Shown in pieces: positions 1-51,499 of a stretch of DNA of 51,499 nt. Source of the stretch: Lachnospiraceae bacterium (lineage in GTDB: Bacteria; Bacillota; Clostridia; Lachnospirales; Lachnospiraceae); assembly GCA_015056945.1 (NCBI GenBank), contig SVFH01000019.1, positions 1-51,499 of the forward strand. Direction: 5' to 3'. Position 1 is the stretch's first letter. Each line of letters begins with the position of its first letter. Below the pieces are notes generated by a model that was not told the origin of the DNA, did not search any database, and saw nothing but the letters and a program-made list of their open reading frames with translations. The translations under genes and the position numbers were made by a program.

Positions 1-119
1 TGCTGATCTCAGCGTAACCTGTGAAGAGGAATAGGGCGAGGCAGTTTCGATTGTTCAACCCTTCTCGGATGAGCATAATTTTTGAAGAATGAAAACATTT
101 ACAACAGGAGAAAAAAACA

Positions 120-1148
120 ATGGCAAAGAAAACAATAAATTGGGAAACAGTAGCAAACGACAAAGAGGTACTTTCCAGAGTAGAAACTTTGGCAAAGGAA
201 GGTGCAGCGATGAGTGGCGATATCACGCAGGAGATGTGTGATGAACTGAATGCACTGACAGGAAACGGTTGGAAGAGCAGTAAGTATAAAGAATTCTGCG
301 ATACCTATGATTGGCCATGGGAAGTGGAAGAGGTGGTTTATGCCCTGTTCCACGGCGGCAAGTATCCGGAGAAGAAGGAAGAAGAATGGTTTGGATGGAA
401 GATCGAAGAATCCATCGACAGTGACCAGGATGCAATTGCATTTTTCTATCTGTGTCAATACGAAAACGACAGTGAAAAATGTAATAAGTACGATCAAGTG
501 GATGTAAAACCGTTAAATGAGGAAGTGCTCAGTGCTTTCGCCGGCTGGGAGATTGAGGAAGACTGGGAAAAGAATGATTATGTGACATTCTGGTGCAGTA
601 ACAAAGAAACCTATGGCTATAAGAAAATGTTGAAGCTTTATAACGGATATCTTGGCCGGATGTTATCCTGCCGAATGCTCAATTTCGATGAGAAAGAGAA
701 AGAGACGATTTTAGCGCTGCTTCAGAAGTATTACAACCATGTTTCTTGTGATTTCGATATCCAAAAGACATATCAGGTCATCGAACCGGAAATGCCGAGT
801 CTGTTTGGAGCAAGCGCACCGGAGGGAGAAATGACCAGAGAGTTTCTGGAAGAGAACTGGGTAGTATCCTCCTATGACGAAGGAGAAGACTGTCAGTTGG
901 ATTATTACATGCATGAGATGAGATGCTTCCCGGGCGAGAAGGCGTACTGTTATTCCCACGAAGATGATGAGCTGCGTGAACTGGAAATCGTGCATGTGAT
1001 AGCACGTATGGATAATGCATCGTTGTATGATGAATTGATTCAGGACGAGGATGTGCTTATGAACGGCGAAGAGGAATACGGTGCGGATTGCAGTGCGGAA
1101 TTTACCGGAATGTTTAGTTGCTATCTGATGTGGTTTAAAGAAGTGTAA
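120..1148 (+). CDS. Hypothetical acidic cytoplasmic protein (342 aa)
   Basis: I do not recognise this family. It is a 342-residue, strongly acidic protein, rich in Glu, Asp, Trp and Tyr, with no signal peptide or membrane segment, so it is probably cytoplasmic. The start is supported by AGGAG about 10 bases upstream of the ATG. The N-terminus begins MAKKTINWETVANDKEV, and a near copy of this start, interrupted by a stop, lies at 5953. The gene heads a run of same-strand genes that includes a propeller-like protein and a large leucine-rich-repeat protein with a DUF4253-like end. That context suggests an accessory locus of rapidly changing proteins, but no function follows from it. Confidence 0.75.
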   Translation: MAKKTINWETVANDKEVLSRVETLAKEGAAMSGDITQEMCDELNALTGNGWKSSKYKEFCDTYDWPWEVEEVVYALFHGGKYPEKKEEEWFGWKIEESIDSDQDAIAFFYLCQYENDSEKCNKYDQVDVKPLNEEVLSAFAGWEIEEDWEKNDYVTFWCSNKETYGYKKMLKLYNGYLGRMLSCRMLNFDEKEKETILALLQKYYNHVSCDFDIQKTYQVIEPEMPSLFGASAPEGEMTREFLEENWVVSSYDEGEDCQLDYYMHEMRCFPGEKAYCYSHEDDELRELEIVHVIARMDNASLYDELIQDEDVLMNGEEEYGADCSAEFTGMFSCYLMWFKEV

Positions 1149-1167
1149 GATAACGAGGTAAACCCAA

Positions 1168-1379
1168 TTGCGTTACATAATCGAAGATAAAAAGTATCGT
1201 TTTAAGTCTGCATTTGATACCGAAACTATCAAAGCGGTATGCTTGTGCCGAATTTTACCACCTCGGGCTATGATATGACACCGGAAATTGCGAAGCTGAC
1301 GGCCGGATTGGTATCTGTGGGAGAAGGGGCATTTCAGGGCTGTAAATTGTTAGAGAATAGCGAGGAGAACAATAAATGA
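1168..1379 (+). pseudogene. Frameshifted remnant ending in a BspA-type leucine-rich repeat
   Basis: Two partial reading frames abut here. From a TTG at 1168 the frame reads LRYIIEDKKYRFKSAFDTET and then runs into unrelated codons. From about 1239 another frame continues to a stop at 1377-1379 and includes LVSVGEGAFQGCKLLEN. That motif matches the LRR_5 (BspA-like) repeat seen as LLSLGEGAFKSCLALEHIEL in the gene at 2488. The most economical reading is a decayed, frameshifted and internally deleted relative of the 2488 protein. Its end overlaps the start of the next gene by four bases, so the downstream start may have been inherited from the deletion. Confidence 0.5.
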
Positions 1380-2419
1380 AATTATTAGAAACAAAAGAAG
1401 GCATTAAAGCATTTTATTTGTACAATGACGAAGAAGTTTACGTATATGAAGATAAAGTTGTGATAGGTGATAAGACTTTACCTGTAAATGAGAATGAGTG
1501 TGTTGAATATAAGAATGGTGTATTGTTCAAAACCATAACTGATAAGGATGATGATTTGAAGTATACTCTTTCCCGCTTTGACGGTGAATCGTTTGTAGAG
1601 GAAAATTTCAGATATGAGAATAAAGACTACTTAAGTTCGAAACAGTTTTGCTCAATTGATGATCCTGTGGATGGCATTGTAAAAGTAGCCTTTATGGATA
1701 ACGGAACAGAGCATCTTTTCGAATTTGAATCAAAAAAGAGATACTATATATTGGGTTTTGATACTAAAAACGAAATATTAGTGTTATATATAGGAGGCTT
1801 AACCAGAAGTCTTCTTTTCTACACCAAAACCGGTGAACGCCTTTGGGAGTACACGGTGAAGGAAGGATATGAAATAAGCCGTCGAGGTATAGGTGTCACT
1901 GTCGTAGATGATGTTGTAGTGATTCCGTGTGAAGAGGACGGTCAACCTATGTCTGTTGAAGGATATCGCTTGATTACCGGCGAGAAGATATGGGAGGTCA
2001 ATGGTAAAGATTATTGCGATTACACATATGTAATGGGGCCGAACAAGATGTTGTATGCATTACATAAATATCATTGTGCAGACCATAGAGTGGAACTTCG
2101 ATTGACGGAACTGAACCCATTTACGGGCGAGGTTGATGTGAAAGTGATAAAAGAGGGCGATTATTGGGGAGACGTACATGTACGTAATACCACTATTCAT
2201 GGTAATAAGTTGTTCTATGTGAACCAGAATAAAAAAGTAGGTCGCTCCCTCGGTGTGGTTGACTTGGATACAAAAGAGGTCATTGAAGACTTTGCATTGG
2301 AAGCAAAAGGATATCATGTAGACAAACCTGTAGTAACAGATGAAAAGGTATATGTATTAATTTATTTTGATGATGTTGCACAGAACGAGCTGCGAATTTA
2401 TGAGAATGAGTACAAATAG
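1376..2419 (+). CDS. Propeller-like protein, paralogue of the middle of the 1087-aa protein
   Basis: This is a 347-residue soluble protein. Its repeated blocks (FYTKTGERLWEY, YRLITGEKIWEVNG, LTELNPFTGEV) resemble blades of PQQ-like/BamB-type beta-propellers, in which a Trp follows a short turn. It aligns by eye along most of its length with residues about 470-820 of the protein encoded at 2488: KVVIGDKTLP versus KIVIGNKTLP, NKDYLSSKQFCS versus HNDYFSSDIFCS, and FYTKTGERLWE versus FFSKDGEELWY. It is therefore a stand-alone copy of that domain. No signal peptide is visible. An ATG at 1376 follows the GAGGAG at 1361-1366. The function is unknown; a binding or scaffold role is only inferred from the fold. 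Confidence 0.7.
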   Translation: MKLLETKEGIKAFYLYNDEEVYVYEDKVVIGDKTLPVNENECVEYKNGVLFKTITDKDDDLKYTLSRFDGESFVEENFRYENKDYLSSKQFCSIDDPVDGIVKVAFMDNGTEHLFEFESKKRYYILGFDTKNEILVLYIGGLTRSLLFYTKTGERLWEYTVKEGYEISRRGIGVTVVDDVVVIPCEEDGQPMSVEGYRLITGEKIWEVNGKDYCDYTYVMGPNKMLYALHKYHCADHRVELRLTELNPFTGEVDVKVIKEGDYWGDVHVRNTTIHGNKLFYVNQNKKVGRSLGVVDLDTKEVIEDFALEAKGYHVDKPVVTDEKVYVLIYFDDVAQNELRIYENEYK

Positions 2420-2487
2420 CAGGCAGAATGCCTATCAAAGAAGCTTACTGTTTGGATGATAAGAATATAATTTGAAAGGGGACAACC

Positions 2488-5400
2488 ATGAATACAACAG
2501 AAAAATTTACAATCAGCGTTGAAGACGGCGAATACGTTATAAAAGGTAGCTTTGATTTTGGATACATCGGTACTTACAAAGATGCACAGATTCAGATGGG
2601 GGATGAAGTGTGGGAACTTGTAGAGGATACTATCGGTGAGGATTGTTCAGATGAAGAGCTTGGTGCTTTTCTGACTCAGTATTTCAATGATTTTGCAGAA
2701 AGAATTGCCAAGAACATCCATATCATAAATGGGATGTTTTTATTGCGTTTATTCAGGAATATGGAAAAGCGTGCATTGGATTTGCGCGAGATGGAAGATT
2801 TGTATTTGGCGGATCAGGATCCTTATGACGAAACAGTTGATATTTATGAGGCTGTAAAAGATAAGGTGAAGGAATTTGAGAAGAATATCAGAATTCCGAT
2901 GGACGACAGCGATGAAGAGGCACTTACTGCCAACGATTTTAAAGCAATATTCCCGATGTTTGATTTTGACAAATTTCTTGAAAATATCGTTCCTGTGACG
3001 GTGACTTTCGATAACGGAACAATAGCATTCCACTGTGCGGAGACGTTTGGTAGTATGCTTTCGCATCATTCCTATGATGTGCTGAATAAGGAGTTGCGCT
3101 TTACAAAATGGGAGAGTGCAATCGGTAAACTTAGTTTTGAAATTACTTCTGAGACTACCTGTAAGGTTGTCAAATATGAAGGATGGGTTACGGAAACGAA
3201 GGTACCGGAAGAGGTAACAATAGATGGCAAGAAGTATAAGGTTACAGCAGTGGGGGAGAATGCTTTTAATTGCAGTAATGCACAAAAGGTTGAGCTGCCT
3301 TCGGGTATAACGGAAATAGAAGACTCTGCATTTATGGGAAGTACCTATTTGGAGCAGATTAATCTGCCTGACGGACTTAAAGTAATGGGGGATTCTGTTT
3401 TTAATTATTGTAAGTGGATTAGGAATATTGAAATTCCGGATTCTGTAGAAAGTCTCGGCGCGGCCGCTTTTTATGGTTGTGAAAAACTAAGCAGAGTGAA
3501 GTTGCCAACCGAACTTACAGAAATATATGGCGGTACTTTTTACGAGTGCAAATCCTTGGAGAGTATAGAGATTCCCAATACGGTTAAATCAATCGGTGAC
3601 TATGCTTTCTATGAATGTGAAAAACTGACTACAGTGGATTTACCTTCCGGATTGTTATCCTTGGGAGAAGGCGCATTTAAGAGCTGCTTGGCGTTAGAAC
3701 ATATTGAGCTTCCGCAAAGTTTGACACAACTGGGAGATATGGCTTTGGCTAATTGTCCTTTATTGGGTGAAGTAGTTTTGCCGCCGGGTATCGCTTTAGA
3801 GGAAGTAAATTATGGCTTTGAAGAGGACAGCAGCAAGGAAGTGGTTGATGAGCCTGAAAGCTGCACAGAATCGGAATTCCAATGCAGTAAGAATGATAAA
3901 ATGATTATGAATTCTGTTAAGGTAGAGGAAGAAATCATAAATATCTGGTCTTACAGAGGAGAACTTGTAAAGCTCTATCCTAACAAAATCGTGATTGGAA
4001 ATAAAACGCTTCCTGCTGATTCAAAAAAATGCTATTGCTGTGAAAACGATGTTCTGACCTGTGAAGATGATGATAATTTTTACGTTTATAACGGAGAAGA
4101 ATTTGTACATACAGAATGTAAATACAGAAATCACAACGATTATTTTTCGTCTGATATTTTCTGTTCTACAATGATTGATAGGAGAGAAGACGTACAGTGC
4201 GTAGCTTTAACTGACCATGGTGAGGAAACTTCCTTCAAGTTTAAATTCAGATGTTCTTTTTCAGAGTACCACTATTTTGCGAAAACGGGCGTTTTATTAT
4301 TTGTGGAAACCTTCTATCCGAAGTTGCGTTTCTTCTCGAAAGACGGCGAAGAATTATGGTATTTAGAGCAGGTGGCTGATGATGGCATTAGGGATTCGTT
4401 TAGCTATGTTGTTGATACGTTAAATATGGACTTTGACGGCGACGGAATTATCGTAAAAATTCAAAAAGGCGAACAGTGTTATACCGTTTGCTATCATGTG
4501 GGAAGTGGTGAGGTGTTATGGTATCGCAAGGATAATCATCCTTTCTTGTTTGCCGGAGCAAAGTGTGAAGACGGTCTGATGCGTGGGGCATTCCCTTATT
4601 ATGATGATGGCGAATATTGCACGGTGATGTTTGAAATAAATCCGTCAAACGGTAAAGCAAGTACATATCGCATTTCGGATAACGAAAAAGCCAAAGTGGT
4701 AACCGTAGAGGGATTTAAAACGCGTTCTGTACAGTACAAATATATATTAGATGGTGAGATTTTATATGCCATCGGTACGGATGAGATTATTGTCGTAGAC
4801 ACTCAAAAGAAAGTGATAATCAGCAGAAAAAAAGCACCGGAAAATGTGCCGTATCGTCAAGAGGATGCTGTTTTGTTCGATGGAAAGCTGTACGTATGTT
4901 TAATGTTTGATGGCGGTTTCTTACCGGTATGGAAATGTTACGAATTGGCCGACACAAAGGTTGTTGAGAAAAAAGCAAAAGCTTCTGCAGCAAAGAAGAG
5001 TGCGAAAAAGAAGGATAAGAGTGCACTTGTTTGGAGTGGTAAAAAGACGTTTGAGCATGATGATTTTAACGAGCTTGATGATATGGACAAGTTGCAGGTT
5101 CTCACCGGCTGTGAATGCAAAGAGTTTGACGGTTCGGTTGACACTTATTTCAAATACCGTGAACAGGGTAAGAAAGAAGGCTTCATTCCTGTGATCGTTG
5201 CCACGGACGATATATATTTTGAGCAACTGGAAGCTCTTTTGAAATGTGGTGGCGAAGGTTCTATCTCTAAGATTCAGAAAATTGTGGAGAAATATCATAA
5301 AAAGATGTTGGCAGAGCCTGTGGAAGATGGCAAGGCTTATCTTGAGAAAAATCATATTTCCGGCGAATGGGACGACGACGTAGATTTGGACGGTGAAGAT

Positions 5401-5751
5401 TATGAGGCATCAGATGCATTCACCAGAAATGGTTACCTTGTGATAGTTCCCGTAACCGAGCCGTGGCGTATCTGGGCGTATCTACCTTACGGCGGCTGGA
5501 ATGCTTGCCCGAAGGTTGCAGAGCACATGGCTGTATCAAAGTACTGGTACGAGCAATATGGTGCATATCCTGCCGCGTTATCCTTTGACACCATTGATTA
5601 TGCGGTAGAAAAGCCGGTAGAAGACCTTGAGAAGCTTGCAAATGAAATGGGTGCCTACTGTTTCGATATTGTGGAGCAGGGTTGTGAAACCTACAGTGCT
5701 TTGGCGGCAAGCCTTAAGAATTCAAGAATTTGGAATTTCTGGTGGGATTAA
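2488..5751 (+). CDS. Multidomain protein: BspA-type LRR, propeller-like region, DUF4253-like C-terminus (1087 aa)
   Basis: Four parts are visible. Residues 1-about 235 are an unrecognised acidic region. Residues about 245-435 hold eight consecutive 23-residue LRR_5/BspA-type repeats of the form SIGDYAFYECEKLTTVDLP. Residues about 470-820 are a propeller-like domain paralogous to the upstream 347-aa protein. Residues about 826-845 are a Lys/Ala-rich linker, followed by a C-terminal domain ending in WNFWWD. The last domain carries WRIWAYLPYGGWNACP, AVSKYWYEQYGAYPAALS and a final FWWD, as I recall for DUF4253. No signal peptide or sortase/anchor motif is seen, so unlike many BspA proteins it is probably intracellular. 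The start has AAAGGGG seven bases upstream. This looks like a composite of interaction modules; the biochemical role is unknown. Confidence 0.75.
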   Translation: MNTTEKFTISVEDGEYVIKGSFDFGYIGTYKDAQIQMGDEVWELVEDTIGEDCSDEELGAFLTQYFNDFAERIAKNIHIINGMFLLRLFRNMEKRALDLREMEDLYLADQDPYDETVDIYEAVKDKVKEFEKNIRIPMDDSDEEALTANDFKAIFPMFDFDKFLENIVPVTVTFDNGTIAFHCAETFGSMLSHHSYDVLNKELRFTKWESAIGKLSFEITSETTCKVVKYEGWVTETKVPEEVTIDGKKYKVTAVGENAFNCSNAQKVELPSGITEIEDSAFMGSTYLEQINLPDGLKVMGDSVFNYCKWIRNIEIPDSVESLGAAAFYGCEKLSRVKLPTELTEIYGGTFYECKSLESIEIPNTVKSIGDYAFYECEKLTTVDLPSGLLSLGEGAFKSCLALEHIELPQSLTQLGDMALANCPLLGEVVLPPGIALEEVNYGFEEDSSKEVVDEPESCTESEFQCSKNDKMIMNSVKVEEEIINIWSYRGELVKLYPNKIVIGNKTLPADSKKCYCCENDVLTCEDDDNFYVYNGEEFVHTECKYRNHNDYFSSDIFCSTMIDRREDVQCVALTDHGEETSFKFKFRCSFSEYHYFAKTGVLLFVETFYPKLRFFSKDGEELWYLEQVADDGIRDSFSYVVDTLNMDFDGDGIIVKIQKGEQCYTVCYHVGSGEVLWYRKDNHPFLFAGAKCEDGLMRGAFPYYDDGEYCTVMFEINPSNGKASTYRISDNEKAKVVTVEGFKTRSVQYKYILDGEILYAIGTDEIIVVDTQKKVIISRKKAPENVPYRQEDAVLFDGKLYVCLMFDGGFLPVWKCYELADTKVVEKKAKASAAKKSAKKKDKSALVWSGKKTFEHDDFNELDDMDKLQVLTGCECKEFDGSVDTYFKYREQGKKEGFIPVIVATDDIYFEQLEALLKCGGEGSISKIQKIVEKYHKKMLAEPVEDGKAYLEKNHISGEWDDDVDLDGEDYEASDAFTRNGYLVIVPVTEPWRIWAYLPYGGWNACPKVAEHMAVSKYWYEQYGAYPAALSFDTIDYAVEKPVEDLEKLANEMGAYCFDIVEQGCETYSALAASLKNSRIWNFWWD

Positions 5752-5753
5752 GT

Positions 5754-5972
5754 ATGAAGATAATAAAAGCAATAAAAGACTTTATAAATAGTTTAAAGGA
5801 TGGATGGAAGCCGTTTTTCATATTCGTACTTTTATTTTAAGCGATATATTCGATAGTAGCCGTAATTGGTTATCTGGTATGGATTATAGTTTCACGGTTA
5901 CGTTTGAATAAACGTTTCGGAAAGAAAAAAATAGAAGATGGAGAAGAAAACTATGGCAAAGAAAACAATTGA
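5754..5972 (+). pseudogene. Small membrane protein interrupted by an in-frame TAA
   Basis: An ATG three bases after the previous stop opens a 28-codon frame (MKIIKAIKDFINSLKDGWK, then a hydrophobic run) that stops at TAA 5838-5840. Without a break the same frame continues for 43 codons as AIYSIVAVIGYLVWIIVSRL followed by a Lys/Arg-rich tail. Joined, the product is a classic small bitopic or two-segment membrane protein of about 71 residues. The stop falls in the middle of the hydrophobic stretch. It may be a recent nonsense mutation or a sequencing error. There is no strong ribosome site of its own; it could be translationally coupled to the gene ending at 5751. Confidence 0.45.
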
Positions 5973-6002
5973 TTGAGAAACGGTAGCAAACGGGAAGGAA
6001 GA
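5941..6002 (+). pseudogene. Duplicated 5' fragment of the gene at 120, with stop codon
   Basis: The bases around 5941-6000 repeat the ribosome site and first 16 codons of the gene at 120 with few changes. The translation is MAKKTID-stop-ETVANGKE, against MAKKTINWETVANDKE at 120; TGG (Trp) has become TGA. Only the first few dozen bases are present before a terminator begins. This is a remnant of a second copy, so the whole block 120-6000 appears to have grown by duplication and deletion. Confidence 0.7.
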
Positions 6003-6031
6003 AGAGCTGATGAATAATCGGCTCTTTTTTT
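6003..6031 (+). terminator. Rho-independent terminator
   Basis: AGAGCTGAT (6003-6011) pairs with ATCGGCTCT (6017-6025) with one G-T wobble and a five-base loop, followed by a run of seven T. It closes the 1376-5972 transcription unit. Confidence 0.85.
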
Positions 6032-6140
6032 AACATAACTTTAACACTTCGCAAACAACCCGAAAACAAATCACCGATAAAATACAATTACAAACTGAAA
6101 CACAACAAACAACATTTTTATAAGAAAAGGAGAAACAAAG

Positions 6141-6359
6141 ATGTCTATATTAGTAGAAACAAACGGAAAAATTGCAGAAGCTGTAGTAGAGGGTTATAAG
6201 AAAATCGAGACCGGTGTGGTAGAAGGTTATAAGAGGATTGAGACCGGCGCTGTGGAAGGATTTAACAAGGTGAGCGATAAGTGTGTTGAGAAGCTTTTTA
6301 CCAAAGAGGGAGAGAGCGTGGAAGATGCGAAGAAACGCTTGCAGGCGAATGCGAAGTAA
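6141..6359 (+). CDS. Small protein with internal VVEGYKKIETG repeats (72 aa)
   Basis: A 72-residue protein with a good AAGGAG site. Residues about 13-45 hold three copies of an 11-residue unit: AVVEGYKKIET, VVEGYKRIETG and AVEGFNKVSDK. These predict an amphipathic helix, as in coiled-coil or apolipoprotein-like small proteins. The C-terminal third is charged (EDAKKRLQANAK). It lies directly upstream of a small two-segment membrane protein and the OmpR-type two-component genes. A 10-base sequence (AACTTTAACA, 6037-6046) upstream of it recurs upstream of the response regulator, hinting at shared control. The function is unknown. Confidence 0.75.
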   Translation: MSILVETNGKIAEAVVEGYKKIETGVVEGYKRIETGAVEGFNKVSDKCVEKLFTKEGESVEDAKKRLQANAK

Positions 6360-6448
6360 GAAACGGAAACAGGTTTTAACAGAGACAGAATCATCAATTT
6401 CAAACAGAAACGATAAACATTCACAAAGAAAGATAAGAGGTAATTACA

Positions 6449-6811
6449 ATGAACAGAAACGATCAGGAATTTATGGTACAAAAAATCAGAAGCGAATATA
6501 CAGAGAAAGAACACACACAGTTAGATGAATTGAAAGCACTGGATGCCAAAGTGAAGCGTCCTGCTAACGTATTTGCATACGTGTTCGGCAGCATCAGCGC
6601 AATCGTTATGGGTAGCGGAATGAGCCTTGTCATGACTGAAATCGGCAACAGTATCGGTATTCAGAATCCTTTGGTGCCCGGCATTATAATCGGTGTAATC
6701 GGTATGATTATGGCAATTGTAAATTATCCGATTTACAAAGGGATTCTTTCTTCACGTAAGAAAAAATACGGCGAAGAGATTCTTAAACTCAGTGAAAAAT
6801 TAATGCAGTAA
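6449..6811 (+). CDS. Small two-segment membrane protein (120 aa)
   Basis: Residues 1-38 form a charged N-terminal helix, residues about 39-61 and 72-93 are two hydrophobic segments, and the C-terminus is charged (SRKKKYGEEILKLSEKLMQ). It is clearly paralogous to the 128-aa protein at 9350: GSGMSLVMTEIG versus GIGMSLVMTDIG, and VPGIIIGVIGM versus IPGIIIGSIGL, with the same ending EEILKLSEKLMQ versus PEILRLSEELLK. I do not know a function for the family. The two copies bracket the two-component system, so they may be its targets or part of the same membrane-stress response; this is inference. Confidence 0.8.
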   Translation: MNRNDQEFMVQKIRSEYTEKEHTQLDELKALDAKVKRPANVFAYVFGSISAIVMGSGMSLVMTEIGNSIGIQNPLVPGIIIGVIGMIMAIVNYPIYKGILSSRKKKYGEEILKLSEKLMQ

Positions 6812-6921
6812 AATGCATTCAAAAGTCTATTTAACCAATAATAGTCAAAAACGTAAACAAAACTTTAACATTTGGATGTTATCATATACACTGGAGAGGT
6901 AAACAAAAAGGAGGAATTCCG

Positions 6922-7593
6922 ATGTTTAAAATTTTAGTGGTAGAAGATGACAAAGACTTAAATAAAACCGTTTGTTCCTTTCTAAACAGCAGCGGTTACG
7001 AGGCAACGGGTTGTCTTGGCGCTGAAGAAGCATATGACGTAATGTATGATACGGTATTTGATTTAATCATATCGGACGTTATGATGCCGGGAATAGACGG
7101 TTTTGAGTTTGCCAAAACAGTACGTTCGCTGAACGAAGAAATCCCTATTCTTTTTATGACGGCGCGAGACGACTTTGCGTCAAAGCAGAGGGGATTTCGC
7201 GTGGGCGTAGACGATTATATGGTTAAACCCATTGATTTGGATGAGTTGTTCTTACGTATCGGCGCACTCTTACGTCGTGCAAAGATTGCCACGTCAAGAA
7301 CGCTTACGGTGGGTAATTTTAAAATGGATATGGATGAGCGTACGGCTTATCTTGGCGAAGAGGAAATCTCACTTACCACAAGGGAATTTAATATTCTATA
7401 TAAAATGCTTTCTTACCCTAAGAAGACATTTACACGCAGTCAGCTAATGGACGAATTCTGGGACGCGGATACCGCTTCGGGAACCAGAACGGTGGATGTA
7501 TATATGACCAAGCTTCGTGCGAAACTTGAGATGTGCGAAGACTTTGAAATTGTGACGGTACATGGGCTTGGGTATAAGGTGGTGATTTCGTGA
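6922..7593 (+). CDS. OmpR/PhoB-family response regulator
   Basis: Residues 1-118 are a receiver domain with the acidic pair E8-D9-D10, phospho-acceptor D52 (ISDVMMPGIDG), T80 and K102 (MVKPID). Residues about 128-220 are a winged-helix DNA-binding domain of the OmpR type (LTTREFNILYKML, RTVDVYMTKLRAKL, TVHGLGYKV). Length (223 aa) is normal. The ribosome site AAAGGAGG sits a few bases before the ATG. The stop overlaps the start of the downstream kinase by four bases, so the two are translationally coupled. The sequence AACTTTAACA at 6861-6870, shared with the promoter region of the 6141 gene, is a possible binding half-site. Confidence 0.95.
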   Translation: MFKILVVEDDKDLNKTVCSFLNSSGYEATGCLGAEEAYDVMYDTVFDLIISDVMMPGIDGFEFAKTVRSLNEEIPILFMTARDDFASKQRGFRVGVDDYMVKPIDLDELFLRIGALLRRAKIATSRTLTVGNFKMDMDERTAYLGEEEISLTTREFNILYKMLSYPKKTFTRSQLMDEFWDADTASGTRTVDVYMTKLRAKLEMCEDFEIVTVHGLGYKVVIS

Positions 7594-8672
7594 AGAAGAA
7601 AAAATCGTTTGAAAAAGTATTGTTTGCGTTAAATAATTACGTTGTGTTCTTCATTCTGGTGGCTTTTGTAACTACGTGTTGCATGCTGTTGTTTATCAAT
7701 GTGCTTACAGACACGTTGCAGCTTACACTGACGGAAGAGAATATTGCGATGGCAGCCAAGCTTACCTTTTGGAATGTTGTTCTTCTAAGCTTTGTTTTTA
7801 CCCTGATTGATGTAATCCGAAGAAAAATAACGGTAGAACGTCCCGTGCGAAGAATTACCGATGCGACCGAGAAAATGATACGGGGTGATTTCAGTGTACG
7901 AATTAAACCCATCAGTCGTTTCGGAACGGATACGAAGTTTAACGAAATCATTGATTGTTTCAATAAAATGGCAGAAGAGTTATCGGGAGTGGAAACCCTG
8001 CGAACGGATTTCATCGCCAATGTATCGCATGAGATGAAAACGCCGCTTGCCGTGATGCAGAACTTCGGGACCCTGTTACAGAATCCCGACTTGCCAGCCG
8101 CGCAGCGAATTGAATACGCCAAAGGAATAACGGATGGCAGCAGACGTATTTCCGACATGATGACGAACATCTTAAAGTTAAACCGTTTGGAGAACCAGCA
8201 GATTTATCCCAAGGCTACGGAATACAATGTAAGCGAACAACTATGCGAATGTCTGCTGCAATATGAAACGGTGTGGGAGCAGAAAGGAATTGAAATAGAA
8301 ACAGAGATTGCGGAAGATGTTATGATTACGGCAGATGAAGAATTGCTGTATTTGGTGTGGAATAATCTCCTTTCGAATGCATTTAAATTCACGCCGGAAG
8401 GCGGAACGGTTGCCGTAAGTCTGACGGAGAACGAGGATTATGCGACAGTACAGGTCAAAGATACCGGTTGCGGGATGTCGCCGGAGGTAGGTGCGCATAT
8501 CTTTGAGAAATTCTATCAGGGAGATACGTCGAGAGCGACGCAGGGAAATGGATTAGGACTTGCCCTGGTGAAACGCGTGATTGACATTACGCAAGGAGAA
8601 ATCAGTGTGCAAAGCAATCCGGGCGAGGGCAGTACTTTTACCGTGAAAGTACGGAGGCAGCAGAGTGAGTAA
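7590..8672 (+). CDS. Membrane sensor histidine kinase
   Basis: The GTG start overlaps the regulator's stop codon. Two hydrophobic segments (residues about 18-37 and 57-76) flank a very short external loop of about 20 residues. A HAMP-like linker follows (about 77-130), then HisKA with H147 (FIANVSHEMKTPLAVM). The ATP-binding domain shows an N box (WNNLLSNAFKF, N259/N263), G1 (DTGCGM, 291-296), an F box (FEKFYQ) and G2 (GNGLGLAL, 319-326). The tiny extracytoplasmic loop suggests sensing within the membrane or through a partner, like intramembrane-sensing kinases; the membrane protein encoded just downstream (8665) is a candidate partner. It phosphorylates the regulator at 6922. Confidence 0.95.
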   Translation: MKKKKSFEKVLFALNNYVVFFILVAFVTTCCMLLFINVLTDTLQLTLTEENIAMAAKLTFWNVVLLSFVFTLIDVIRRKITVERPVRRITDATEKMIRGDFSVRIKPISRFGTDTKFNEIIDCFNKMAEELSGVETLRTDFIANVSHEMKTPLAVMQNFGTLLQNPDLPAAQRIEYAKGITDGSRRISDMMTNILKLNRLENQQIYPKATEYNVSEQLCECLLQYETVWEQKGIEIETEIAEDVMITADEELLYLVWNNLLSNAFKFTPEGGTVAVSLTENEDYATVQVKDTGCGMSPEVGAHIFEKFYQGDTSRATQGNGLGLALVKRVIDITQGEISVQSNPGEGSTFTVKVRRQQSE

Positions 8673-9339
8673 ATGGGTGAAAAGAATAAAAGAACGTTAT
8701 CAAAGCGATGCGACGTATCGCATGGAAGTTTCGCTGTATGCTAATTTCGGGTTGAATGTTGCATATGCAATATTACAATTCTGTCTGGGATATTTTCATC
8801 ACACGGTGTGGTTTTATTCCTTCGCAGGATATCATTTGCTCCTTGCGTTGATACGGTTCAGACTTGCGCATTACACAAGAAGACAGGAGATATGTGTAAA
8901 TCTGTTAAAAGAGTGGAAGTTGTATCGTTTTTGCGGCGGAACCTTGTTTTTGCTACATATATTGCTTGCTTTTTTTATTTACTATATTGTGTGGCAGGGA
9001 CGAGCTTTTGTTCATCATGAAATCACAGTGATTACATTGGCTACGTATACTTTTTATGCATTCACGATGGCGGTGATTAGTTTCAATAAGTATCGCAAAT
9101 ATAAAAGTCCCGTTTATACTGCAGGTAAAATGCTGGGATTGGCAACAGCATTTGTATCTATGCTGACTTTGGAAAAAGCGATGCTGGCTACGTTTTCTTC
9201 GGGTGATGATGAGAAGTTTAGACTAATTATGACTGGTTCGACAGGAGCCGGAGTGACGATATTGATTCTTGGTATGGCAATTTACATGGTTGTTGTTGCC
9301 AATAAACAAATTAAGAAGATTAAGCAAAATGAAAAATAG
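8665..9339 (+). CDS. Multi-pass membrane protein coupled to the two-component system
   Basis: A 224-residue protein with about six hydrophobic segments (roughly residues 25-45, 50-65, 90-112, 118-140, 152-172 and 190-214) and a basic C-terminus. Its start (GTG) overlaps the kinase's 3' end by eight bases, so it is co-translated with it. I do not recognise a named family with confidence. A role as sensor partner or effector of the kinase is inferred only from coupling and from the kinase's minimal sensor loop. Confidence 0.75.
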   Translation: MSKWVKRIKERYQSDATYRMEVSLYANFGLNVAYAILQFCLGYFHHTVWFYSFAGYHLLLALIRFRLAHYTRRQEICVNLLKEWKLYRFCGGTLFLLHILLAFFIYYIVWQGRAFVHHEITVITLATYTFYAFTMAVISFNKYRKYKSPVYTAGKMLGLATAFVSMLTLEKAMLATFSSGDDEKFRLIMTGSTGAGVTILILGMAIYMVVVANKQIKKIKQNEK

Positions 9340-9349
9340 GAGTAACGGA

Positions 9350-9736
9350 ATGGACGAAAAAGGATTTCAATATACCTACTCTGCCAAAGAGCAGAATGAA
9401 ATCAACGATATCAGAAAGAAATATCTTCCGAAGGAAGCAGATAAAATGCAGCAACTGCGTAATCTGGATGCGGGCGTGCACAGAAAGGGGAGTGTTGCTT
9501 CTTTGGTGACAGGGATTCTTAGTGCTCTGATTCTTGGAATCGGTATGAGTCTTGTCATGACCGACATTGGTGCAGCAATTGGTCTTGTCACATCGTTTAT
9601 CCCCGGTATTATAATTGGTAGTATCGGGCTGGTTGGGGTATGTCTTGCGTATCCGGTATATCAGTTCGTGACGAAGCGTGAGCGTGAAAGAATTGTACCG
9701 GAGATTCTCAGATTATCAGAGGAATTGCTAAAATAA
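9350..9736 (+). CDS. Small two-segment membrane protein, paralogue of 6449 gene (128 aa)
   Basis: The start is placed at ATG 9350 because AGGAG lies seven bases upstream. A longer frame exists upstream but would overlap the preceding gene. It has a charged N-terminal helix, two hydrophobic segments around residues 48-70 and 78-100, and a charged tail. It shares with the 6449 protein the motifs GMSLVMT-D/E-IG, PGIIIG and the ending EILRLSEELLK. It ends the two-component operon and is followed by a hairpin terminator. Confidence 0.8.
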   Translation: MDEKGFQYTYSAKEQNEINDIRKKYLPKEADKMQQLRNLDAGVHRKGSVASLVTGILSALILGIGMSLVMTDIGAAIGLVTSFIPGIIIGSIGLVGVCLAYPVYQFVTKRERERIVPEILRLSEELLK

Positions 9737-9877
9737 ACAGAGTAGGATATACTTGACGGCGGAAACGAACTATTGAAAAATCCGGTATATTTACCATTAT
9801 ATTTTAGCCTTACATTTTGCAAATTATAACTCTGTATTTTATGAAAAGTATGATTTTTTTGCTGCCATACGTATGCT

Positions 9878-9912
9878 AAAATAAAGAATGTGCTATGCAC
9901 ATTCTTTATTTT
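9878..9912 (+). terminator. Perfect 16-bp hairpin, terminator
   Basis: AAAATAAAGAATGTGC (9878-9893) pairs perfectly with 9897-9912 around the loop TAT. The A-rich left arm and T-rich right arm fit a terminator working in both directions after the 6922-9736 operon. Confidence 0.75.
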
Positions 9913-9965
9913 GGCTGAAATGTTTTAGCGAATGAAAGCCTGTGTTTATAATGAAAGGGGAAACT

Positions 9966-10856
9966 ATGAACAGCAAAGAAATGAGACAAGAAATAGAAAA
10001 GGCAATGGAGTTCGGAGAAGCTGCATTAGAGAATCTTCGAACAGCGCAAGAGAAGTTGGAGAATGTCGGTAAATGGGCAAAGTTTGATGTTTTAAGCGGA
10101 GGGTCGGTTACTTCCGTGGTGAAAATGTCAAAAATGAAAGATCTGCAAGGTAATATAGAATTGGCTAAAATTAAAATCAGATGTTTCGAAAAGGAACTTA
10201 AGGATATTCAGTTTTCGGCGGAACTAAGAGCAGAAATAGACGGTTTTATTTCCTTTGCAGACATTTTCTTTGACGGTGCAGCGATTGATTATGCCGTTTA
10301 TTCACAAATTAAGGAATTAAAGAAACAGGTTTCGGATGCAATTTACAGAATTGAAAAGGCGATGGATGTGCTGAAGAAACGACTGGAATTAAAGACGAGG
10401 GATATATCGGAAATCATAGACGATTCAGAAAAAGAGAACATTGCAAGAGCCATCCTTGAGGACCTTCAGGAGTGGTTTGCAATCCCGGAAGGGCGTGAAC
10501 GATATATACAGGATAGCGCCGGCAAGTTTTTCATATGCGCGAAGGAAGAGGAGAAACCGCTGGGATTCTTATATCTGAAGCAGACCGGCAAAGACACCGT
10601 TGAAATTGCTGTTATGGGAGTGTTGAAACAGTATCATCGAAACGGTATCGGTCGGGAATTGTTTGAATTTGCCAAAGAGATTGCCCGTCGTAAAGGCTAT
10701 TCTTTTATTCAGGTAAAGACTGTTCGGATGGAAAAAAATGAAGATTACGATCAAACGAACAAATTTTTTCTTGCGCTTGGTTTCAAGGAATTTGATGTGT
10801 TGCCTGCGCTTGGGAATGAGGCGAATCCGTGCCGGATCTATGTAACGGCATTGTAA
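9966..10856 (+). CDS. N-terminal helical region fused to GNAT acetyltransferase
   Basis: The start is set at ATG 9966 because AAAGGGG precedes it by seven bases; an in-frame GTG at 9942 lacks such a site. Of 296 residues, the first 150 or so are charged and predicted helical/coiled coil (EKAMEFGEAALENLRTAQEK, MDVLKKRLELK). Residues about 165-296 form a GNAT N-acetyltransferase domain with a clear acetyl-CoA loop (QYHRNGIGRELFEFAKE) and the C-terminal strand/helix NKFFLALGFKEFD. It probably acetylates an amine from acetyl-CoA; the substrate is unknown. Pairing with a helical N-terminus is unusual and could serve recruitment or oligomerisation. The gene stands alone between terminators. Confidence 0.8.
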   Translation: MNSKEMRQEIEKAMEFGEAALENLRTAQEKLENVGKWAKFDVLSGGSVTSVVKMSKMKDLQGNIELAKIKIRCFEKELKDIQFSAELRAEIDGFISFADIFFDGAAIDYAVYSQIKELKKQVSDAIYRIEKAMDVLKKRLELKTRDISEIIDDSEKENIARAILEDLQEWFAIPEGRERYIQDSAGKFFICAKEEEKPLGFLYLKQTGKDTVEIAVMGVLKQYHRNGIGRELFEFAKEIARRKGYSFIQVKTVRMEKNEDYDQTNKFFLALGFKEFDVLPALGNEANPCRIYVTAL

Positions 10857-10981
10857 TGGTTTGCCCAAAAGTTCTTCATTGGTGGTAAAAGTGCGGTCAT
10901 TGGTGAAATGCCGGTTAATGTAGTTATGCCTAAGGTAGTGTTTCAGCTCTGACATATCCCTAAATTAACATTTTAAACGTT

Positions 10982-11020
10982 GCGGTATACTTTTGTTAGC
11001 CATAAGTATACCGCTTTTTT
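10982..11020 (+). terminator. Rho-independent terminator
   Basis: GCGGTATACTT (10982-10992) pairs with AAGTATACCGC (11004-11014), followed by six T. It lies 126 bases after the GNAT gene. Confidence 0.85.
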
Positions 11021-11171
11021 ATTGCATAGGAAATTCCTATGCAATAAAAAAGCGCTCCGCTAAGGGTGCGCAGTTCGCGGCAAGGAATTTTGTTGCCGAG
11101 CAACACCGCTCACGCGCGAGAGTCCGCTTGCGGACTCTTTGTTCTGAAACTTAAATTCAGGTATACTTATG
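11001..11171. repeat. 171-bp segment bounded by 12-bp inverted repeats, with internal palindromes
   Basis: CATAAGTATACC (11001-11012) and GGTATACTTATG (11160-11171) are perfect inverted repeats. Inside are a palindrome at 11021-11045 (ATTGCATAGGAA, one base, then its complement) and a hairpin at 11119-11138 (AGAGTCCG / CGGACTCT). No gene is visible. It may be a small non-autonomous element or a strongly folded RNA. The left inverted repeat is also the right arm of the preceding terminator, and no target duplication was found, so this is tentative. Confidence 0.4.
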
Positions 11172-11177
11172 ACTGGG

Positions 11178-11449
11178 GCTTGTATCCCTAATATTTACAA
11201 ATATACAAATTAGGTACACGAATGGGCATTGCTTGTATCCCTAATTTTTACAAATATACAAATTAGGTACACGATTGAGTATTGCTTGTATTCCTAATTT
11301 TTACAAATATACAAATTAGGTACACGAATGGGCATTGCTTGTATCCCTAATTTTTACAAATATACAAATTAGGTACACGATTGGGTATTGCTTGTATCCC
11401 TATTTTTTACGAATATACAAATTAGGTACACGATTGGGTATTGCTTGTA
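11178..11449. repeat. Tandem 53-bp hairpin repeats, left block (5 full units plus start of a sixth)
   Basis: Five full 53-bp units begin at 11178, 11231, 11284, 11337 and 11390, and a sixth begins at 11443. Each starts GCTTGTATCCCTAATTTTTA and ends near TTAGGTACACGATTGGGTATT. Units differ at a few positions only. Within each, CCTAATTT and AAATTAGG are inverted, extended by TGTA/TACA, so every unit can fold into a hairpin with about a 12-base loop. The sixth unit is cut by an insertion sequence and continues at 12857. No coding sequence crosses the array. Confidence 0.95.
11441..11449. repeat. Target-site duplication, left copy
   Basis: TTGCTTGTA occurs directly before the left end of the insertion sequence and again at 12855-12863 directly after its right end. 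Removing the element and one copy restores an intact 53-bp repeat unit. Confidence 0.85.
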
Positions 11450-12854
11450 GGTCACGTCCGTATAATGGTGTAAATTACAATTAAATAAAAAATGAGCCAT
11501 TCGCTCATCCCTTAAGGTATAATAATAATCACCACAAAAACTAAAATACCAAGGAGGATTTGTAAATGGCTCAGCTTAATATTACCTTAAATCAGGATGA
11601 AATTCTACAATTACTAGGAGAAAATTCTAATGAAGCTTTTAAAACATTACTACAAGAAAGTCTTAACAGTGTTCTAAAAGCAGAATCTTCAGAACAGCTT
11701 AAAGCCACGCCCTACGAACGTTCAGAAGAAAGAACGGATAGTCGTAATGGCTCCCGGGAGCGTACCCTTAATACCCGCATCGGAACCATTCTTCTTACTG
11801 TTCCTCGTCATCGTAATCAACCTTTTAAATCTATGATTTTTGAAAACTACTCACGTAGCGAAGCTGCGCTTGTATCTACGATGACAGAAATGGTAGTCAA
11901 TGGCGTTTCGACCCGCAAGGTTTCAAAGGTGGTAGAAACATTGTGTGGAACATCATTTTCAAAATCAACAGTGTCAGAACTTTGTAAAGATTTAGATCAT
12001 GACGTTAATAAGTTTCGTAATCGTCCTTTGACACAGGATTATCCTTTTCTGTATGTGGATGCTACCTACTTTAAAACGCGAGAGAATCATCGTACGATAT
12101 CAAAAGCGCTATTCATCGCAATGGCAATCAATCATACCGGGCGCCGCGAAATCATCGGTTTTAATACCTATGAAAAGGAATCTAAAGACACATGGTATTT
12201 GTTTATGCAAAGCCTTAAAAACAGGGGCTTAAAAGACATTCAATTAGTGACTTCAGATGCACATGAAGGAATCATCTATGGGTTGAGCCATGTGTTTCCG
12301 GAAGTTCCGTGGCAAAGATGTCAGTATCATTTCACAAAAAATATACTGGACAAAACCCCAAAGAAATATCAGGAAGGTTTGCGTTCTGAGCTACAAGCTA
12401 TGTTTAACAGTCCGGATTTAAAAACTGCAATTAAAAAACGTGATGCAATTCTGGAAGATTATAATGATATTGCTCCTGCAGCAACAGAATGTCTCGACCA
12501 TGGTTTTAATGATAGTGTAACGGTCATGGCCATTCCGGAATCCTTAAGAAGAATCATGCGCACATCTAATCCTCTTGAACGCTTAAACAAAGAGTTAAAG
12601 CGTCGTTCAAATGTGATTGGAGTATTTCCGAATGAAGCTTCTATCATTCGCCTGATGGGAGCTGTTCTAATGGAAATAAGTGAGAAATATGAATCTCAGG
12701 TAAAGCCATTATTCTATCATCCGGTGTTGCGAGAACTAGAGTCCAAACACGATGAACTTGCAAAAATAGCCCAGGAACAACAACAAGTATTGGCAGCTTG
12801 ACAATTGGATTAAATATAGCTTAAGGGAATTTACACACAAATATGGACTTGACT
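11450..12854 (+). mobile_element. IS256-family insertion sequence (1405 bp)
   Basis: The terminal inverted repeats are 11450-11478 and 12826-12854, agreeing at 21 of 29 positions; shared blocks are GTCA, GTCC, TAT and GTGTAAATT. The element is flanked by the 9-bp direct repeat TTGCTTGTA and encodes one full-length MULE/IS256-type transposase. All features fit a complete, possibly active IS256-family element that landed inside the 53-bp tandem array. Confidence 0.93.
11566..12801 (+). CDS. IS256-family transposase
   Basis: 411 residues, the usual length for IS256-family (mutator-type) DDE transposases. Visible family features are the N-terminal YERSEERTDSRNGSRERTLNT, a first catalytic Asp in YPFLYVDATYFKTRE, a second in LVTSDAHEGI followed by FPEVPWQRCQYHFTKNIL, and a final Glu in RIMRTSNPLERLNKELKRR. 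AAGGAGG precedes the ATG. The reading frame is intact, so the enzyme may be functional. It catalyses transposition of the surrounding element (11450-12854). Confidence 0.97.
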   Translation: MAQLNITLNQDEILQLLGENSNEAFKTLLQESLNSVLKAESSEQLKATPYERSEERTDSRNGSRERTLNTRIGTILLTVPRHRNQPFKSMIFENYSRSEAALVSTMTEMVVNGVSTRKVSKVVETLCGTSFSKSTVSELCKDLDHDVNKFRNRPLTQDYPFLYVDATYFKTRENHRTISKALFIAMAINHTGRREIIGFNTYEKESKDTWYLFMQSLKNRGLKDIQLVTSDAHEGIIYGLSHVFPEVPWQRCQYHFTKNILDKTPKKYQEGLRSELQAMFNSPDLKTAIKKRDAILEDYNDIAPAATECLDHGFNDSVTVMAIPESLRRIMRTSNPLERLNKELKRRSNVIGVFPNEASIIRLMGAVLMEISEKYESQVKPLFYHPVLRELESKHDELAKIAQEQQQVLAA

Positions 12855-12863
12855 TTGCTTGTA
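12855..12863. repeat. Target-site duplication, right copy
   Basis: TTGCTTGTA, matching 11441-11449. Confidence 0.85.
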
Positions 12864-13016
12864 TTCCTAATTTTTACAAATATACAAATTAGGTACACGA
12901 ATGGGCATTGCTTGTATCCCTAATTTTTACAAATATACAAATTAGGTACACGATTGGGCGTTGCTTGTATCCCTAATTTTTATGAATATGCAAATGAGGT
13001 ACACAAGGGGAGCATT
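12857..13016. repeat. Tandem 53-bp hairpin repeats, right block (3 units, last diverged)
   Basis: Units begin at 12857, 12910 and 12963. The last unit has several changes (TATGAATATGCAAATGAGG) and ends at about 13016. Together with the left block the original array had about eight units. Downstream, 13021-13115, the pieces GTATCCCC, GGGATATATCCC (13052-13063), AGTATCCCCTAAT and AAGGGATAC look like degenerate relatives of the repeat's GTATCCCTAAT core. I see no gene in 12855-13283. Confidence 0.9.
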
Positions 13017-13157
13017 AATGGTATCCCCTTTTTTGCTGTAATCTTATATGAGGGATATATCCCCTGGCGGGAGTATCCCCTAATTCCACTTCTTGCTCAT
13101 TAAGGGATACTTCTTCTATGAAAATGTAATTTCCGCTGCCCGACCGGCTTCTTTTTC

Positions 13158-13186
13158 TTGTGAGATAAAGTAGGGGATGATATAAT
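13158..13186 (+). promoter_or_regulatory. Sigma-A type promoter
   Basis: TTGTGA (13158-13163), 17-base spacer, TATAAT (13181-13186). It would start a leader of about 90 bases before the gene at 13284. Confidence 0.7.
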
Positions 13187-13283
13187 GTAATTTGTGTATC
13201 GGAGGAATGAAAACGGAGCTTGATTTAGAATCATGACAGACGTTTCATCATTCTGAATAAATAACATATCAGGAGGTATAAAA

Positions 13284-13979
13284 ATGTCATATCACAAGGA
13301 TTTGCCGCAAAGCTGGATTGAGATTATTGAAAAGGATGCTGTTTTGAAGGGAATATGGGAGGAACATGATTCGGAGTATGAAGCAGTTCCGGAATTTCTA
13401 TTCGGGCTTATTGGAGATGAACTTGAAAGATTGCGACCTGTTTTTGCACTGTATGGGGAACCGGGAATCGATATGTATGAGAAAATCGTGGCAATGAAGA
13501 CGATAGCTGCTTCCGACAGCGATGAGGAGCCGGAGGGAAAGGAAGAACTTCTCAAAGAACTTGCCAAGGAATATATACGGGCCATGAACGACCTTTACAG
13601 AAACGAATTTGAAGAGGAGCCGATTTTGGATGAGGATGCAGAGATAATTCTTGTCCCTGACGAGGAGCGTGACAGCGTCATCGAAGAATTGCAGGAATCG
13701 TGGGATGAGGAAGAGGAGACTCCGGAGAACGAATTCAATGAAGTGATTTGCGATTGGTATATTTGCGAACTGGAATACAAAGAAGGATGCAAGGAACTCA
13801 AAAACCTTCTGTGGGAGGCTGTGTACAATCTGGAAGAGGATTACAAAATCTCCTACTATCTGATGTGGTCTTTGGCGGACAGACCCGCTGCAGAGAATCC
13901 GTATTTGCCGTTCTATAAGCTTTGGTGTATGGGATATACGGCAAGCTTTCCGGCAGAGGATAAAGTGCTGGTATATTAA
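13284..13979 (+). CDS. Hypothetical highly acidic protein (231 aa)
   Basis: I do not recognise it. The 231-residue product is strongly acidic, with clusters such as SDSDEEPEGKEE and SWDEEEETPENEF, and no signal peptide or membrane segment. AGGAGG lies just before the ATG. It is 77 bases upstream of the HSP90-family gene and probably heads that transcription unit. Acidic client or adaptor proteins do occur next to chaperones, but this is inference. Confidence 0.75.
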   Translation: MSYHKDLPQSWIEIIEKDAVLKGIWEEHDSEYEAVPEFLFGLIGDELERLRPVFALYGEPGIDMYEKIVAMKTIAASDSDEEPEGKEELLKELAKEYIRAMNDLYRNEFEEEPILDEDAEIILVPDEERDSVIEELQESWDEEEETPENEFNEVICDWYICELEYKEGCKELKNLLWEAVYNLEEDYKISYYLMWSLADRPAAENPYLPFYKLWCMGYTASFPAEDKVLVY

Positions 13980-14056
13980 GGGAAACGTTGCACAAAAGGT
14001 ATGGACAGCGCCATGCACAGGGCAGCGGAACCGGAGTGAGGTTTAAGGGAGATAAA

Positions 14057-15847
14057 ATGGAGAATTACAGATTTCAGGTGAATCTGGGCGGAATGATTGA
14101 AATTCTGTCAGATCATTTATACAGTAGTCCTGATGTATATATCAGGGAGTTGTTGCAGAACGGTGTTGATGCCATTGTGGCAAGAGAAAAAGCGGAGCCC
14201 GGTTTTGTCGGAAGTGAACAGGGTAGGATTCTTGTGGACATTAAGAACATGAGGAAATTGTCTTTTCGCGATAACGGAATCGGGTTAACGCGTGATGAAA
14301 TACACAGATTTCTGGCTGTTATCGGCGAATCTTCCAAGAGGGATTTGGAGAGCGGAAAGATTCTGTCTGATTATATCGGCAGATTCGGAATCGGTTTGCT
14401 TTCCTGTTTTATGGTAAGTGATGAAATCCGTATCAGAACAAGGTCCATACATGATGCGAAGGGGTATGAGTGGATTGGTAAACCTGACGGTACTTATGAA
14501 TTAAATGCGTTAGAGGAAGAGATTCCCTGCGGAACCGAGATTTCGCTTACGGCCAAAGAAGGTGCGGAGCGTTTTCTGTCATGTGAAACGGTGGAAGAAC
14601 TGATTCTGCATTACGGTCTTATTTTGCCGTATCCGATTTTGATGAATGACGGACAGAATAAAAAAAGACTGAATCCGGTCACCTTACCGTGGAATGAGGC
14701 ACAGAATGATAAAAGTGCCCTTATGCTCTTTGGACAGATGATGTTCAAGGAACAGTTTTTGGATTGTGTCCCCTTACGAAGCACAACGGGGAGCGTAGAG
14801 GGTGTTGCATACTTTTTACCCTATTCCGTGCAGGCGAGTGTGAAGCAGAAGCACATGGTTTATTTGAAAAATATGCTTCTTACGGAGAACGGAGAAGGCA
14901 TTCTTCCTGATTGGGCAATTTTTGTCAGATGTATTATCAATGCCAAAGATCTGCGCCCGACGGCATCCAGAGAAGGGTTCTATTTGGATGATGATTTGCG
15001 GGAGGTCAAAGCAGAGCTGGGAGAATGTATTGCGTCATATCTGAAGGCTATGGCGAAACGGAATAAAGAAGGATTTCGTCAGTTTATGGATATCCACGAA
15101 TTGGCGGTAAGAAGCATGGCGATTGCGGATGATGAGTTATTTCATCTGTTCATAGATGAGCTGACCTTTGTGACAACCAAGGGAGAAATGACCGGGCTGG
15201 AGCTTCGTTTGAGTAATGAACCGTTACGTTTCTGCGGAATGAGGGAATACAGACAGCTGTCACAGATCTTTGTTTCGCAGGGGCAGCTGCTGATTAACTG
15301 CGGCTATGTATATTCACAGGACTTGTTAAAAAGAATGGGTGACTGTTTTGGGCTTGATGTGCAAAGTGTGGACTCTTATGACGTGGAAGAGCTGTTGCAC
15401 GAAGTGAATTTAGAGGAAGCAGAGCTTGCAGTGCCGTTTTTACGTGCTGCCGAAAAGGCCTTGGCAGAGTATGACTGTGCAGTGGAAATGAAACAGTTCA
15501 TTCCTGCGAATTTACCGGCATTTTACTATCTTGACCAGAATGCGTTGCTTTGCCGTGATATCGCACAGGCGATGGATACGGGGAATGATGTTTTTGTCGG
15601 TATGCTTGGGAATTTCATGCAGGAATTTGAGGATAAAAAAGCTTCGACAATCTATTTCAATATGCGAAATCCGCTGATTCGCAAGCTGGTAAAAAAATCA
15701 GACGAAGCATCTTTGAAAGACATCATTGTAATTATTTATGTGCAGACTTTATTGATTGGCGGTTTTACATTGCGAAATAATGAGCTGGGTATTATGAACA
15801 ATAAATTACTCGCATTGTTGGAAGGGGGACTCTGTGATGACGAATGA
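14057..15847 (+). CDS. HSP90-family (HtpG-like) ATPase
   Basis: The start is set at ATG 14057 (GGGAG seven bases upstream); an in-frame start at 13988 adds residues unlike the family. The GHKL ATPase motifs are clear: VYIRELLQNGVDAI (catalytic Glu and Mg-binding Asn), FRDNGIGLTRDEI, and the lid glycines YIGRFGIGLLSCF. The middle domain keeps the RPTASREGF segment, corresponding to the HSP90 catalytic-loop Arg region. At 596 residues it is slightly shorter than HtpG (about 624), and the C-terminal part is divergent. It overlaps the next gene, a helical-repeat protein, so the pair is probably expressed as a unit. It is likely an ATP-driven chaperone specialised for local clients rather than the housekeeping HtpG. 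Confidence 0.9.
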   Translation: MENYRFQVNLGGMIEILSDHLYSSPDVYIRELLQNGVDAIVAREKAEPGFVGSEQGRILVDIKNMRKLSFRDNGIGLTRDEIHRFLAVIGESSKRDLESGKILSDYIGRFGIGLLSCFMVSDEIRIRTRSIHDAKGYEWIGKPDGTYELNALEEEIPCGTEISLTAKEGAERFLSCETVEELILHYGLILPYPILMNDGQNKKRLNPVTLPWNEAQNDKSALMLFGQMMFKEQFLDCVPLRSTTGSVEGVAYFLPYSVQASVKQKHMVYLKNMLLTENGEGILPDWAIFVRCIINAKDLRPTASREGFYLDDDLREVKAELGECIASYLKAMAKRNKEGFRQFMDIHELAVRSMAIADDELFHLFIDELTFVTTKGEMTGLELRLSNEPLRFCGMREYRQLSQIFVSQGQLLINCGYVYSQDLLKRMGDCFGLDVQSVDSYDVEELLHEVNLEEAELAVPFLRAAEKALAEYDCAVEMKQFIPANLPAFYYLDQNALLCRDIAQAMDTGNDVFVGMLGNFMQEFEDKKASTIYFNMRNPLIRKLVKKSDEASLKDIIVIIYVQTLLIGGFTLRNNELGIMNNKLLALLEGGLCDDE

Positions 15848-16928
15848 AATGATGGAAATATATGATCAGTTTCATGAAGCTGCGCACGGGAAAGAAAAAA
15901 TGGAGATTTGCAGGCGCGGTTGGGAATTGGCAGATCAGTTAGACAGTTATGACGATCAGTATTTTTTCAGATATAAGTACATAAATGAGGCGGCTTTTTA
16001 CGACGATATTCTTGAAATATATACGATATATCCGGTGCTTTTGCAGAAACATGATGCGTATGTGGCAGTTCACGGAAGCGATCCGAATACGTCCCATATT
16101 CTTTGGGCTTATAAATGGGTGTTGGAAAATGCACATGAATTCCATCAGATAAGCATTGAACAGTTCGAACGCTTCCGGGAAGATTTCAGAATCAGATGCA
16201 TCAAAAACGGGTATTCGTTAAGACCGTATTATCAGTACGGTGCATATTTTTACAGTCAGTTTGATATGGAGAAAGCAGAAACGTGTTACCGGAATTTTTT
16301 GAAATGTCCGCATGATGGGTTGAGTGATTGTAAAGCCTGTGAGCGTCACATGGAAGTGGTATATCTTCTGAGAACCAACCAGCCGGATAAGGCCATGGAA
16401 CGTGCCAGGGACTTGTTTTCACGCAGGTTAACCTGCGCTGAGGTTCCCGATATTACATATGCGGAATTTATCAGATATGATAACATGTGCAGACTAAAAG
16501 GGGAAGCCTTTGCGGAAATGGACATTCATAACTTACAGAGGAATCTGTACTATTCCATTGACAGCAAAAAGTTATGTATCGAGCATATCGGGAAACTTTT
16601 CCTTTCGTACTGCTTCACCGATAAAGGAATGGCATTGGAATGGTTTCGCAGGAACTGTACGTATACGCAGCAGGTGAGAAATCCCGTCTTCCGCTTTGAA
16701 TTTGCAATTGCCGCGATGGCATTGTTTAAAGAACTTTTATCAAAAGAAACTTATAAAATGAGACTGAAGAAAGAGTTTGTTCTGTATAGAGAGGATGATG
16801 AATATTCACCGCGGGAGATTTATGGACATTTCCGTAAAATGGCTGAGGAGATTGCGTGTAAAATGGATGCAAGAAACGGGAATGATGTTTTTACCTTGAT
16901 TCTTCGGGATGTTGAGAACGGATTTTGA
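15837..16928 (+). CDS. Helical-repeat (TPR-like) protein paired with HSP90
   Basis: A 363-residue protein dominated by predicted helices, with TPR-like pairs in the middle (YGAYFYSQFDMEKAETCYRN, MEVVYLLRTNQPDKAMERAR). CPHDGLSDCKAC gives three Cys and could bind metal. The ATG at 15837 is eight bases from GGGGG and overlaps the HSP90 stop by 11 bases; a GTG at 15834 is an alternative. Eukaryotic HSP90 works with TPR co-chaperones, so the coupling is suggestive. Here, however, the HSP90 does not visibly end in MEEVD (its C-terminus is GLCDDE). No specific family assignment can be made from sequence alone. Confidence 0.75.
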   Translation: MTNEMMEIYDQFHEAAHGKEKMEICRRGWELADQLDSYDDQYFFRYKYINEAAFYDDILEIYTIYPVLLQKHDAYVAVHGSDPNTSHILWAYKWVLENAHEFHQISIEQFERFREDFRIRCIKNGYSLRPYYQYGAYFYSQFDMEKAETCYRNFLKCPHDGLSDCKACERHMEVVYLLRTNQPDKAMERARDLFSRRLTCAEVPDITYAEFIRYDNMCRLKGEAFAEMDIHNLQRNLYYSIDSKKLCIEHIGKLFLSYCFTDKGMALEWFRRNCTYTQQVRNPVFRFEFAIAAMALFKELLSKETYKMRLKKEFVLYREDDEYSPREIYGHFRKMAEEIACKMDARNGNDVFTLILRDVENGF

Positions 16929-16946
16929 GCGGAGGGTAAGTGAGAT

Positions 16947-17885
16947 ATGATGAAAAAATGGACCGCATATATCATACTTGCAGTGATAATTACGACTTTG
17001 ACAGGTTGTGGGGAAGAAGAAAATGTGACAAGCGGACCGGTAACACAGGAGCCGGTTTCCATGCAGGAGACGGAAGATAAAAGCGGGGACACATCAAGTG
17101 GTTACGAGCCAGGCGGATCTTTGCAGGAAGAATCGGAATATGACAATACAGATGCCATGTGGGAGATGATAGTGGAACCCGAGCAGGGCAAAGAGTATTA
17201 TGAGGAACGCTCGCCACAGGAAAATGCCGTGGATTTCACGGGTGAGTGGAGTCGTACCAAGGTGATTCGCCCGTATGAGGCATATCTGACCATTTCAAAT
17301 CAGGATGCAGAAGGCTTCGATGTGAGCGGTGAAACTTATTGGTATGCGCATATGGGGAATTTGTATGAGGAGCGTGCATATTTTGTAAGTGAGAATGGTG
17401 CTGTTCTGGAATATTATAACGAGAGTCTGGAAACTTACTCATACCTTATTTTTCTTCTGGAGGACGGAAACCTGAGGGTGTGGGCGACCGGTACCGGCGC
17501 GGATTTTGAAGCGGGAGCAAACTGCTTCTGGCATGGTGAATATGTACAGGGCGAGCCGGTTTATGAGAATGTAAATGTAATGCAGGATATTTTTACGGAA
17601 GAAGAGTTAGAGACAATCGGTAATCTGTTAGGGGAAGAACAGTTTGAAGAGATGTTTGTTTTTACCACAGAGAACGGTTCCGTGATTGAGGAAAACTGTA
17701 CACTTGCAGACGGAACGACGGCAACCTTTTATAATGCGTTTGTTCCGGGGGTTGCGAATTATAATTACTATAACCTGCTGATTGATGGAAACGGAGCGAT
17801 TTATATTGAAATCGGGCCGGACGGTATGTTCTACAGTACGGAGGATGGGCTGACGGAGATGCCCCAATATACGACAGCGGGATAG
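16947..17885 (+). CDS. Lipoprotein of unknown function
   Basis: The N-terminus is a lipoprotein signal: Lys-rich start, hydrophobic run IILAVIITT, lipobox LTGC with the lipid-modified Cys at about residue 21. A Ser/Thr/Glu/Gly-rich linker (residues about 22-75) follows, then a soluble region rich in aromatic and acidic residues with two similar halves (VDFTGEWSRTKVIRPYEAYL and ADGTTATFYNAFVPGVANY). It sits 18 bases after the helical-repeat gene with GGAGG upstream. It should be anchored outside the cytoplasmic membrane. How it relates to a cytoplasmic HSP90 pair is unclear. Confidence 0.8.
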   Translation: MMKKWTAYIILAVIITTLTGCGEEENVTSGPVTQEPVSMQETEDKSGDTSSGYEPGGSLQEESEYDNTDAMWEMIVEPEQGKEYYEERSPQENAVDFTGEWSRTKVIRPYEAYLTISNQDAEGFDVSGETYWYAHMGNLYEERAYFVSENGAVLEYYNESLETYSYLIFLLEDGNLRVWATGTGADFEAGANCFWHGEYVQGEPVYENVNVMQDIFTEEELETIGNLLGEEQFEEMFVFTTENGSVIEENCTLADGTTATFYNAFVPGVANYNYYNLLIDGNGAIYIEIGPDGMFYSTEDGLTEMPQYTTAG

Positions 17886-17890
17886 AATGA

Positions 17891-17919
17891 TTGTAATTTC
17901 CTAAAAAATTTGATATAAT
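17891..17919 (+). promoter_or_regulatory. Sigma-A promoter for the flavoenzyme/aconitase-X operon
   Basis: TTGTAA (17891-17896), 17-base spacer, consensus TATAAT (17914-17919), placed 48 bases before the first gene of the operon. Confidence 0.8.
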
Positions 17920-17966
17920 TTCTTCAATGTAAAAGGGAAGCAAAAAACCAGGGAGGTATTACAATA

Positions 17967-20021
17967 ATGGACCAAAGATTAGAACCTTTATTTACACCAT
18001 GGAATATCGGCAATTGTGAAATTAAAAACCGTATTGTCATGACATCTATGGGTGGCACGAATCTGTTAGGATGGATGGAGATTAACCATTTCGACAAGGC
18101 AGGTGCACAGTTTATTCTTGAGGTTGCAAAGAATAATTGCGGTCTTGTTTTGCCCGGATGTCAGCCGGTGTACAACCCGATGTTAGGTCAGTGGCTTTAC
18201 AAGAAAGAGAAGATGTATAAAGATTTGGCTGCATGGATGCCGGAATTCCACAAGACGGGGGCGAAGCTTTTTGTGCAGCTGACAGCGGGATTCGGACGTT
18301 CTTTTACAATCAGCCATGTAATGGAGACGCTTTATACCAATAAGTTCCTTCGTACGGTGTCAAAGCCCGTGATGAACTTTGATAAAATCACCGCGGCGCC
18401 GAGTGCATCACCGAATCGCTGGTCTGATAAGGTTCCTTCCCGTGAAATGACCGTGGAAGAAATCAAAGAGTTTATTGAAGCATTTGGCAAAACTGCAAAG
18501 CTTCTGAAAGAAGCCGGTGTGGATGGCGTGGAAATCCATGCGGTACATGAAGGTTATCTGCTCGACCAGTTTACCTTAAAATATGTGAATCAGCGAACCG
18601 ACGAGTACGGAGGAAGCCTTGAGAACCGCTATCGTTTCGCGGCTGAGATTGTAAAAGAGATTAAAAGGGTATGCGGAGCGGATTTCCCGGTTTCTTTACG
18701 TTACAGTGTGGAATCTAAGACAAAGGGCTTCCGCGAAGGTGCTCTGCCCGGAGAAAACTATACGGAAGTCGGACGCGATATGGAAGAGTCCAAGCTTGCG
18801 GCACAGTTTTTAAAAGAAGCAGGATACGATATGTTAAACTGCGACAACGGAACCTACGATGCGTGGTACTGGGCACATCCCCCTATTTACATGCCTGAGA
18901 ACTGCAATCTTGAAGATGTGGCAGAGCTTCGTAAGGCAGTGGATATTCCCGTGGTTTGTGCAGGACGTATGGAACCGCGTGTGGCAGCGGATGCGGTACG
19001 CGACGGTTTGATTGACGGTGCAGGTTTTGCACGTCCGTTCCTTGCTGATCAGGAGTGGGTAACGAAGCTTAAGGAAGGACGTGAGGCAGATATCCGTCCT
19101 TGTATTCTTTGTCATAACGCATGTTTCAATATGGCGCATTATAAAGGTGTTCCCAATGATCAGGAGCTATGGGATTCCCTGCATTTATCACGTTGTGCGG
19201 TGAATGCGGAAACCATGCAGTGGAACAAGCATCAAATCATCCCTGCCAAACAGCCTAAGACGGTACATATTATCGGTGGCGGTATCGGCGGTATGGAAGC
19301 AGCAAGAGTTCTGAAATTGCGCGGTCATAAGCCGGTTATTCATGAGAAATCAGCGCGTCTTGGCGGTACTTTTATTCCTGCAAGTGCGGAAAGTTATAAG
19401 GGTAAATTACGAGACCTGCTTGCGTGGTACGAAAAGCAGATGAAGGATTTAGAGATTGAAATTCATTTCAATGAGACGATAGAAGACATTACACAGTTTG
19501 CGGGCAATCCCGTGATTATTGCGACCGGATCTAAGCCCCGTGTGTTACAATCCGTTCCCGGCCATGAAAGAATGGTGGAAGCGTGCGATTACTTAAACGG
19601 CACACCGGTTGGAGAAACCGTGGCAGTTATCGGTGGCGGTCTCACCGGCTGTGAGATTGCATATGAACTTGCATTGCAGGGTAAAAAACCTGTTATCGTA
19701 GAAATGAAGAACGATCTTATCGCTCAGACCGGTGTTTGTCTGGCAAACAGCTCCTATTTACGTGAATGGTTTGCGCTTCATAATGTTCCGGTTTATCTGG
19801 AAACTTCTTTAAAAGAAGTACGTGAAGGAACAATTGTATGTGCGGATGCAGAAGGCAAAGAAGTTGAGATTTCCTGTGACAGTGTAATCAGCTCGGCAGG
19901 ATATATTGCGAATCCGTTAACCAAATCCTCTTCCAATGTACACCTTGTAGGCGATTGCCTTCAGGTTGGCAATTTACGTACCGTAGTATGGCGTGCATAT
20001 GAAGTGGCAATGAAAATCTGA
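17967..20021 (+). CDS. Fe-S flavoenzyme of the 2-enoate/2,4-dienoyl-CoA reductase (BaiCD-like) family
   Basis: 684 residues in the standard three-part layout. Residues 1-about 370 are an Old-Yellow-Enzyme TIM barrel with the family block VEIHAVHEGYLLDQF and RTDEYGGSLENRYRF. A 4Fe-4S site follows from about residue 377 (CILCHNAC, with a further Cys near 410). Then come two dinucleotide folds, IIGGGIGGMEAARV (about 436) for FAD and VIGGGLTGCEIAYEL (about 555) for NAD(P)H. Such enzymes reduce an activated C=C bond or act in reverse in anaerobes. Within the family the HAVHEGYLLDQF form is the one I associate with BaiCD/enoate reductases. Its neighbours are the two aconitase-X subunits, suggesting it reduces the product of their dehydration. 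The substrate is unknown. Confidence 0.9.
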   Translation: MDQRLEPLFTPWNIGNCEIKNRIVMTSMGGTNLLGWMEINHFDKAGAQFILEVAKNNCGLVLPGCQPVYNPMLGQWLYKKEKMYKDLAAWMPEFHKTGAKLFVQLTAGFGRSFTISHVMETLYTNKFLRTVSKPVMNFDKITAAPSASPNRWSDKVPSREMTVEEIKEFIEAFGKTAKLLKEAGVDGVEIHAVHEGYLLDQFTLKYVNQRTDEYGGSLENRYRFAAEIVKEIKRVCGADFPVSLRYSVESKTKGFREGALPGENYTEVGRDMEESKLAAQFLKEAGYDMLNCDNGTYDAWYWAHPPIYMPENCNLEDVAELRKAVDIPVVCAGRMEPRVAADAVRDGLIDGAGFARPFLADQEWVTKLKEGREADIRPCILCHNACFNMAHYKGVPNDQELWDSLHLSRCAVNAETMQWNKHQIIPAKQPKTVHIIGGGIGGMEAARVLKLRGHKPVIHEKSARLGGTFIPASAESYKGKLRDLLAWYEKQMKDLEIEIHFNETIEDITQFAGNPVIIATGSKPRVLQSVPGHERMVEACDYLNGTPVGETVAVIGGGLTGCEIAYELALQGKKPVIVEMKNDLIAQTGVCLANSSYLREWFALHNVPVYLETSLKEVREGTIVCADAEGKEVEISCDSVISSAGYIANPLTKSSSNVHLVGDCLQVGNLRTVVWRAYEVAMKI

Positions 20022-20036
20022 TAGGAGGAAAAGACT

Positions 20037-21314
20037 TTGAATTTAACGAAAGAACAACAGGAAATTCTGGATGGAGCCAAAGGTGATGTCTTAGCCAGAG
20101 TAATGAAGACGCTGGTGCGTTACGGTGAGCTCTTTGGTGCAGACTCCATGGTTCCCGTAACCGGCGAATACAATCACCTTGTAACATCCTTCGGATTAAA
20201 GGCTTTGACGCCGGTGTACGATTTAATGGACAAGTTAATCGACTCCGGAAATATATCGACACAGAAGTTTTCCGCAGACCCGAGACCGCTTGATAAGAAT
20301 GTACCGAGCAATTTTTTGCAGGATTTTATTTTTAAAAATTTCATGTATTCCAAGCAGGATGATTACGAGAAACAGTTAAACAAACTCGGTTTGATGGAGA
20401 AGGATGCGTTCAGTTGTACCTGTTATATGGATGAGGTGGGGAATACACCGGCGAAGGGGGATATCCTTTCCTGGTCGGAATCTTCGGCAGTAGTCTATGC
20501 GAACTCTGTTCTCGGTGCGAGATGTAACCGTAATTCCGGCATTATTGACCTGATGGGATCGGTGGTTGGATATGTCCCGAATTTCGGACTTTTAACAAAT
20601 GAGGGTAGAAAGGCTACCTGGATTGTTAAGATTGAGACGACAAAGAAACCGGAGGCGCAGCTTCTTGGTTCCGCAATTGGAATGAAGGTTATGGCAGAGG
20701 TTCCTTTTATTACAGGTCTTGATAAATGGCTCGGCAGTGAACTTGATGATGCGGCTAAGACCTATTTGAAGGATTTCGGTGCGGCAACAGCATCAAACGG
20801 TGCAGTGGGATTATATCATGTGGAGAATCTGACCCCCGAAGCGGTGGAGATGGGCGCAAATCTCGTGGAAGCAGATGCGAAAGTGTATGTGATTGATGAT
20901 GCGGAATTGCAGCGTGTCTATGACAGTTATCCTGTTATCTGGAAAAAGAAAGACGCAACTCCGAAGCTTTGCTTCATGGGCTGTCCGCATATGAGCTTAA
21001 ACCAGCTGATTGACTGGACAAAGAAAGTAGATGAAAGCTTAAAGGCAGCAGGCAAAACCAAAGTCTGTATTCCGACTGTGTTCACTGCAGCCCCCGCTGT
21101 ATTGAAAAAGTTCGAGGAAACAGAGTATGCGGCGACACTGAAAGCAACAGGTGTGATTACATCTTATATCTGCCCGCTTATGTACATGAACAATCCGTTA
21201 AGCGAGAAAATGCCCGTCATTACCTCCAGTAATAAATTGAGAACTTACACAAGTGCAAGATATTACACGGATGAGGAAATTCTGAAGCAGATTACAGAGG
21301 GAGGCAGCAAATGA
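20037..21314 (+). CDS. Aconitase X catalytic (large) subunit, DUF521 type
   Basis: 425 residues, TTG start preceded by AGGAGG nine bases upstream. Family features are the N-terminal LTKEQQEILDGAKGD, a substrate region SESSAVVYANSVLGARCNR, and the Fe-S cysteines in SCTCYMDE and CFMGCPHMSLNQL. Aconitase-X proteins are Fe-S dehydratases; characterised members include cis-3-hydroxy-L-proline dehydratase and archaeal mevalonate 5-phosphate dehydratase. Here the large and small parts are separate genes overlapping by four bases. The pairing with a C=C-reducing flavoenzyme points to a dehydrate-then-reduce route on a hydroxy-acid; which acid cannot be read from the sequence. Confidence 0.9.
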   Translation: MNLTKEQQEILDGAKGDVLARVMKTLVRYGELFGADSMVPVTGEYNHLVTSFGLKALTPVYDLMDKLIDSGNISTQKFSADPRPLDKNVPSNFLQDFIFKNFMYSKQDDYEKQLNKLGLMEKDAFSCTCYMDEVGNTPAKGDILSWSESSAVVYANSVLGARCNRNSGIIDLMGSVVGYVPNFGLLTNEGRKATWIVKIETTKKPEAQLLGSAIGMKVMAEVPFITGLDKWLGSELDDAAKTYLKDFGAATASNGAVGLYHVENLTPEAVEMGANLVEADAKVYVIDDAELQRVYDSYPVIWKKKDATPKLCFMGCPHMSLNQLIDWTKKVDESLKAAGKTKVCIPTVFTAAPAVLKKFEETEYAATLKATGVITSYICPLMYMNNPLSEKMPVITSSNKLRTYTSARYYTDEEILKQITEGGSK

Positions 21315-21754
21315 AAGAGTTTAAAGGAAGAATCGTAGCGCCGGGAACAATCAGTGCCCCTGCACTTGTGTCTCACGGCGGATTAAATACACTGGCATCT
21401 TTCCAGAAAGCATTGCAGTTCGGCGATAAGAAAGCCACCTGCGGGGACCAGAATAATCAGGACCTTTACGGGAAGCAGATGGCCGGCAAGGCGCTTTGCC
21501 TGCCCTGTACAATCGGATCCACCACGGGAGGGCTTGTTCTTTACTGTGCCTGCTCCATGAAACGCCAGCCGGCATGCATGCTGTTCTCGGAACCGATTGA
21601 TTCTCTTGCGGCAGCAGGTGCTGTTCTTGCGGATGTGTGGCTTGATGATGTGTCCATGCCTGTCATTGACAGTCTTGGAGCAGAGTTTCTTGATTATGTG
21701 AAAGACGATATGACAATTACCATCAAAGAAGATGGTGTGGTTGTTGTGGAATAA
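21311..21754 (+). CDS. Aconitase X swivel (small) subunit, DUF126 type
   Basis: 147 residues, starting in a four-base overlap (ATGA) with the large subunit. It shows the swivel-domain pattern FKGRIVAPGTISAPALVS at the N-terminus, ending in the conserved GSTTGG loop where the catalytic Ser sits, followed by a hydrophobic strand. An extra Cys pair (ALCLPC) lies next to that loop. It forms the active site together with the 20037 product. Confidence 0.9.
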   Translation: MKEFKGRIVAPGTISAPALVSHGGLNTLASFQKALQFGDKKATCGDQNNQDLYGKQMAGKALCLPCTIGSTTGGLVLYCACSMKRQPACMLFSEPIDSLAAAGAVLADVWLDDVSMPVIDSLGAEFLDYVKDDMTITIKEDGVVVVE

Positions 21755-21816
21755 GAAATGTTTTGGCGCCTGTCCGGATTTGGGACAGACGTGTTTGGAA
21801 GAAGGGGAATAAGGAG

Positions 21817-22383
21817 ATGAAAAAGAACATAAAAATATGGATTGCCATTGCGATTATTGCAATCATTGTTATTGTTTTGCCTGCAGGTTTCTTCTTGGCG
21901 TTAACTGCATTGATGTCAAATGAAGAATCCGGAACGGATATTTCGGGCTTTGAAGCAGAATATAGCAGTTATTTCGGAATACCGGTTCCGCCTTCTGCCA
22001 CAGAGTTTAACTTTTACAAAGATGATATTAAATTGCGGAAATCAGGTGTGTGTTCTTTTGTGTTGCCACAGAGCGAATTTGATGCATATCAGAAGGATGT
22101 AATTGAACGATATAAGGTGGATATGCAGGATGAAGGTAACTTAAGTTACGGTTACGGTCATTGGTACGGTATGCGGGTTTGTGATATTAATGCAGATAAT
22201 CCGGATTATATATTGGATGAAGTGCCGGAAGCCATTCATTTTGAGAAAGTAATCAAAGATGATATCGGTGAGTATACTGTGTTGCTTTATTCGCCTTCGG
22301 GAACAGGTACGAGGTCGTTCGGTATTTTCGTAAACAATTCGTCCCGTCGTGTAGTGTGTTATTACAATGCGACCATTCGATGA
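21817..22383 (+). CDS. Membrane-anchored hypothetical protein (188 aa)
   Basis: The start is chosen at ATG 21817, where GGGG and AAGGAG lie upstream and the product begins MKKNIKIW followed by a long hydrophobic segment (residues about 7-32). The remaining 155 residues are soluble and probably outside the cell, with no family I recognise. It is 62 bases after the aconitase-X subunit and 31 before the zinc-ribbon protein, on the same strand; no terminator was seen on either side. Confidence 0.7.
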   Translation: MKKNIKIWIAIAIIAIIVIVLPAGFFLALTALMSNEESGTDISGFEAEYSSYFGIPVPPSATEFNFYKDDIKLRKSGVCSFVLPQSEFDAYQKDVIERYKVDMQDEGNLSYGYGHWYGMRVCDINADNPDYILDEVPEAIHFEKVIKDDIGEYTVLLYSPSGTGTRSFGIFVNNSSRRVVCYYNATIR

Positions 22384-22414
22384 ATCCGTAAAATAAAAGG
22401 AGTAGAGAAAGAAA

Positions 22415-23800
22415 ATGTTCCAATATACACAGGAAGAGAAAGAACAAATAAAAGATGTTTTTGCCCGTGCCGGCGAGAATATTTCAATACACTATAAGAT
22501 GCAAAGCCGCAATGCTGAGATGGCGGAACTTGTGAACAGATATAGGCAGGAGGAAGCTGCATGGTATCAAAGTGAGCAGTCTGATGAAAATACCTTTGAA
22601 CTGACCTCTCAGAGTTTGTGGTATATGCATTATCTGAATAAAAAAAGGATGCAGAAAAAAGGCATTCGCGCAAAGTTTGATTTGTTGTTACCAACTCCGG
22701 AATTCGCAACCAAAGAGCAGCGTTATCCTGACTGGGCTTATGACAAACAAGGGGAAAATGTTGTATGCTGCCTGCGTGATTATGAAAGAACGGATAAAAC
22801 ATATTATTGCGGAGAGAAAATTCTATATAAAGAGCCTGCACGTCGCGGAAATACAGAGTCTTACTATATTACAATGGCGCAGAATGAAAATGGCGAATAT
22901 GTTTGTCCGGGCTGCGGAAGGGTATCAACGAAAGAAGAATTGCTGGATGGGTGCGATTATTGTAACAGCAAATTCGATGTGAAAGATTTCAGCACGAAAG
23001 TCTCGTCTGTATTTTATCCCAGAAAGTTTATGCAAAGTCGAGACGGTAAAGATACGTGGAAAGGATTTCTTTATGCTTCACCTGTTTTAATATTGATCCC
23101 GGTTGTACTTGTACTTGCGTTCATTATTATGTACGCGGCCGGTTTTTTGAGCATCTTCATAGGAGAAATTGCAGATATTGTCATTGGTTTGCTGATTCCG
23201 CTGACCGGTATGCTTTGCATTGGTCTGTTTTTCCTTTTTATTATATTGGGAGCCATTCTGGCTTTTGCCAAAATGGCTCCGAAGAAATCCGTGGATCCGT
23301 CCCTTGCGATTTCGCGTGATGATCCTCTTTTTTCGGAAGAAGTGTTTATTGCCGGTCTGACCAATAAAATTGTAAGTTTGCATTATGCTGAACACATGAG
23401 TGAGGTTGCTCCTTTTATAGAGAAGGATATGAGCAAACTGATTGCACAATGTGATTCTGTGATTGATTGCAGACTGACGGAATGTGTATTGGTTGACTAT
23501 CAGAAGGACGAAGAAGAACATCATATGGATGTTGAAGTAAAAATCAGACTTTTGGTTTATGAGCAGGATATGGTCAGATCTTCAAATCAGCATCTTTTAC
23601 TTCGTCTCGGAAGAAAAAATGATGTTTTTACAAATCCCGGCGGAGAAGTGCTGGCATATCGTTGTCCGAATTGTGGTGCAAGTGTTTCGCTGCTTACAGG
23701 AGGGCGTTGTGAGTACTGTGATACCATGATTCATGTGAAAAAATATGACTGGGTGATTGAAGATATATCAAATGTGAAGAAGCAGTCCAAAGCCAAATAA
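22415..23800 (+). CDS. Zinc-ribbon membrane protein with Tim44-like region
   Basis: 461 residues. A soluble N-terminal part is followed by a zinc ribbon (CPGCG...CDYC, about residues 167-188), two membrane segments (about 218-242 and 250-285), a Tim44-like region beginning DPLFSEEVFIAGL, and a second zinc ribbon at the C-terminus (YRCPNCGASVSLLTGGRCEYC). The start has AAGGAG upstream. The Tim44-like call is by memory of the domain's opening pattern. Function is unknown; a role in membrane organisation or protein handling is only inferred. Confidence 0.75.
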   Translation: MFQYTQEEKEQIKDVFARAGENISIHYKMQSRNAEMAELVNRYRQEEAAWYQSEQSDENTFELTSQSLWYMHYLNKKRMQKKGIRAKFDLLLPTPEFATKEQRYPDWAYDKQGENVVCCLRDYERTDKTYYCGEKILYKEPARRGNTESYYITMAQNENGEYVCPGCGRVSTKEELLDGCDYCNSKFDVKDFSTKVSSVFYPRKFMQSRDGKDTWKGFLYASPVLILIPVVLVLAFIIMYAAGFLSIFIGEIADIVIGLLIPLTGMLCIGLFFLFIILGAILAFAKMAPKKSVDPSLAISRDDPLFSEEVFIAGLTNKIVSLHYAEHMSEVAPFIEKDMSKLIAQCDSVIDCRLTECVLVDYQKDEEEHHMDVEVKIRLLVYEQDMVRSSNQHLLLRLGRKNDVFTNPGGEVLAYRCPNCGASVSLLTGGRCEYCDTMIHVKKYDWVIEDISNVKKQSKAK

Positions 23801-23808
23801 ATAAGCAG

Positions 23809-23847
23809 AAAAAAAGGAATTTCCCTTGTCAGAGGAATTCCTTTTTT
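23809..23847 (+). terminator. Rho-independent terminator
   Basis: A-rich left arm AAAAAAGGAATTTCC pairs with GGAATTCCTTTTTT (one bulged base) around a loop containing TTGTCA. It ends the unit at 23800. Confidence 0.85.
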
Positions 23848-23854
23848 GTATAAT
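23826..23854 (+). promoter_or_regulatory. Sigma-A promoter embedded in the terminator
   Basis: TTGTCA (23826-23831, in the terminator loop), 17-base spacer, TATAAT (23849-23854), about 50 bases before the peptidase gene. Confidence 0.75.
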
Positions 23855-23905
23855 AAAGATTACTGAAATTTACATAAAAAAATTTAGGAGAAATGCAAAA
23901 GGATT

Positions 23906-26203
23906 ATGAGTGAGAAGAAAGAAACAAAGAGACGAAATGGTAAACAGATAATTTCATTGTTATTAGTTTTGATGGTGTGCTTAATGTTTGGCTTATCAAT
24001 AGCAGACACAATCGAGACCAGGAAAAGGACGAACCTGAATTATGAGCGTATTATGAATCATGTTACGGAAATGGTCAAAAACGGTCCGCATTCTCTTTAT
24101 GATAAAGAGGAAAATCGCGCGGTTATGGACTATATGATTTCGCAGCTGGAATCATATGGTGTTACCGAGGGAGATACAACTGCACAACCGGCATATCTGA
24201 TACAGGATTATGTGGTCGATACGGGTATTTATCAGAATTGGTATCTTTCCAATCTGATTGTGCACATTCCCGCAAATTCACCGCAGGTAACGGGAGATGC
24301 CGTTATGGTGATGGCACATTTTGATTCCGTGCCGATGGGACCCGGTGCGAGTGATGATACAACGGCGTGTTCCGTCATGTTAGAGACGATCAGATTTTAT
24401 CTGGAAAATATGGCGAACGGAACAGAAATTACAAATGACCTTGTATTCTGTTTTGTAAACGGTGAAGAATTCGGGTTGTACGGTTCGGAAGCATTTATGA
24501 AGGAGTTTGATGGTTTCGGAGCTTTGAAAGACAGGATTAAATTTGCAATTAATCTTGAAGCAAGAGGTACTGCCGGCACACAGATTATGTTTGAAACGTC
24601 AGCCAATAATTTCAATACAATTAAAATGTTTGCAAAGGTGAATAAGAGCCTTGTTACCTGTTCCGTGGCAACCATGATTTATGATATGATGCCGAATGGT
24701 ACTGATTTCAGTAATTATAAAGAGTTTTATCAGGGTGTGAACATTGCTAACATCGGAGGCGGTGAGAATTACCACACGCAGAATGATGATTTGGCGCATG
24801 TGGGAGCCAATTACGTAACGCAGCAGGCACAAATTGTGGAGGATTTGCTTGAGACACTTGCAACGTATGATTTGGATACGCTTTACGAAGCGGATGAATC
24901 GGCAATCTTTTTCTCTTACTTAAATATAGGGACGGTTTATTACAATCATGTAGTGGTAATCATTCTCGGTGTTTTACTGATTCTTATGGTGGTTGCCAAT
25001 GTTGTTTTGTCAGTTGCGTATCGCAAGGAGAATAATATACTAAAGACAATAAAAGGTATTGTGACAATTGTTGCAGGACTTGGCGTGACAGCGGGACTGG
25101 CATACGGTTTCTATTATCTGTTCCAGCTCTTGGCAGCACTTTTTGGAACAATTGATATTCACACTATCGGCAAAATATCCTATTCCAACACTGTAATGAT
25201 TGTCGGAATCGGATTCCTTGCACTTGGCGTGACGGCACTCACTTCCGCGTTGGCGCGCAAATTATTGAAGATAGAGAATCGAGACATTGTAAGAGCTTTT
25301 TCATACATACATGCGACAATTGGCATTGTGCTTTCATTTGTACTTGCCGATGCAAGCTATTTATTTGTGTTTAGCGGAATTCTTTTCATGATTAATGAAC
25401 TGGTGATTACCGTATGCAAAGAAAAAGCGCAAGAGGAATATCATTTTGAATTGCTTGCAACTGCGTTGTATGTTCCGGTTGTGATTCCGATTATTGCGCT
25501 TGCAACTTCTGCATTGGGACTTGGAATGTGCTACGTATTTGCGCTGCTTTTTGCACTTGCGTTATTTGCAGTAGGAGCATGGATGAAGCCTGTATACGGC
25601 GGAATTTCAGTGGGAATCAGCGTTGTGCTTTTTGTCATTATCAGCTTAATAGCGCCGGATCCGCACATGAATCTTCAAGGAAAACAAGCTATTAAAATGT
25701 TACCTTATGATGATGCGCTTGTGTATGCCGTAGAGGCGGATGGAAAATGCGAATATCTGGTGTATGATTTAGATGCTTATTCTGCATTGAAAAAATATGC
25801 ACCTGAATTGACTTATAGAGATGAAATGTTGTGCTATGCAAGTGATGCAAAGCCCTTGGAAACGGATGTGAAAATACTTTCCGAACAGGAAGGAGATACA
25901 TTGCATATCTGTCTGACAGATGAGGATGCTTTCGTGAATTTGACATTTCTCGATGTGGATGCCAAAGAGGTTGTCATTGATGACGGCAAACAGGAGAGAA
26001 CCTTTGTGTTTGATGGAGGAAATTATTTCAACTTCCGACTGCATGATGATTGTACCTTACAGATAAAAGGAGGTACGGCAAAAGTGGCATATCAGGAGGT
26101 TTTAAGAGATTACGAAATGTTGATTCCTGCTGATTACGATGCATCGGAGCGGTTACATTTCAACCTCTGGTTATTGGATGAATTTGAATTACGTGCAGAG
26201 TAA
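23906..26203 (+). CDS. M28-family zinc aminopeptidase with C-terminal membrane domain
   Basis: 765 residues. One N-terminal membrane anchor (residues about 14-34) is followed by an M28 peptidase domain. The metal ligands and catalytic residues are in MVMAHFDSV (H138), GASDDT (bridging Asp, about 150), VNGEEFGLYGSEAF (E187/E188), INLEARG (E218) and NYHTQNDD (H290). From about residue 345 there are roughly eight hydrophobic segments and then a soluble C-terminal domain (about 600-765). The layout resembles the eukaryotic ER metallopeptidase/Fxna group. It probably trims peptides on the outer face of the membrane. A start codon GTG/ATG is not in doubt, as AGGAG lies upstream of ATG 23906. Confidence 0.9.
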   Translation: MSEKKETKRRNGKQIISLLLVLMVCLMFGLSIADTIETRKRTNLNYERIMNHVTEMVKNGPHSLYDKEENRAVMDYMISQLESYGVTEGDTTAQPAYLIQDYVVDTGIYQNWYLSNLIVHIPANSPQVTGDAVMVMAHFDSVPMGPGASDDTTACSVMLETIRFYLENMANGTEITNDLVFCFVNGEEFGLYGSEAFMKEFDGFGALKDRIKFAINLEARGTAGTQIMFETSANNFNTIKMFAKVNKSLVTCSVATMIYDMMPNGTDFSNYKEFYQGVNIANIGGGENYHTQNDDLAHVGANYVTQQAQIVEDLLETLATYDLDTLYEADESAIFFSYLNIGTVYYNHVVVIILGVLLILMVVANVVLSVAYRKENNILKTIKGIVTIVAGLGVTAGLAYGFYYLFQLLAALFGTIDIHTIGKISYSNTVMIVGIGFLALGVTALTSALARKLLKIENRDIVRAFSYIHATIGIVLSFVLADASYLFVFSGILFMINELVITVCKEKAQEEYHFELLATALYVPVVIPIIALATSALGLGMCYVFALLFALALFAVGAWMKPVYGGISVGISVVLFVIISLIAPDPHMNLQGKQAIKMLPYDDALVYAVEADGKCEYLVYDLDAYSALKKYAPELTYRDEMLCYASDAKPLETDVKILSEQEGDTLHICLTDEDAFVNLTFLDVDAKEVVIDDGKQERTFVFDGGNYFNFRLHDDCTLQIKGGTAKVAYQEVLRDYEMLIPADYDASERLHFNLWLLDEFELRAE

Positions 26204-26217
26204 TGAGTGGCAGAATA

Positions 26218-26247
26218 AAAGCGCCGGTCGATTGTGACCGGCGCTTT
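26218..26247. terminator. Bidirectional terminator between convergent genes
   Basis: GCGCCGGTC (26221-26229) and GACCGGCGC (26236-26244) form a perfect GC-rich stem with six-base loop, flanked by AAAA on the left and TTT on the right, so it can serve the peptidase gene and the minus-strand ligase gene. Confidence 0.85.
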
Positions 26248-26284
26248 GTTGTATCATATGACGTAAAAACATTCTTTGAATGGA

Positions 26285-28585
26285 TTATTTATTCATTTTT
26301 TCCAAGTCGTTTTTACGGATTTCCACACGTCTTACCTTACCGCTGATTGTCTTGGGAAGTTCATCCACGAATTCAACGATTCTGGGGTATTTGTAAGGTG
26401 CAGTATGTGTTTTAACATATTCCTGAATTTCTTTCTTTAATTCATCGCTTCCGTTATTTCCTTTGGTAAGGACAATGGTTGCTTTTACAATCTGACCACG
26501 TACTTCGTCGGGAACCGGTGTGATTGCACATTCAAGAACATAAGGAAGTTCCATGATGACACTTTCGATTTCGAAAGGTCCGATACGGTAACCGGAGGAT
26601 TTGATAACGTCGTCGATACGTCCGACATACCAAAGATAACCATCTTCATCCATGGTTGCCTGATCGCCGGTGTGATAGTAACCGTCATACCAGACATCGT
26701 TTGTTTTTTCTTCATCTAAGTAATATCCGATGAAGAGACCGCAAGGATTACCTTCTTTGGTGCGGATGCAGATTTCTCCGACATCACCTGTTTTACATTC
26801 TTTTCCTTCCGGATCTAAAATAACAACATCGTACAGAGGACTGGGTCTTCCCATGGAACCGATTTTGGGAGTAGTACCGACAAAGTTCGCGATGGAAAGT
26901 GTTGTTTCTGTCTGACCGAAGCCTTCCATGATCGTGAGACCGGTTGCTTTCTTAAACTGATTGAAAACTTCCGGATTCAATGCTTCGCCGGCAGTAGTAG
27001 CGTATTCGATGGAAGAGAGGTCATACTTGGACAAATCTTCTTTGATAAAGAATCGATACATGGTCGGCGGTGCACAGAAGGTTGTGATGTTATATTTCTT
27101 AAACATCGGAAGAATATCTTCTGAGTGGAATCTGTCAAAATCGTAAGTGAATACAGCTGCTTCACAGAGCCACTGACCGTAAAGTTTACCCCAGAGCGCT
27201 TTACCCCAGCCTGTATCGGAAATAGTAAAGTGCAATCCGTCGGGATTTACATTGTGCCAATGCTTTGCGGTGGGATAATGACCCAACGCATATTTGTAGG
27301 AGTGAGTTGCGATACGGGGATAACCTGTTGTACCTGAGGTGAAAAGCATTAACATCGGATCATTACCGCAAGGTGTAAGGCCCGTACGTTTAAAGTGGGT
27401 ACTGAAACGTTCCATCTCAACATTGAAGTTATTCCATCCCTCTTTCTCACCACCAACAAGAATCTTAATCATATCGGGGAATTCTGCTGCAGCTTTTTCT
27501 GCTTCTGCGGATACGTCACCGTCTGCGGTGCAGACAATTGCTTTTACCTTAGCTGCTTTGTATCTGTATGAGAAATCATGTTCTACAAGCTGGTTGGTTG
27601 CAGGAATTGCAATTGCACCGATTTTATGAAGTGCAAGCATACAGAACCAGAACTGATAATGTCTCTTTAACACAAGCATAACGGTATCGCCGCGTTTGAT
27701 TCCGAGAGACTCGAAATAGTTTGCGGTTTTGGCAGAATATTTTTTCATGTCACTGAAGGTAAATCTTCTGTCTGTTTTATCGTTGCCTACCCACATCATG
27801 GCAAGCTTATCAGGGTTCTTCTTTGCGATGGCATCAACACAGTCAAATGCAAAGTTAAATTTATCTTCGTTTTTAAAGGTAATGCCGTTGAAAACACCGT
27901 TTTCATCATAAGAGGATTCGATGAACTCATCAGCAACCGTTGTGGAAACACTTTCTTTAACGGAAACCTTTTCAGCAAGGTAGGGAGCTTCCGGATATTC
28001 TTCACTAACACGACCGTCCTGCGGATTCAGAACGACTGCATGGAATTCACAACCACCTTCGGAAACGGCAATCATACCATGCGGAATGATACTGTTATAG
28101 AAAATGGAGTCACCTTCATGGAGAATGTCGACATGATTTCCGACCTGTACTTTCAAGGAACCTTTGACAATGACGTCAAACTCCTGACCTTTATGGGAAT
28201 TTAATTTAAGCGGTGCGTTCTGTTCTTCCGGAAGAAACGGAAATTTAACCAGAAACGGCTCGGCTAATTTGTCTTTGAATTTCGGTGCGAGGTTGTTGTA
28301 AACAACACCCTGCTTTTTGATGATTTTAAGTCCTTCGCCTTTTCTTGTGATGGCAAAAGAAGTAAGTGTTGTGCTGGTTCCTTCGAGAAGGTCAACGACT
28401 TCAACGCCGCATGCTTTCGCACATTTGTAAATAAAAGTAAAACTGAAATCGGTTTCACCCTGTTCGAGAAGATTATAATCTTCCACTGATACTCCTGTTA
28501 ATTTGGCAAGCTCTTCGGGAGTGAATCCTTTCGCTTCTCGAAGGCCTTTGATTCTGCCTGCAACTTCTTTCAAACTGTAATCCAT
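26285..28585 (-). CDS. HTH-cupin-acyl-CoA synthetase fusion protein
   Basis: The start is set at the ATG at 28585 (MDYSLKEVAGRIKGLREAKG), seven bases after AAAGGAG; the frame extends ten codons further without a ribosome site. Of 766 residues, 5-60 are an XRE-type helix-turn-helix, about 110-190 a cupin (GDSIFYNSIIPHGMIAV), and about 225-766 an AMP-forming acyl-CoA synthetase. The last has LFTSGTTGYPR (P-loop), EGFGQTETT, YHTGDQATMDEDGY, GRIDDVIKSSGYRIGPFE and PKTISGKVRR with the catalytic Lys. It activates a carboxylic acid to its CoA ester; similarity to medium-chain/ACSM-type enzymes suggests a short or branched acid. A T-box leader precedes it, so its expression should follow tRNA charging. 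Confidence 0.92.
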   Translation of the reverse strand: MDYSLKEVAGRIKGLREAKGFTPEELAKLTGVSVEDYNLLEQGETDFSFTFIYKCAKACGVEVVDLLEGTSTTLTSFAITRKGEGLKIIKKQGVVYNNLAPKFKDKLAEPFLVKFPFLPEEQNAPLKLNSHKGQEFDVIVKGSLKVQVGNHVDILHEGDSIFYNSIIPHGMIAVSEGGCEFHAVVLNPQDGRVSEEYPEAPYLAEKVSVKESVSTTVADEFIESSYDENGVFNGITFKNEDKFNFAFDCVDAIAKKNPDKLAMMWVGNDKTDRRFTFSDMKKYSAKTANYFESLGIKRGDTVMLVLKRHYQFWFCMLALHKIGAIAIPATNQLVEHDFSYRYKAAKVKAIVCTADGDVSAEAEKAAAEFPDMIKILVGGEKEGWNNFNVEMERFSTHFKRTGLTPCGNDPMLMLFTSGTTGYPRIATHSYKYALGHYPTAKHWHNVNPDGLHFTISDTGWGKALWGKLYGQWLCEAAVFTYDFDRFHSEDILPMFKKYNITTFCAPPTMYRFFIKEDLSKYDLSSIEYATTAGEALNPEVFNQFKKATGLTIMEGFGQTETTLSIANFVGTTPKIGSMGRPSPLYDVVILDPEGKECKTGDVGEICIRTKEGNPCGLFIGYYLDEEKTNDVWYDGYYHTGDQATMDEDGYLWYVGRIDDVIKSSGYRIGPFEIESVIMELPYVLECAITPVPDEVRGQIVKATIVLTKGNNGSDELKKEIQEYVKTHTAPYKYPRIVEFVDELPKTISGKVRRVEIRKNDLEKMNK

Positions 28586-28642
28586 TGTTTTGTCTCCTTT
28601 CATTTTCGAAAACATCTAATTATTTACGAACTTGAATAAAAC

Positions 28643-28922
28643 AAAAAAACCCGTCTCAAAAGATTCTTTTGAGACGAGTTGAAACAACCCGCGGTACCAC
28701 TCAAATTACGGAATAAATTCCGTCACTCTCCAGACTCTAACAAGTCTTTTGCCTTTACGCAGCAATACGGAAGGAGTCTACTTGCTTTCGCTTTCGGTCC
28801 TTCGACTCAGAAGTGATAAGTCATTGGAATGTTCCACCATTGCCTTGCACCAACCGGCAACTCTCTATAGGCTTCACAATCCGACCGTCTTCGTCATAGT
28901 CGTTCTTGTGATATTCAAATTT
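28643..28922 (-). ncRNA. T-box leader (tRNA-sensing riboswitch)
   Basis: On the minus strand the T-box sequence GAGTGGTACCGCGGG (28688-28702) is followed by a terminator, CGTCTCAAAAG / CTTTTGAGACG (28652-28676) plus seven T. Upstream, a Stem I can be drawn: CGACT (28898-28902) with AGTCG (28803-28807), then GAAG with CTTC. The specifier position just 5' of ACTTC reads ATC (28815-28817), which predicts tRNA-Ile. AGAGAG and GGTTGGTG blocks typical of Stem I/T-box leaders are also present. It should allow read-through into the gene at 28585 when the cognate tRNA is uncharged. The T-box identity is firm; the specifier is a hand reading. Confidence 0.92.
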
Positions 28923-28928
28923 AATTGC

Positions 28929-28957
28929 AATATACTCCTTTCGTTTTTAAATGTCAA
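28929..28957 (-). promoter_or_regulatory. Sigma-A promoter for the T-box transcript
   Basis: Minus-strand TTGACA (28952-28957), 17-base spacer, TATATT (28929-28934), just upstream of the T-box leader. Confidence 0.85.
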
Positions 28958-29016
28958 CAATTTTTTTAAAAAAAACAAAAAAAGAAAGCAAGGAACTGCA
29001 GGAGTGTGGCCTTTGC

Positions 29017-29045
29017 TTGTCTTTCCTCTTGAAAAGGAGTATAAT
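29017..29045 (+). promoter_or_regulatory. Sigma-A promoter, divergent from the T-box
   Basis: TTGTCT (29017-29022), 17-base spacer, TATAAT (29040-29045). It would drive the DUF1295 remnant and the NUDIX gene. Confidence 0.6.
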
Positions 29046-29058
29046 AAACCTACTATAA

Positions 29059-29307
29059 TTTTTCTGGACGGGTGTGTTTGTTTCAGGCGTGAATATTTAT
29101 GCAAGTGCATGGCAATGGATTGCAGCAGCATTCGGTTATGCTTGTATTGTATACATTATGTTTGGCGGAGCCAGAAGATTGGAACTGCGTCAGAATCGTA
29201 ATTACGGAGCGGATCCTGAATATCAGGCATATGTGAAAAAGACACCGATTCTGATTCCGTTGATTCCGCTTTACAGTGTTGCAAAACACAAATGGCTGGT
29301 GGGATAA
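29059..29307 (+). pseudogene. C-terminal remnant of a DUF1295/steroid-reductase-like membrane protein
   Basis: From just after a stop at 29056-29058 the frame reads FFWTGVFVSGVNIYASAWQW and ends YQAYVKKTPILIPLIPLYSV. This corresponds to the C-terminal third of DUF1295-type membrane enzymes (conserved ARRLELRQNRNYGADPEYQ). The N-terminal membrane segments are absent and a promoter lies where they should be, so the gene is truncated. A GTG at 29074 could still start a 77-residue peptide. Confidence 0.7.
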
Positions 29308-29328
29308 ACGAATAAAAAGAGGGCAGAC

Positions 29329-29889
29329 ATGAAGTTTATAGGAATAGAGAAACGGGAAGAAGGCAAACATATTACCCGTTATAACGTGACATACGAATCG
29401 GTTGATAACAGATTGAAAGTATATGAAATGATAAGCAGAAAGAAGAACTTGCAGACAAGGGAAGAACTTTCTGCGCATTCGGCAGATTCGGTAGTGATTA
29501 TTATGCACGATGAGACAGGAGAAAAGGTACTTCTGAATCGGGAATTCAGAATGCCGTGCGGGGATTTTATCTATAATTTTCCTGCGGGATTGATTGACCC
29601 CGGAGAGAATTTTGAACAGAGTGCAAGAAGAGAATTGAAGGAAGAGACCGGGCTGGATTTGGTGGAAATCAAAGATGTGATGCATGAAAGCTTCAGTGCA
29701 GTCGGTTTTTCCAATGAAAAGAATATTTGTGTGGTAGGGGTTGCGGCAGGTGAGTTTGCGCCGAGCAGTTCTACCATGGAAGAGATAGAAGCAAATTGGT
29801 TTACCAAAGAAGAAGTGCGTGAACTTTTGCAGAAAGAATATTTTGCAGCAAGAACACAGGCGTATTGTTATTTGTGGAGTCGGTCTTAG
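29329..29889 (+). CDS. NUDIX hydrolase, ADP-ribose pyrophosphatase-like
   Basis: 186 residues. The full NUDIX box G-x5-E-x7-REL-x-EE-x-GL is present (GLIDPGENFEQSARRELKEE then TGL, residues about 87-109). The preceding strand DKVLLNREFRMP-like segment (KVLLNREFRMPCGDFIYNFPAG) matches the ADP-ribose/nucleoside-diphosphate-sugar group. It hydrolyses a nucleoside diphosphate linked to another moiety; the precise substrate is not clear. GAGGG lies upstream of the ATG, and the gene follows the DUF1295 remnant by 21 bases. Confidence 0.9.
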   Translation: MKFIGIEKREEGKHITRYNVTYESVDNRLKVYEMISRKKNLQTREELSAHSADSVVIIMHDETGEKVLLNREFRMPCGDFIYNFPAGLIDPGENFEQSARRELKEETGLDLVEIKDVMHESFSAVGFSNEKNICVVGVAAGEFAPSSSTMEEIEANWFTKEEVRELLQKEYFAARTQAYCYLWSRS

Positions 29890-29967
29890 TAAGGTTCTTT
29901 TATCTGCAATTGCGGATGGAAAATACTCTGTGAGTGTGGGACTTATGGGGAGAAAGCGAGGAAGCTT

Positions 29968-31794
29968 ATGATTCGGGTTACAGCAGCATTGATTTTACAC
30001 AGGCCGGAGAGATATTTATTCTATCTTCCGGAAGTGAGTGAGCATACGAAACAATGTATTACGGACGGATTGTGTCCTCCGATATTGGAGAATTATTGCA
30101 ATGATTTCGGAACATATGATGATGTCGGGGTCTTTTATTTGTCTCCCGAGTTGCAACTTCTTACAGGGGAAAAATATGTTGTCGGAATTGAGTATCGTAA
30201 AGATGATGAGAGAGTGAAATATCCGCAGGATTTACCATACGTGATTTTGCCTGAGTGTAATATCGTTAGCAAGGATGTTGCGTATGAATATCAGTTGAGT
30301 GAAGAAGTTCTGGAAGAAATCATTAATCGTGTGTCACGGATGAAGGATTCAAGGGACGGAGATTACAGACTTGAGCAGGATGGTCTGATTGCGGCTTTTT
30401 ACAGCAACGGGAAACTGCGTATTATGTCTGAAGTTGAGCTGATAGAAAAGAGAGGAAATTATCTTTGCACGGATGTGTCAGCTTATTCAAGGGAAGAACT
30501 GTATCGGATGGCTTTTCATGAACCGATTACAGGATTTTATAACTGGACCTGGATGTGGGAGTGTTTGTCTTCCTATCACAGATACGGTATTGTGGATTAT
30601 GGATTTGTACATTTTGATATCAAAGATTTCAAGATGATAAATGAATTATACAATCACCAGGTCGGGAATGCGGTTCTGCAGCGTGTCACGAAAAATATCG
30701 AAGCTAATTCGGATTGGATTTATTTTGGAGCCAGGTGCGACAATGATAATTTTGCTTTGATGATTCATGATATGCCGGAAGAAGAAACGCGCATGAAATT
30801 AGAGCAGTTTTTTGATGCGATTTCTTGGTTGGAAGAAGATCCGGAATATCCGATTTATTACAGATGCGGCGTTGTTTGTATGCGCAATGCTATGAATACG
30901 GGAGATGTCGTGGCTGACTGTGCTAAACTTGCGCAGGCGACCGGAACAACGTTAAATGTGACGGAGATTCAGTTTTATACCAATGAAATGCATGAAGATA
31001 TTTTATGGGGCAAACAGCTGAAGGCGTATTTGGATACGGCAATTCGTGCCAATGAGTTTTTTATTTGTCTGCAACCCAAGGTGAATCTGGTGACGGAAAG
31101 CATTTGCGGTGCAGAGGCTTTGGTGCGCTGGCATTATAAACACAAAGAAATTCTGACGCCGTACCGGTTTATTTCTCATTTGGAATCAGATGATTCTATT
31201 ATTAAAGTGGATGATGTTGTTTTACACAGGGTGTGCGCGAAATTGAGAGAATGGAAAGAGAAAGGGTATCCGTTGTTCCCGATTTCAGTGAATCTTTCAC
31301 GCAAGCATATGGAACGCCCTTATCTTGTGGCGCAGTTGACGGGAATCGTAGATTCTTATGGTGTGGATCATTCCCTGATAGAGTTTGAATTGACAGAGTC
31401 TGTTGCATATGATAATCAGAAGTATCTGGTATCGGTTATGAATGAGTTAAGGAATAAAGGATTCTTAATTTCCATGGATGATTTCGGAACCGGATATTCT
31501 TCTTTCGGTTTGCTTGGGGAGATGCCGTTAGACACACTCAAAATCGATAAGAGCTTTGTTGATTTGATTTCGTTAAAAGAACAAGAATGTGATAAAAATC
31601 TGATAATCCTTGAACATATTATTTCCATGGCAAAAGCTCTTGGGATTAATTGTATCGCTGAAGGAGTCGAAGAACATGAACAGGTGCTGATGCTTCAGAA
31701 ACTGGGGTGCGAATATATACAGGGGTATTATTACAGCAAGCCGGTTCGTGCGAGTATATTTGAGGATAAGTATCTGAAACAGGAGAGAGTGTAG
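29968..31794 (+). CDS. c-di-GMP phosphodiesterase: degenerate GGDEF plus intact EAL
   Basis: 608 residues, no membrane segments. Residues about 1-180 are an unrecognised N-terminal region. About 186-320 is a GGDEF-type fold in which the signature is replaced by RCDNDNF, so no cyclase activity is expected. About 345-600 is an EAL domain with its key motifs: GAEALVRW, ISVNLSRKHM, EFELTES, MDDFGTGYSS, TLKIDKSFVD, AEGVEE and IQGYYYSKP. It should hydrolyse c-di-GMP, and the degenerate GGDEF may bind GTP to activate it. Location just before the flagellar cluster fits control of the motile/sessile switch. Confidence 0.92.
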   Translation: MIRVTAALILHRPERYLFYLPEVSEHTKQCITDGLCPPILENYCNDFGTYDDVGVFYLSPELQLLTGEKYVVGIEYRKDDERVKYPQDLPYVILPECNIVSKDVAYEYQLSEEVLEEIINRVSRMKDSRDGDYRLEQDGLIAAFYSNGKLRIMSEVELIEKRGNYLCTDVSAYSREELYRMAFHEPITGFYNWTWMWECLSSYHRYGIVDYGFVHFDIKDFKMINELYNHQVGNAVLQRVTKNIEANSDWIYFGARCDNDNFALMIHDMPEEETRMKLEQFFDAISWLEEDPEYPIYYRCGVVCMRNAMNTGDVVADCAKLAQATGTTLNVTEIQFYTNEMHEDILWGKQLKAYLDTAIRANEFFICLQPKVNLVTESICGAEALVRWHYKHKEILTPYRFISHLESDDSIIKVDDVVLHRVCAKLREWKEKGYPLFPISVNLSRKHMERPYLVAQLTGIVDSYGVDHSLIEFELTESVAYDNQKYLVSVMNELRNKGFLISMDDFGTGYSSFGLLGEMPLDTLKIDKSFVDLISLKEQECDKNLIILEHIISMAKALGINCIAEGVEEHEQVLMLQKLGCEYIQGYYYSKPVRASIFEDKYLKQERV

Positions 31795-31796
31795 TG

Positions 31797-32924
31797 ATGA
31801 AGCATGAGTTGAAAATGCTCTATTCCACACGGGAACAATCAGAATCAGGAAAAAGAAATACCGCTTTGGACATGGTGCGGGGAATTGCAATTCTGTTAAT
31901 TGTAATCGGGCATGGCAACTTTGTCAGCGGTGTGCCGGCGGTGTGGCTGTCAACGTTTCATTTGCCGGCTTTTTTTCTGTTGTCAGGCTGGATTGCTGCC
32001 GAAAAGATATCAAAGCAACAAAGTATAGGAGAAGTAGTTCGTCATAAAGCGACCTCTGTTCTTGTACCTTATGTCTGGTTTTCGGCCGGTTCACTTGTGT
32101 TGGATTTGATTCAGGTTGCCCGGGGGAGTTTTACGTGGGATATTTTTCTTGGGCATCTGGCGGAAACCGTTAGCCTGCAGGGTTACTCCGTGATGTGGTT
32201 TCTTCCTGTTTTTTTTCTGACACAAATCGCTGTTGACCTTCAAAGTCAATTTGTGAAAAAACAGATAAGGAATGAAGCGGCAGGGCACGGTGTGTCGGCT
32301 GCTTTGTGGACGGCGCTTGCTTTGATAGTATATGTTCTTTATCAAAAAGTGTTCGCTCCCTCGTTGCCTGCATTTTGGGCATCAGAAATCAGAATTGTGG
32401 TGAAAGCAGTAATCGGTGCGGCTTTTTATTCATACGGAACTCTTTTGGGATGTGCTGTGAAAGGATTACTTGATAAAAGTAAAAAGATAAAAGTTTGGTT
32501 GTTTGTTGCAGGCATTTGTTTCACGGCAGTGAATGTGATTGCTTCATTTAAATGCACAATTATGGATTTGAATAATCTGAATGTGGGATTTTTGCTGATT
32601 TATCTATTGCTTGGGACAACAGGTTCTCTCGGATTGATTTTGATTTGTATGATGTTGCCGAACATTCCGGTTCTGACCTTTTTCGGACAGAATTCCTTAA
32701 TAATAATGTGTACACATTTGAACTTTTATGTGATGTATCTGGCAATTCGGGTCACGGAGCTTTTCGCCGGTATGAGCCGGCCTCTTTATGTGGTTTGCGT
32801 ATTTGTGATAACGATGCTTCTTGAGATTATGGTGATTCTGATTATACGTATGTTTTTTCCCTTTGTATTGGGGCGTGCGCGTGCACATCGGGAGGTTTCG
32901 AAAATGGAAAAATCAAAAAATTGA
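31797..32924 (+). CDS. Acyltransferase-3 family membrane protein (OafA/YrhL type)
   Basis: 375 residues with about ten hydrophobic segments. The family's N-terminal signature is visible (ALDMVRGIAILLIVIGHGNF, then FHLPAFFLLSGW), including the catalytic His region. Such proteins move acyl groups onto surface sugars. The ATG at 31797 is taken because AGGAGAG is nine bases upstream; a GTG at 31794 overlaps the previous stop. It is translationally close to the EAL gene, so c-di-GMP turnover and surface acylation may be co-expressed. Confidence 0.9.
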   Translation: MKHELKMLYSTREQSESGKRNTALDMVRGIAILLIVIGHGNFVSGVPAVWLSTFHLPAFFLLSGWIAAEKISKQQSIGEVVRHKATSVLVPYVWFSAGSLVLDLIQVARGSFTWDIFLGHLAETVSLQGYSVMWFLPVFFLTQIAVDLQSQFVKKQIRNEAAGHGVSAALWTALALIVYVLYQKVFAPSLPAFWASEIRIVVKAVIGAAFYSYGTLLGCAVKGLLDKSKKIKVWLFVAGICFTAVNVIASFKCTIMDLNNLNVGFLLIYLLLGTTGSLGLILICMMLPNIPVLTFFGQNSLIIMCTHLNFYVMYLAIRVTELFAGMSRPLYVVCVFVITMLLEIMVILIIRMFFPFVLGRARAHREVSKMEKSKN

Positions 32925-32944
32925 AAAAAATTTTGATTTTCCTA

Positions 32945-32971
32945 TAAAGTTTTCGAAAGATATACCGATAT
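32945..32971 (+). promoter_or_regulatory. Sigma-D (FliA-type) promoter for flgM operon
   Basis: TAAAGTTT (32945-32952), 11-base spacer, ACCGATAT (32964-32971). This is close to the TAAAGTTT-N11-GCCGATAA flagellar consensus and matches the two flagellin promoters in this window. Confidence 0.92.
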
Positions 32972-33013
32972 TTTTAGCAGAAGACAATTCATCCAAGGAG
33001 GGAGGAGTCGCAA

Positions 33014-33292
33014 ATGCGTATTGAATCTTATATTCAGGTGCAACAGCTTTACAAGGCTAACAAACCGAATAAAACAAACGAGACAAAGGCCGCTAATTTT
33101 TCCGATAAGCTTCAGATTTCGATGTTGGGAAAGGATATCCAGACAGCGAAACAGGCACTTGCAGGAACCTCTGACATCAGAGAAGAAAGGATTGCTGCAT
33201 TAAGAACCGAAATTCAGAATGGTACTTATGAAGTAAGCGCAGAGTCATTTGCAGATAAATTATTGGAGAAATACAGTCAGACACTCGCTTAA
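33014..33292 (+). CDS. flgM: Anti-sigma factor FlgM
   Basis: 92 residues, with AAGGAGGGAGGAG upstream. The C-terminal sigma-binding region has the FlgM pattern: RIAALRTEIQNGTYEVSAES, then ADKLLEKY. The N-terminus is polar and probably disordered (YKANKPNKTNETKAANFSDK). FlgM holds sigma-D inactive until hook completion allows its export. It sits directly behind a sigma-D promoter, giving the usual negative feedback, and is followed by its own terminator, so it is transcribed partly apart from flgN onward. Confidence 0.93.
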   Translation: MRIESYIQVQQLYKANKPNKTNETKAANFSDKLQISMLGKDIQTAKQALAGTSDIREERIAALRTEIQNGTYEVSAESFADKLLEKYSQTLA

Positions 33293-33318
33293 TTTCATGT
33301 ATTGGTAAATTAAGCGAG

Positions 33319-33350
33319 GTGTTTGCCTTTCACAAGGCAAACACTTTTTT
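33319..33350 (+). terminator. Rho-independent terminator after flgM
   Basis: GTGTTTGCC (33319-33327) pairs with GGCAAACAC (33336-33344), followed by six T. Distal flagellar genes downstream would depend on read-through or an unseen promoter. Confidence 0.88.
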
Positions 33351-33389
33351 GTATCATAGGAAATTATGAGAATCCCGGAGGAATGAAAC

Positions 33390-33908
33390 GTGGCAAGTTT
33401 GATGGAGAATTTAATTGAGGTATTGAATAAGCAGTATGAAGTATACGAGCAGTTGCTTGTTCTGTCCACAACCAAAACAACTGCCATAGTGAAAGGTAAT
33501 CTTGAGGATTTAGCAAGAATCACGGATGAAGAACAAAACGTAGTAGGCATACTGAATCATTACGACAAAGAACGTGAAGAAGTAATGAAGGATATTGCCA
33601 ACGTTATCAACAAGGATGTTGAAGGATTAAGAATTGCCAATCTTGCACAGATGCTTTCAAACAGACCGGAGGAGCAGAGACAGTTAACTGAAATCGGCGA
33701 TAAACTTCGTGATGTAGCATTTCGTATGAAGAAGGTAAACGAGCAGAACAAAGAACTTCTCGAGAATTCTCTCGAGATGGTTGCTTTTGATATGAATCTG
33801 CTTCAGGCAATGAGACAGGCACCGGAAACGGCAAACTACAATAAAGGTGCGTATAATGTAGGTACGACTATGGGTAGTGCGCCGGGCACTTTCGATGCTA
33901 AACAATAG
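33390..33908 (+). CDS. flgN: Flagellar chaperone FlgN
   Basis: 172 residues, GTG start with GGAGG upstream. The protein is helical throughout with the FlgN layout (LIEVLNKQYEVYEQLLVLS, DEEQNVVGILN, LEMVAFDMNLLQ). The Gly/Asn-rich tail (YNKGAYNVGTTMGSAPG) is typical of the clostridial form. FlgN escorts the hook-junction proteins FlgK and FlgL to the export gate; the two flgK genes and flgL follow immediately. Confidence 0.9.
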   Translation: MASLMENLIEVLNKQYEVYEQLLVLSTTKTTAIVKGNLEDLARITDEEQNVVGILNHYDKEREEVMKDIANVINKDVEGLRIANLAQMLSNRPEEQRQLTEIGDKLRDVAFRMKKVNEQNKELLENSLEMVAFDMNLLQAMRQAPETANYNKGAYNVGTTMGSAPGTFDAKQ

Positions 33909-33937
33909 ACATATTTGTTGAATGGGGGCTGTGTATT

Positions 33938-35599
33938 ATGCCGTTAATGGGAAGCTTATACGTAGGAACAACCGGATTACAGACAAGTCAGAATGCATTA
34001 AATACAACAGGTCATAACCTTACAAATGCGGATACCGTAGGATATGTAAGGCAGCAAACCATGCTGGGTGACCGAGGATATAATACCATATCTATCGACG
34101 CAACTGCGATTGCAAATAAGCAGTTGGGGCTCGGTGTCAATTATTCCCAAATCAGACAGGTGAGAGATGTATTTTTGGACCAGACGTATCGCGAGGAAAG
34201 CGGTCGCCTGGCTTTTTATGAAACGTATTATTCAGCAATCGAGGAAGTGGAAACACTATTAGGAGAGATGGATGGTGCGTCTTTTCAGCTGTCATTAGAC
34301 GGACTTTGGGTGGCAATTCAGGAAATTGCGAAAGACCCGGACAGTTCGGTGACGCAGGGATTGTTGATGCAAAGGGCATACACGTTCATGACGGATGCCA
34401 AAGCCGTTTACCAGGGGTTGTGTGATTATCAGGATAATTTGAATCGTGATATTAAGAATATGGTGGATCAGATTAATGATTACGGTGCCAAGATTAAAGA
34501 TTTGAATGAGCAGATTATTAAGATTGAAACCGGTGGCATCGAAAAGGCGAACGACTTAAAAGATGAAAGAAACAAGCTGGTGGATGAATTGAGTTCCCTG
34601 GCAAACATAGATTATATGACAGATGCTTTCGGAAATACACTGGTGAAGATTGAAGGACATATGTTTGTCACACCGGAAAAGGTAAATGAAATCGGTTATC
34701 AGCTAGACGATGCAGCAACCTTTTATAATGTGTTTTGGAAAGATGATGCGAAGTTAGGAGTCGACTCTGACGGAAGAGAATATTATGAAGACGTGGAAGA
34801 TGCGGCAGTGTTTGATTTGTCACAGGAGATTGCAACTTCCATGGACACCGATTTAGGAGAATTAAAAGCATTAATGGTTACAAGAGGTGACCATCGGGCT
34901 AATTATACGGATTTGATGGCAAAATATGATGAGCAGGGAGAAGAAGTTATTTCTGCGAATGAAAGTTATTCCAATATTTCTGATTCGGTTATTATGACTG
35001 TTCAGGCTGAGTTTGACAGACTTGTACATGGTGTTGTAACTGTAATAAACGGTGCACTTGAAGAAGCATGGGCAAACAGTGGCGGCGCATATATGTCAGA
35101 CGGAAGAGGAAACCCGATGCAGATTTTTCAACGTGAAACTGCAGAGGTGAGGGAAGAAGAAGATATTAATGAAAGCGAAACGCTTTTTACAACTGCCAAC
35201 CTGATAATCAATATGGAACTGATGCAGACTCCGGCGAAATTGTCATTTAAGAAACCGGACGGAAGTGTAGATTATGAAACAGCAGAAATTATCAAAAGGG
35301 CTTTCGAGGAAAAGACACTTGTTCTGAATCCGGAAAATACCAATCCGATGGGACTTTCCGATTATTATTCTTCTCTTGTGGCACATGTTGCCAACAATGG
35401 GGCGGTATATAAGAGTATTCGTGATAACGAACAGATTACGGTTGATTCTACTGAGAATGCGAGACAACAGATTATCGGCGTTTCAACAGATGAAGAGCTT
35501 TCTAATATGATTCGTTTTCAGAATGCATATAATGCATCCAGCCGTTACATAAATGTAATCAGTGAGATGTTGGAACATCTTTTAAACGCACTTGGATAA
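33938..35599 (+). CDS. flgK: Hook-associated protein FlgK, first copy
   Basis: 553 residues with FlgK ends: N-terminal LYVGTTGLQTSQNALNTTGH followed by NLTNADTVGYVRQ, and C-terminal ISTDEELSNMIRFQNAYNAS-type block (VSTDEELSNMIRFQNAYNA). FlgK forms the first junction ring between hook and filament. It is followed 31 bases later by a second, diverged FlgK, so the two may occupy different rings or be expressed as alternatives. Confidence 0.92.
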   Translation: MPLMGSLYVGTTGLQTSQNALNTTGHNLTNADTVGYVRQQTMLGDRGYNTISIDATAIANKQLGLGVNYSQIRQVRDVFLDQTYREESGRLAFYETYYSAIEEVETLLGEMDGASFQLSLDGLWVAIQEIAKDPDSSVTQGLLMQRAYTFMTDAKAVYQGLCDYQDNLNRDIKNMVDQINDYGAKIKDLNEQIIKIETGGIEKANDLKDERNKLVDELSSLANIDYMTDAFGNTLVKIEGHMFVTPEKVNEIGYQLDDAATFYNVFWKDDAKLGVDSDGREYYEDVEDAAVFDLSQEIATSMDTDLGELKALMVTRGDHRANYTDLMAKYDEQGEEVISANESYSNISDSVIMTVQAEFDRLVHGVVTVINGALEEAWANSGGAYMSDGRGNPMQIFQRETAEVREEEDINESETLFTTANLIINMELMQTPAKLSFKKPDGSVDYETAEIIKRAFEEKTLVLNPENTNPMGLSDYYSSLVAHVANNGAVYKSIRDNEQITVDSTENARQQIIGVSTDEELSNMIRFQNAYNASSRYINVISEMLEHLLNALG

Positions 35600-35630
35600 A
35601 CCGGTCTGACCGGGAGAAAGGAGGAGCAAA

Positions 35631-37487
35631 ATGGCCTCACAATTTTACGGATTAAATATTTCATACACAGGCTTGCTTGCTTCGAATGCAGCCTTAAATA
35701 CAACAGCAAATAATATTGCGAATGCAGATACGCATGGATACAGCCGTCAGGTGGTAAACCAGGTTGCGGGCAATGCATTGCGTACATATACTACGTTCGG
35801 ATGCTCCGGCTCCGGTGTTGATGTAAGATCCATTGAACGTGTCAGGGATGAGTTTTACGATGTGAAATTCTGGATTAATAAGGGAACGGAAGGGGAATAT
35901 GATAAGAAACAATATTATATGAACCAGATGGAAGATTATTTCCTTGATGATACTACGGTAAAAGGTTTCAAGACCATTTTTGATGAGATGCGCGGTTCTC
36001 TTGAAGAATTGATGAAAAATGCCGGAGATACAACGGTGAAAAGTCAGTTTATCGGTTATGCGAGAAACCTCACAACGTACTTTAACGAGATGGCGGGAAA
36101 CCTGACGAAAATGCAGGAAGATGTGAATTCCGAGATTAAAATCAAGGTGGATGAGATTAACTCTTATGCACAGGAAATCAGTTCTTTGAATAAGCAGATT
36201 AATGTAATTGAACTGACCGGTGTGATGGCGAATGAACTTCGTGATCAGCGTACTGTTATTATTGATAAGCTTTCTAAGGTTATTGACGTGGAAGTGAATG
36301 AAACACCGATTTATGATACGAATAATCCGGAGCGTTTCACCGGCGCTCACCGTTGTATCGTAAGAATCGGCGGCGGACAGGTCCTGGTGGATATGAACGA
36401 ATACAATCCTCTTCACTGTGTAGCACGTGAGACGGATGAGAAAGCATATCAGTCGGATACACTCGGTCTTTACGATATTGAGTGGTCAAATGGTGCAACC
36501 TTTGGTATGTATAATAAAACAATGCGTGGCGAACTTGCCGGATTGATTCAATTGCGTGATGGTAACAACGGAGAACATTTTAACGGTAAAATAGTTGAAA
36601 TCAGAAGAGATTCCCAAGGATATGATTACGTAACGGTTAAGGTGGATGCGGATTATCTTTTGGACATGAAAAAATCCACGCTTGCAGATGAAGGCGTCAT
36701 TAACCTGGGAGATACACTTTATAAATATGAGGGATGGACTTTCGACAAAGAAAGTAAAACTTATACCTTCAAGATGAGTCAGGAAGAAAATAACGGTGAA
36801 CAGGTTCCTTACAGCAAGATGTACCGCGAGGCGGCTGTGAACCAGTCGGTGGAATATAAGGGAATTCCGTACTATATGCAGCAGATGAATGAATGGGTCA
36901 GACTTTTTGCATCGGCAGCCAACGAGATTCTCACACAACCCGGCAGCAGTGATGAATACGGAAACCCGGGACAGATTCTTTTTACCGGTAATCTTGCAAA
37001 TGCTAAGCAGTTAAAATTCCGCAAGGAATTGTTAAATATGGAAATGATTACTTCTGAGGATGACTGTTACAGACAGTTGACGGCAGGAAACTTTGGTATC
37101 ACCAATGCACTTTTGGATGATCCGATGCTCCTTGCGACCAAGACGGACGCACAGGAAGGTCAGGATAAGTACGACATCCTCGAAAGACTTTATGATATGA
37201 CAAGTGATGCGGAAATCATGAGTTTCCGTGGCGGCAGTGCTGATGAATTTCTTGAATGGATGTTGGCAGACGTTTCATTAAATACAGAGCGTGCCAAAAC
37301 TTTCCATTCGAATGCCGAAACAATGTCTAACAGTATTGAGAATCAAAGAATTTCAATTTCCGGTGTGGATCATGATGAAGAAACGGTAAATCTGGTTAAG
37401 TTCCAGAATGCGTACAATTTATCTTCCAAGATGATTCAGGTACTTACGGAGATTTATGACCGACTTATTCTTGAAACAGGTGTATAG
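35631..37487 (+). CDS. flgK: Hook-associated protein FlgK, second copy
   Basis: 618 residues with FlgK signatures: LNISYTGLLASNAALNTTAN then NIANADTHGYSRQV, and near the end ISGVDHDEETVNLVKFQNAY. The central domain is about 65 residues longer than in the first copy and dissimilar to it. AAGGAGGAG precedes the ATG. It lies between the first flgK and flgL in an apparently continuous transcript. Confidence 0.92.
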   Translation: MASQFYGLNISYTGLLASNAALNTTANNIANADTHGYSRQVVNQVAGNALRTYTTFGCSGSGVDVRSIERVRDEFYDVKFWINKGTEGEYDKKQYYMNQMEDYFLDDTTVKGFKTIFDEMRGSLEELMKNAGDTTVKSQFIGYARNLTTYFNEMAGNLTKMQEDVNSEIKIKVDEINSYAQEISSLNKQINVIELTGVMANELRDQRTVIIDKLSKVIDVEVNETPIYDTNNPERFTGAHRCIVRIGGGQVLVDMNEYNPLHCVARETDEKAYQSDTLGLYDIEWSNGATFGMYNKTMRGELAGLIQLRDGNNGEHFNGKIVEIRRDSQGYDYVTVKVDADYLLDMKKSTLADEGVINLGDTLYKYEGWTFDKESKTYTFKMSQEENNGEQVPYSKMYREAAVNQSVEYKGIPYYMQQMNEWVRLFASAANEILTQPGSSDEYGNPGQILFTGNLANAKQLKFRKELLNMEMITSEDDCYRQLTAGNFGITNALLDDPMLLATKTDAQEGQDKYDILERLYDMTSDAEIMSFRGGSADEFLEWMLADVSLNTERAKTFHSNAETMSNSIENQRISISGVDHDEETVNLVKFQNAYNLSSKMIQVLTEIYDRLILETGV

Positions 37488-37540
37488 TCAGAGTACTTAA
37501 TAGCCGATATATAGTACATAGGTAAGAGGAGGCTGAAAAG

Positions 37541-39076
37541 ATGAGAATAACCAACAAGATTATGCAGAACAACACATTGTTTAATATTAATAATAATAAA
37601 ATTCTGCAGGATAAACTAAATACACAGATGACTACCCGTAAAAAAATCATCAAGCCTTCCGATGATCCCGTTATCGCAATCAGAGCGTTACGTCTGCGTA
37701 GTAATCTGAATCAGGTGAGTCAGTATAATGAGAGAAATATTCCCGATGCGGAACATTGGATAGAATTAACGGAAAGTGCGGTTTCCACAACCGTTGATTT
37801 GGTAGGTGATATGATTGAACAGTTCCAGAAGGGGTCAAAGAGCAGCTTTAAAACTTCTGACAGGGAGATTCTTTTACAAAGCTTAAAACAGCTTCGTGAA
37901 GAAGTGTACGGAACGGGTGACGCTGATTATGCGGGAAGAACTATTTTCACCGGGTATCGTACTGATATGAAGCTTTCTTTTGACAGAAGTGTGGAGCAGA
38001 CATATCGGATTCATGAACAACTGACCAATGTGGATACGGATACAATTACATATCTGGATTACGGCGATGTCGGAATTATGAATGAGACAAATTTCAATGA
38101 CCCGACAATGACAACACAGCAGGAAGTGAAGACCTATCAGGTGAACCGAATCCGTCTGGCGTATGATAATCTTGATCCTGCAAATCCACCGACATTACAG
38201 CAGACAATTGCTTACGAGGAAGACGGTACACCGATGTATGCTTCCTTTGGTAATGTGCAGACAATCTCAAAGAATGATACTGTAGATGCGTATCGCGTGG
38301 TTTCTGATCCGGAGTATGCAAATTATGATGCTGATGCAATTGTATTTGTGCCGGAAACAGGCGAATTGCTATTAGGAAATAATGTTTATGATAAAATAAA
38401 AGCGCTGCCCGTGAATGCAGAAATTGTTGTGTCTTATGATAAAACACAGTGGATTGAAGGAGATTTGAGACCGGAACACTATTTCGCATGTGAATCCGAA
38501 GGGCTGGAATATAATCCGAAATATTTGACTCGTGCAGGACGTAGTGAGAAACAGGTAATTGCATACGATGTCGGGTTCAATCAGGATTTACAGGTAAATA
38601 CGACTGCAGATGAAGTGTATAAACATGGTATCGGACGCGAGGTGGATGAATTACTTCGATTGCTTGAGCAGATGGAGGAAGTGGACCTTGCGGTAGATAA
38701 AATTTCTGCACTTGTCGGAAATGAAAATTATGATGCTGATGAAGTTGAGAATGCACTTGCGGCGGCTGAAAAGTCACAGACCTATATGAAGGATTTGCTG
38801 CAGAGACGTTTTGAACGCGGAATTACTACCATGCAGGGATACTTTGATGAAGTGAATGCAGCCTACACTGCAATCGGTAACCGTTCGCTCAGACTGGAAT
38901 TAATCGGAAACAGACTGGACGGTCAGATGCTTTCCTTCCGTACACTCGTTACAAAGAATGAAGATGCGGATTTGGAAGATTTGGCAGTACAGCTTAGCAG
39001 TTCCAAGCTGACTTATGATGCGGCGCTTGCGGCAACCGGCAAATTGTTACAGACGACATTGATGAATTACATTTAA
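37541..39076 (+). CDS. flgL: Hook-associated protein FlgL
   Basis: 511 residues, well above the roughly 300 of enteric FlgL. The N-terminus (MRITNKIMQNNTLFNINNNK, then KPSDDPVIAIRAL) and C-terminus (LEDLAVQLSSSKLTYDAALA) are flagellin-like coiled segments of the FlgL type. The extra length is in the middle (residues about 150-360), probably an additional surface domain exposed at the junction. It ends the flgM-flgL group; a new promoter precedes fliW. Confidence 0.92.
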   Translation: MRITNKIMQNNTLFNINNNKILQDKLNTQMTTRKKIIKPSDDPVIAIRALRLRSNLNQVSQYNERNIPDAEHWIELTESAVSTTVDLVGDMIEQFQKGSKSSFKTSDREILLQSLKQLREEVYGTGDADYAGRTIFTGYRTDMKLSFDRSVEQTYRIHEQLTNVDTDTITYLDYGDVGIMNETNFNDPTMTTQQEVKTYQVNRIRLAYDNLDPANPPTLQQTIAYEEDGTPMYASFGNVQTISKNDTVDAYRVVSDPEYANYDADAIVFVPETGELLLGNNVYDKIKALPVNAEIVVSYDKTQWIEGDLRPEHYFACESEGLEYNPKYLTRAGRSEKQVIAYDVGFNQDLQVNTTADEVYKHGIGREVDELLRLLEQMEEVDLAVDKISALVGNENYDADEVENALAAAEKSQTYMKDLLQRRFERGITTMQGYFDEVNAAYTAIGNRSLRLELIGNRLDGQMLSFRTLVTKNEDADLEDLAVQLSSSKLTYDAALAATGKLLQTTLMNYI

Positions 39077-39147
39077 ACATATATAAAGAGGAAATACAGC
39101 TGTATTGAGAGGTTTCACTGCTTTCATCATAAATTTGTAATTTCTAT

Positions 39148-39175
39148 TTGGAAAAACGAAAAAGTGTGCTACAAT
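39148..39175 (+). promoter_or_regulatory. Sigma-A promoter for fliW-csrA
   Basis: TTGGAA (39148-39153), 16-base spacer, TACAAT (39170-39175), about 50 bases upstream of fliW. This indicates that the regulators are expressed independently of sigma-D. Confidence 0.65.
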
Positions 39176-39228
39176 AAAAGAACAGTTGAATAATGAAAAC
39201 AGGATGAAAAGAAAGGCGGAATTTGGGT

Positions 39229-39684
39229 ATGGTAATTAATACAAGAGTATTTGGCAAAGTTACAATTGAAGACAACAAGTTGATTCATTTCCCCGGAGGA
39301 ATCGTAGGATTTCCTGAGTTGAAAGATTTTGCATTGATTCATGATCCTGATCAGGGAGAGAACGGCGGCATTCGTTGGATGCAGTCTGTGCAGGAACCTC
39401 AGTTTGCAATGCCTGTGATTGATCCGTTACGTGTGAAACCGGATTACAATCCTGTTGTGGAGGATGATTTATTGGCACCGCTTGGTGAGATTGATACGGA
39501 AGAATTACTTGTGCTGGTTACCATCACAGTGCCTTCTGACTTAACCAAGATGACAGTGAATTTGAAGGCTCCTTTTATTATCAATGCTGCAAATCGCAAA
39601 GCAGCACAGATTATCGGAGAAGGTTATGAAGTGAAATTCCCCGTTTATGAAATTCTACAGAATTTAAAAAAGGAAGGTGAGTAA
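39229..39684 (+). CDS. fliW: Flagellar assembly factor FliW
   Basis: 151 residues from the ATG at 39229, which sits ten bases from AAAGGCGG; an in-frame TTG at 39223 is too close to that site. Family motifs are FGKVTIEDNKLIHFPGGIVG then FPELKDFAL, and the C-terminal FPVYEILQNL. FliW binds flagellin and, when flagellin is exported, binds CsrA instead, releasing translational repression. csrA follows two bases after the stop. Confidence 0.95.
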   Translation: MVINTRVFGKVTIEDNKLIHFPGGIVGFPELKDFALIHDPDQGENGGIRWMQSVQEPQFAMPVIDPLRVKPDYNPVVEDDLLAPLGEIDTEELLVLVTITVPSDLTKMTVNLKAPFIINAANRKAAQIIGEGYEVKFPVYEILQNLKKEGE

Positions 39685-39686
39685 AA

Positions 39687-39902
39687 ATGCTTGCATTATC
39701 GAGAAAAAAGAATGAGGCAATTGTGATTAATAACAACGTAGAAATCACCGTCCTTGAAGTAAAAGGGGATCAGGTGAAACTCGGTATTTCTGCGCCTAAA
39801 GAGGTGCCGGTATATCGTAAGGAAGTGTATGTGCAGATTCAGGAGGCTAACGAGGCTGCAATGAATATGACGGATGCAGAGGCATTGAAGAAGATTTTTT
39901 AG
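39687..39902 (+). CDS. csrA: Translational regulator CsrA
   Basis: 71 residues starting MLALSRKKNEAIVINNNVEI with VLEVKGDQVKLGISAPKEV, a standard CsrA. The RNA-binding strand 1 and the VYRKEVY segment are intact, and the C-terminal extension (ANEAAMNMTDAEALKKIF) is like that of Firmicutes CsrA that interact with FliW. Binding sites are proposed below for both flagellin leaders. A strong terminator follows at once. Confidence 0.97.
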   Translation: MLALSRKKNEAIVINNNVEITVLEVKGDQVKLGISAPKEVPVYRKEVYVQIQEANEAAMNMTDAEALKKIF

Positions 39903-39908
39903 TGAAGA

Positions 39909-39950
39909 ACACCATAGTATTACATGGCAGTAATGCTATGGTGTGTTTTT
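39909..39950 (+). terminator. Strong terminator after csrA
   Basis: ACACCATAGTATTAC (39909-39923) pairs with GTAATGCTATGGTGT (39930-39944) with one wobble, followed by TTTTT. It also argues against translation starting at the upstream in-frame GTG of the next gene. Confidence 0.9.
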
Positions 39951-39988
39951 ATTTTATAGTTCGACAGTCAAGAAGGTGTGAGAATTTA

Positions 39989-41104
39989 ATGAAAGAGCTT
40001 AACGAAAATAAAATATCTTTTATAATATGTAAGAATAATGATATGTTTTATGAAGAATGTTTATTGTATTTGAACGAGTTAATTGTGCCTAATGGTTTTG
40101 AAGTGGACGTTCTTGCTATATCGGATGCCAAAACAATGATTTCTGGGTATAATGAAGGGATGAAAGCTTCAGATGCTAAATATAAGATTTATATGCATCA
40201 AGATGTTTTTATTGTTAATAAAGAATTTATTAGTGATATTTTGTCCGTTTTTCAAAATAATCCTGAAGTTGGAATGTTAGGTGTAATTGGCGGTGTAGAC
40301 TTACCACAAAATGCATTGATTGCGGATGCGTGGAATGTCGGAAAAACATATGCGAGTAATTTTGCAGCTACATTCGAAGTGGTATATAACTTTAGTCCAA
40401 GTAGAGAATATACTGAGGTCGAGGCGGTCGATGGTATGCTTATGATGACGCAGTACGATTTGGAGTGGCGTGAAGATTTAGACCTGAAGTGGGATTTTTA
40501 TGATATTTCTCAGTCTATGGAATTTAGAAGAAAAGGATATAAGGTTGCTATCCCGAGGCAAAATACACCATGGTGCATTCATGATTGCGGACATTCAAAA
40601 ATGATTTGTTATGATGCGAATCGAGAAGTGTTTTTAAAGGAGTATGGTGATTTTTTTGGTGAGAGATTTTCTCCTTTTTTAAATATTGAGAAAATGCAAT
40701 TAGAAGAAAAATTATTTGATACATTAAAAATGTATATGGAAAGCGGAGATGTGGATGAAGTTTGCTCCGTATTGGATGGTTTTTCGGAAATCAAGTTTAG
40801 AAACACAAATATTCAGTACCTATTTAACTTTTGTGAGATTTATAAAGAGGAGAAGAGGTTAGGGGTTGCAAAAGAATGTCAGTTTATTAATGGAGAGAGA
40901 TGGGAGGAACTTGTTAATAAATATAATATAATCAAGTTTAGTCTTAGAAGGATAGAAAACGAAATATGTAAAGATGAATTAATTCAAGTAATGATAGAGA
41001 ATATAAACAAAACAATATCATGTATCGCGGTATATTTGATTGCAATTAGGGCATGTGTTGATAAAAAAGAGATAGAAAAACTATTGACGATATACAAAAA
41101 GTAG
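39989..41104 (+). CDS. Glycosyltransferase (GT2-like) with C-terminal helical domain
   Basis: 371 residues from ATG 39989 (GAAGGTG upstream); a GTG at 39902 would put the start before a terminator. Residues 1-about 220 are a GT2-like fold with AISDAKTMISGYNEG, an acidic/metal motif YMHQDVFI, VEAVDGMLMMTQYDLEWRED and DFYDISQSMEF. Residues about 225-371 are a separate helical domain. The catalytic domain matches the minus-strand gene at 41135 and the C-terminal part resembles the minus-strand gene at 41838, so here the two are fused. It likely adds a sugar to flagellin or an intermediate, judged by position only. A+T content is higher than in the flagellar genes. Confidence 0.8.
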   Translation: MKELNENKISFIICKNNDMFYEECLLYLNELIVPNGFEVDVLAISDAKTMISGYNEGMKASDAKYKIYMHQDVFIVNKEFISDILSVFQNNPEVGMLGVIGGVDLPQNALIADAWNVGKTYASNFAATFEVVYNFSPSREYTEVEAVDGMLMMTQYDLEWREDLDLKWDFYDISQSMEFRRKGYKVAIPRQNTPWCIHDCGHSKMICYDANREVFLKEYGDFFGERFSPFLNIEKMQLEEKLFDTLKMYMESGDVDEVCSVLDGFSEIKFRNTNIQYLFNFCEIYKEEKRLGVAKECQFINGERWEELVNKYNIIKFSLRRIENEICKDELIQVMIENINKTISCIAVYLIAIRACVDKKEIEKLLTIYKK

Positions 41105-41133
41105 GAGTAGGTTAATGGCTACTCTTACTTTTT
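41096..41133. terminator. Bidirectional terminator between convergent glycosyltransferase genes
   Basis: AAAAGTAGGAGTAG pairs with CTACTCTTACTTTT around GTTAATGG; A-rich and T-rich flanks serve both strands. Confidence 0.75.
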
Positions 41134-41134
41134 G

Positions 41135-41827
41135 CTATTTTGTATCGGAAGTTATTGATAAATCTTTTTTGTATTCTGCAAGGAAAATTTTACGATAATC
41201 ATCGTAATTTGAAAGATTGAGTATTAATCCATCATCGTGTACGCATAAAGGTTTATTGAATACAGGTACAACAATTGAATAACCGGCTCTTTTGAATTCC
41301 ATGCTTTGCGAAGCATCGTAGAAATCCCATCCGGTAAAAAGATCTTCGCGCCAAGGGAGGTCGTATTGGGTTGCAATTAACAAACCATCAACGACTTCAA
41401 CTTTGGAGAGATTTTCAAATGTCGGTTTTGTATATTGGGAACATAAAGAGATGTTCAGGTTCTTGTGCGAGTAAAGACTGTATTCCCTAGGGGCTTGCCA
41501 CATAATGCCGGATGAGGCCATTTGGTAAGCACCTACAATTCCGACCATTCCTATGCTTGCGTCTAAAGAAAAAATGTCAATTAACTCTTGTAAAAAGTAA
41601 ATATCTGTTATAAAGACATCTTGATGCATATAAATCTTATATTTAGCATCTGAAGCATTCAAACCTTCGTTGTATCCTGAAGTCATTGATTTGGCGTCCG
41701 ATATAGTAAGGATGTCCACTTCAAATCCATCGGGAATGACTAAACGATTTAAGTAAAGAAAACACTCTTCTAAATAGAGGGGGTTGTTTACACACATAAT
41801 AATACATATTTTCTGAGGATTTATCAT
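41135..41827 (-). CDS. Glycosyltransferase (GT2-like)
   Basis: 230 residues with AAAGGAG before the ATG. It aligns with the first 220 residues of the plus-strand gene at 39989: TISDAKSMTSGYNEG, SDAKYKIYMHQDVFI, VEVVDGLLIATQYDLPWRED, DFYDASQSMEF. The catalytic domain is alone here; the helical domain is the separate gene just upstream (41838). It probably forms a two-gene minus-strand unit driven from 42355. Its acceptor is unknown; flagellin is the likely one from location. Confidence 0.8.
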   Translation of the reverse strand: MINPQKICIIMCVNNPLYLEECFLYLNRLVIPDGFEVDILTISDAKSMTSGYNEGLNASDAKYKIYMHQDVFITDIYFLQELIDIFSLDASIGMVGIVGAYQMASSGIMWQAPREYSLYSHKNLNISLCSQYTKPTFENLSKVEVVDGLLIATQYDLPWREDLFTGWDFYDASQSMEFKRAGYSIVVPVFNKPLCVHDDGLILNLSNYDDYRKIFLAEYKKDLSITSDTK

Positions 41828-41837
41828 AAATACTCCT

Positions 41838-42296
41838 TTATATTGTTTGCATCAAGGAACGAAATTGGTTTAGGACTAAATCTTTGCTATATATATATAT
41901 CGATTGTTTGATGGTGCCAATGATACAAACAAAGCTCAATTTTTCATTTGTTATAAATGAGATTAACTCTTTTTGTAATTCAATTGGAAAATCAAATTCA
42001 AGACGTCTTAAATAGAAACATAATTGTATGTAGGTTTGTATTAATTGGGAGATGTTTCGATCTAAGAAGATATGATTATTTATTTCTTGGTGAAGTTCTT
42101 CTAAATAAATAACGTTCAGTATACGCAGTGTATATAAGGTACTACTGTGGGAAGAATAGGATACAACTTCTTCGGATGAGATTATTTTTGAAGCCAACGC
42201 GTAGTCTTTCTGTGATAATGCCATATCAATTTGATTCTCTAAATGGTTGATAATTTGATTTATTTCTTTATATTGTTCACAAGATAATAATGCCAT
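41838..42296 (-). CDS. Helical partner of the 41135 glycosyltransferase (152 aa)
   Basis: 152 residues, mostly helical, no membrane segment. Its C-terminal half (FYLRRLEFDFPIELQKELIS, FVCIIGTIKQSIYIYSKDL) resembles the C-terminal domain of the fused protein at 39989 (KFSLRRIENEICKDELIQVM, SCIAVYLIAIRACVDKKEI). It begins ten bases upstream of the glycosyltransferase ATG in the same operon. It likely acts with that enzyme, perhaps as an acceptor-recognition or complex-forming subunit; this is inferred from the fusion. Confidence 0.65.
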   Translation of the reverse strand: MALLSCEQYKEINQIINHLENQIDMALSQKDYALASKIISSEEVVSYSSHSSTLYTLRILNVIYLEELHQEINNHIFLDRNISQLIQTYIQLCFYLRRLEFDFPIELQKELISFITNEKLSFVCIIGTIKQSIYIYSKDLVLNQFRSLMQTI

Positions 42297-42326
42297 AGCA
42301 ATGTTCTCTCCAATAGTCTTTTCTAT

Positions 42327-42355
42327 ATTTTAGATTATGTGAGGAGGATAGTCAA
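42327..42355 (-). promoter_or_regulatory. Sigma-A promoter for minus-strand glycosyltransferase operon
   Basis: Minus-strand TTGACT (42350-42355), 17-base spacer, TAAAAT (42327-42332), about 30 bases before the start at 42296. Confidence 0.65.
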
Positions 42356-42421
42356 TGATAGATAATGTAGAAGTTCGATTATTTTGAGAATAAAATTTAA
42401 AATAAAAATAGTGAAAAAGGC

Positions 42422-42450
42422 TAAATAAAATGTTCTGCTTTTCCGATAAA
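42422..42450 (+). promoter_or_regulatory. Sigma-D type promoter for flaG-fliD operon
   Basis: CCGATAAA at 42443-42450 with TAAA at 42422-42425, about one base wider than the spacing in the other sigma-D promoters here. The -35 part is weaker than at flgM and the flagellins. Confidence 0.65.
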
Positions 42451-42524
42451 ATATGTAAGAAAGCGGGAAGACCCGTTTGTGCATCTATAAACAACAAACA
42501 GTTATCACACGGAGGTGATTTTGT

Positions 42525-42938
42525 ATGGCAATTGAAAGTTTAAGCGCTGTTAGTACATTGCAGGCGCAACCGGCAATGAAACCGCAGCCGGTAGTACAGA
42601 ATGCGGTTCAGACCACGGAAGGTCAAACTATCGAAACAACTCCTAAAGTGGATGCAACAACGGTTGCAGTAGCAAAAGCGGGAGAAAAACCAAAAGACTA
42701 TCAGGAATCAAATCAGCCAACTCCTGAACAGCTTAAGAAGGCGATTGAAGAAATCAATCGTAAAGCGGCGCATACGACTGCACAGTTTGGTGTACATGAA
42801 GAGACAAACCGTATCACAATAAAGATTGTGGATAAGGATACGAAGAAGGTTATCAGAGAGTTACCGCCTGAGAAAACATTAGACATGATTGCGAAGGCAT
42901 GGGAATTGGCAGGTATTCTTGTGGATGAGAAGAGATAA
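42525..42938 (+). CDS. flaG: FlaG-family protein
   Basis: 137 residues. The N-terminal half is low-complexity (Gln/Thr/Ala/Pro), and the C-terminal half carries the FlaG domain: FGVHEETNRITIKIVDKDTK then VIRELPPEKTLDMIAKA. FlaG influences filament length in other flagella. It is the first gene of a flaG-fliD unit behind a sigma-D promoter, with GGAGG upstream of the start. Confidence 0.9.
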   Translation: MAIESLSAVSTLQAQPAMKPQPVVQNAVQTTEGQTIETTPKVDATTVAVAKAGEKPKDYQESNQPTPEQLKKAIEEINRKAAHTTAQFGVHEETNRITIKIVDKDTKKVIRELPPEKTLDMIAKAWELAGILVDEKR

Positions 42939-42950
42939 GGAGGGAAAACA

Positions 42951-44432
42951 ATGTCAGAATTGATGAGACTATCAGGACTTAGTTCCGGTATGGATACAGA
43001 AAGCCTTGTTTCAGCATTGGTTTCCGGGCAGAAAGGCAAAGTAGATAAAGCGAAACAGGCACAGAAGAAGTTAGAGTGGAAACAGGATGCATGGAAAGAT
43101 ATGAACAGCAAGATTTATGGTTTATATACCAGTAAGCTTTCCAATATGCGTTTCAGTTCTTCTTTCAGTAAAAAGATTATGAAATCATCGAATGCTGCTG
43201 TAACCGCGATTGCAGGTTCTAATGCTGCAATCGGTGTGCAGACTGCAAAAGTGAATGCACTTGCGAAAGCAGGTTACTTAACCGGTGCGGAGATTAAGAC
43301 AACAGATGGTAGCAAAGTGACCGGCGATACTAAACTCTCCGAAATTGGAATTTCAGCAGGGACATCAATTGAGTTGAAGGTGAAGGGAGAGACAACAGAA
43401 ATCGCAATTGAAGACGGTATGACGATGAATGATCTTATGGCTAAATTCCGTGATGCAGGTGTAAATGCAAGTTTTGACGCCGGAAACGGAAGAGTTTTCA
43501 TTAGTGCGAAAGAAACAGGTGTTGAAAACGATTTTCTATTTACAGCCGGAGATGATGCACTTAATAAGCTGGGATTAACAATTTCTTCCGGTGCAACCAG
43601 AATTAAAGGTGCAGATGCAGAGCTTGTATTAAATGGAGCAACATTTAAGTCTTCAAGTAATACATTTAATATTAATGGTTCTACATATACTGTAAATTCT
43701 ATGACTGACGAAGAATTTACTATTGCAACAGAGAATGATACCAGTGGCATTTACGATATGATAAAAGATTTCATTAATACTTATAATGAAACCATTAATG
43801 CCATGACCAAAGCATATAATGCTGATTCGGCTAAAGGATATGAACCGTTGACGGATGAAATGCGTGAAACCTTGACAGAGAAACAGGCGGAAGACTGGGA
43901 GCAGAAGATTAAGGATGGCTTATTGAGTAAAGATGAAACATTATCTTCTGTCTTATCTGCAATGAGAACTGCAATGTCAGGAGGTGTTGAACTTGATGGA
44001 AAGATGTATTACCTCTCTGATTTCGGTATTGATACACAAGCATTATTGGAAGCTGAAAAGGATGAAAGATATGCTTACCATATTGACGGAAATGAAGACG
44101 ATAGCATTTCAGCAGGAAAAGCAGACAAGCTGAAAGCTACAATTGCAGCCGACCCTGAGCTGGTTACAAAATTCTTTACAAAACTTTCAGCACAAGTATA
44201 CGATACGTTAACCGAAAAGATGGGCAGTACGGAATACAGTAGTATTTATAAGGTGTATAACGACAAGCAAATGAAGACGGAGTATTCTGACTACACGAAG
44301 AAGATTGCAGAATTGGAAGCGAAGCTTACTGCATTAGAAGACCGTTATTATAAGAAGTTTACCGCAATGGAGAAGGCTCTTTCTAATCTGAACTCGCAGC
44401 AGAGTGCAATTTCCGGATTGTTTGGAATGTAA
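42951..44432 (+). CDS. fliD: Filament cap protein FliD
   Basis: 493 residues. The FliD N-terminus is clear (LMRLSGLSSGMDTESLVSAL then VSGQKGKVDKAKQ), the central Gly/Thr-rich domain follows, and the C-terminal coiled coil (LEAKLTALEDRYYKKFTAME then LSNLNSQQSAISGLFGM) is complete. FliD caps the growing filament and folds flagellin subunits. It starts 12 bases after flaG and ends at a terminator. Confidence 0.95.
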   Translation: MSELMRLSGLSSGMDTESLVSALVSGQKGKVDKAKQAQKKLEWKQDAWKDMNSKIYGLYTSKLSNMRFSSSFSKKIMKSSNAAVTAIAGSNAAIGVQTAKVNALAKAGYLTGAEIKTTDGSKVTGDTKLSEIGISAGTSIELKVKGETTEIAIEDGMTMNDLMAKFRDAGVNASFDAGNGRVFISAKETGVENDFLFTAGDDALNKLGLTISSGATRIKGADAELVLNGATFKSSSNTFNINGSTYTVNSMTDEEFTIATENDTSGIYDMIKDFINTYNETINAMTKAYNADSAKGYEPLTDEMRETLTEKQAEDWEQKIKDGLLSKDETLSSVLSAMRTAMSGGVELDGKMYYLSDFGIDTQALLEAEKDERYAYHIDGNEDDSISAGKADKLKATIAADPELVTKFFTKLSAQVYDTLTEKMGSTEYSSIYKVYNDKQMKTEYSDYTKKIAELEAKLTALEDRYYKKFTAMEKALSNLNSQQSAISGLFGM

Positions 44433-44448
44433 ATGAATTTATGACAAG

Positions 44449-44486
44449 CTCCCTACTTATCAAGGAGTAGGGAGTTTGGTTTTTTG
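44449..44486 (+). terminator. Rho-independent terminator after fliD
   Basis: CTCCCTACT (44449-44457) pairs with AGTAGGGAG (44466-44474), followed by TTTGGTTTTTT. Confidence 0.85.
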
Positions 44487-44516
44487 AAAGAATGAAAGTA
44501 AACGGAGGTTTCTTAC

Positions 44517-44894
44517 ATGGCAGTAAATCCTTATGCACAATATCAGAATAGTAAGATTCTTACAGCATCCCCGGCAGAGCTTACGCTAATGCTTTATGAC
44601 GGAGCAATTAAATTCGGAAATATTGCAATTGCGGCAATGAATGAAAAAGATGTGCAGAAAGCTCATCTTAATATTATTAAGGTTCAGAAGATTATCGGAG
44701 AGTTTCAGGCTACATTGGATTTCAAGTATCCGGTAGCGAAGGATTTTGATAATGTATATAATTATTTGCAACAGAGGCTTCTTCAGGCGAATATGAAAAA
44801 AGACCCTGTGATTATGGAAGAGGTATTAAGTCATCTTCGCTCTATGCGAGAAACGTGGGCAGAGGTGATGAAGAAGAGCAAAGGTGTTGAATAA
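44517..44894 (+). CDS. fliS: Flagellin chaperone FliS
   Basis: 125 residues with FliS hallmarks: NPYAQYQNSKILTASPAELT and LMLYDGAIKF, helical throughout. It binds the C-terminus of flagellin to stop early polymerisation. GGAGG lies upstream. It pairs with the FliT-like gene 21 bases downstream. Confidence 0.95.
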   Translation: MAVNPYAQYQNSKILTASPAELTLMLYDGAIKFGNIAIAAMNEKDVQKAHLNIIKVQKIIGEFQATLDFKYPVAKDFDNVYNYLQQRLLQANMKKDPVIMEEVLSHLRSMRETWAEVMKKSKGVE

Positions 44895-44915
44895 AAAAGA
44901 ATACGGGGTGAAAAT

Positions 44916-45392
44916 GTGACGACAAATTATTTGAAAGTGTTACAGGAAAGTTTACTGAAGAAAAAAGAAATTCTGGAGAGTATTTTACTTGCCAGTGAGA
45001 AACAACGTGAAATTGTGTCGGCAGAAAATGTTGATTGGGATGCTTTTGACAGGAGCATAGATGCAAAAGGTATTTTGATTGATAATTTAACTAAGCTGGA
45101 TGACGGGTTTCAAAACATCTATGACAGAGTACGTGAAGAACTTTCCGGTAATAAAGATAAGTATAAAACGGATATTATTACAATGCAGGAGCTGATTCGC
45201 AACGTGACAGAACTTGGTGTACAGGTTGAAACTTTAGAATTGCGAAATAAGGCATTGATTGAAAAACGTTTCACAGAGGAACATAAACAAATCAAACAAT
45301 CAAAGGTGGGTTCCAAGGTTGCCATGGAGTATTATCAGAAGATGAATAAGCTAAATGTGGTTGATCCGCAACTCATGGACCGAAAAAGTTAG
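44916..45392 (+). CDS. FliT/FlgN-like export chaperone
   Basis: 158 residues from GTG 44916 (GGGG upstream), entirely helical (LKKKEILESILLASEKQREI, IDAKGILIDNLTKLDDGF). Position after fliS and before flagellin, size and coiled-coil character match clostridial FliT-type chaperones (FliD partner), but the sequence is too divergent to name firmly; FlgN-type is the alternative. Confidence 0.7.
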   Translation: MTTNYLKVLQESLLKKKEILESILLASEKQREIVSAENVDWDAFDRSIDAKGILIDNLTKLDDGFQNIYDRVREELSGNKDKYKTDIITMQELIRNVTELGVQVETLELRNKALIEKRFTEEHKQIKQSKVGSKVAMEYYQKMNKLNVVDPQLMDRKS

Positions 45393-45432
45393 CAAAAAAT
45401 ACAAAAAAATGAAAAAAAGTTTGTTTTTGCTA

Positions 45433-45459
45433 TTAAGTTTATACAAAAGTCACCGATAT
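45433..45459 (+). promoter_or_regulatory. Sigma-D promoter, first flagellin gene
   Basis: TTAAGTTT (45433-45440), 11-base spacer, ACCGATAT (45452-45459); same spacing and -10 as at flgM and the second flagellin. Confidence 0.92.
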
Positions 45460-45464
45460 ATATT

Positions 45465-45591
45465 ACAAGTAAAACAAAGTTACTTGTTAACAAACGTAAG
45501 ATTGAAAGTCAAGCGTACGATTGATAAACAATCTTACAACCAGTTAAAACGAGTAGCAAGGAAGCTACCGTAAATTCAAGGAGGAAAAACT
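45465..45591 (+). ncRNA. Structured flagellin mRNA leader with likely CsrA sites, copy 1
   Basis: The 127-base leader can fold into successive stems: ACAAGTAA/TTACTTGT (45465-45487); GTAAGATTG/CAATCTTAC (45496-45537) enclosing TCAA/TTGA (45509-45524); and GTAGC-AAGGAA-GCTAC (45553-45568). The last presents GGA in its loop, as CsrA prefers. AAGGAGG at 45578-45584 is the ribosome site and a second GGA. The counterpart at 51298-51423 keeps the stems through compensatory changes. Confidence 0.8.
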
Positions 45592-46404
45592 ATGATAGTA
45601 CAGCACAATTTAAGAGCAATGAATTCCAACAGAATGTTAGGCTTGACACAGACAACACAGTCTAAATCAACTGAGAAGTTATCATCCGGTTATAAAATTA
45701 ACCGTGCAGCAGATGATGCAGCAGGATTGGCAATCAGTGAAAAGATGAGACGTCAGATTAGAGGTCTTACACAGGCATCTTTGAACGCACAGGATGGTAT
45801 TTCAATGGTACAGACAGCTGAAGGTGCATTACATGAAGTACATGATATGCTTCAGAGAATGAATGAACTTGCAGTTAAAGCAGCTAACGGAACTAACATG
45901 TCAGAAGACCAGAACTATATCCAGAAGGAAGTAGATGCGCTGGTAAGTGAAATCGACAGAGTTGCAGCTACAACTACATTCAACAATCAGACATTATTGA
46001 ATGCAGACTGCACATTCAAACTTCAGGTTGGTGCTGAAAGCGCAAGTATTAATCAGATTGACGTAGCAATCAATAAGATGAATGCAGAAGGACTTAGTGT
46101 TAATGATATTTCTGTTGAAGGAACAGATGCAACTGCAGCGATTGATACAATTAAGGAGGCTATCAAGACTCTTAATGAACAGCGTGCAGCTCTTGGTGCT
46201 CAGCAGAATCGTCTTGAACACACCGTTAACAACCTTGATAACGTTGTTGAGAACACAACCGCAGCAGAAGCTCAGATTCGTGATACAGATATGGCAGCTG
46301 AAATGGTTAAGTATTCTAACAATAACATTCTTGCACAGGCTGGTCAGGCAATGCTTGCACAGGCTAATCAGTCCAATCAGGGTGTTCTGTCCTTATTACA
46401 GTAA
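45592..46404 (+). CDS. hag: Flagellin, first copy
   Basis: 270 residues, a compact flagellin of the Clostridia/Bacillus type. The conserved N-terminal half (MIVQHNLRAMNSNRMLGLTQ, then SSGYKINRAADDAAGLAISE) and C-terminal half (AEAQIRDTDMAAEMVKYSNN, ending QANQSNQGVLSLLQ) are joined by a short variable centre. It is the filament subunit, expressed from a sigma-D promoter through a structured leader; translation is expected to be held by CsrA and relieved by FliW, as known for B. subtilis Hag. The start of another flagellin, identical over the 76 visible bases, is at 51424. Confidence 0.97.
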   Translation: MIVQHNLRAMNSNRMLGLTQTTQSKSTEKLSSGYKINRAADDAAGLAISEKMRRQIRGLTQASLNAQDGISMVQTAEGALHEVHDMLQRMNELAVKAANGTNMSEDQNYIQKEVDALVSEIDRVAATTTFNNQTLLNADCTFKLQVGAESASINQIDVAINKMNAEGLSVNDISVEGTDATAAIDTIKEAIKTLNEQRAALGAQQNRLEHTVNNLDNVVENTTAAEAQIRDTDMAAEMVKYSNNNILAQAGQAMLAQANQSNQGVLSLLQ

Positions 46405-46421
46405 TCAGTAGTTGAAAGAGA

Positions 46422-46450
46422 GGGGCTGACGTAAGTCAGTCCCTTTTTTA
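46422..46450 (+). terminator. Terminator after first flagellin gene
   Basis: GGGGCTGAC (46422-46430) pairs with GTCAGTCCC (46435-46443) with one wobble, then a run of T. The glycosyltransferase gene downstream has no obvious own promoter and may depend on read-through. Confidence 0.85.
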
Positions 46451-46466
46451 ATTTTGGGAGAGAGTG

Positions 46467-47639
46467 ATGAAGAGAGTTCTTTTTGAATGCAAATGTGTAT
46501 GGGGTGTCCAAAATGCATGGGAGCAATTTGGCTACGAGTGCTTGGAATCTCCGATTGAGTTATCTAAGCAGTCTGTGAAAAAAATATGCGAAATAATTGA
46601 ATATTATATGAATGAAGAGGATACATTGTGTGTTTTTTCATTTGACTTTTCTCCTGCAATTGCTATGGCATGCCAGAAGCATAAGATTGTTTATATAAGC
46701 TGGGTGCTTGATTGTCCACATGTTTCATTATGGTCAAAGTCAGCAGAATACGAAGGAAACAGAATATTCGTATTTGATTATGTGCAATATCGTATGGTTT
46801 TGGAACGTGGATTAGAACATGTCTATTATTTGCCCTTATGCGCGGATTTGGATTCATTTGAGCAATGTATTGCGAGAGATCAGGAAAAACAAAAAGAACG
46901 TTATTATGCTGATGTTTCTTTTGTGGGGAATCTGTATAATGACGAAAAACATAATTTGTTTGATAAAATTTCTTATTTGCCTGATGATGTAAATGGCTAT
47001 CTGGATGCCCTTATGGATATCCAAAGAAAAATGTGGGGCGTCGATTTACTATATGATGCAATAAACGGCAGTATCAACTCTAAATTGAAAGAATACGTTC
47101 AAATTGGTGAAAGTGATGATTTTGTTGAAGGAACCTTTGAAGTAATGTTCGCCAATATATTGGGACAAAAACTTGCACAGTTAGAAAGAATGGAAGTGTG
47201 TAGTTACCTTGCCCAAAATTATGATTTTCATTTGTATACCGGTAGTGATACCTCGTATGATCCAGCTATAAGAAATTGTGGACATGCAGACTATTTAAAA
47301 GAAATGCCATTGATTTTTAACTATAGCAAAATTAATCTTCATATTACGTTGCGTTCGATTACGTCCGGAATGTCACTTCGTGTTTTAGATGTTCTGGCTT
47401 GTGGAGGTTTTTTGCTTACCAATTATCAACCGGAAATTGCAGAGTATTTTATAGATGGGGAAGAATTGGTTATGTACCATAGCTTTGAAGACATGTATGA
47501 AAAAATAGATTATTATTTGGAACATGAAGATGAGCGGAAACAGATTGCGCGGGCTGGATATAAGAAAGTAAAAGAGTGCTTTAATTATATAAAAGGATTT
47601 GGACAGATTGTAGAAATCTTGGAGGGTATAAATGGATAA
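46467..47639 (+). CDS. CgeB-like glycosyltransferase (GT4-type)
   Basis: 390 residues from ATG 46467, preceded by GGGAGAGA. The N-terminal half is DUF3880-like (CVFSFDFSPAIAMACQKHKI then VYISWVLDCPH). The C-terminal half is the CgeB-type glycosyl-transfer domain with SGMSLRVLDVLACGGFLLTN, QPEIAEYFIDGEELVMY and FEDMYEKIDYYLEHEDERKQ. It matches the two minus-strand enzymes at 48142 and 49957 in this layout. The next gene overlaps it by eight bases and is a small partner protein. A role in flagellin glycosylation is inferred from position between two flagellin genes. Confidence 0.85.
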   Translation: MKRVLFECKCVWGVQNAWEQFGYECLESPIELSKQSVKKICEIIEYYMNEEDTLCVFSFDFSPAIAMACQKHKIVYISWVLDCPHVSLWSKSAEYEGNRIFVFDYVQYRMVLERGLEHVYYLPLCADLDSFEQCIARDQEKQKERYYADVSFVGNLYNDEKHNLFDKISYLPDDVNGYLDALMDIQRKMWGVDLLYDAINGSINSKLKEYVQIGESDDFVEGTFEVMFANILGQKLAQLERMEVCSYLAQNYDFHLYTGSDTSYDPAIRNCGHADYLKEMPLIFNYSKINLHITLRSITSGMSLRVLDVLACGGFLLTNYQPEIAEYFIDGEELVMYHSFEDMYEKIDYYLEHEDERKQIARAGYKKVKECFNYIKGFGQIVEILEGING

Positions 47640-48123
47640 GTTTGTTTTGGTTTGCGACGGAAGTCAGGCCGACGGATACGTCAGATTGATGGAATTATTT
47701 GAAGAGATATTGCATAAAGAAAGTTATGAGTGGAGCAGATTATATATTCAATCCGGTTCACCTACAGAGTATATAGAAGTATTAGAGGCTGCCGAATATG
47801 TATGTGTAATAGATTTGGCGGGAAGCCAAATTAGAACGTTATTGGATGACTCCGTTTACAATGTATTGAGGGCCAAACAAATTCACTTTATTGCTGATAC
47901 ATCTGTTTTGAAAGTGTATAAAATGGAATCCATGGCATTAAATTTATATTTATTTTTGCCGGAAAATGAAAAAAAGTATATAAATGAATTCGAACATATA
48001 CCGAATCTGCTTACATATCCTATATTGGAGAAGGATGAGAAAGGAAGACCGGTTGACAGTCCGAATAATCGTGAAGTGATTAGAATGGTTTGCAAAAGGT
48101 TTTGGGATGATGTGAAAAATTGA
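47632..48123 (+). CDS. Small partner protein of the glycosyltransferases (163 aa)
   Basis: I do not recognise a named domain. The 163-residue product shares a pattern with the protein at 49425: start FVLVCDG/FLVCAYE, IDLAGSQ/IDMAGFQ, RAKQIHF/SAKQIHL, MALNLYLFL/MALNLYIFL and HIPNLL/HIPNLH. It overlaps the CgeB-like gene by eight bases and so is co-translated with it. No signal or membrane segment is present. Possibly a regulatory or acceptor-delivery subunit of the transferase. Confidence 0.7.
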   Translation: MDKFVLVCDGSQADGYVRLMELFEEILHKESYEWSRLYIQSGSPTEYIEVLEAAEYVCVIDLAGSQIRTLLDDSVYNVLRAKQIHFIADTSVLKVYKMESMALNLYLFLPENEKKYINEFEHIPNLLTYPILEKDEKGRPVDSPNNREVIRMVCKRFWDDVKN

Positions 48124-48134
48124 GGGATTTGAAA

Positions 48135-48163
48135 GCCGGCATCAAATGATGCCGGCAATTTTT
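48135..48163. terminator. Bidirectional hairpin terminator
   Basis: GCCGGCATC and GATGCCGGC form a perfect stem at 48135-48156 with a four-base loop, followed by T. The convergent minus-strand gene's stop (48142-48144) lies inside it. Confidence 0.8.
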
Positions 48164-49293
48164 AACATTGCAGTTATTTTTTCGGGATATGAAAAATATT
48201 TTGACACTTTTTGAAAACCATTTTTTGTAATCTGATTTCTGATATCGTCATGTTTGAGATAAAAATCTGCTTTTTGGATTGCGTCTTCCAGACTTTCGTA
48301 CATAATTACGTCTTCGCCGTCAGTAAAATATTCTGCCAGTTCTAATTGATAGTTGCTAAAAAGAGTACCGCCGGAAGCGAGAATATCCAATGCACGTAAC
48401 GGAATACCGGATTGAATACATTTTAGTGTTGGATTTAAGTTTAATTTGCTCAATCTAAACACTTTGGGCATCGTAGAATAATAATGAGCTTCACCGCGAT
48501 AGGAAAGATGTGATAGTAATGGCGGTTGTTCGCTTGAATAATAATGAACATCATGATAATTTCCTAACAAGCTTAATAATGCAGTTCTTTCTGTACAGGT
48601 AATTTGTTTATTCAGCGTATGCACAAATTGTTCTTTTGTGATTTTTTCTTTTCTGCCTAAATGGATAAGTGGTGCATTTATACGTTCGAGTAACTCATCT
48701 GAAATGATTTCGTTAACAAAATTGTATCCGTATATTTTTATTTGAGCATCTAAAATTGCATTTATATATCCTTTTTCATAATCAGTTTGATGAGACATGA
48801 TTTGCGAAAAGGAATTTGTATAAAAGTGTCCGATAAAGGAGATATCACAGGAATATTTCTTTTGATCCGCGATTGTAATTTGTGTTTTAGAAAGTCTAGA
48901 GGGGTTAACAGCAAGCGGCATGTGAAAAATATTGACACCGCCGGCTTGCGCAACACGCTCTGCATCTATGCTGTCAAATAAAAAAATAAAGCTGGTAGGA
49001 TATTGATAGTATGATATTTGCGAAATGTCAATGGGAGAATCATAAACCCAGGAAAGATATTTCTTGTTTTGCGCAAAACAGATTTTCGCAACAATGGGAC
49101 TGAAATTCGTGCTCATTACAAAATCATAATTGTCTCTATTCAGTTGTTCTGTGAATTTTCGCTCGAAGAATTCATCGTCATAAAGATCATTATAACGATA
49201 AAGGATATTTTGACAATGAAATCCGAGTTGCTCAAGATAAAATATTAAATCTTTTTGGGTATAAGAACAGATATCGTATAGTAGAACTTTCAT
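48142..49293 (-). CDS. CgeB-like glycosyltransferase
   Basis: 383 residues from the ATG at 49293, where GAGG precedes by six bases; the frame opens four codons earlier at a GTG. It is closely related to the enzyme at 49957: MKVLLYDICSYTQKDL versus MNILLYDIGSYTQSDF, CIQSGIPLRALDILASGGTL versus SIQSGIPLRALDILGSKGVL, ELAEYFTDGEDVIMY versus ELAEYFTDGVDVIMY. The SGIPLRALDI/AEYFTDG block is the sugar-nucleotide region of this CgeB-like family. It is divergently transcribed from the partner gene at 49425, with overlapping -35 boxes. Confidence 0.85.
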   Translation of the reverse strand: MKVLLYDICSYTQKDLIFYLEQLGFHCQNILYRYNDLYDDEFFERKFTEQLNRDNYDFVMSTNFSPIVAKICFAQNKKYLSWVYDSPIDISQISYYQYPTSFIFLFDSIDAERVAQAGGVNIFHMPLAVNPSRLSKTQITIADQKKYSCDISFIGHFYTNSFSQIMSHQTDYEKGYINAILDAQIKIYGYNFVNEIISDELLERINAPLIHLGRKEKITKEQFVHTLNKQITCTERTALLSLLGNYHDVHYYSSEQPPLLSHLSYRGEAHYYSTMPKVFRLSKLNLNPTLKCIQSGIPLRALDILASGGTLFSNYQLELAEYFTDGEDVIMYESLEDAIQKADFYLKHDDIRNQITKNGFQKVSKYFSYPEKITAMLKIAGII

Positions 49294-49332
49294 AAATAAC
49301 CTCACTAAAATGATATGTGGATAACTATAATA

Positions 49333-49361
49333 AGTATAACTATCTGCAATTTTATTGTCAA
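49333..49361 (-). promoter_or_regulatory. Sigma-A promoter for the 48142-49293 gene
   Basis: Minus-strand TTGACA (49356-49361), 17-base spacer, TATACT (49333-49338); its -35 overlaps that of the plus-strand promoter at 49355. Confidence 0.8.
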
Positions 49362-49383
49362 ACGATTACTATATTGTTATAGT
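49355..49383 (+). promoter_or_regulatory. Sigma-A promoter for the 49425 gene
   Basis: TTGTCA (49355-49360), 17-base spacer, TATAGT (49378-49383). It is divergent from the promoter at 49333-49361. Confidence 0.8.
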
Positions 49384-49388
49384 AATCG
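49363..49388. repeat. Perfect 11-bp inverted repeat over the promoter (candidate operator)
   Basis: CGATTACTATA (49363-49373), loop TTGT, TATAGTAATCG (49378-49388). It covers the spacer and -10 of the plus promoter, as an operator would; no T-run follows, so it is not a terminator. Confidence 0.7.
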
Positions 49389-49424
49389 TAGGAGACAAAA
49401 GTGAAGCAGCGAAGGAGAAACGTA

Positions 49425-49937
49425 ATGAAAACAAATTTTCTGGTATGTGCTTATGAGGATAGAAATCAATATGAGCATTTGGTTTCTATGATAAAAGATG
49501 TGATGTCAGAATATGAGGTAAAAACAACAGAGCTCTATTTTGAAGAAAAGGAAGTGAATACTTTGGCGCGAAAGTTAACGACTTTGAATAATGACTTTAT
49601 CTTTACAATAGATATGGCGGGATTTCAAGCAAGTACTTTTCTGGGAACACATGCATATAATATGGTTTCGGCAAAGCAAATACATCTTGTTTTAGATGAG
49701 AGAAAAATGGATAAGTACGGAATGAATGAGATGGCTTTAAATTTATACATTTTTTTGGATGAAGGAAAGATAAATTGTGATTCGAAATATTCGCATATTC
49801 CCAATTTACATTTTTTCCAAAGCTTTGAATGCAATGAGAGGGGGAAGATTAGAAAATGCTCTGAGAATGTTGCAATTATAAGGGAAATAATAGGAACAGT
49901 AATGAATGAACTGAATGCAGTTTATGGTAATGCATAA
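49425..49937 (+). CDS. Small partner protein of the glycosyltransferases (170 aa)
   Basis: 170 residues from ATG 49425, eight bases after AAGGAG; a GTG at 49401 lacks a ribosome site. It is homologous to the protein at 47632 (IDMAGFQASTFLGT versus IDLAGSQIRTLLDD; EMALNLYIFL; YSHIPNLH). The neighbouring CgeB-like genes are on the opposite strand here, whereas at 47632 the partner overlaps its transferase on the same strand, so the pairing has been rearranged. Function unknown. Confidence 0.7.
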   Translation: MKTNFLVCAYEDRNQYEHLVSMIKDVMSEYEVKTTELYFEEKEVNTLARKLTTLNNDFIFTIDMAGFQASTFLGTHAYNMVSAKQIHLVLDERKMDKYGMNEMALNLYIFLDEGKINCDSKYSHIPNLHFFQSFECNERGKIRKCSENVAIIREIIGTVMNELNAVYGNA

Positions 49938-49944
49938 ATATAGT

Positions 49945-49977
49945 AAAACCGTCGGCTTAGGATAAACCGGCGGTTTT
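49945..49977. terminator. Bidirectional terminator
   Basis: AAAACCGTCGG (49945-49955) pairs with CCGGCGGTTTT (49967-49977) with one wobble, between the convergent genes ending at 49937 and 49957. Confidence 0.85.
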
Positions 49978-51111
49978 AAATATATAATTGATTTTTTCTG
50001 GATAAGCAAAGTTTGTTGCGACGTTATTGTATCCGTTTAATGCTATCTGTTGACGGATAGCGTCATTTTTGAGATAGAAGTCGGCTTTGTCCAATGCAGA
50101 TTCTATGCTGTCATACATGATTACATCGACTCCGTCTGTAAAGTATTCTGCGAGTTCCGGTTGGAAGTTACTAAGCAGGACACCCTTAGAACCAAGAATG
50201 TCGAGTGCTCTTAACGGAATCCCGGATTGGATGCTTTTGAGCGTGGGGTTTAAATTTAGTTTGCTAAGCCTGAATATTTTGGGCATTTCAGTAAAATATT
50301 TCGCGGAACCCTGATGTTTTAAATGTGAAAGCACAGGAGGGGTTTCTGTGGCATAATAGTGAACCTGAAATAATTGTCCCAAAAGAGTAAGAAGGGCTAA
50401 ACGCTCAGTGTGAGTAATCTGCTTAGCGATGTTATAGATAAGGCCCTGTTTGGAGAGTTCTTCGGAAACATTGGATATGGAATGAAGGCGCTGATTGAAT
50501 CTGTTAATAAGTTCATCGGTAATCAACTCTTCAATGAAATTGTATCCATATATTTTTAGTTGCGAATCAAGAATCGCATTAATATATCCTTTATCGTAAT
50601 CTGTTTGTACAGACATGATTTGCGCCAGTGGAGTGTTGTAAAATTGACCAATAAAAGATATGTCGCAGGTGTAAGCGGAAATATCTTTTTGCGTGATTAA
50701 TATTTTATTAAGACGTTCTGTATTGACAGCCAACGGTAAGTGATAAATATTGATATTACCTAAACTTTTTATTTGTTCTACCTGAATTCGATCAAAATGA
50801 AAAATGTGGTTTGTCGGGAATTGAAAATATTTAATTTGCTCCGTGTTTATAGGTGAATCATAAATCCATGAAATATATTTTAGCTTATGTTTATAACACA
50901 ATTTGGCTACGATAGGACTGAAATTCGTGCTAATTACACAATCGTAAAGAAGTGCTGATAATTCTTTGTTAAATTTGTATTCGAAAAAATCATCATGATA
51001 AAGATTGGTGCATTTATATAATAGATTTTTACAGTTGTGCCCAGACTTTCGAAGAAAGTAAATGAAGTCTGATTGTGTATAGGAACCGATATCATATAAA
51101 AGGATATTCAT
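49957..51111 (-). CDS. CgeB-like glycosyltransferase
   Basis: 384 residues with AGGAG nine or so bases before the ATG. It is the close paralogue of the 48142 enzyme over its whole length (for example SYTQSDFIYFLRKSGHNCKN; VISTNFSPIVAKLCYKHKLK; YISWIYDSPINTEQIKYFQF). The family block SGIPLRALDILGSKGVLLSN and AEYFTDGVDVIMY is intact. It presumably acts in the same glycosylation route; the duplication may give different acceptor or sugar choice. Confidence 0.85.
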   Translation of the reverse strand: MNILLYDIGSYTQSDFIYFLRKSGHNCKNLLYKCTNLYHDDFFEYKFNKELSALLYDCVISTNFSPIVAKLCYKHKLKYISWIYDSPINTEQIKYFQFPTNHIFHFDRIQVEQIKSLGNINIYHLPLAVNTERLNKILITQKDISAYTCDISFIGQFYNTPLAQIMSVQTDYDKGYINAILDSQLKIYGYNFIEELITDELINRFNQRLHSISNVSEELSKQGLIYNIAKQITHTERLALLTLLGQLFQVHYYATETPPVLSHLKHQGSAKYFTEMPKIFRLSKLNLNPTLKSIQSGIPLRALDILGSKGVLLSNFQPELAEYFTDGVDVIMYDSIESALDKADFYLKNDAIRQQIALNGYNNVATNFAYPEKINYIFKTAGLS

Positions 51112-51188
51112 TTTATCTGTTTCTCCTACTGAATATAATTTTGCTTATTCTATGATAGAATGATTTATTAGACGAATATATTGTATAA

Positions 51189-51218
51189 AGTATAGCGCTT
51201 CTATCATTGATTTGTCAA
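51189..51218 (-). promoter_or_regulatory. Sigma-A promoter for the 49957-51111 gene
   Basis: Minus-strand TTGACA (51213-51218), 18-base spacer, TATACT (51189-51194). Confidence 0.75.
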
Positions 51219-51264
51219 AAAATAAATAGATTTAAAAAAAATATCAAAAAAATATTTTTTGCTA

Positions 51265-51291
51265 TAAAGTTTAAGAAGAAAACACCGATAT
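51265..51291 (+). promoter_or_regulatory. Sigma-D promoter, second flagellin gene
   Basis: TAAAGTTT (51265-51272), 11-base spacer, ACCGATAT (51284-51291), identical core to the flgM promoter. Confidence 0.93.
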
Positions 51292-51297
51292 ATATAA

Positions 51298-51423
51298 CAA
51301 GTAAAAACAAAGTTACTTATTAACCAATGTGAAATAATAAGTCGAGCGTACGATCGAGGCATTATTTTACAACCAGTTAAGACGAGTAGCAAGGATGCTA
51401 CCGTAAATTCAAGGAGGAAAAAC
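51298..51423 (+). ncRNA. Structured flagellin mRNA leader with likely CsrA sites, copy 2
   Basis: It has the same architecture as 45465-45591. GTGAAATAAT (51329-51338) pairs with ATTATTTTAC (51361-51370); the inner stem is TCGA (51342-51345) with TCGA (51354-51357); then comes GTAGC-AAGGAT-GCTAC (51386-51401), and AAGGAGG at 51411-51417. The loop region CAAGGATG matches the CsrA consensus core closely. Confidence 0.8.
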
Positions 51424-51499
51424 TATGATAGTACAGCACAATTTAAGAGCAATGAATTCCAACAGAATGTTAGGCTTGACACAGACAACACAGTCTAAA
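51424..51499 (+). CDS. hag: Flagellin, second copy (cut by window end)
   Basis: Only the first 25 codons are in the window (MIVQHNLRAMNSNRMLGLTQ, then TTQSK). Over these 76 bases it is identical in DNA to the first flagellin at 45592, although the leader just upstream differs at many places outside the stems. Near-identical coding sequence with a diverged leader suggests gene conversion or strong selection; the rest of the gene is not visible. Confidence 0.95.

Follow-up and report, generated by a model that had tools for sequence, protein, structure and literature searches.

A structured leader of Lachnospiraceae flagellin mRNAs with a candidate kissing-loop contact upstream of putative CsrA sites

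The flagellin leader of B. subtilis hag is under the control of CsrA and FliW. The C. jejuni flaA leader is likewise described as CsrA/FliW-controlled (PMC4894983). Flagellin is listed among the most abundant proteins in flagellated bacteria (PMC6070490), and the flagellins of motile gut commensals have been termed pro-inflammatory (PMC3720852). Structured RNAs that to judge by their names belong to flagellar genes are also known from Rfam: Termite-flg (RF01729) and flg-Rhizobiales (RF01736), both listed in a table in PMC2864571.

Here we describe two flagellin leaders in a 51 499 nt stretch of DNA from a Lachnospiraceae gut bacterium (the window). Neither Rfam motif matched leader 1 or 30 other loci at permissive E-values, or the whole window at gathering scores, and in these searches none of 4227 Rfam 15 families fell on a flagellin leader. 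The single permissive match for leader 1 was to a snoRNA model (E 3.3) upstream of the leader; among the 30 other loci, only L116 and L013 gave any, to microRNA and snoRNA models (E down to 2.8e-5), and these lay off the leaders and under the gathering scores. We consider it moderately probable that Lachnospiraceae flagellin mRNAs share a conserved structured leader RNA, organized around a kissing-loop contact that would act in trans (as an mRNA dimer) in the window and in cis elsewhere, upstream of putative CsrA sites.

Layout of the two leaders

Leader 1 (45465-45591) precedes flagellin gene 1 (45592-46404; 270 aa), and leader 2 (51297-51424) precedes flagellin gene 2, whose first 25 codons (51425-51499) are cut by the window end; all features lie on the forward strand. 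Both leaders have the same order of elements: promoter, 5' hairpin, covarying two-part hairpin, GGA hairpin and AAGGAGG. The promoters, of the sigma-28 (sigma-D) type by comparison with the consensus, are located at 45433-45459 (TTAAGTTT, 45433-45440; CCGATAT, 45453-45459) and 51264-51291 (ATAAAGTTT, 51264-51272; CCGATAT, 51285-51291). The 5'-terminal hairpins are ACAAGTAA/TTACTTGT (45465-45487) and ACAAGTAA/TTACTTAT (51297-51320). In leader 1 the two-part hairpin spans 45496-45537, with the outer stem 45496-45504/45529-45537 and the inner stem and loop TCAA-GCGTACGA-TTGA (45509-45524). Its counterpart in leader 2 spans 51329-51370, with outer arms 51329-51338/51361-51370 and TCGA-GCGTACGA-TCGA (51342-51357). 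On re-reading both leaders we found all strings quoted in a preliminary description of this DNA, from which the promoters, the 5'-terminal hairpins and the loop palindrome were missing.

The GGA hairpin carries its GGA in the loop, upstream of the ribosome site, and is found at 45550-45570 in leader 1 (CG-A-GTAGC-AAGGAA-GCTAC-CG; core 45553-45568) and at 51386-51401 in leader 2 (GTAGC-AAGGAT-GCTAC). A second GGA overlaps the ribosome-binding site AAGGAGG in both leaders (45578-45584 and 51411-51417). As the preliminary description had stated, the window also encodes csrA (39687-39902; Pfam CsrA, 1.8e-26) and fliW (39223-39684; Pfam FliW, 1.7e-35), whose product is the proposed CsrA antagonist. 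A flagellin mRNA with one GGA in a hairpin loop and another at the ribosome site, in a genome with fliW and csrA, resembles flaA and hag. By this analogy, the GGA hairpin and the ribosome site are plausible as first and second CsrA sites.

Fold and stem covariation

The predicted minimum-energy fold of each leader includes the hairpins listed above and a short stem around the middle hairpin. The fold z-scores were -4.7 (leader 1) and -4.4 (leader 2), with 0/200 shuffles equally stable; with some coding sequence appended they were -4.35 and -3.4 (1/200 shuffles). A manual comparison of leader 1 with leader 2 shows four pairs in which both sides have changed in a compensatory way (three outer-stem pairs and one inner-stem pair) and a single change on one side.

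For a wider comparison, flagellin loci were sampled at 119 places among the matches listed and at one other place. The 266 records yielded 282 leaders, with 21 loci giving none; 251 were from Lachnospiraceae and long enough to keep, and 210 were non-redundant. A promoter pattern similar to that in the window occurred 70-190 nt before the start in 139/210 leaders (pattern search). Thirty-four promoter-proximal leaders contained CGTACG, and 19 of these were aligned with a structure line set by hand. Both-sided changes occurred in 15 of the 22 pairs, a score reached by 0/500 shuffles. Paired cells amounted to 83.4 %; shuffles gave 71.6 % and slid partners 26-54 %. All five covariation measures fell outside the range of 500 shuffles and also exceeded the slid controls. 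The GGA hairpin was paired in 100 % of cells and the outer stem by itself in 65 %, some rows being out of register. Stem covariation in Lachnospiraceae flagellin leaders thus exceeds chance. The paired changes proposed in the preliminary description are borne out by these data, as is the view that the covarying stem is distinct from the GGA hairpin and the ribosome site; it covaries in many Lachnospiraceae flagellin leaders.

RNAalifold on a MAFFT alignment of 44 hairpins returned zero pairs because indels shift the outer stems, and the hand-set structure was used instead. Since these 44 hairpins had been selected for palindromes, a loop helix among them is no evidence, and inner-stem covariation alone counts there.

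The apical loop and its counterparts in other leaders

A DIS-like kissing-loop element is expected to be a stable hairpin whose apical loop holds a 6-nt palindrome next to unpaired purines and stays self-complementary when it changes. Both window leaders carry the palindrome CGUACG in such a loop, beside unpaired purines (CGTACG at 45514-45519 and 51347-51352). Its flanks are G-CGUACG-A in the window and AG-CGUACG-G in the consensus of the 44 aligned hairpins; in some relatives one flank is U or lacks a base. CGUACG is the commonest loop, and it could be conserved for some other reason.

Alternatively, the hairpin might only stabilize or space the 5' leader, protecting it from RNases or insulating the GGA hairpin, and the identity of the loop letters would be irrelevant. 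Stabilizers commonly combine a 5'-terminal hairpin with another stable hairpin, as the leaders do. Their stems vary while pairing is retained, and three short leaders (L299, L304 and L308; matches of 77-82 nt) appear to do without the hairpin. However, in the aligned hairpins conservation is much higher in the loop than in the stems, and changed loops become another palindrome more often than chance predicts (see below). We therefore regard this explanation as improbable.

The fate of changed loops was followed with R1, a covariance model built from the 19 leaders with the six loop letters masked and thus blind to the loop sequence. Leaders 1 and 2, both in the training set, scored 97 and 93.9 bits. 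Among the genome matches of R1, the loci listed and 20 additional places were read. At ≥55 bits there were 71 non-redundant matches, 42 of them with CGTACG. Because some palindromes are off register, loops were read by folding the middle segment of each match, with 200 shuffles as the null. Another palindrome stood at the apex in 9 of the 24 matches that had the hairpin but not CGTACG (null 1.9, maximum 7; 0/200 shuffles), and palindromes with at least four G+C in 7/24 (null 0.8; 0/200); a palindrome was absent in the other 15. The replacements were GCGCGC, CCUAGG, UGGCCA, CGGCCG, CAUAUG and AAGCUU. A looser cut (45 bits; palindromes with ≥2 G+C) gave 10/51 compared with 3.6 expected, reached by 1/200 shuffles. 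Strict loop columns gave 5/24 compared with 1.4 (P=0.006), a weaker result because some palindromes are shifted by one or two columns. Self-complementarity is thus retained above chance, with exceptions: the non-palindromic loops CGGACG (L207, L281), AGUACG (L307) and CGUACA (L309), and those of L191, L294 and L305. In genome G110, three tandem flagellin paralogs carry CGTACG, TGGCCA and CGCGCG, which fall into identical columns of the alignment, and one of the four G110 leaders read (L223) is without such a hairpin.

In the 210 leaders, 41/378 hairpin loops contained a G+C-rich palindrome, compared with 4/909 in 630 random flank windows and 0/326 in 225 windows from the rest of this stretch. 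In 31 flagellin leaders from outside the Lachnospiraceae the count was 2/49 loops. A pooled test at -12 kcal/mol yielded 13 distinct palindromes and 10, 14 and 4 for three control symmetries, and so did not exceed two of the three; with no G+C limit, palindromes stood at the apex in 119 leaders and mirror-symmetric 6-mers in 106. As the pooled controls nearly match the palindromes, it is the homologous loops that carry the argument for replacement.

Replacement also bears on the idea that a protein or a trans-acting small RNA binds the loop, whose palindrome would then be incidental. The retention of CGUACG with AG before it and G/A after it across many leaders would suit such a site, as would the Butyrivibrio-type leaders, which conserve the non-palindromic loop GCCAGC (L017, L018, L020, L025, L181 and L320). 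But a protein or a non-self RNA needs no palindrome, yet homologous hairpins swap in other palindromes. Nor was a second RNA with such a loop found in the bacterium's own genome, where all nine RAGCGTACGRY sites beyond the two leaders lie in open frames of at least 250 codons (stop to stop). We consider a binding site of this kind rather unlikely. One of these nine sites, at 7336-7346, is at the tip of a small predicted hairpin inside a response-regulator gene (6922-7593; named from its sequence).

Other architectures were also found. Thirteen stretches fitted a leader with the outer stem GGTAATA/TTATTATA, with CCTAGG in eight, GGGCCC in one, CCCGGG in one and no palindrome in three. Leaders of a related genus carry, in place of the palindromic loop, a pair of hairpins whose loops, CGCAC/GUGCG, are complementary to each other. 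A covariance model for these cis leaders with masked loops (R2) gave 38 distinct matches (seven being training rows), of which 29 had CGCAC/GUGCG, pairing over 5-8 bp. True loop partners paired better than permuted ones (P=0.002; 31 rows), although the core 5 bp are invariant and therefore give no covariation. Across the leaders, complementary 6-nt loops formed 14 pairs in 11 leaders, the control relations giving 5, 4 and 10. Complementary 5-mers occurred in 23 leaders, compared with 21 and 13 for controls, and so were no commoner than one control. By eye, the CGCAC/GUGCG group alone was conspicuous in this search.

The existence of a cis version in a related genus raises the possibility that the window loop, too, pairs elsewhere on its own mRNA as a pseudoknot, and GUAC is present in the start region (AUG-RUA-GUA-CAR). 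This candidate pairing was rejected: the match is of 4 bp only, and GTAGTACA at the start region is unchanged in nine leaders with other palindromes (L046, L121, L136, L178, L190, L195, L196, L198 and L224). No further CGUACG occurs in either window leader. Such a pseudoknot appears highly improbable.

Proposed mechanism and comparison with known systems

Self-complementarity of the loop, its replacement by other palindromes in a number of relatives and the complementary cis loops of one related group together point to selection for a contact between loops. The preliminary description had suggested a stability or regulatory RNA. A conserved covarying element does stand, but that wording is vague and misses the self-complementary loop, the replacement palindromes and the complementary cis loops. 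What can be read from the sequences is a predicted fold, covarying stems, a palindrome, its replacement in a number of homologues and a related group with two loops; formation of a dimer in the cell, and any effect of it, we infer.

In the proposed mechanism, a kissing hairpin would stand between the 5' hairpin and the GGA hairpin, the latter adjoining the ribosome site. The self-complementary 6-nt loop with its flanking purines would let two flagellin mRNA leaders pair loop to loop, the partners being two copies of one mRNA or, through their common loop, both window mRNAs. The most likely effect would be to join two leaders, in each of which the GGA hairpin starts 13 nt and the ribosome site 41 nt past the kissing hairpin. 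Since CsrA is a dimer, its binding would then depend on the concentration of flagellin mRNA, and so, through it, would repression, stability or clustering of that mRNA; release of CsrA would fall to FliW, as it does in known systems. Whether Lachnospiraceae flagellin mRNAs dimerize by such DIS-like kissing loops in their 5' leaders, as an mRNA-concentration sensor coupled to the CsrA-FliW-flagellin circuit, seems to us evenly balanced. Tandem paralogs with different palindromes would self-dimerize only, and a sister lineage would have turned the homodimer into a contact of two hairpins in one leader.

A self-pairing leader, if true, would be an unusual mode of control for bacteria and would render flagellin control directly testable by simple gel and reporter experiments, with the natural palindrome swaps as ready-made compensatory variants. 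We found no report of a palindromic or dimerizing flagellin leader in the open-licence literature searched, outside which most subscription papers lie, so that absence is unproven.

The palindrome of the HIV-1 DIS is, like the window loops, six nucleotides long. The DIS likewise has a palindromic hairpin loop with conserved flanking purines, and functional RNA oligomers are described as rare observations in nature (PMC7357161). The same source describes oskar mRNA as homodimerizing through a conserved GC-rich six-nucleotide palindromic loop in its 3'UTR, with a larger loop and pyrimidine flanks, unlike the leaders described here (PMC7357161). The C. jejuni flaA leader resembles them in that its stems are backed by compensatory changes, but it is 45 nt long with two stem-loops, and the main text of PMC4894983 does not contain the word 'kissing', while passages from it mention no palindromic hairpin. 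Whereas the DIS and oskar elements belong to a viral genome and a fly 3'UTR, the elements proposed here lie in bacterial 5' leaders near putative CsrA sites, with a dimer predicted from sequence.

The two flagellin leaders of the window

Leader 1 (45465-45591) lies directly upstream of the complete flagellin gene 1 (45592-46404), and leader 2 (51297-51424) directly upstream of flagellin gene 2, which starts at 51425 and is truncated where the window stops (51499). Each leader is preceded by a sigma-28-type promoter (45433-45459 and 51264-51291). The minimum-energy fold of each contains, in this order, one hairpin at the 5' end, a two-part hairpin whose 8 nt loop is GCGUACGA, and a GGA hairpin followed by AAGGAGG. 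The strings quoted for them in the preliminary description were all correct on re-reading, and its claim that the stems are kept by paired changes agrees with our hand count of four both-sided, pairing-preserving changes in the two-part hairpin. The csrA and fliW genes, which it had also placed in the window, are both present.

Three DUF3880/Glyco_trans_1_2 proteins (46464-47639, plus strand; 48142-49305 and 49957-51111, minus strand) and two small proteins without a Pfam match (47632-48123 and 49401-49937) are encoded between the flagellin genes, and the stretch 46464-51111 is perhaps a flagellin glycosylation island. Two Glyco_tranf_2_5 proteins (39902-41104 and 41135-41827) adjoin fliW-csrA and possibly also serve flagellin glycosylation. 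A T-box leader (RF00230; 99.7 bits) occupies 28667-28906 on the minus strand. Flagellin 2 (51425-51499) shares its first 25 residues with flagellin 1, and another contig of the source genome (G000:C2:64812-64934) encodes a 41-residue piece identical to the flagellin C-terminus, which suggests that the window ends at an assembly break at a repeat.

Covariation of the hairpins and enrichment of a palindromic loop

From a flagellin search of named records, the best 80 of 501 loci were used. In genome searches, flagellin was matched in 16 of the 31 genomes searched in the genus and in 212 of 397 genomes of a family sample, and 120 further leader stretches were added from among the matches listed there. 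Dropping near-duplicates left 210 leaders: the two of the window, 62 belonging to named records and 146 from genome searches.

The covariation proposed in the preliminary description was also found in an alignment of 19 leaders with a CGUACG hairpin. The three-hairpin structure was paired in 83.4% of cells, compared with 71.6% in shuffles and 26-54% in slid controls; both-sided changes occurred at 15 of 22 pairs, and none of 500 shuffles reached any of five covariation measures. These changes affected 8/8 pairs of the outer stem, yet only 65% of its cells were paired on this alignment, as well as 3/3 pairs of the inner stem and 4/5 of the GGA hairpin, while the 5' hairpin was nearly invariant. 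No Rfam family matched the structure, either in the whole window at gathering scores or, under permissive settings, at leader 1 and in 30 other loci.

An alignment of 44 hairpins gave the consensus GG-AG-CGUACG-G-CC, with variable closing pairs around the loop (GG/CC, GA/UC, CG/CG and others). CGUACG is identical to its own reverse complement. Palindromes of 6 nt with at least 4 G+C were found in 41 of 378 hairpin loops of the 210 leaders, in 4 of 909 loops from 630 windows flanking the named loci and in 0 of 326 loops from 225 windows in the rest of the window. When folds were constrained to place the palindrome at an apex, 79 of 210 leaders had one at -4 kcal/mol or better, compared with 9 to 15 in five shuffled sets. 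At this energy, control symmetries were present in 61, 39 and 18 of the real leaders, the count of 61 owing part to the loop AGGAAG of GGA hairpins; at -12 kcal/mol they gave 10, 16 and 5, compared with 55 for the palindrome. Without the G+C limit, the mirror control reached 106 leaders and the palindrome 119.

Loop replacement in homologous hairpins

As the preliminary description had proposed, Lachnospiraceae genomes were searched with a covariance model. This model (R1) was built from the 19 leaders with the six loop letters set to N, because palindromes were not to be picked by eye. It was run on the collected loci and on genomes. At E 0.001 it matched 102 of the 397 family-sample genomes and 64 of 392 from an order sample, counts that include leaders matching chiefly via the GGA hairpin and ribosome site. 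A flagellin-like start was present in 69 of the 75 loci or stretches L265-L339; among the remaining six, L302, L303, L332 and L333 continue as flagellin, L288 stops after four fitting residues and L311 reads N. In the source genome, R1 returned the two leaders and no further match. Nine RAGCGTACGRY sites occur there beyond the leaders, all inside stop-to-stop open frames of 250 codons or longer; the one at window position 7336 falls within a response-regulator gene.

At 55 bits or more, 42 of 71 non-redundant matches carried CGTACG, and 24 of the others had a hairpin located after the 5' hairpin and before the GGA hairpin. Nine of these 24 had a different apical palindrome (CAUAUG, AAGCUU, CGGCCG, CCUAGG, UGGCCA or, in four matches, GCGCGC), against a null mean of 1.9, and 0/200 shuffles reached nine; a strict-column version gave 5/24 (P = 0.006). 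At 45 bits, 10/51 had another palindrome (null 3.6; 1/200 shuffles), or 8/51 when at least 4 G+C were required (null 1.25; 0/200). Homologous non-palindromic loops included CGGACG twice, AGUACG and CGUACA. Where CGGACG replaces CGUACG (L207 and L281), a loop-loop duplex would hold a tandem G-A mismatch.

Four flagellin leaders were read in one relative (G110). Three align well with one another (L219, L195 and L196) and have CGTACG, TGGCCA and CGCGCG, respectively, in the same loop columns, with stems that differ and keep their pairing; the fourth (L223) is without such a hairpin. No other single observation speaks as clearly as these paralogs for self-complementarity being maintained despite changes of letters.

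Other architectures were also seen. An outer-stem pattern GGTAATA/TTATTATA fits 13 stretches, with loops CCTAGG (8), GGGCCC (1) and CCCGGG (1); three are without any palindrome of at least 2 G+C. A cis-type model with both loops masked (R2) matched 40 of 81 genomes in the genus of another relative (G373), and 48 of 397 in the family sample, where just two exceeded 55 bits (118 and 122). CGCAC and GUGCG stood in the two loops of 29 of 38 distinct R2 matches (39 chosen loci; 7 were training rows). This 5 bp core is invariant and the pairing reaches 6-8 bp in some; true loop partners out-paired permuted ones (5.45 versus 5.11; p = 0.002; 31 rows). Butyrivibrio-type leaders (L017, L018, L020, L025, L181 and L320) have a conserved, non-palindromic loop GCCAGC(A/G) on a long stem, the tip of which has 7 to 14 pairs in predicted folds.

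Possible role and known systems

In the open-licence literature searched, we found no report of a palindromic flagellin-leader element. PMC3720852, in passages, mentions csrA and sigma-28 in Roseburia and in Eubacterium, and none of the words leader, untranslated, palindrom-, stem-loop or secondary structure occurs there; 'flagel' is absent from the main text of PMC8040213. Termite-flg is named in a table of PMC2864571 and its note.

The loop geometry is similar to that of the HIV-1 DIS, and oskar mRNA is described in part of PMC7357161 as dimerizing via a GC-rich six-nucleotide palindrome. By analogy with both, a loop-loop contact is probably the selected feature, formed in trans in the leader class of the window. 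The GGA hairpin and the ribosome site follow the two-part hairpin at 13 nt and 41 nt in the same leader. Given this proximity and the presence of csrA and fliW in the window, the simplest role of the contact would be to make CsrA-dependent control respond to the amount of flagellin mRNA; a second might be clustering of flagellin mRNAs. In C. jejuni, according to passages of PMC4894983, CsrA represses flaA mRNA and is titrated by it, and this mRNA is localized to the poles.
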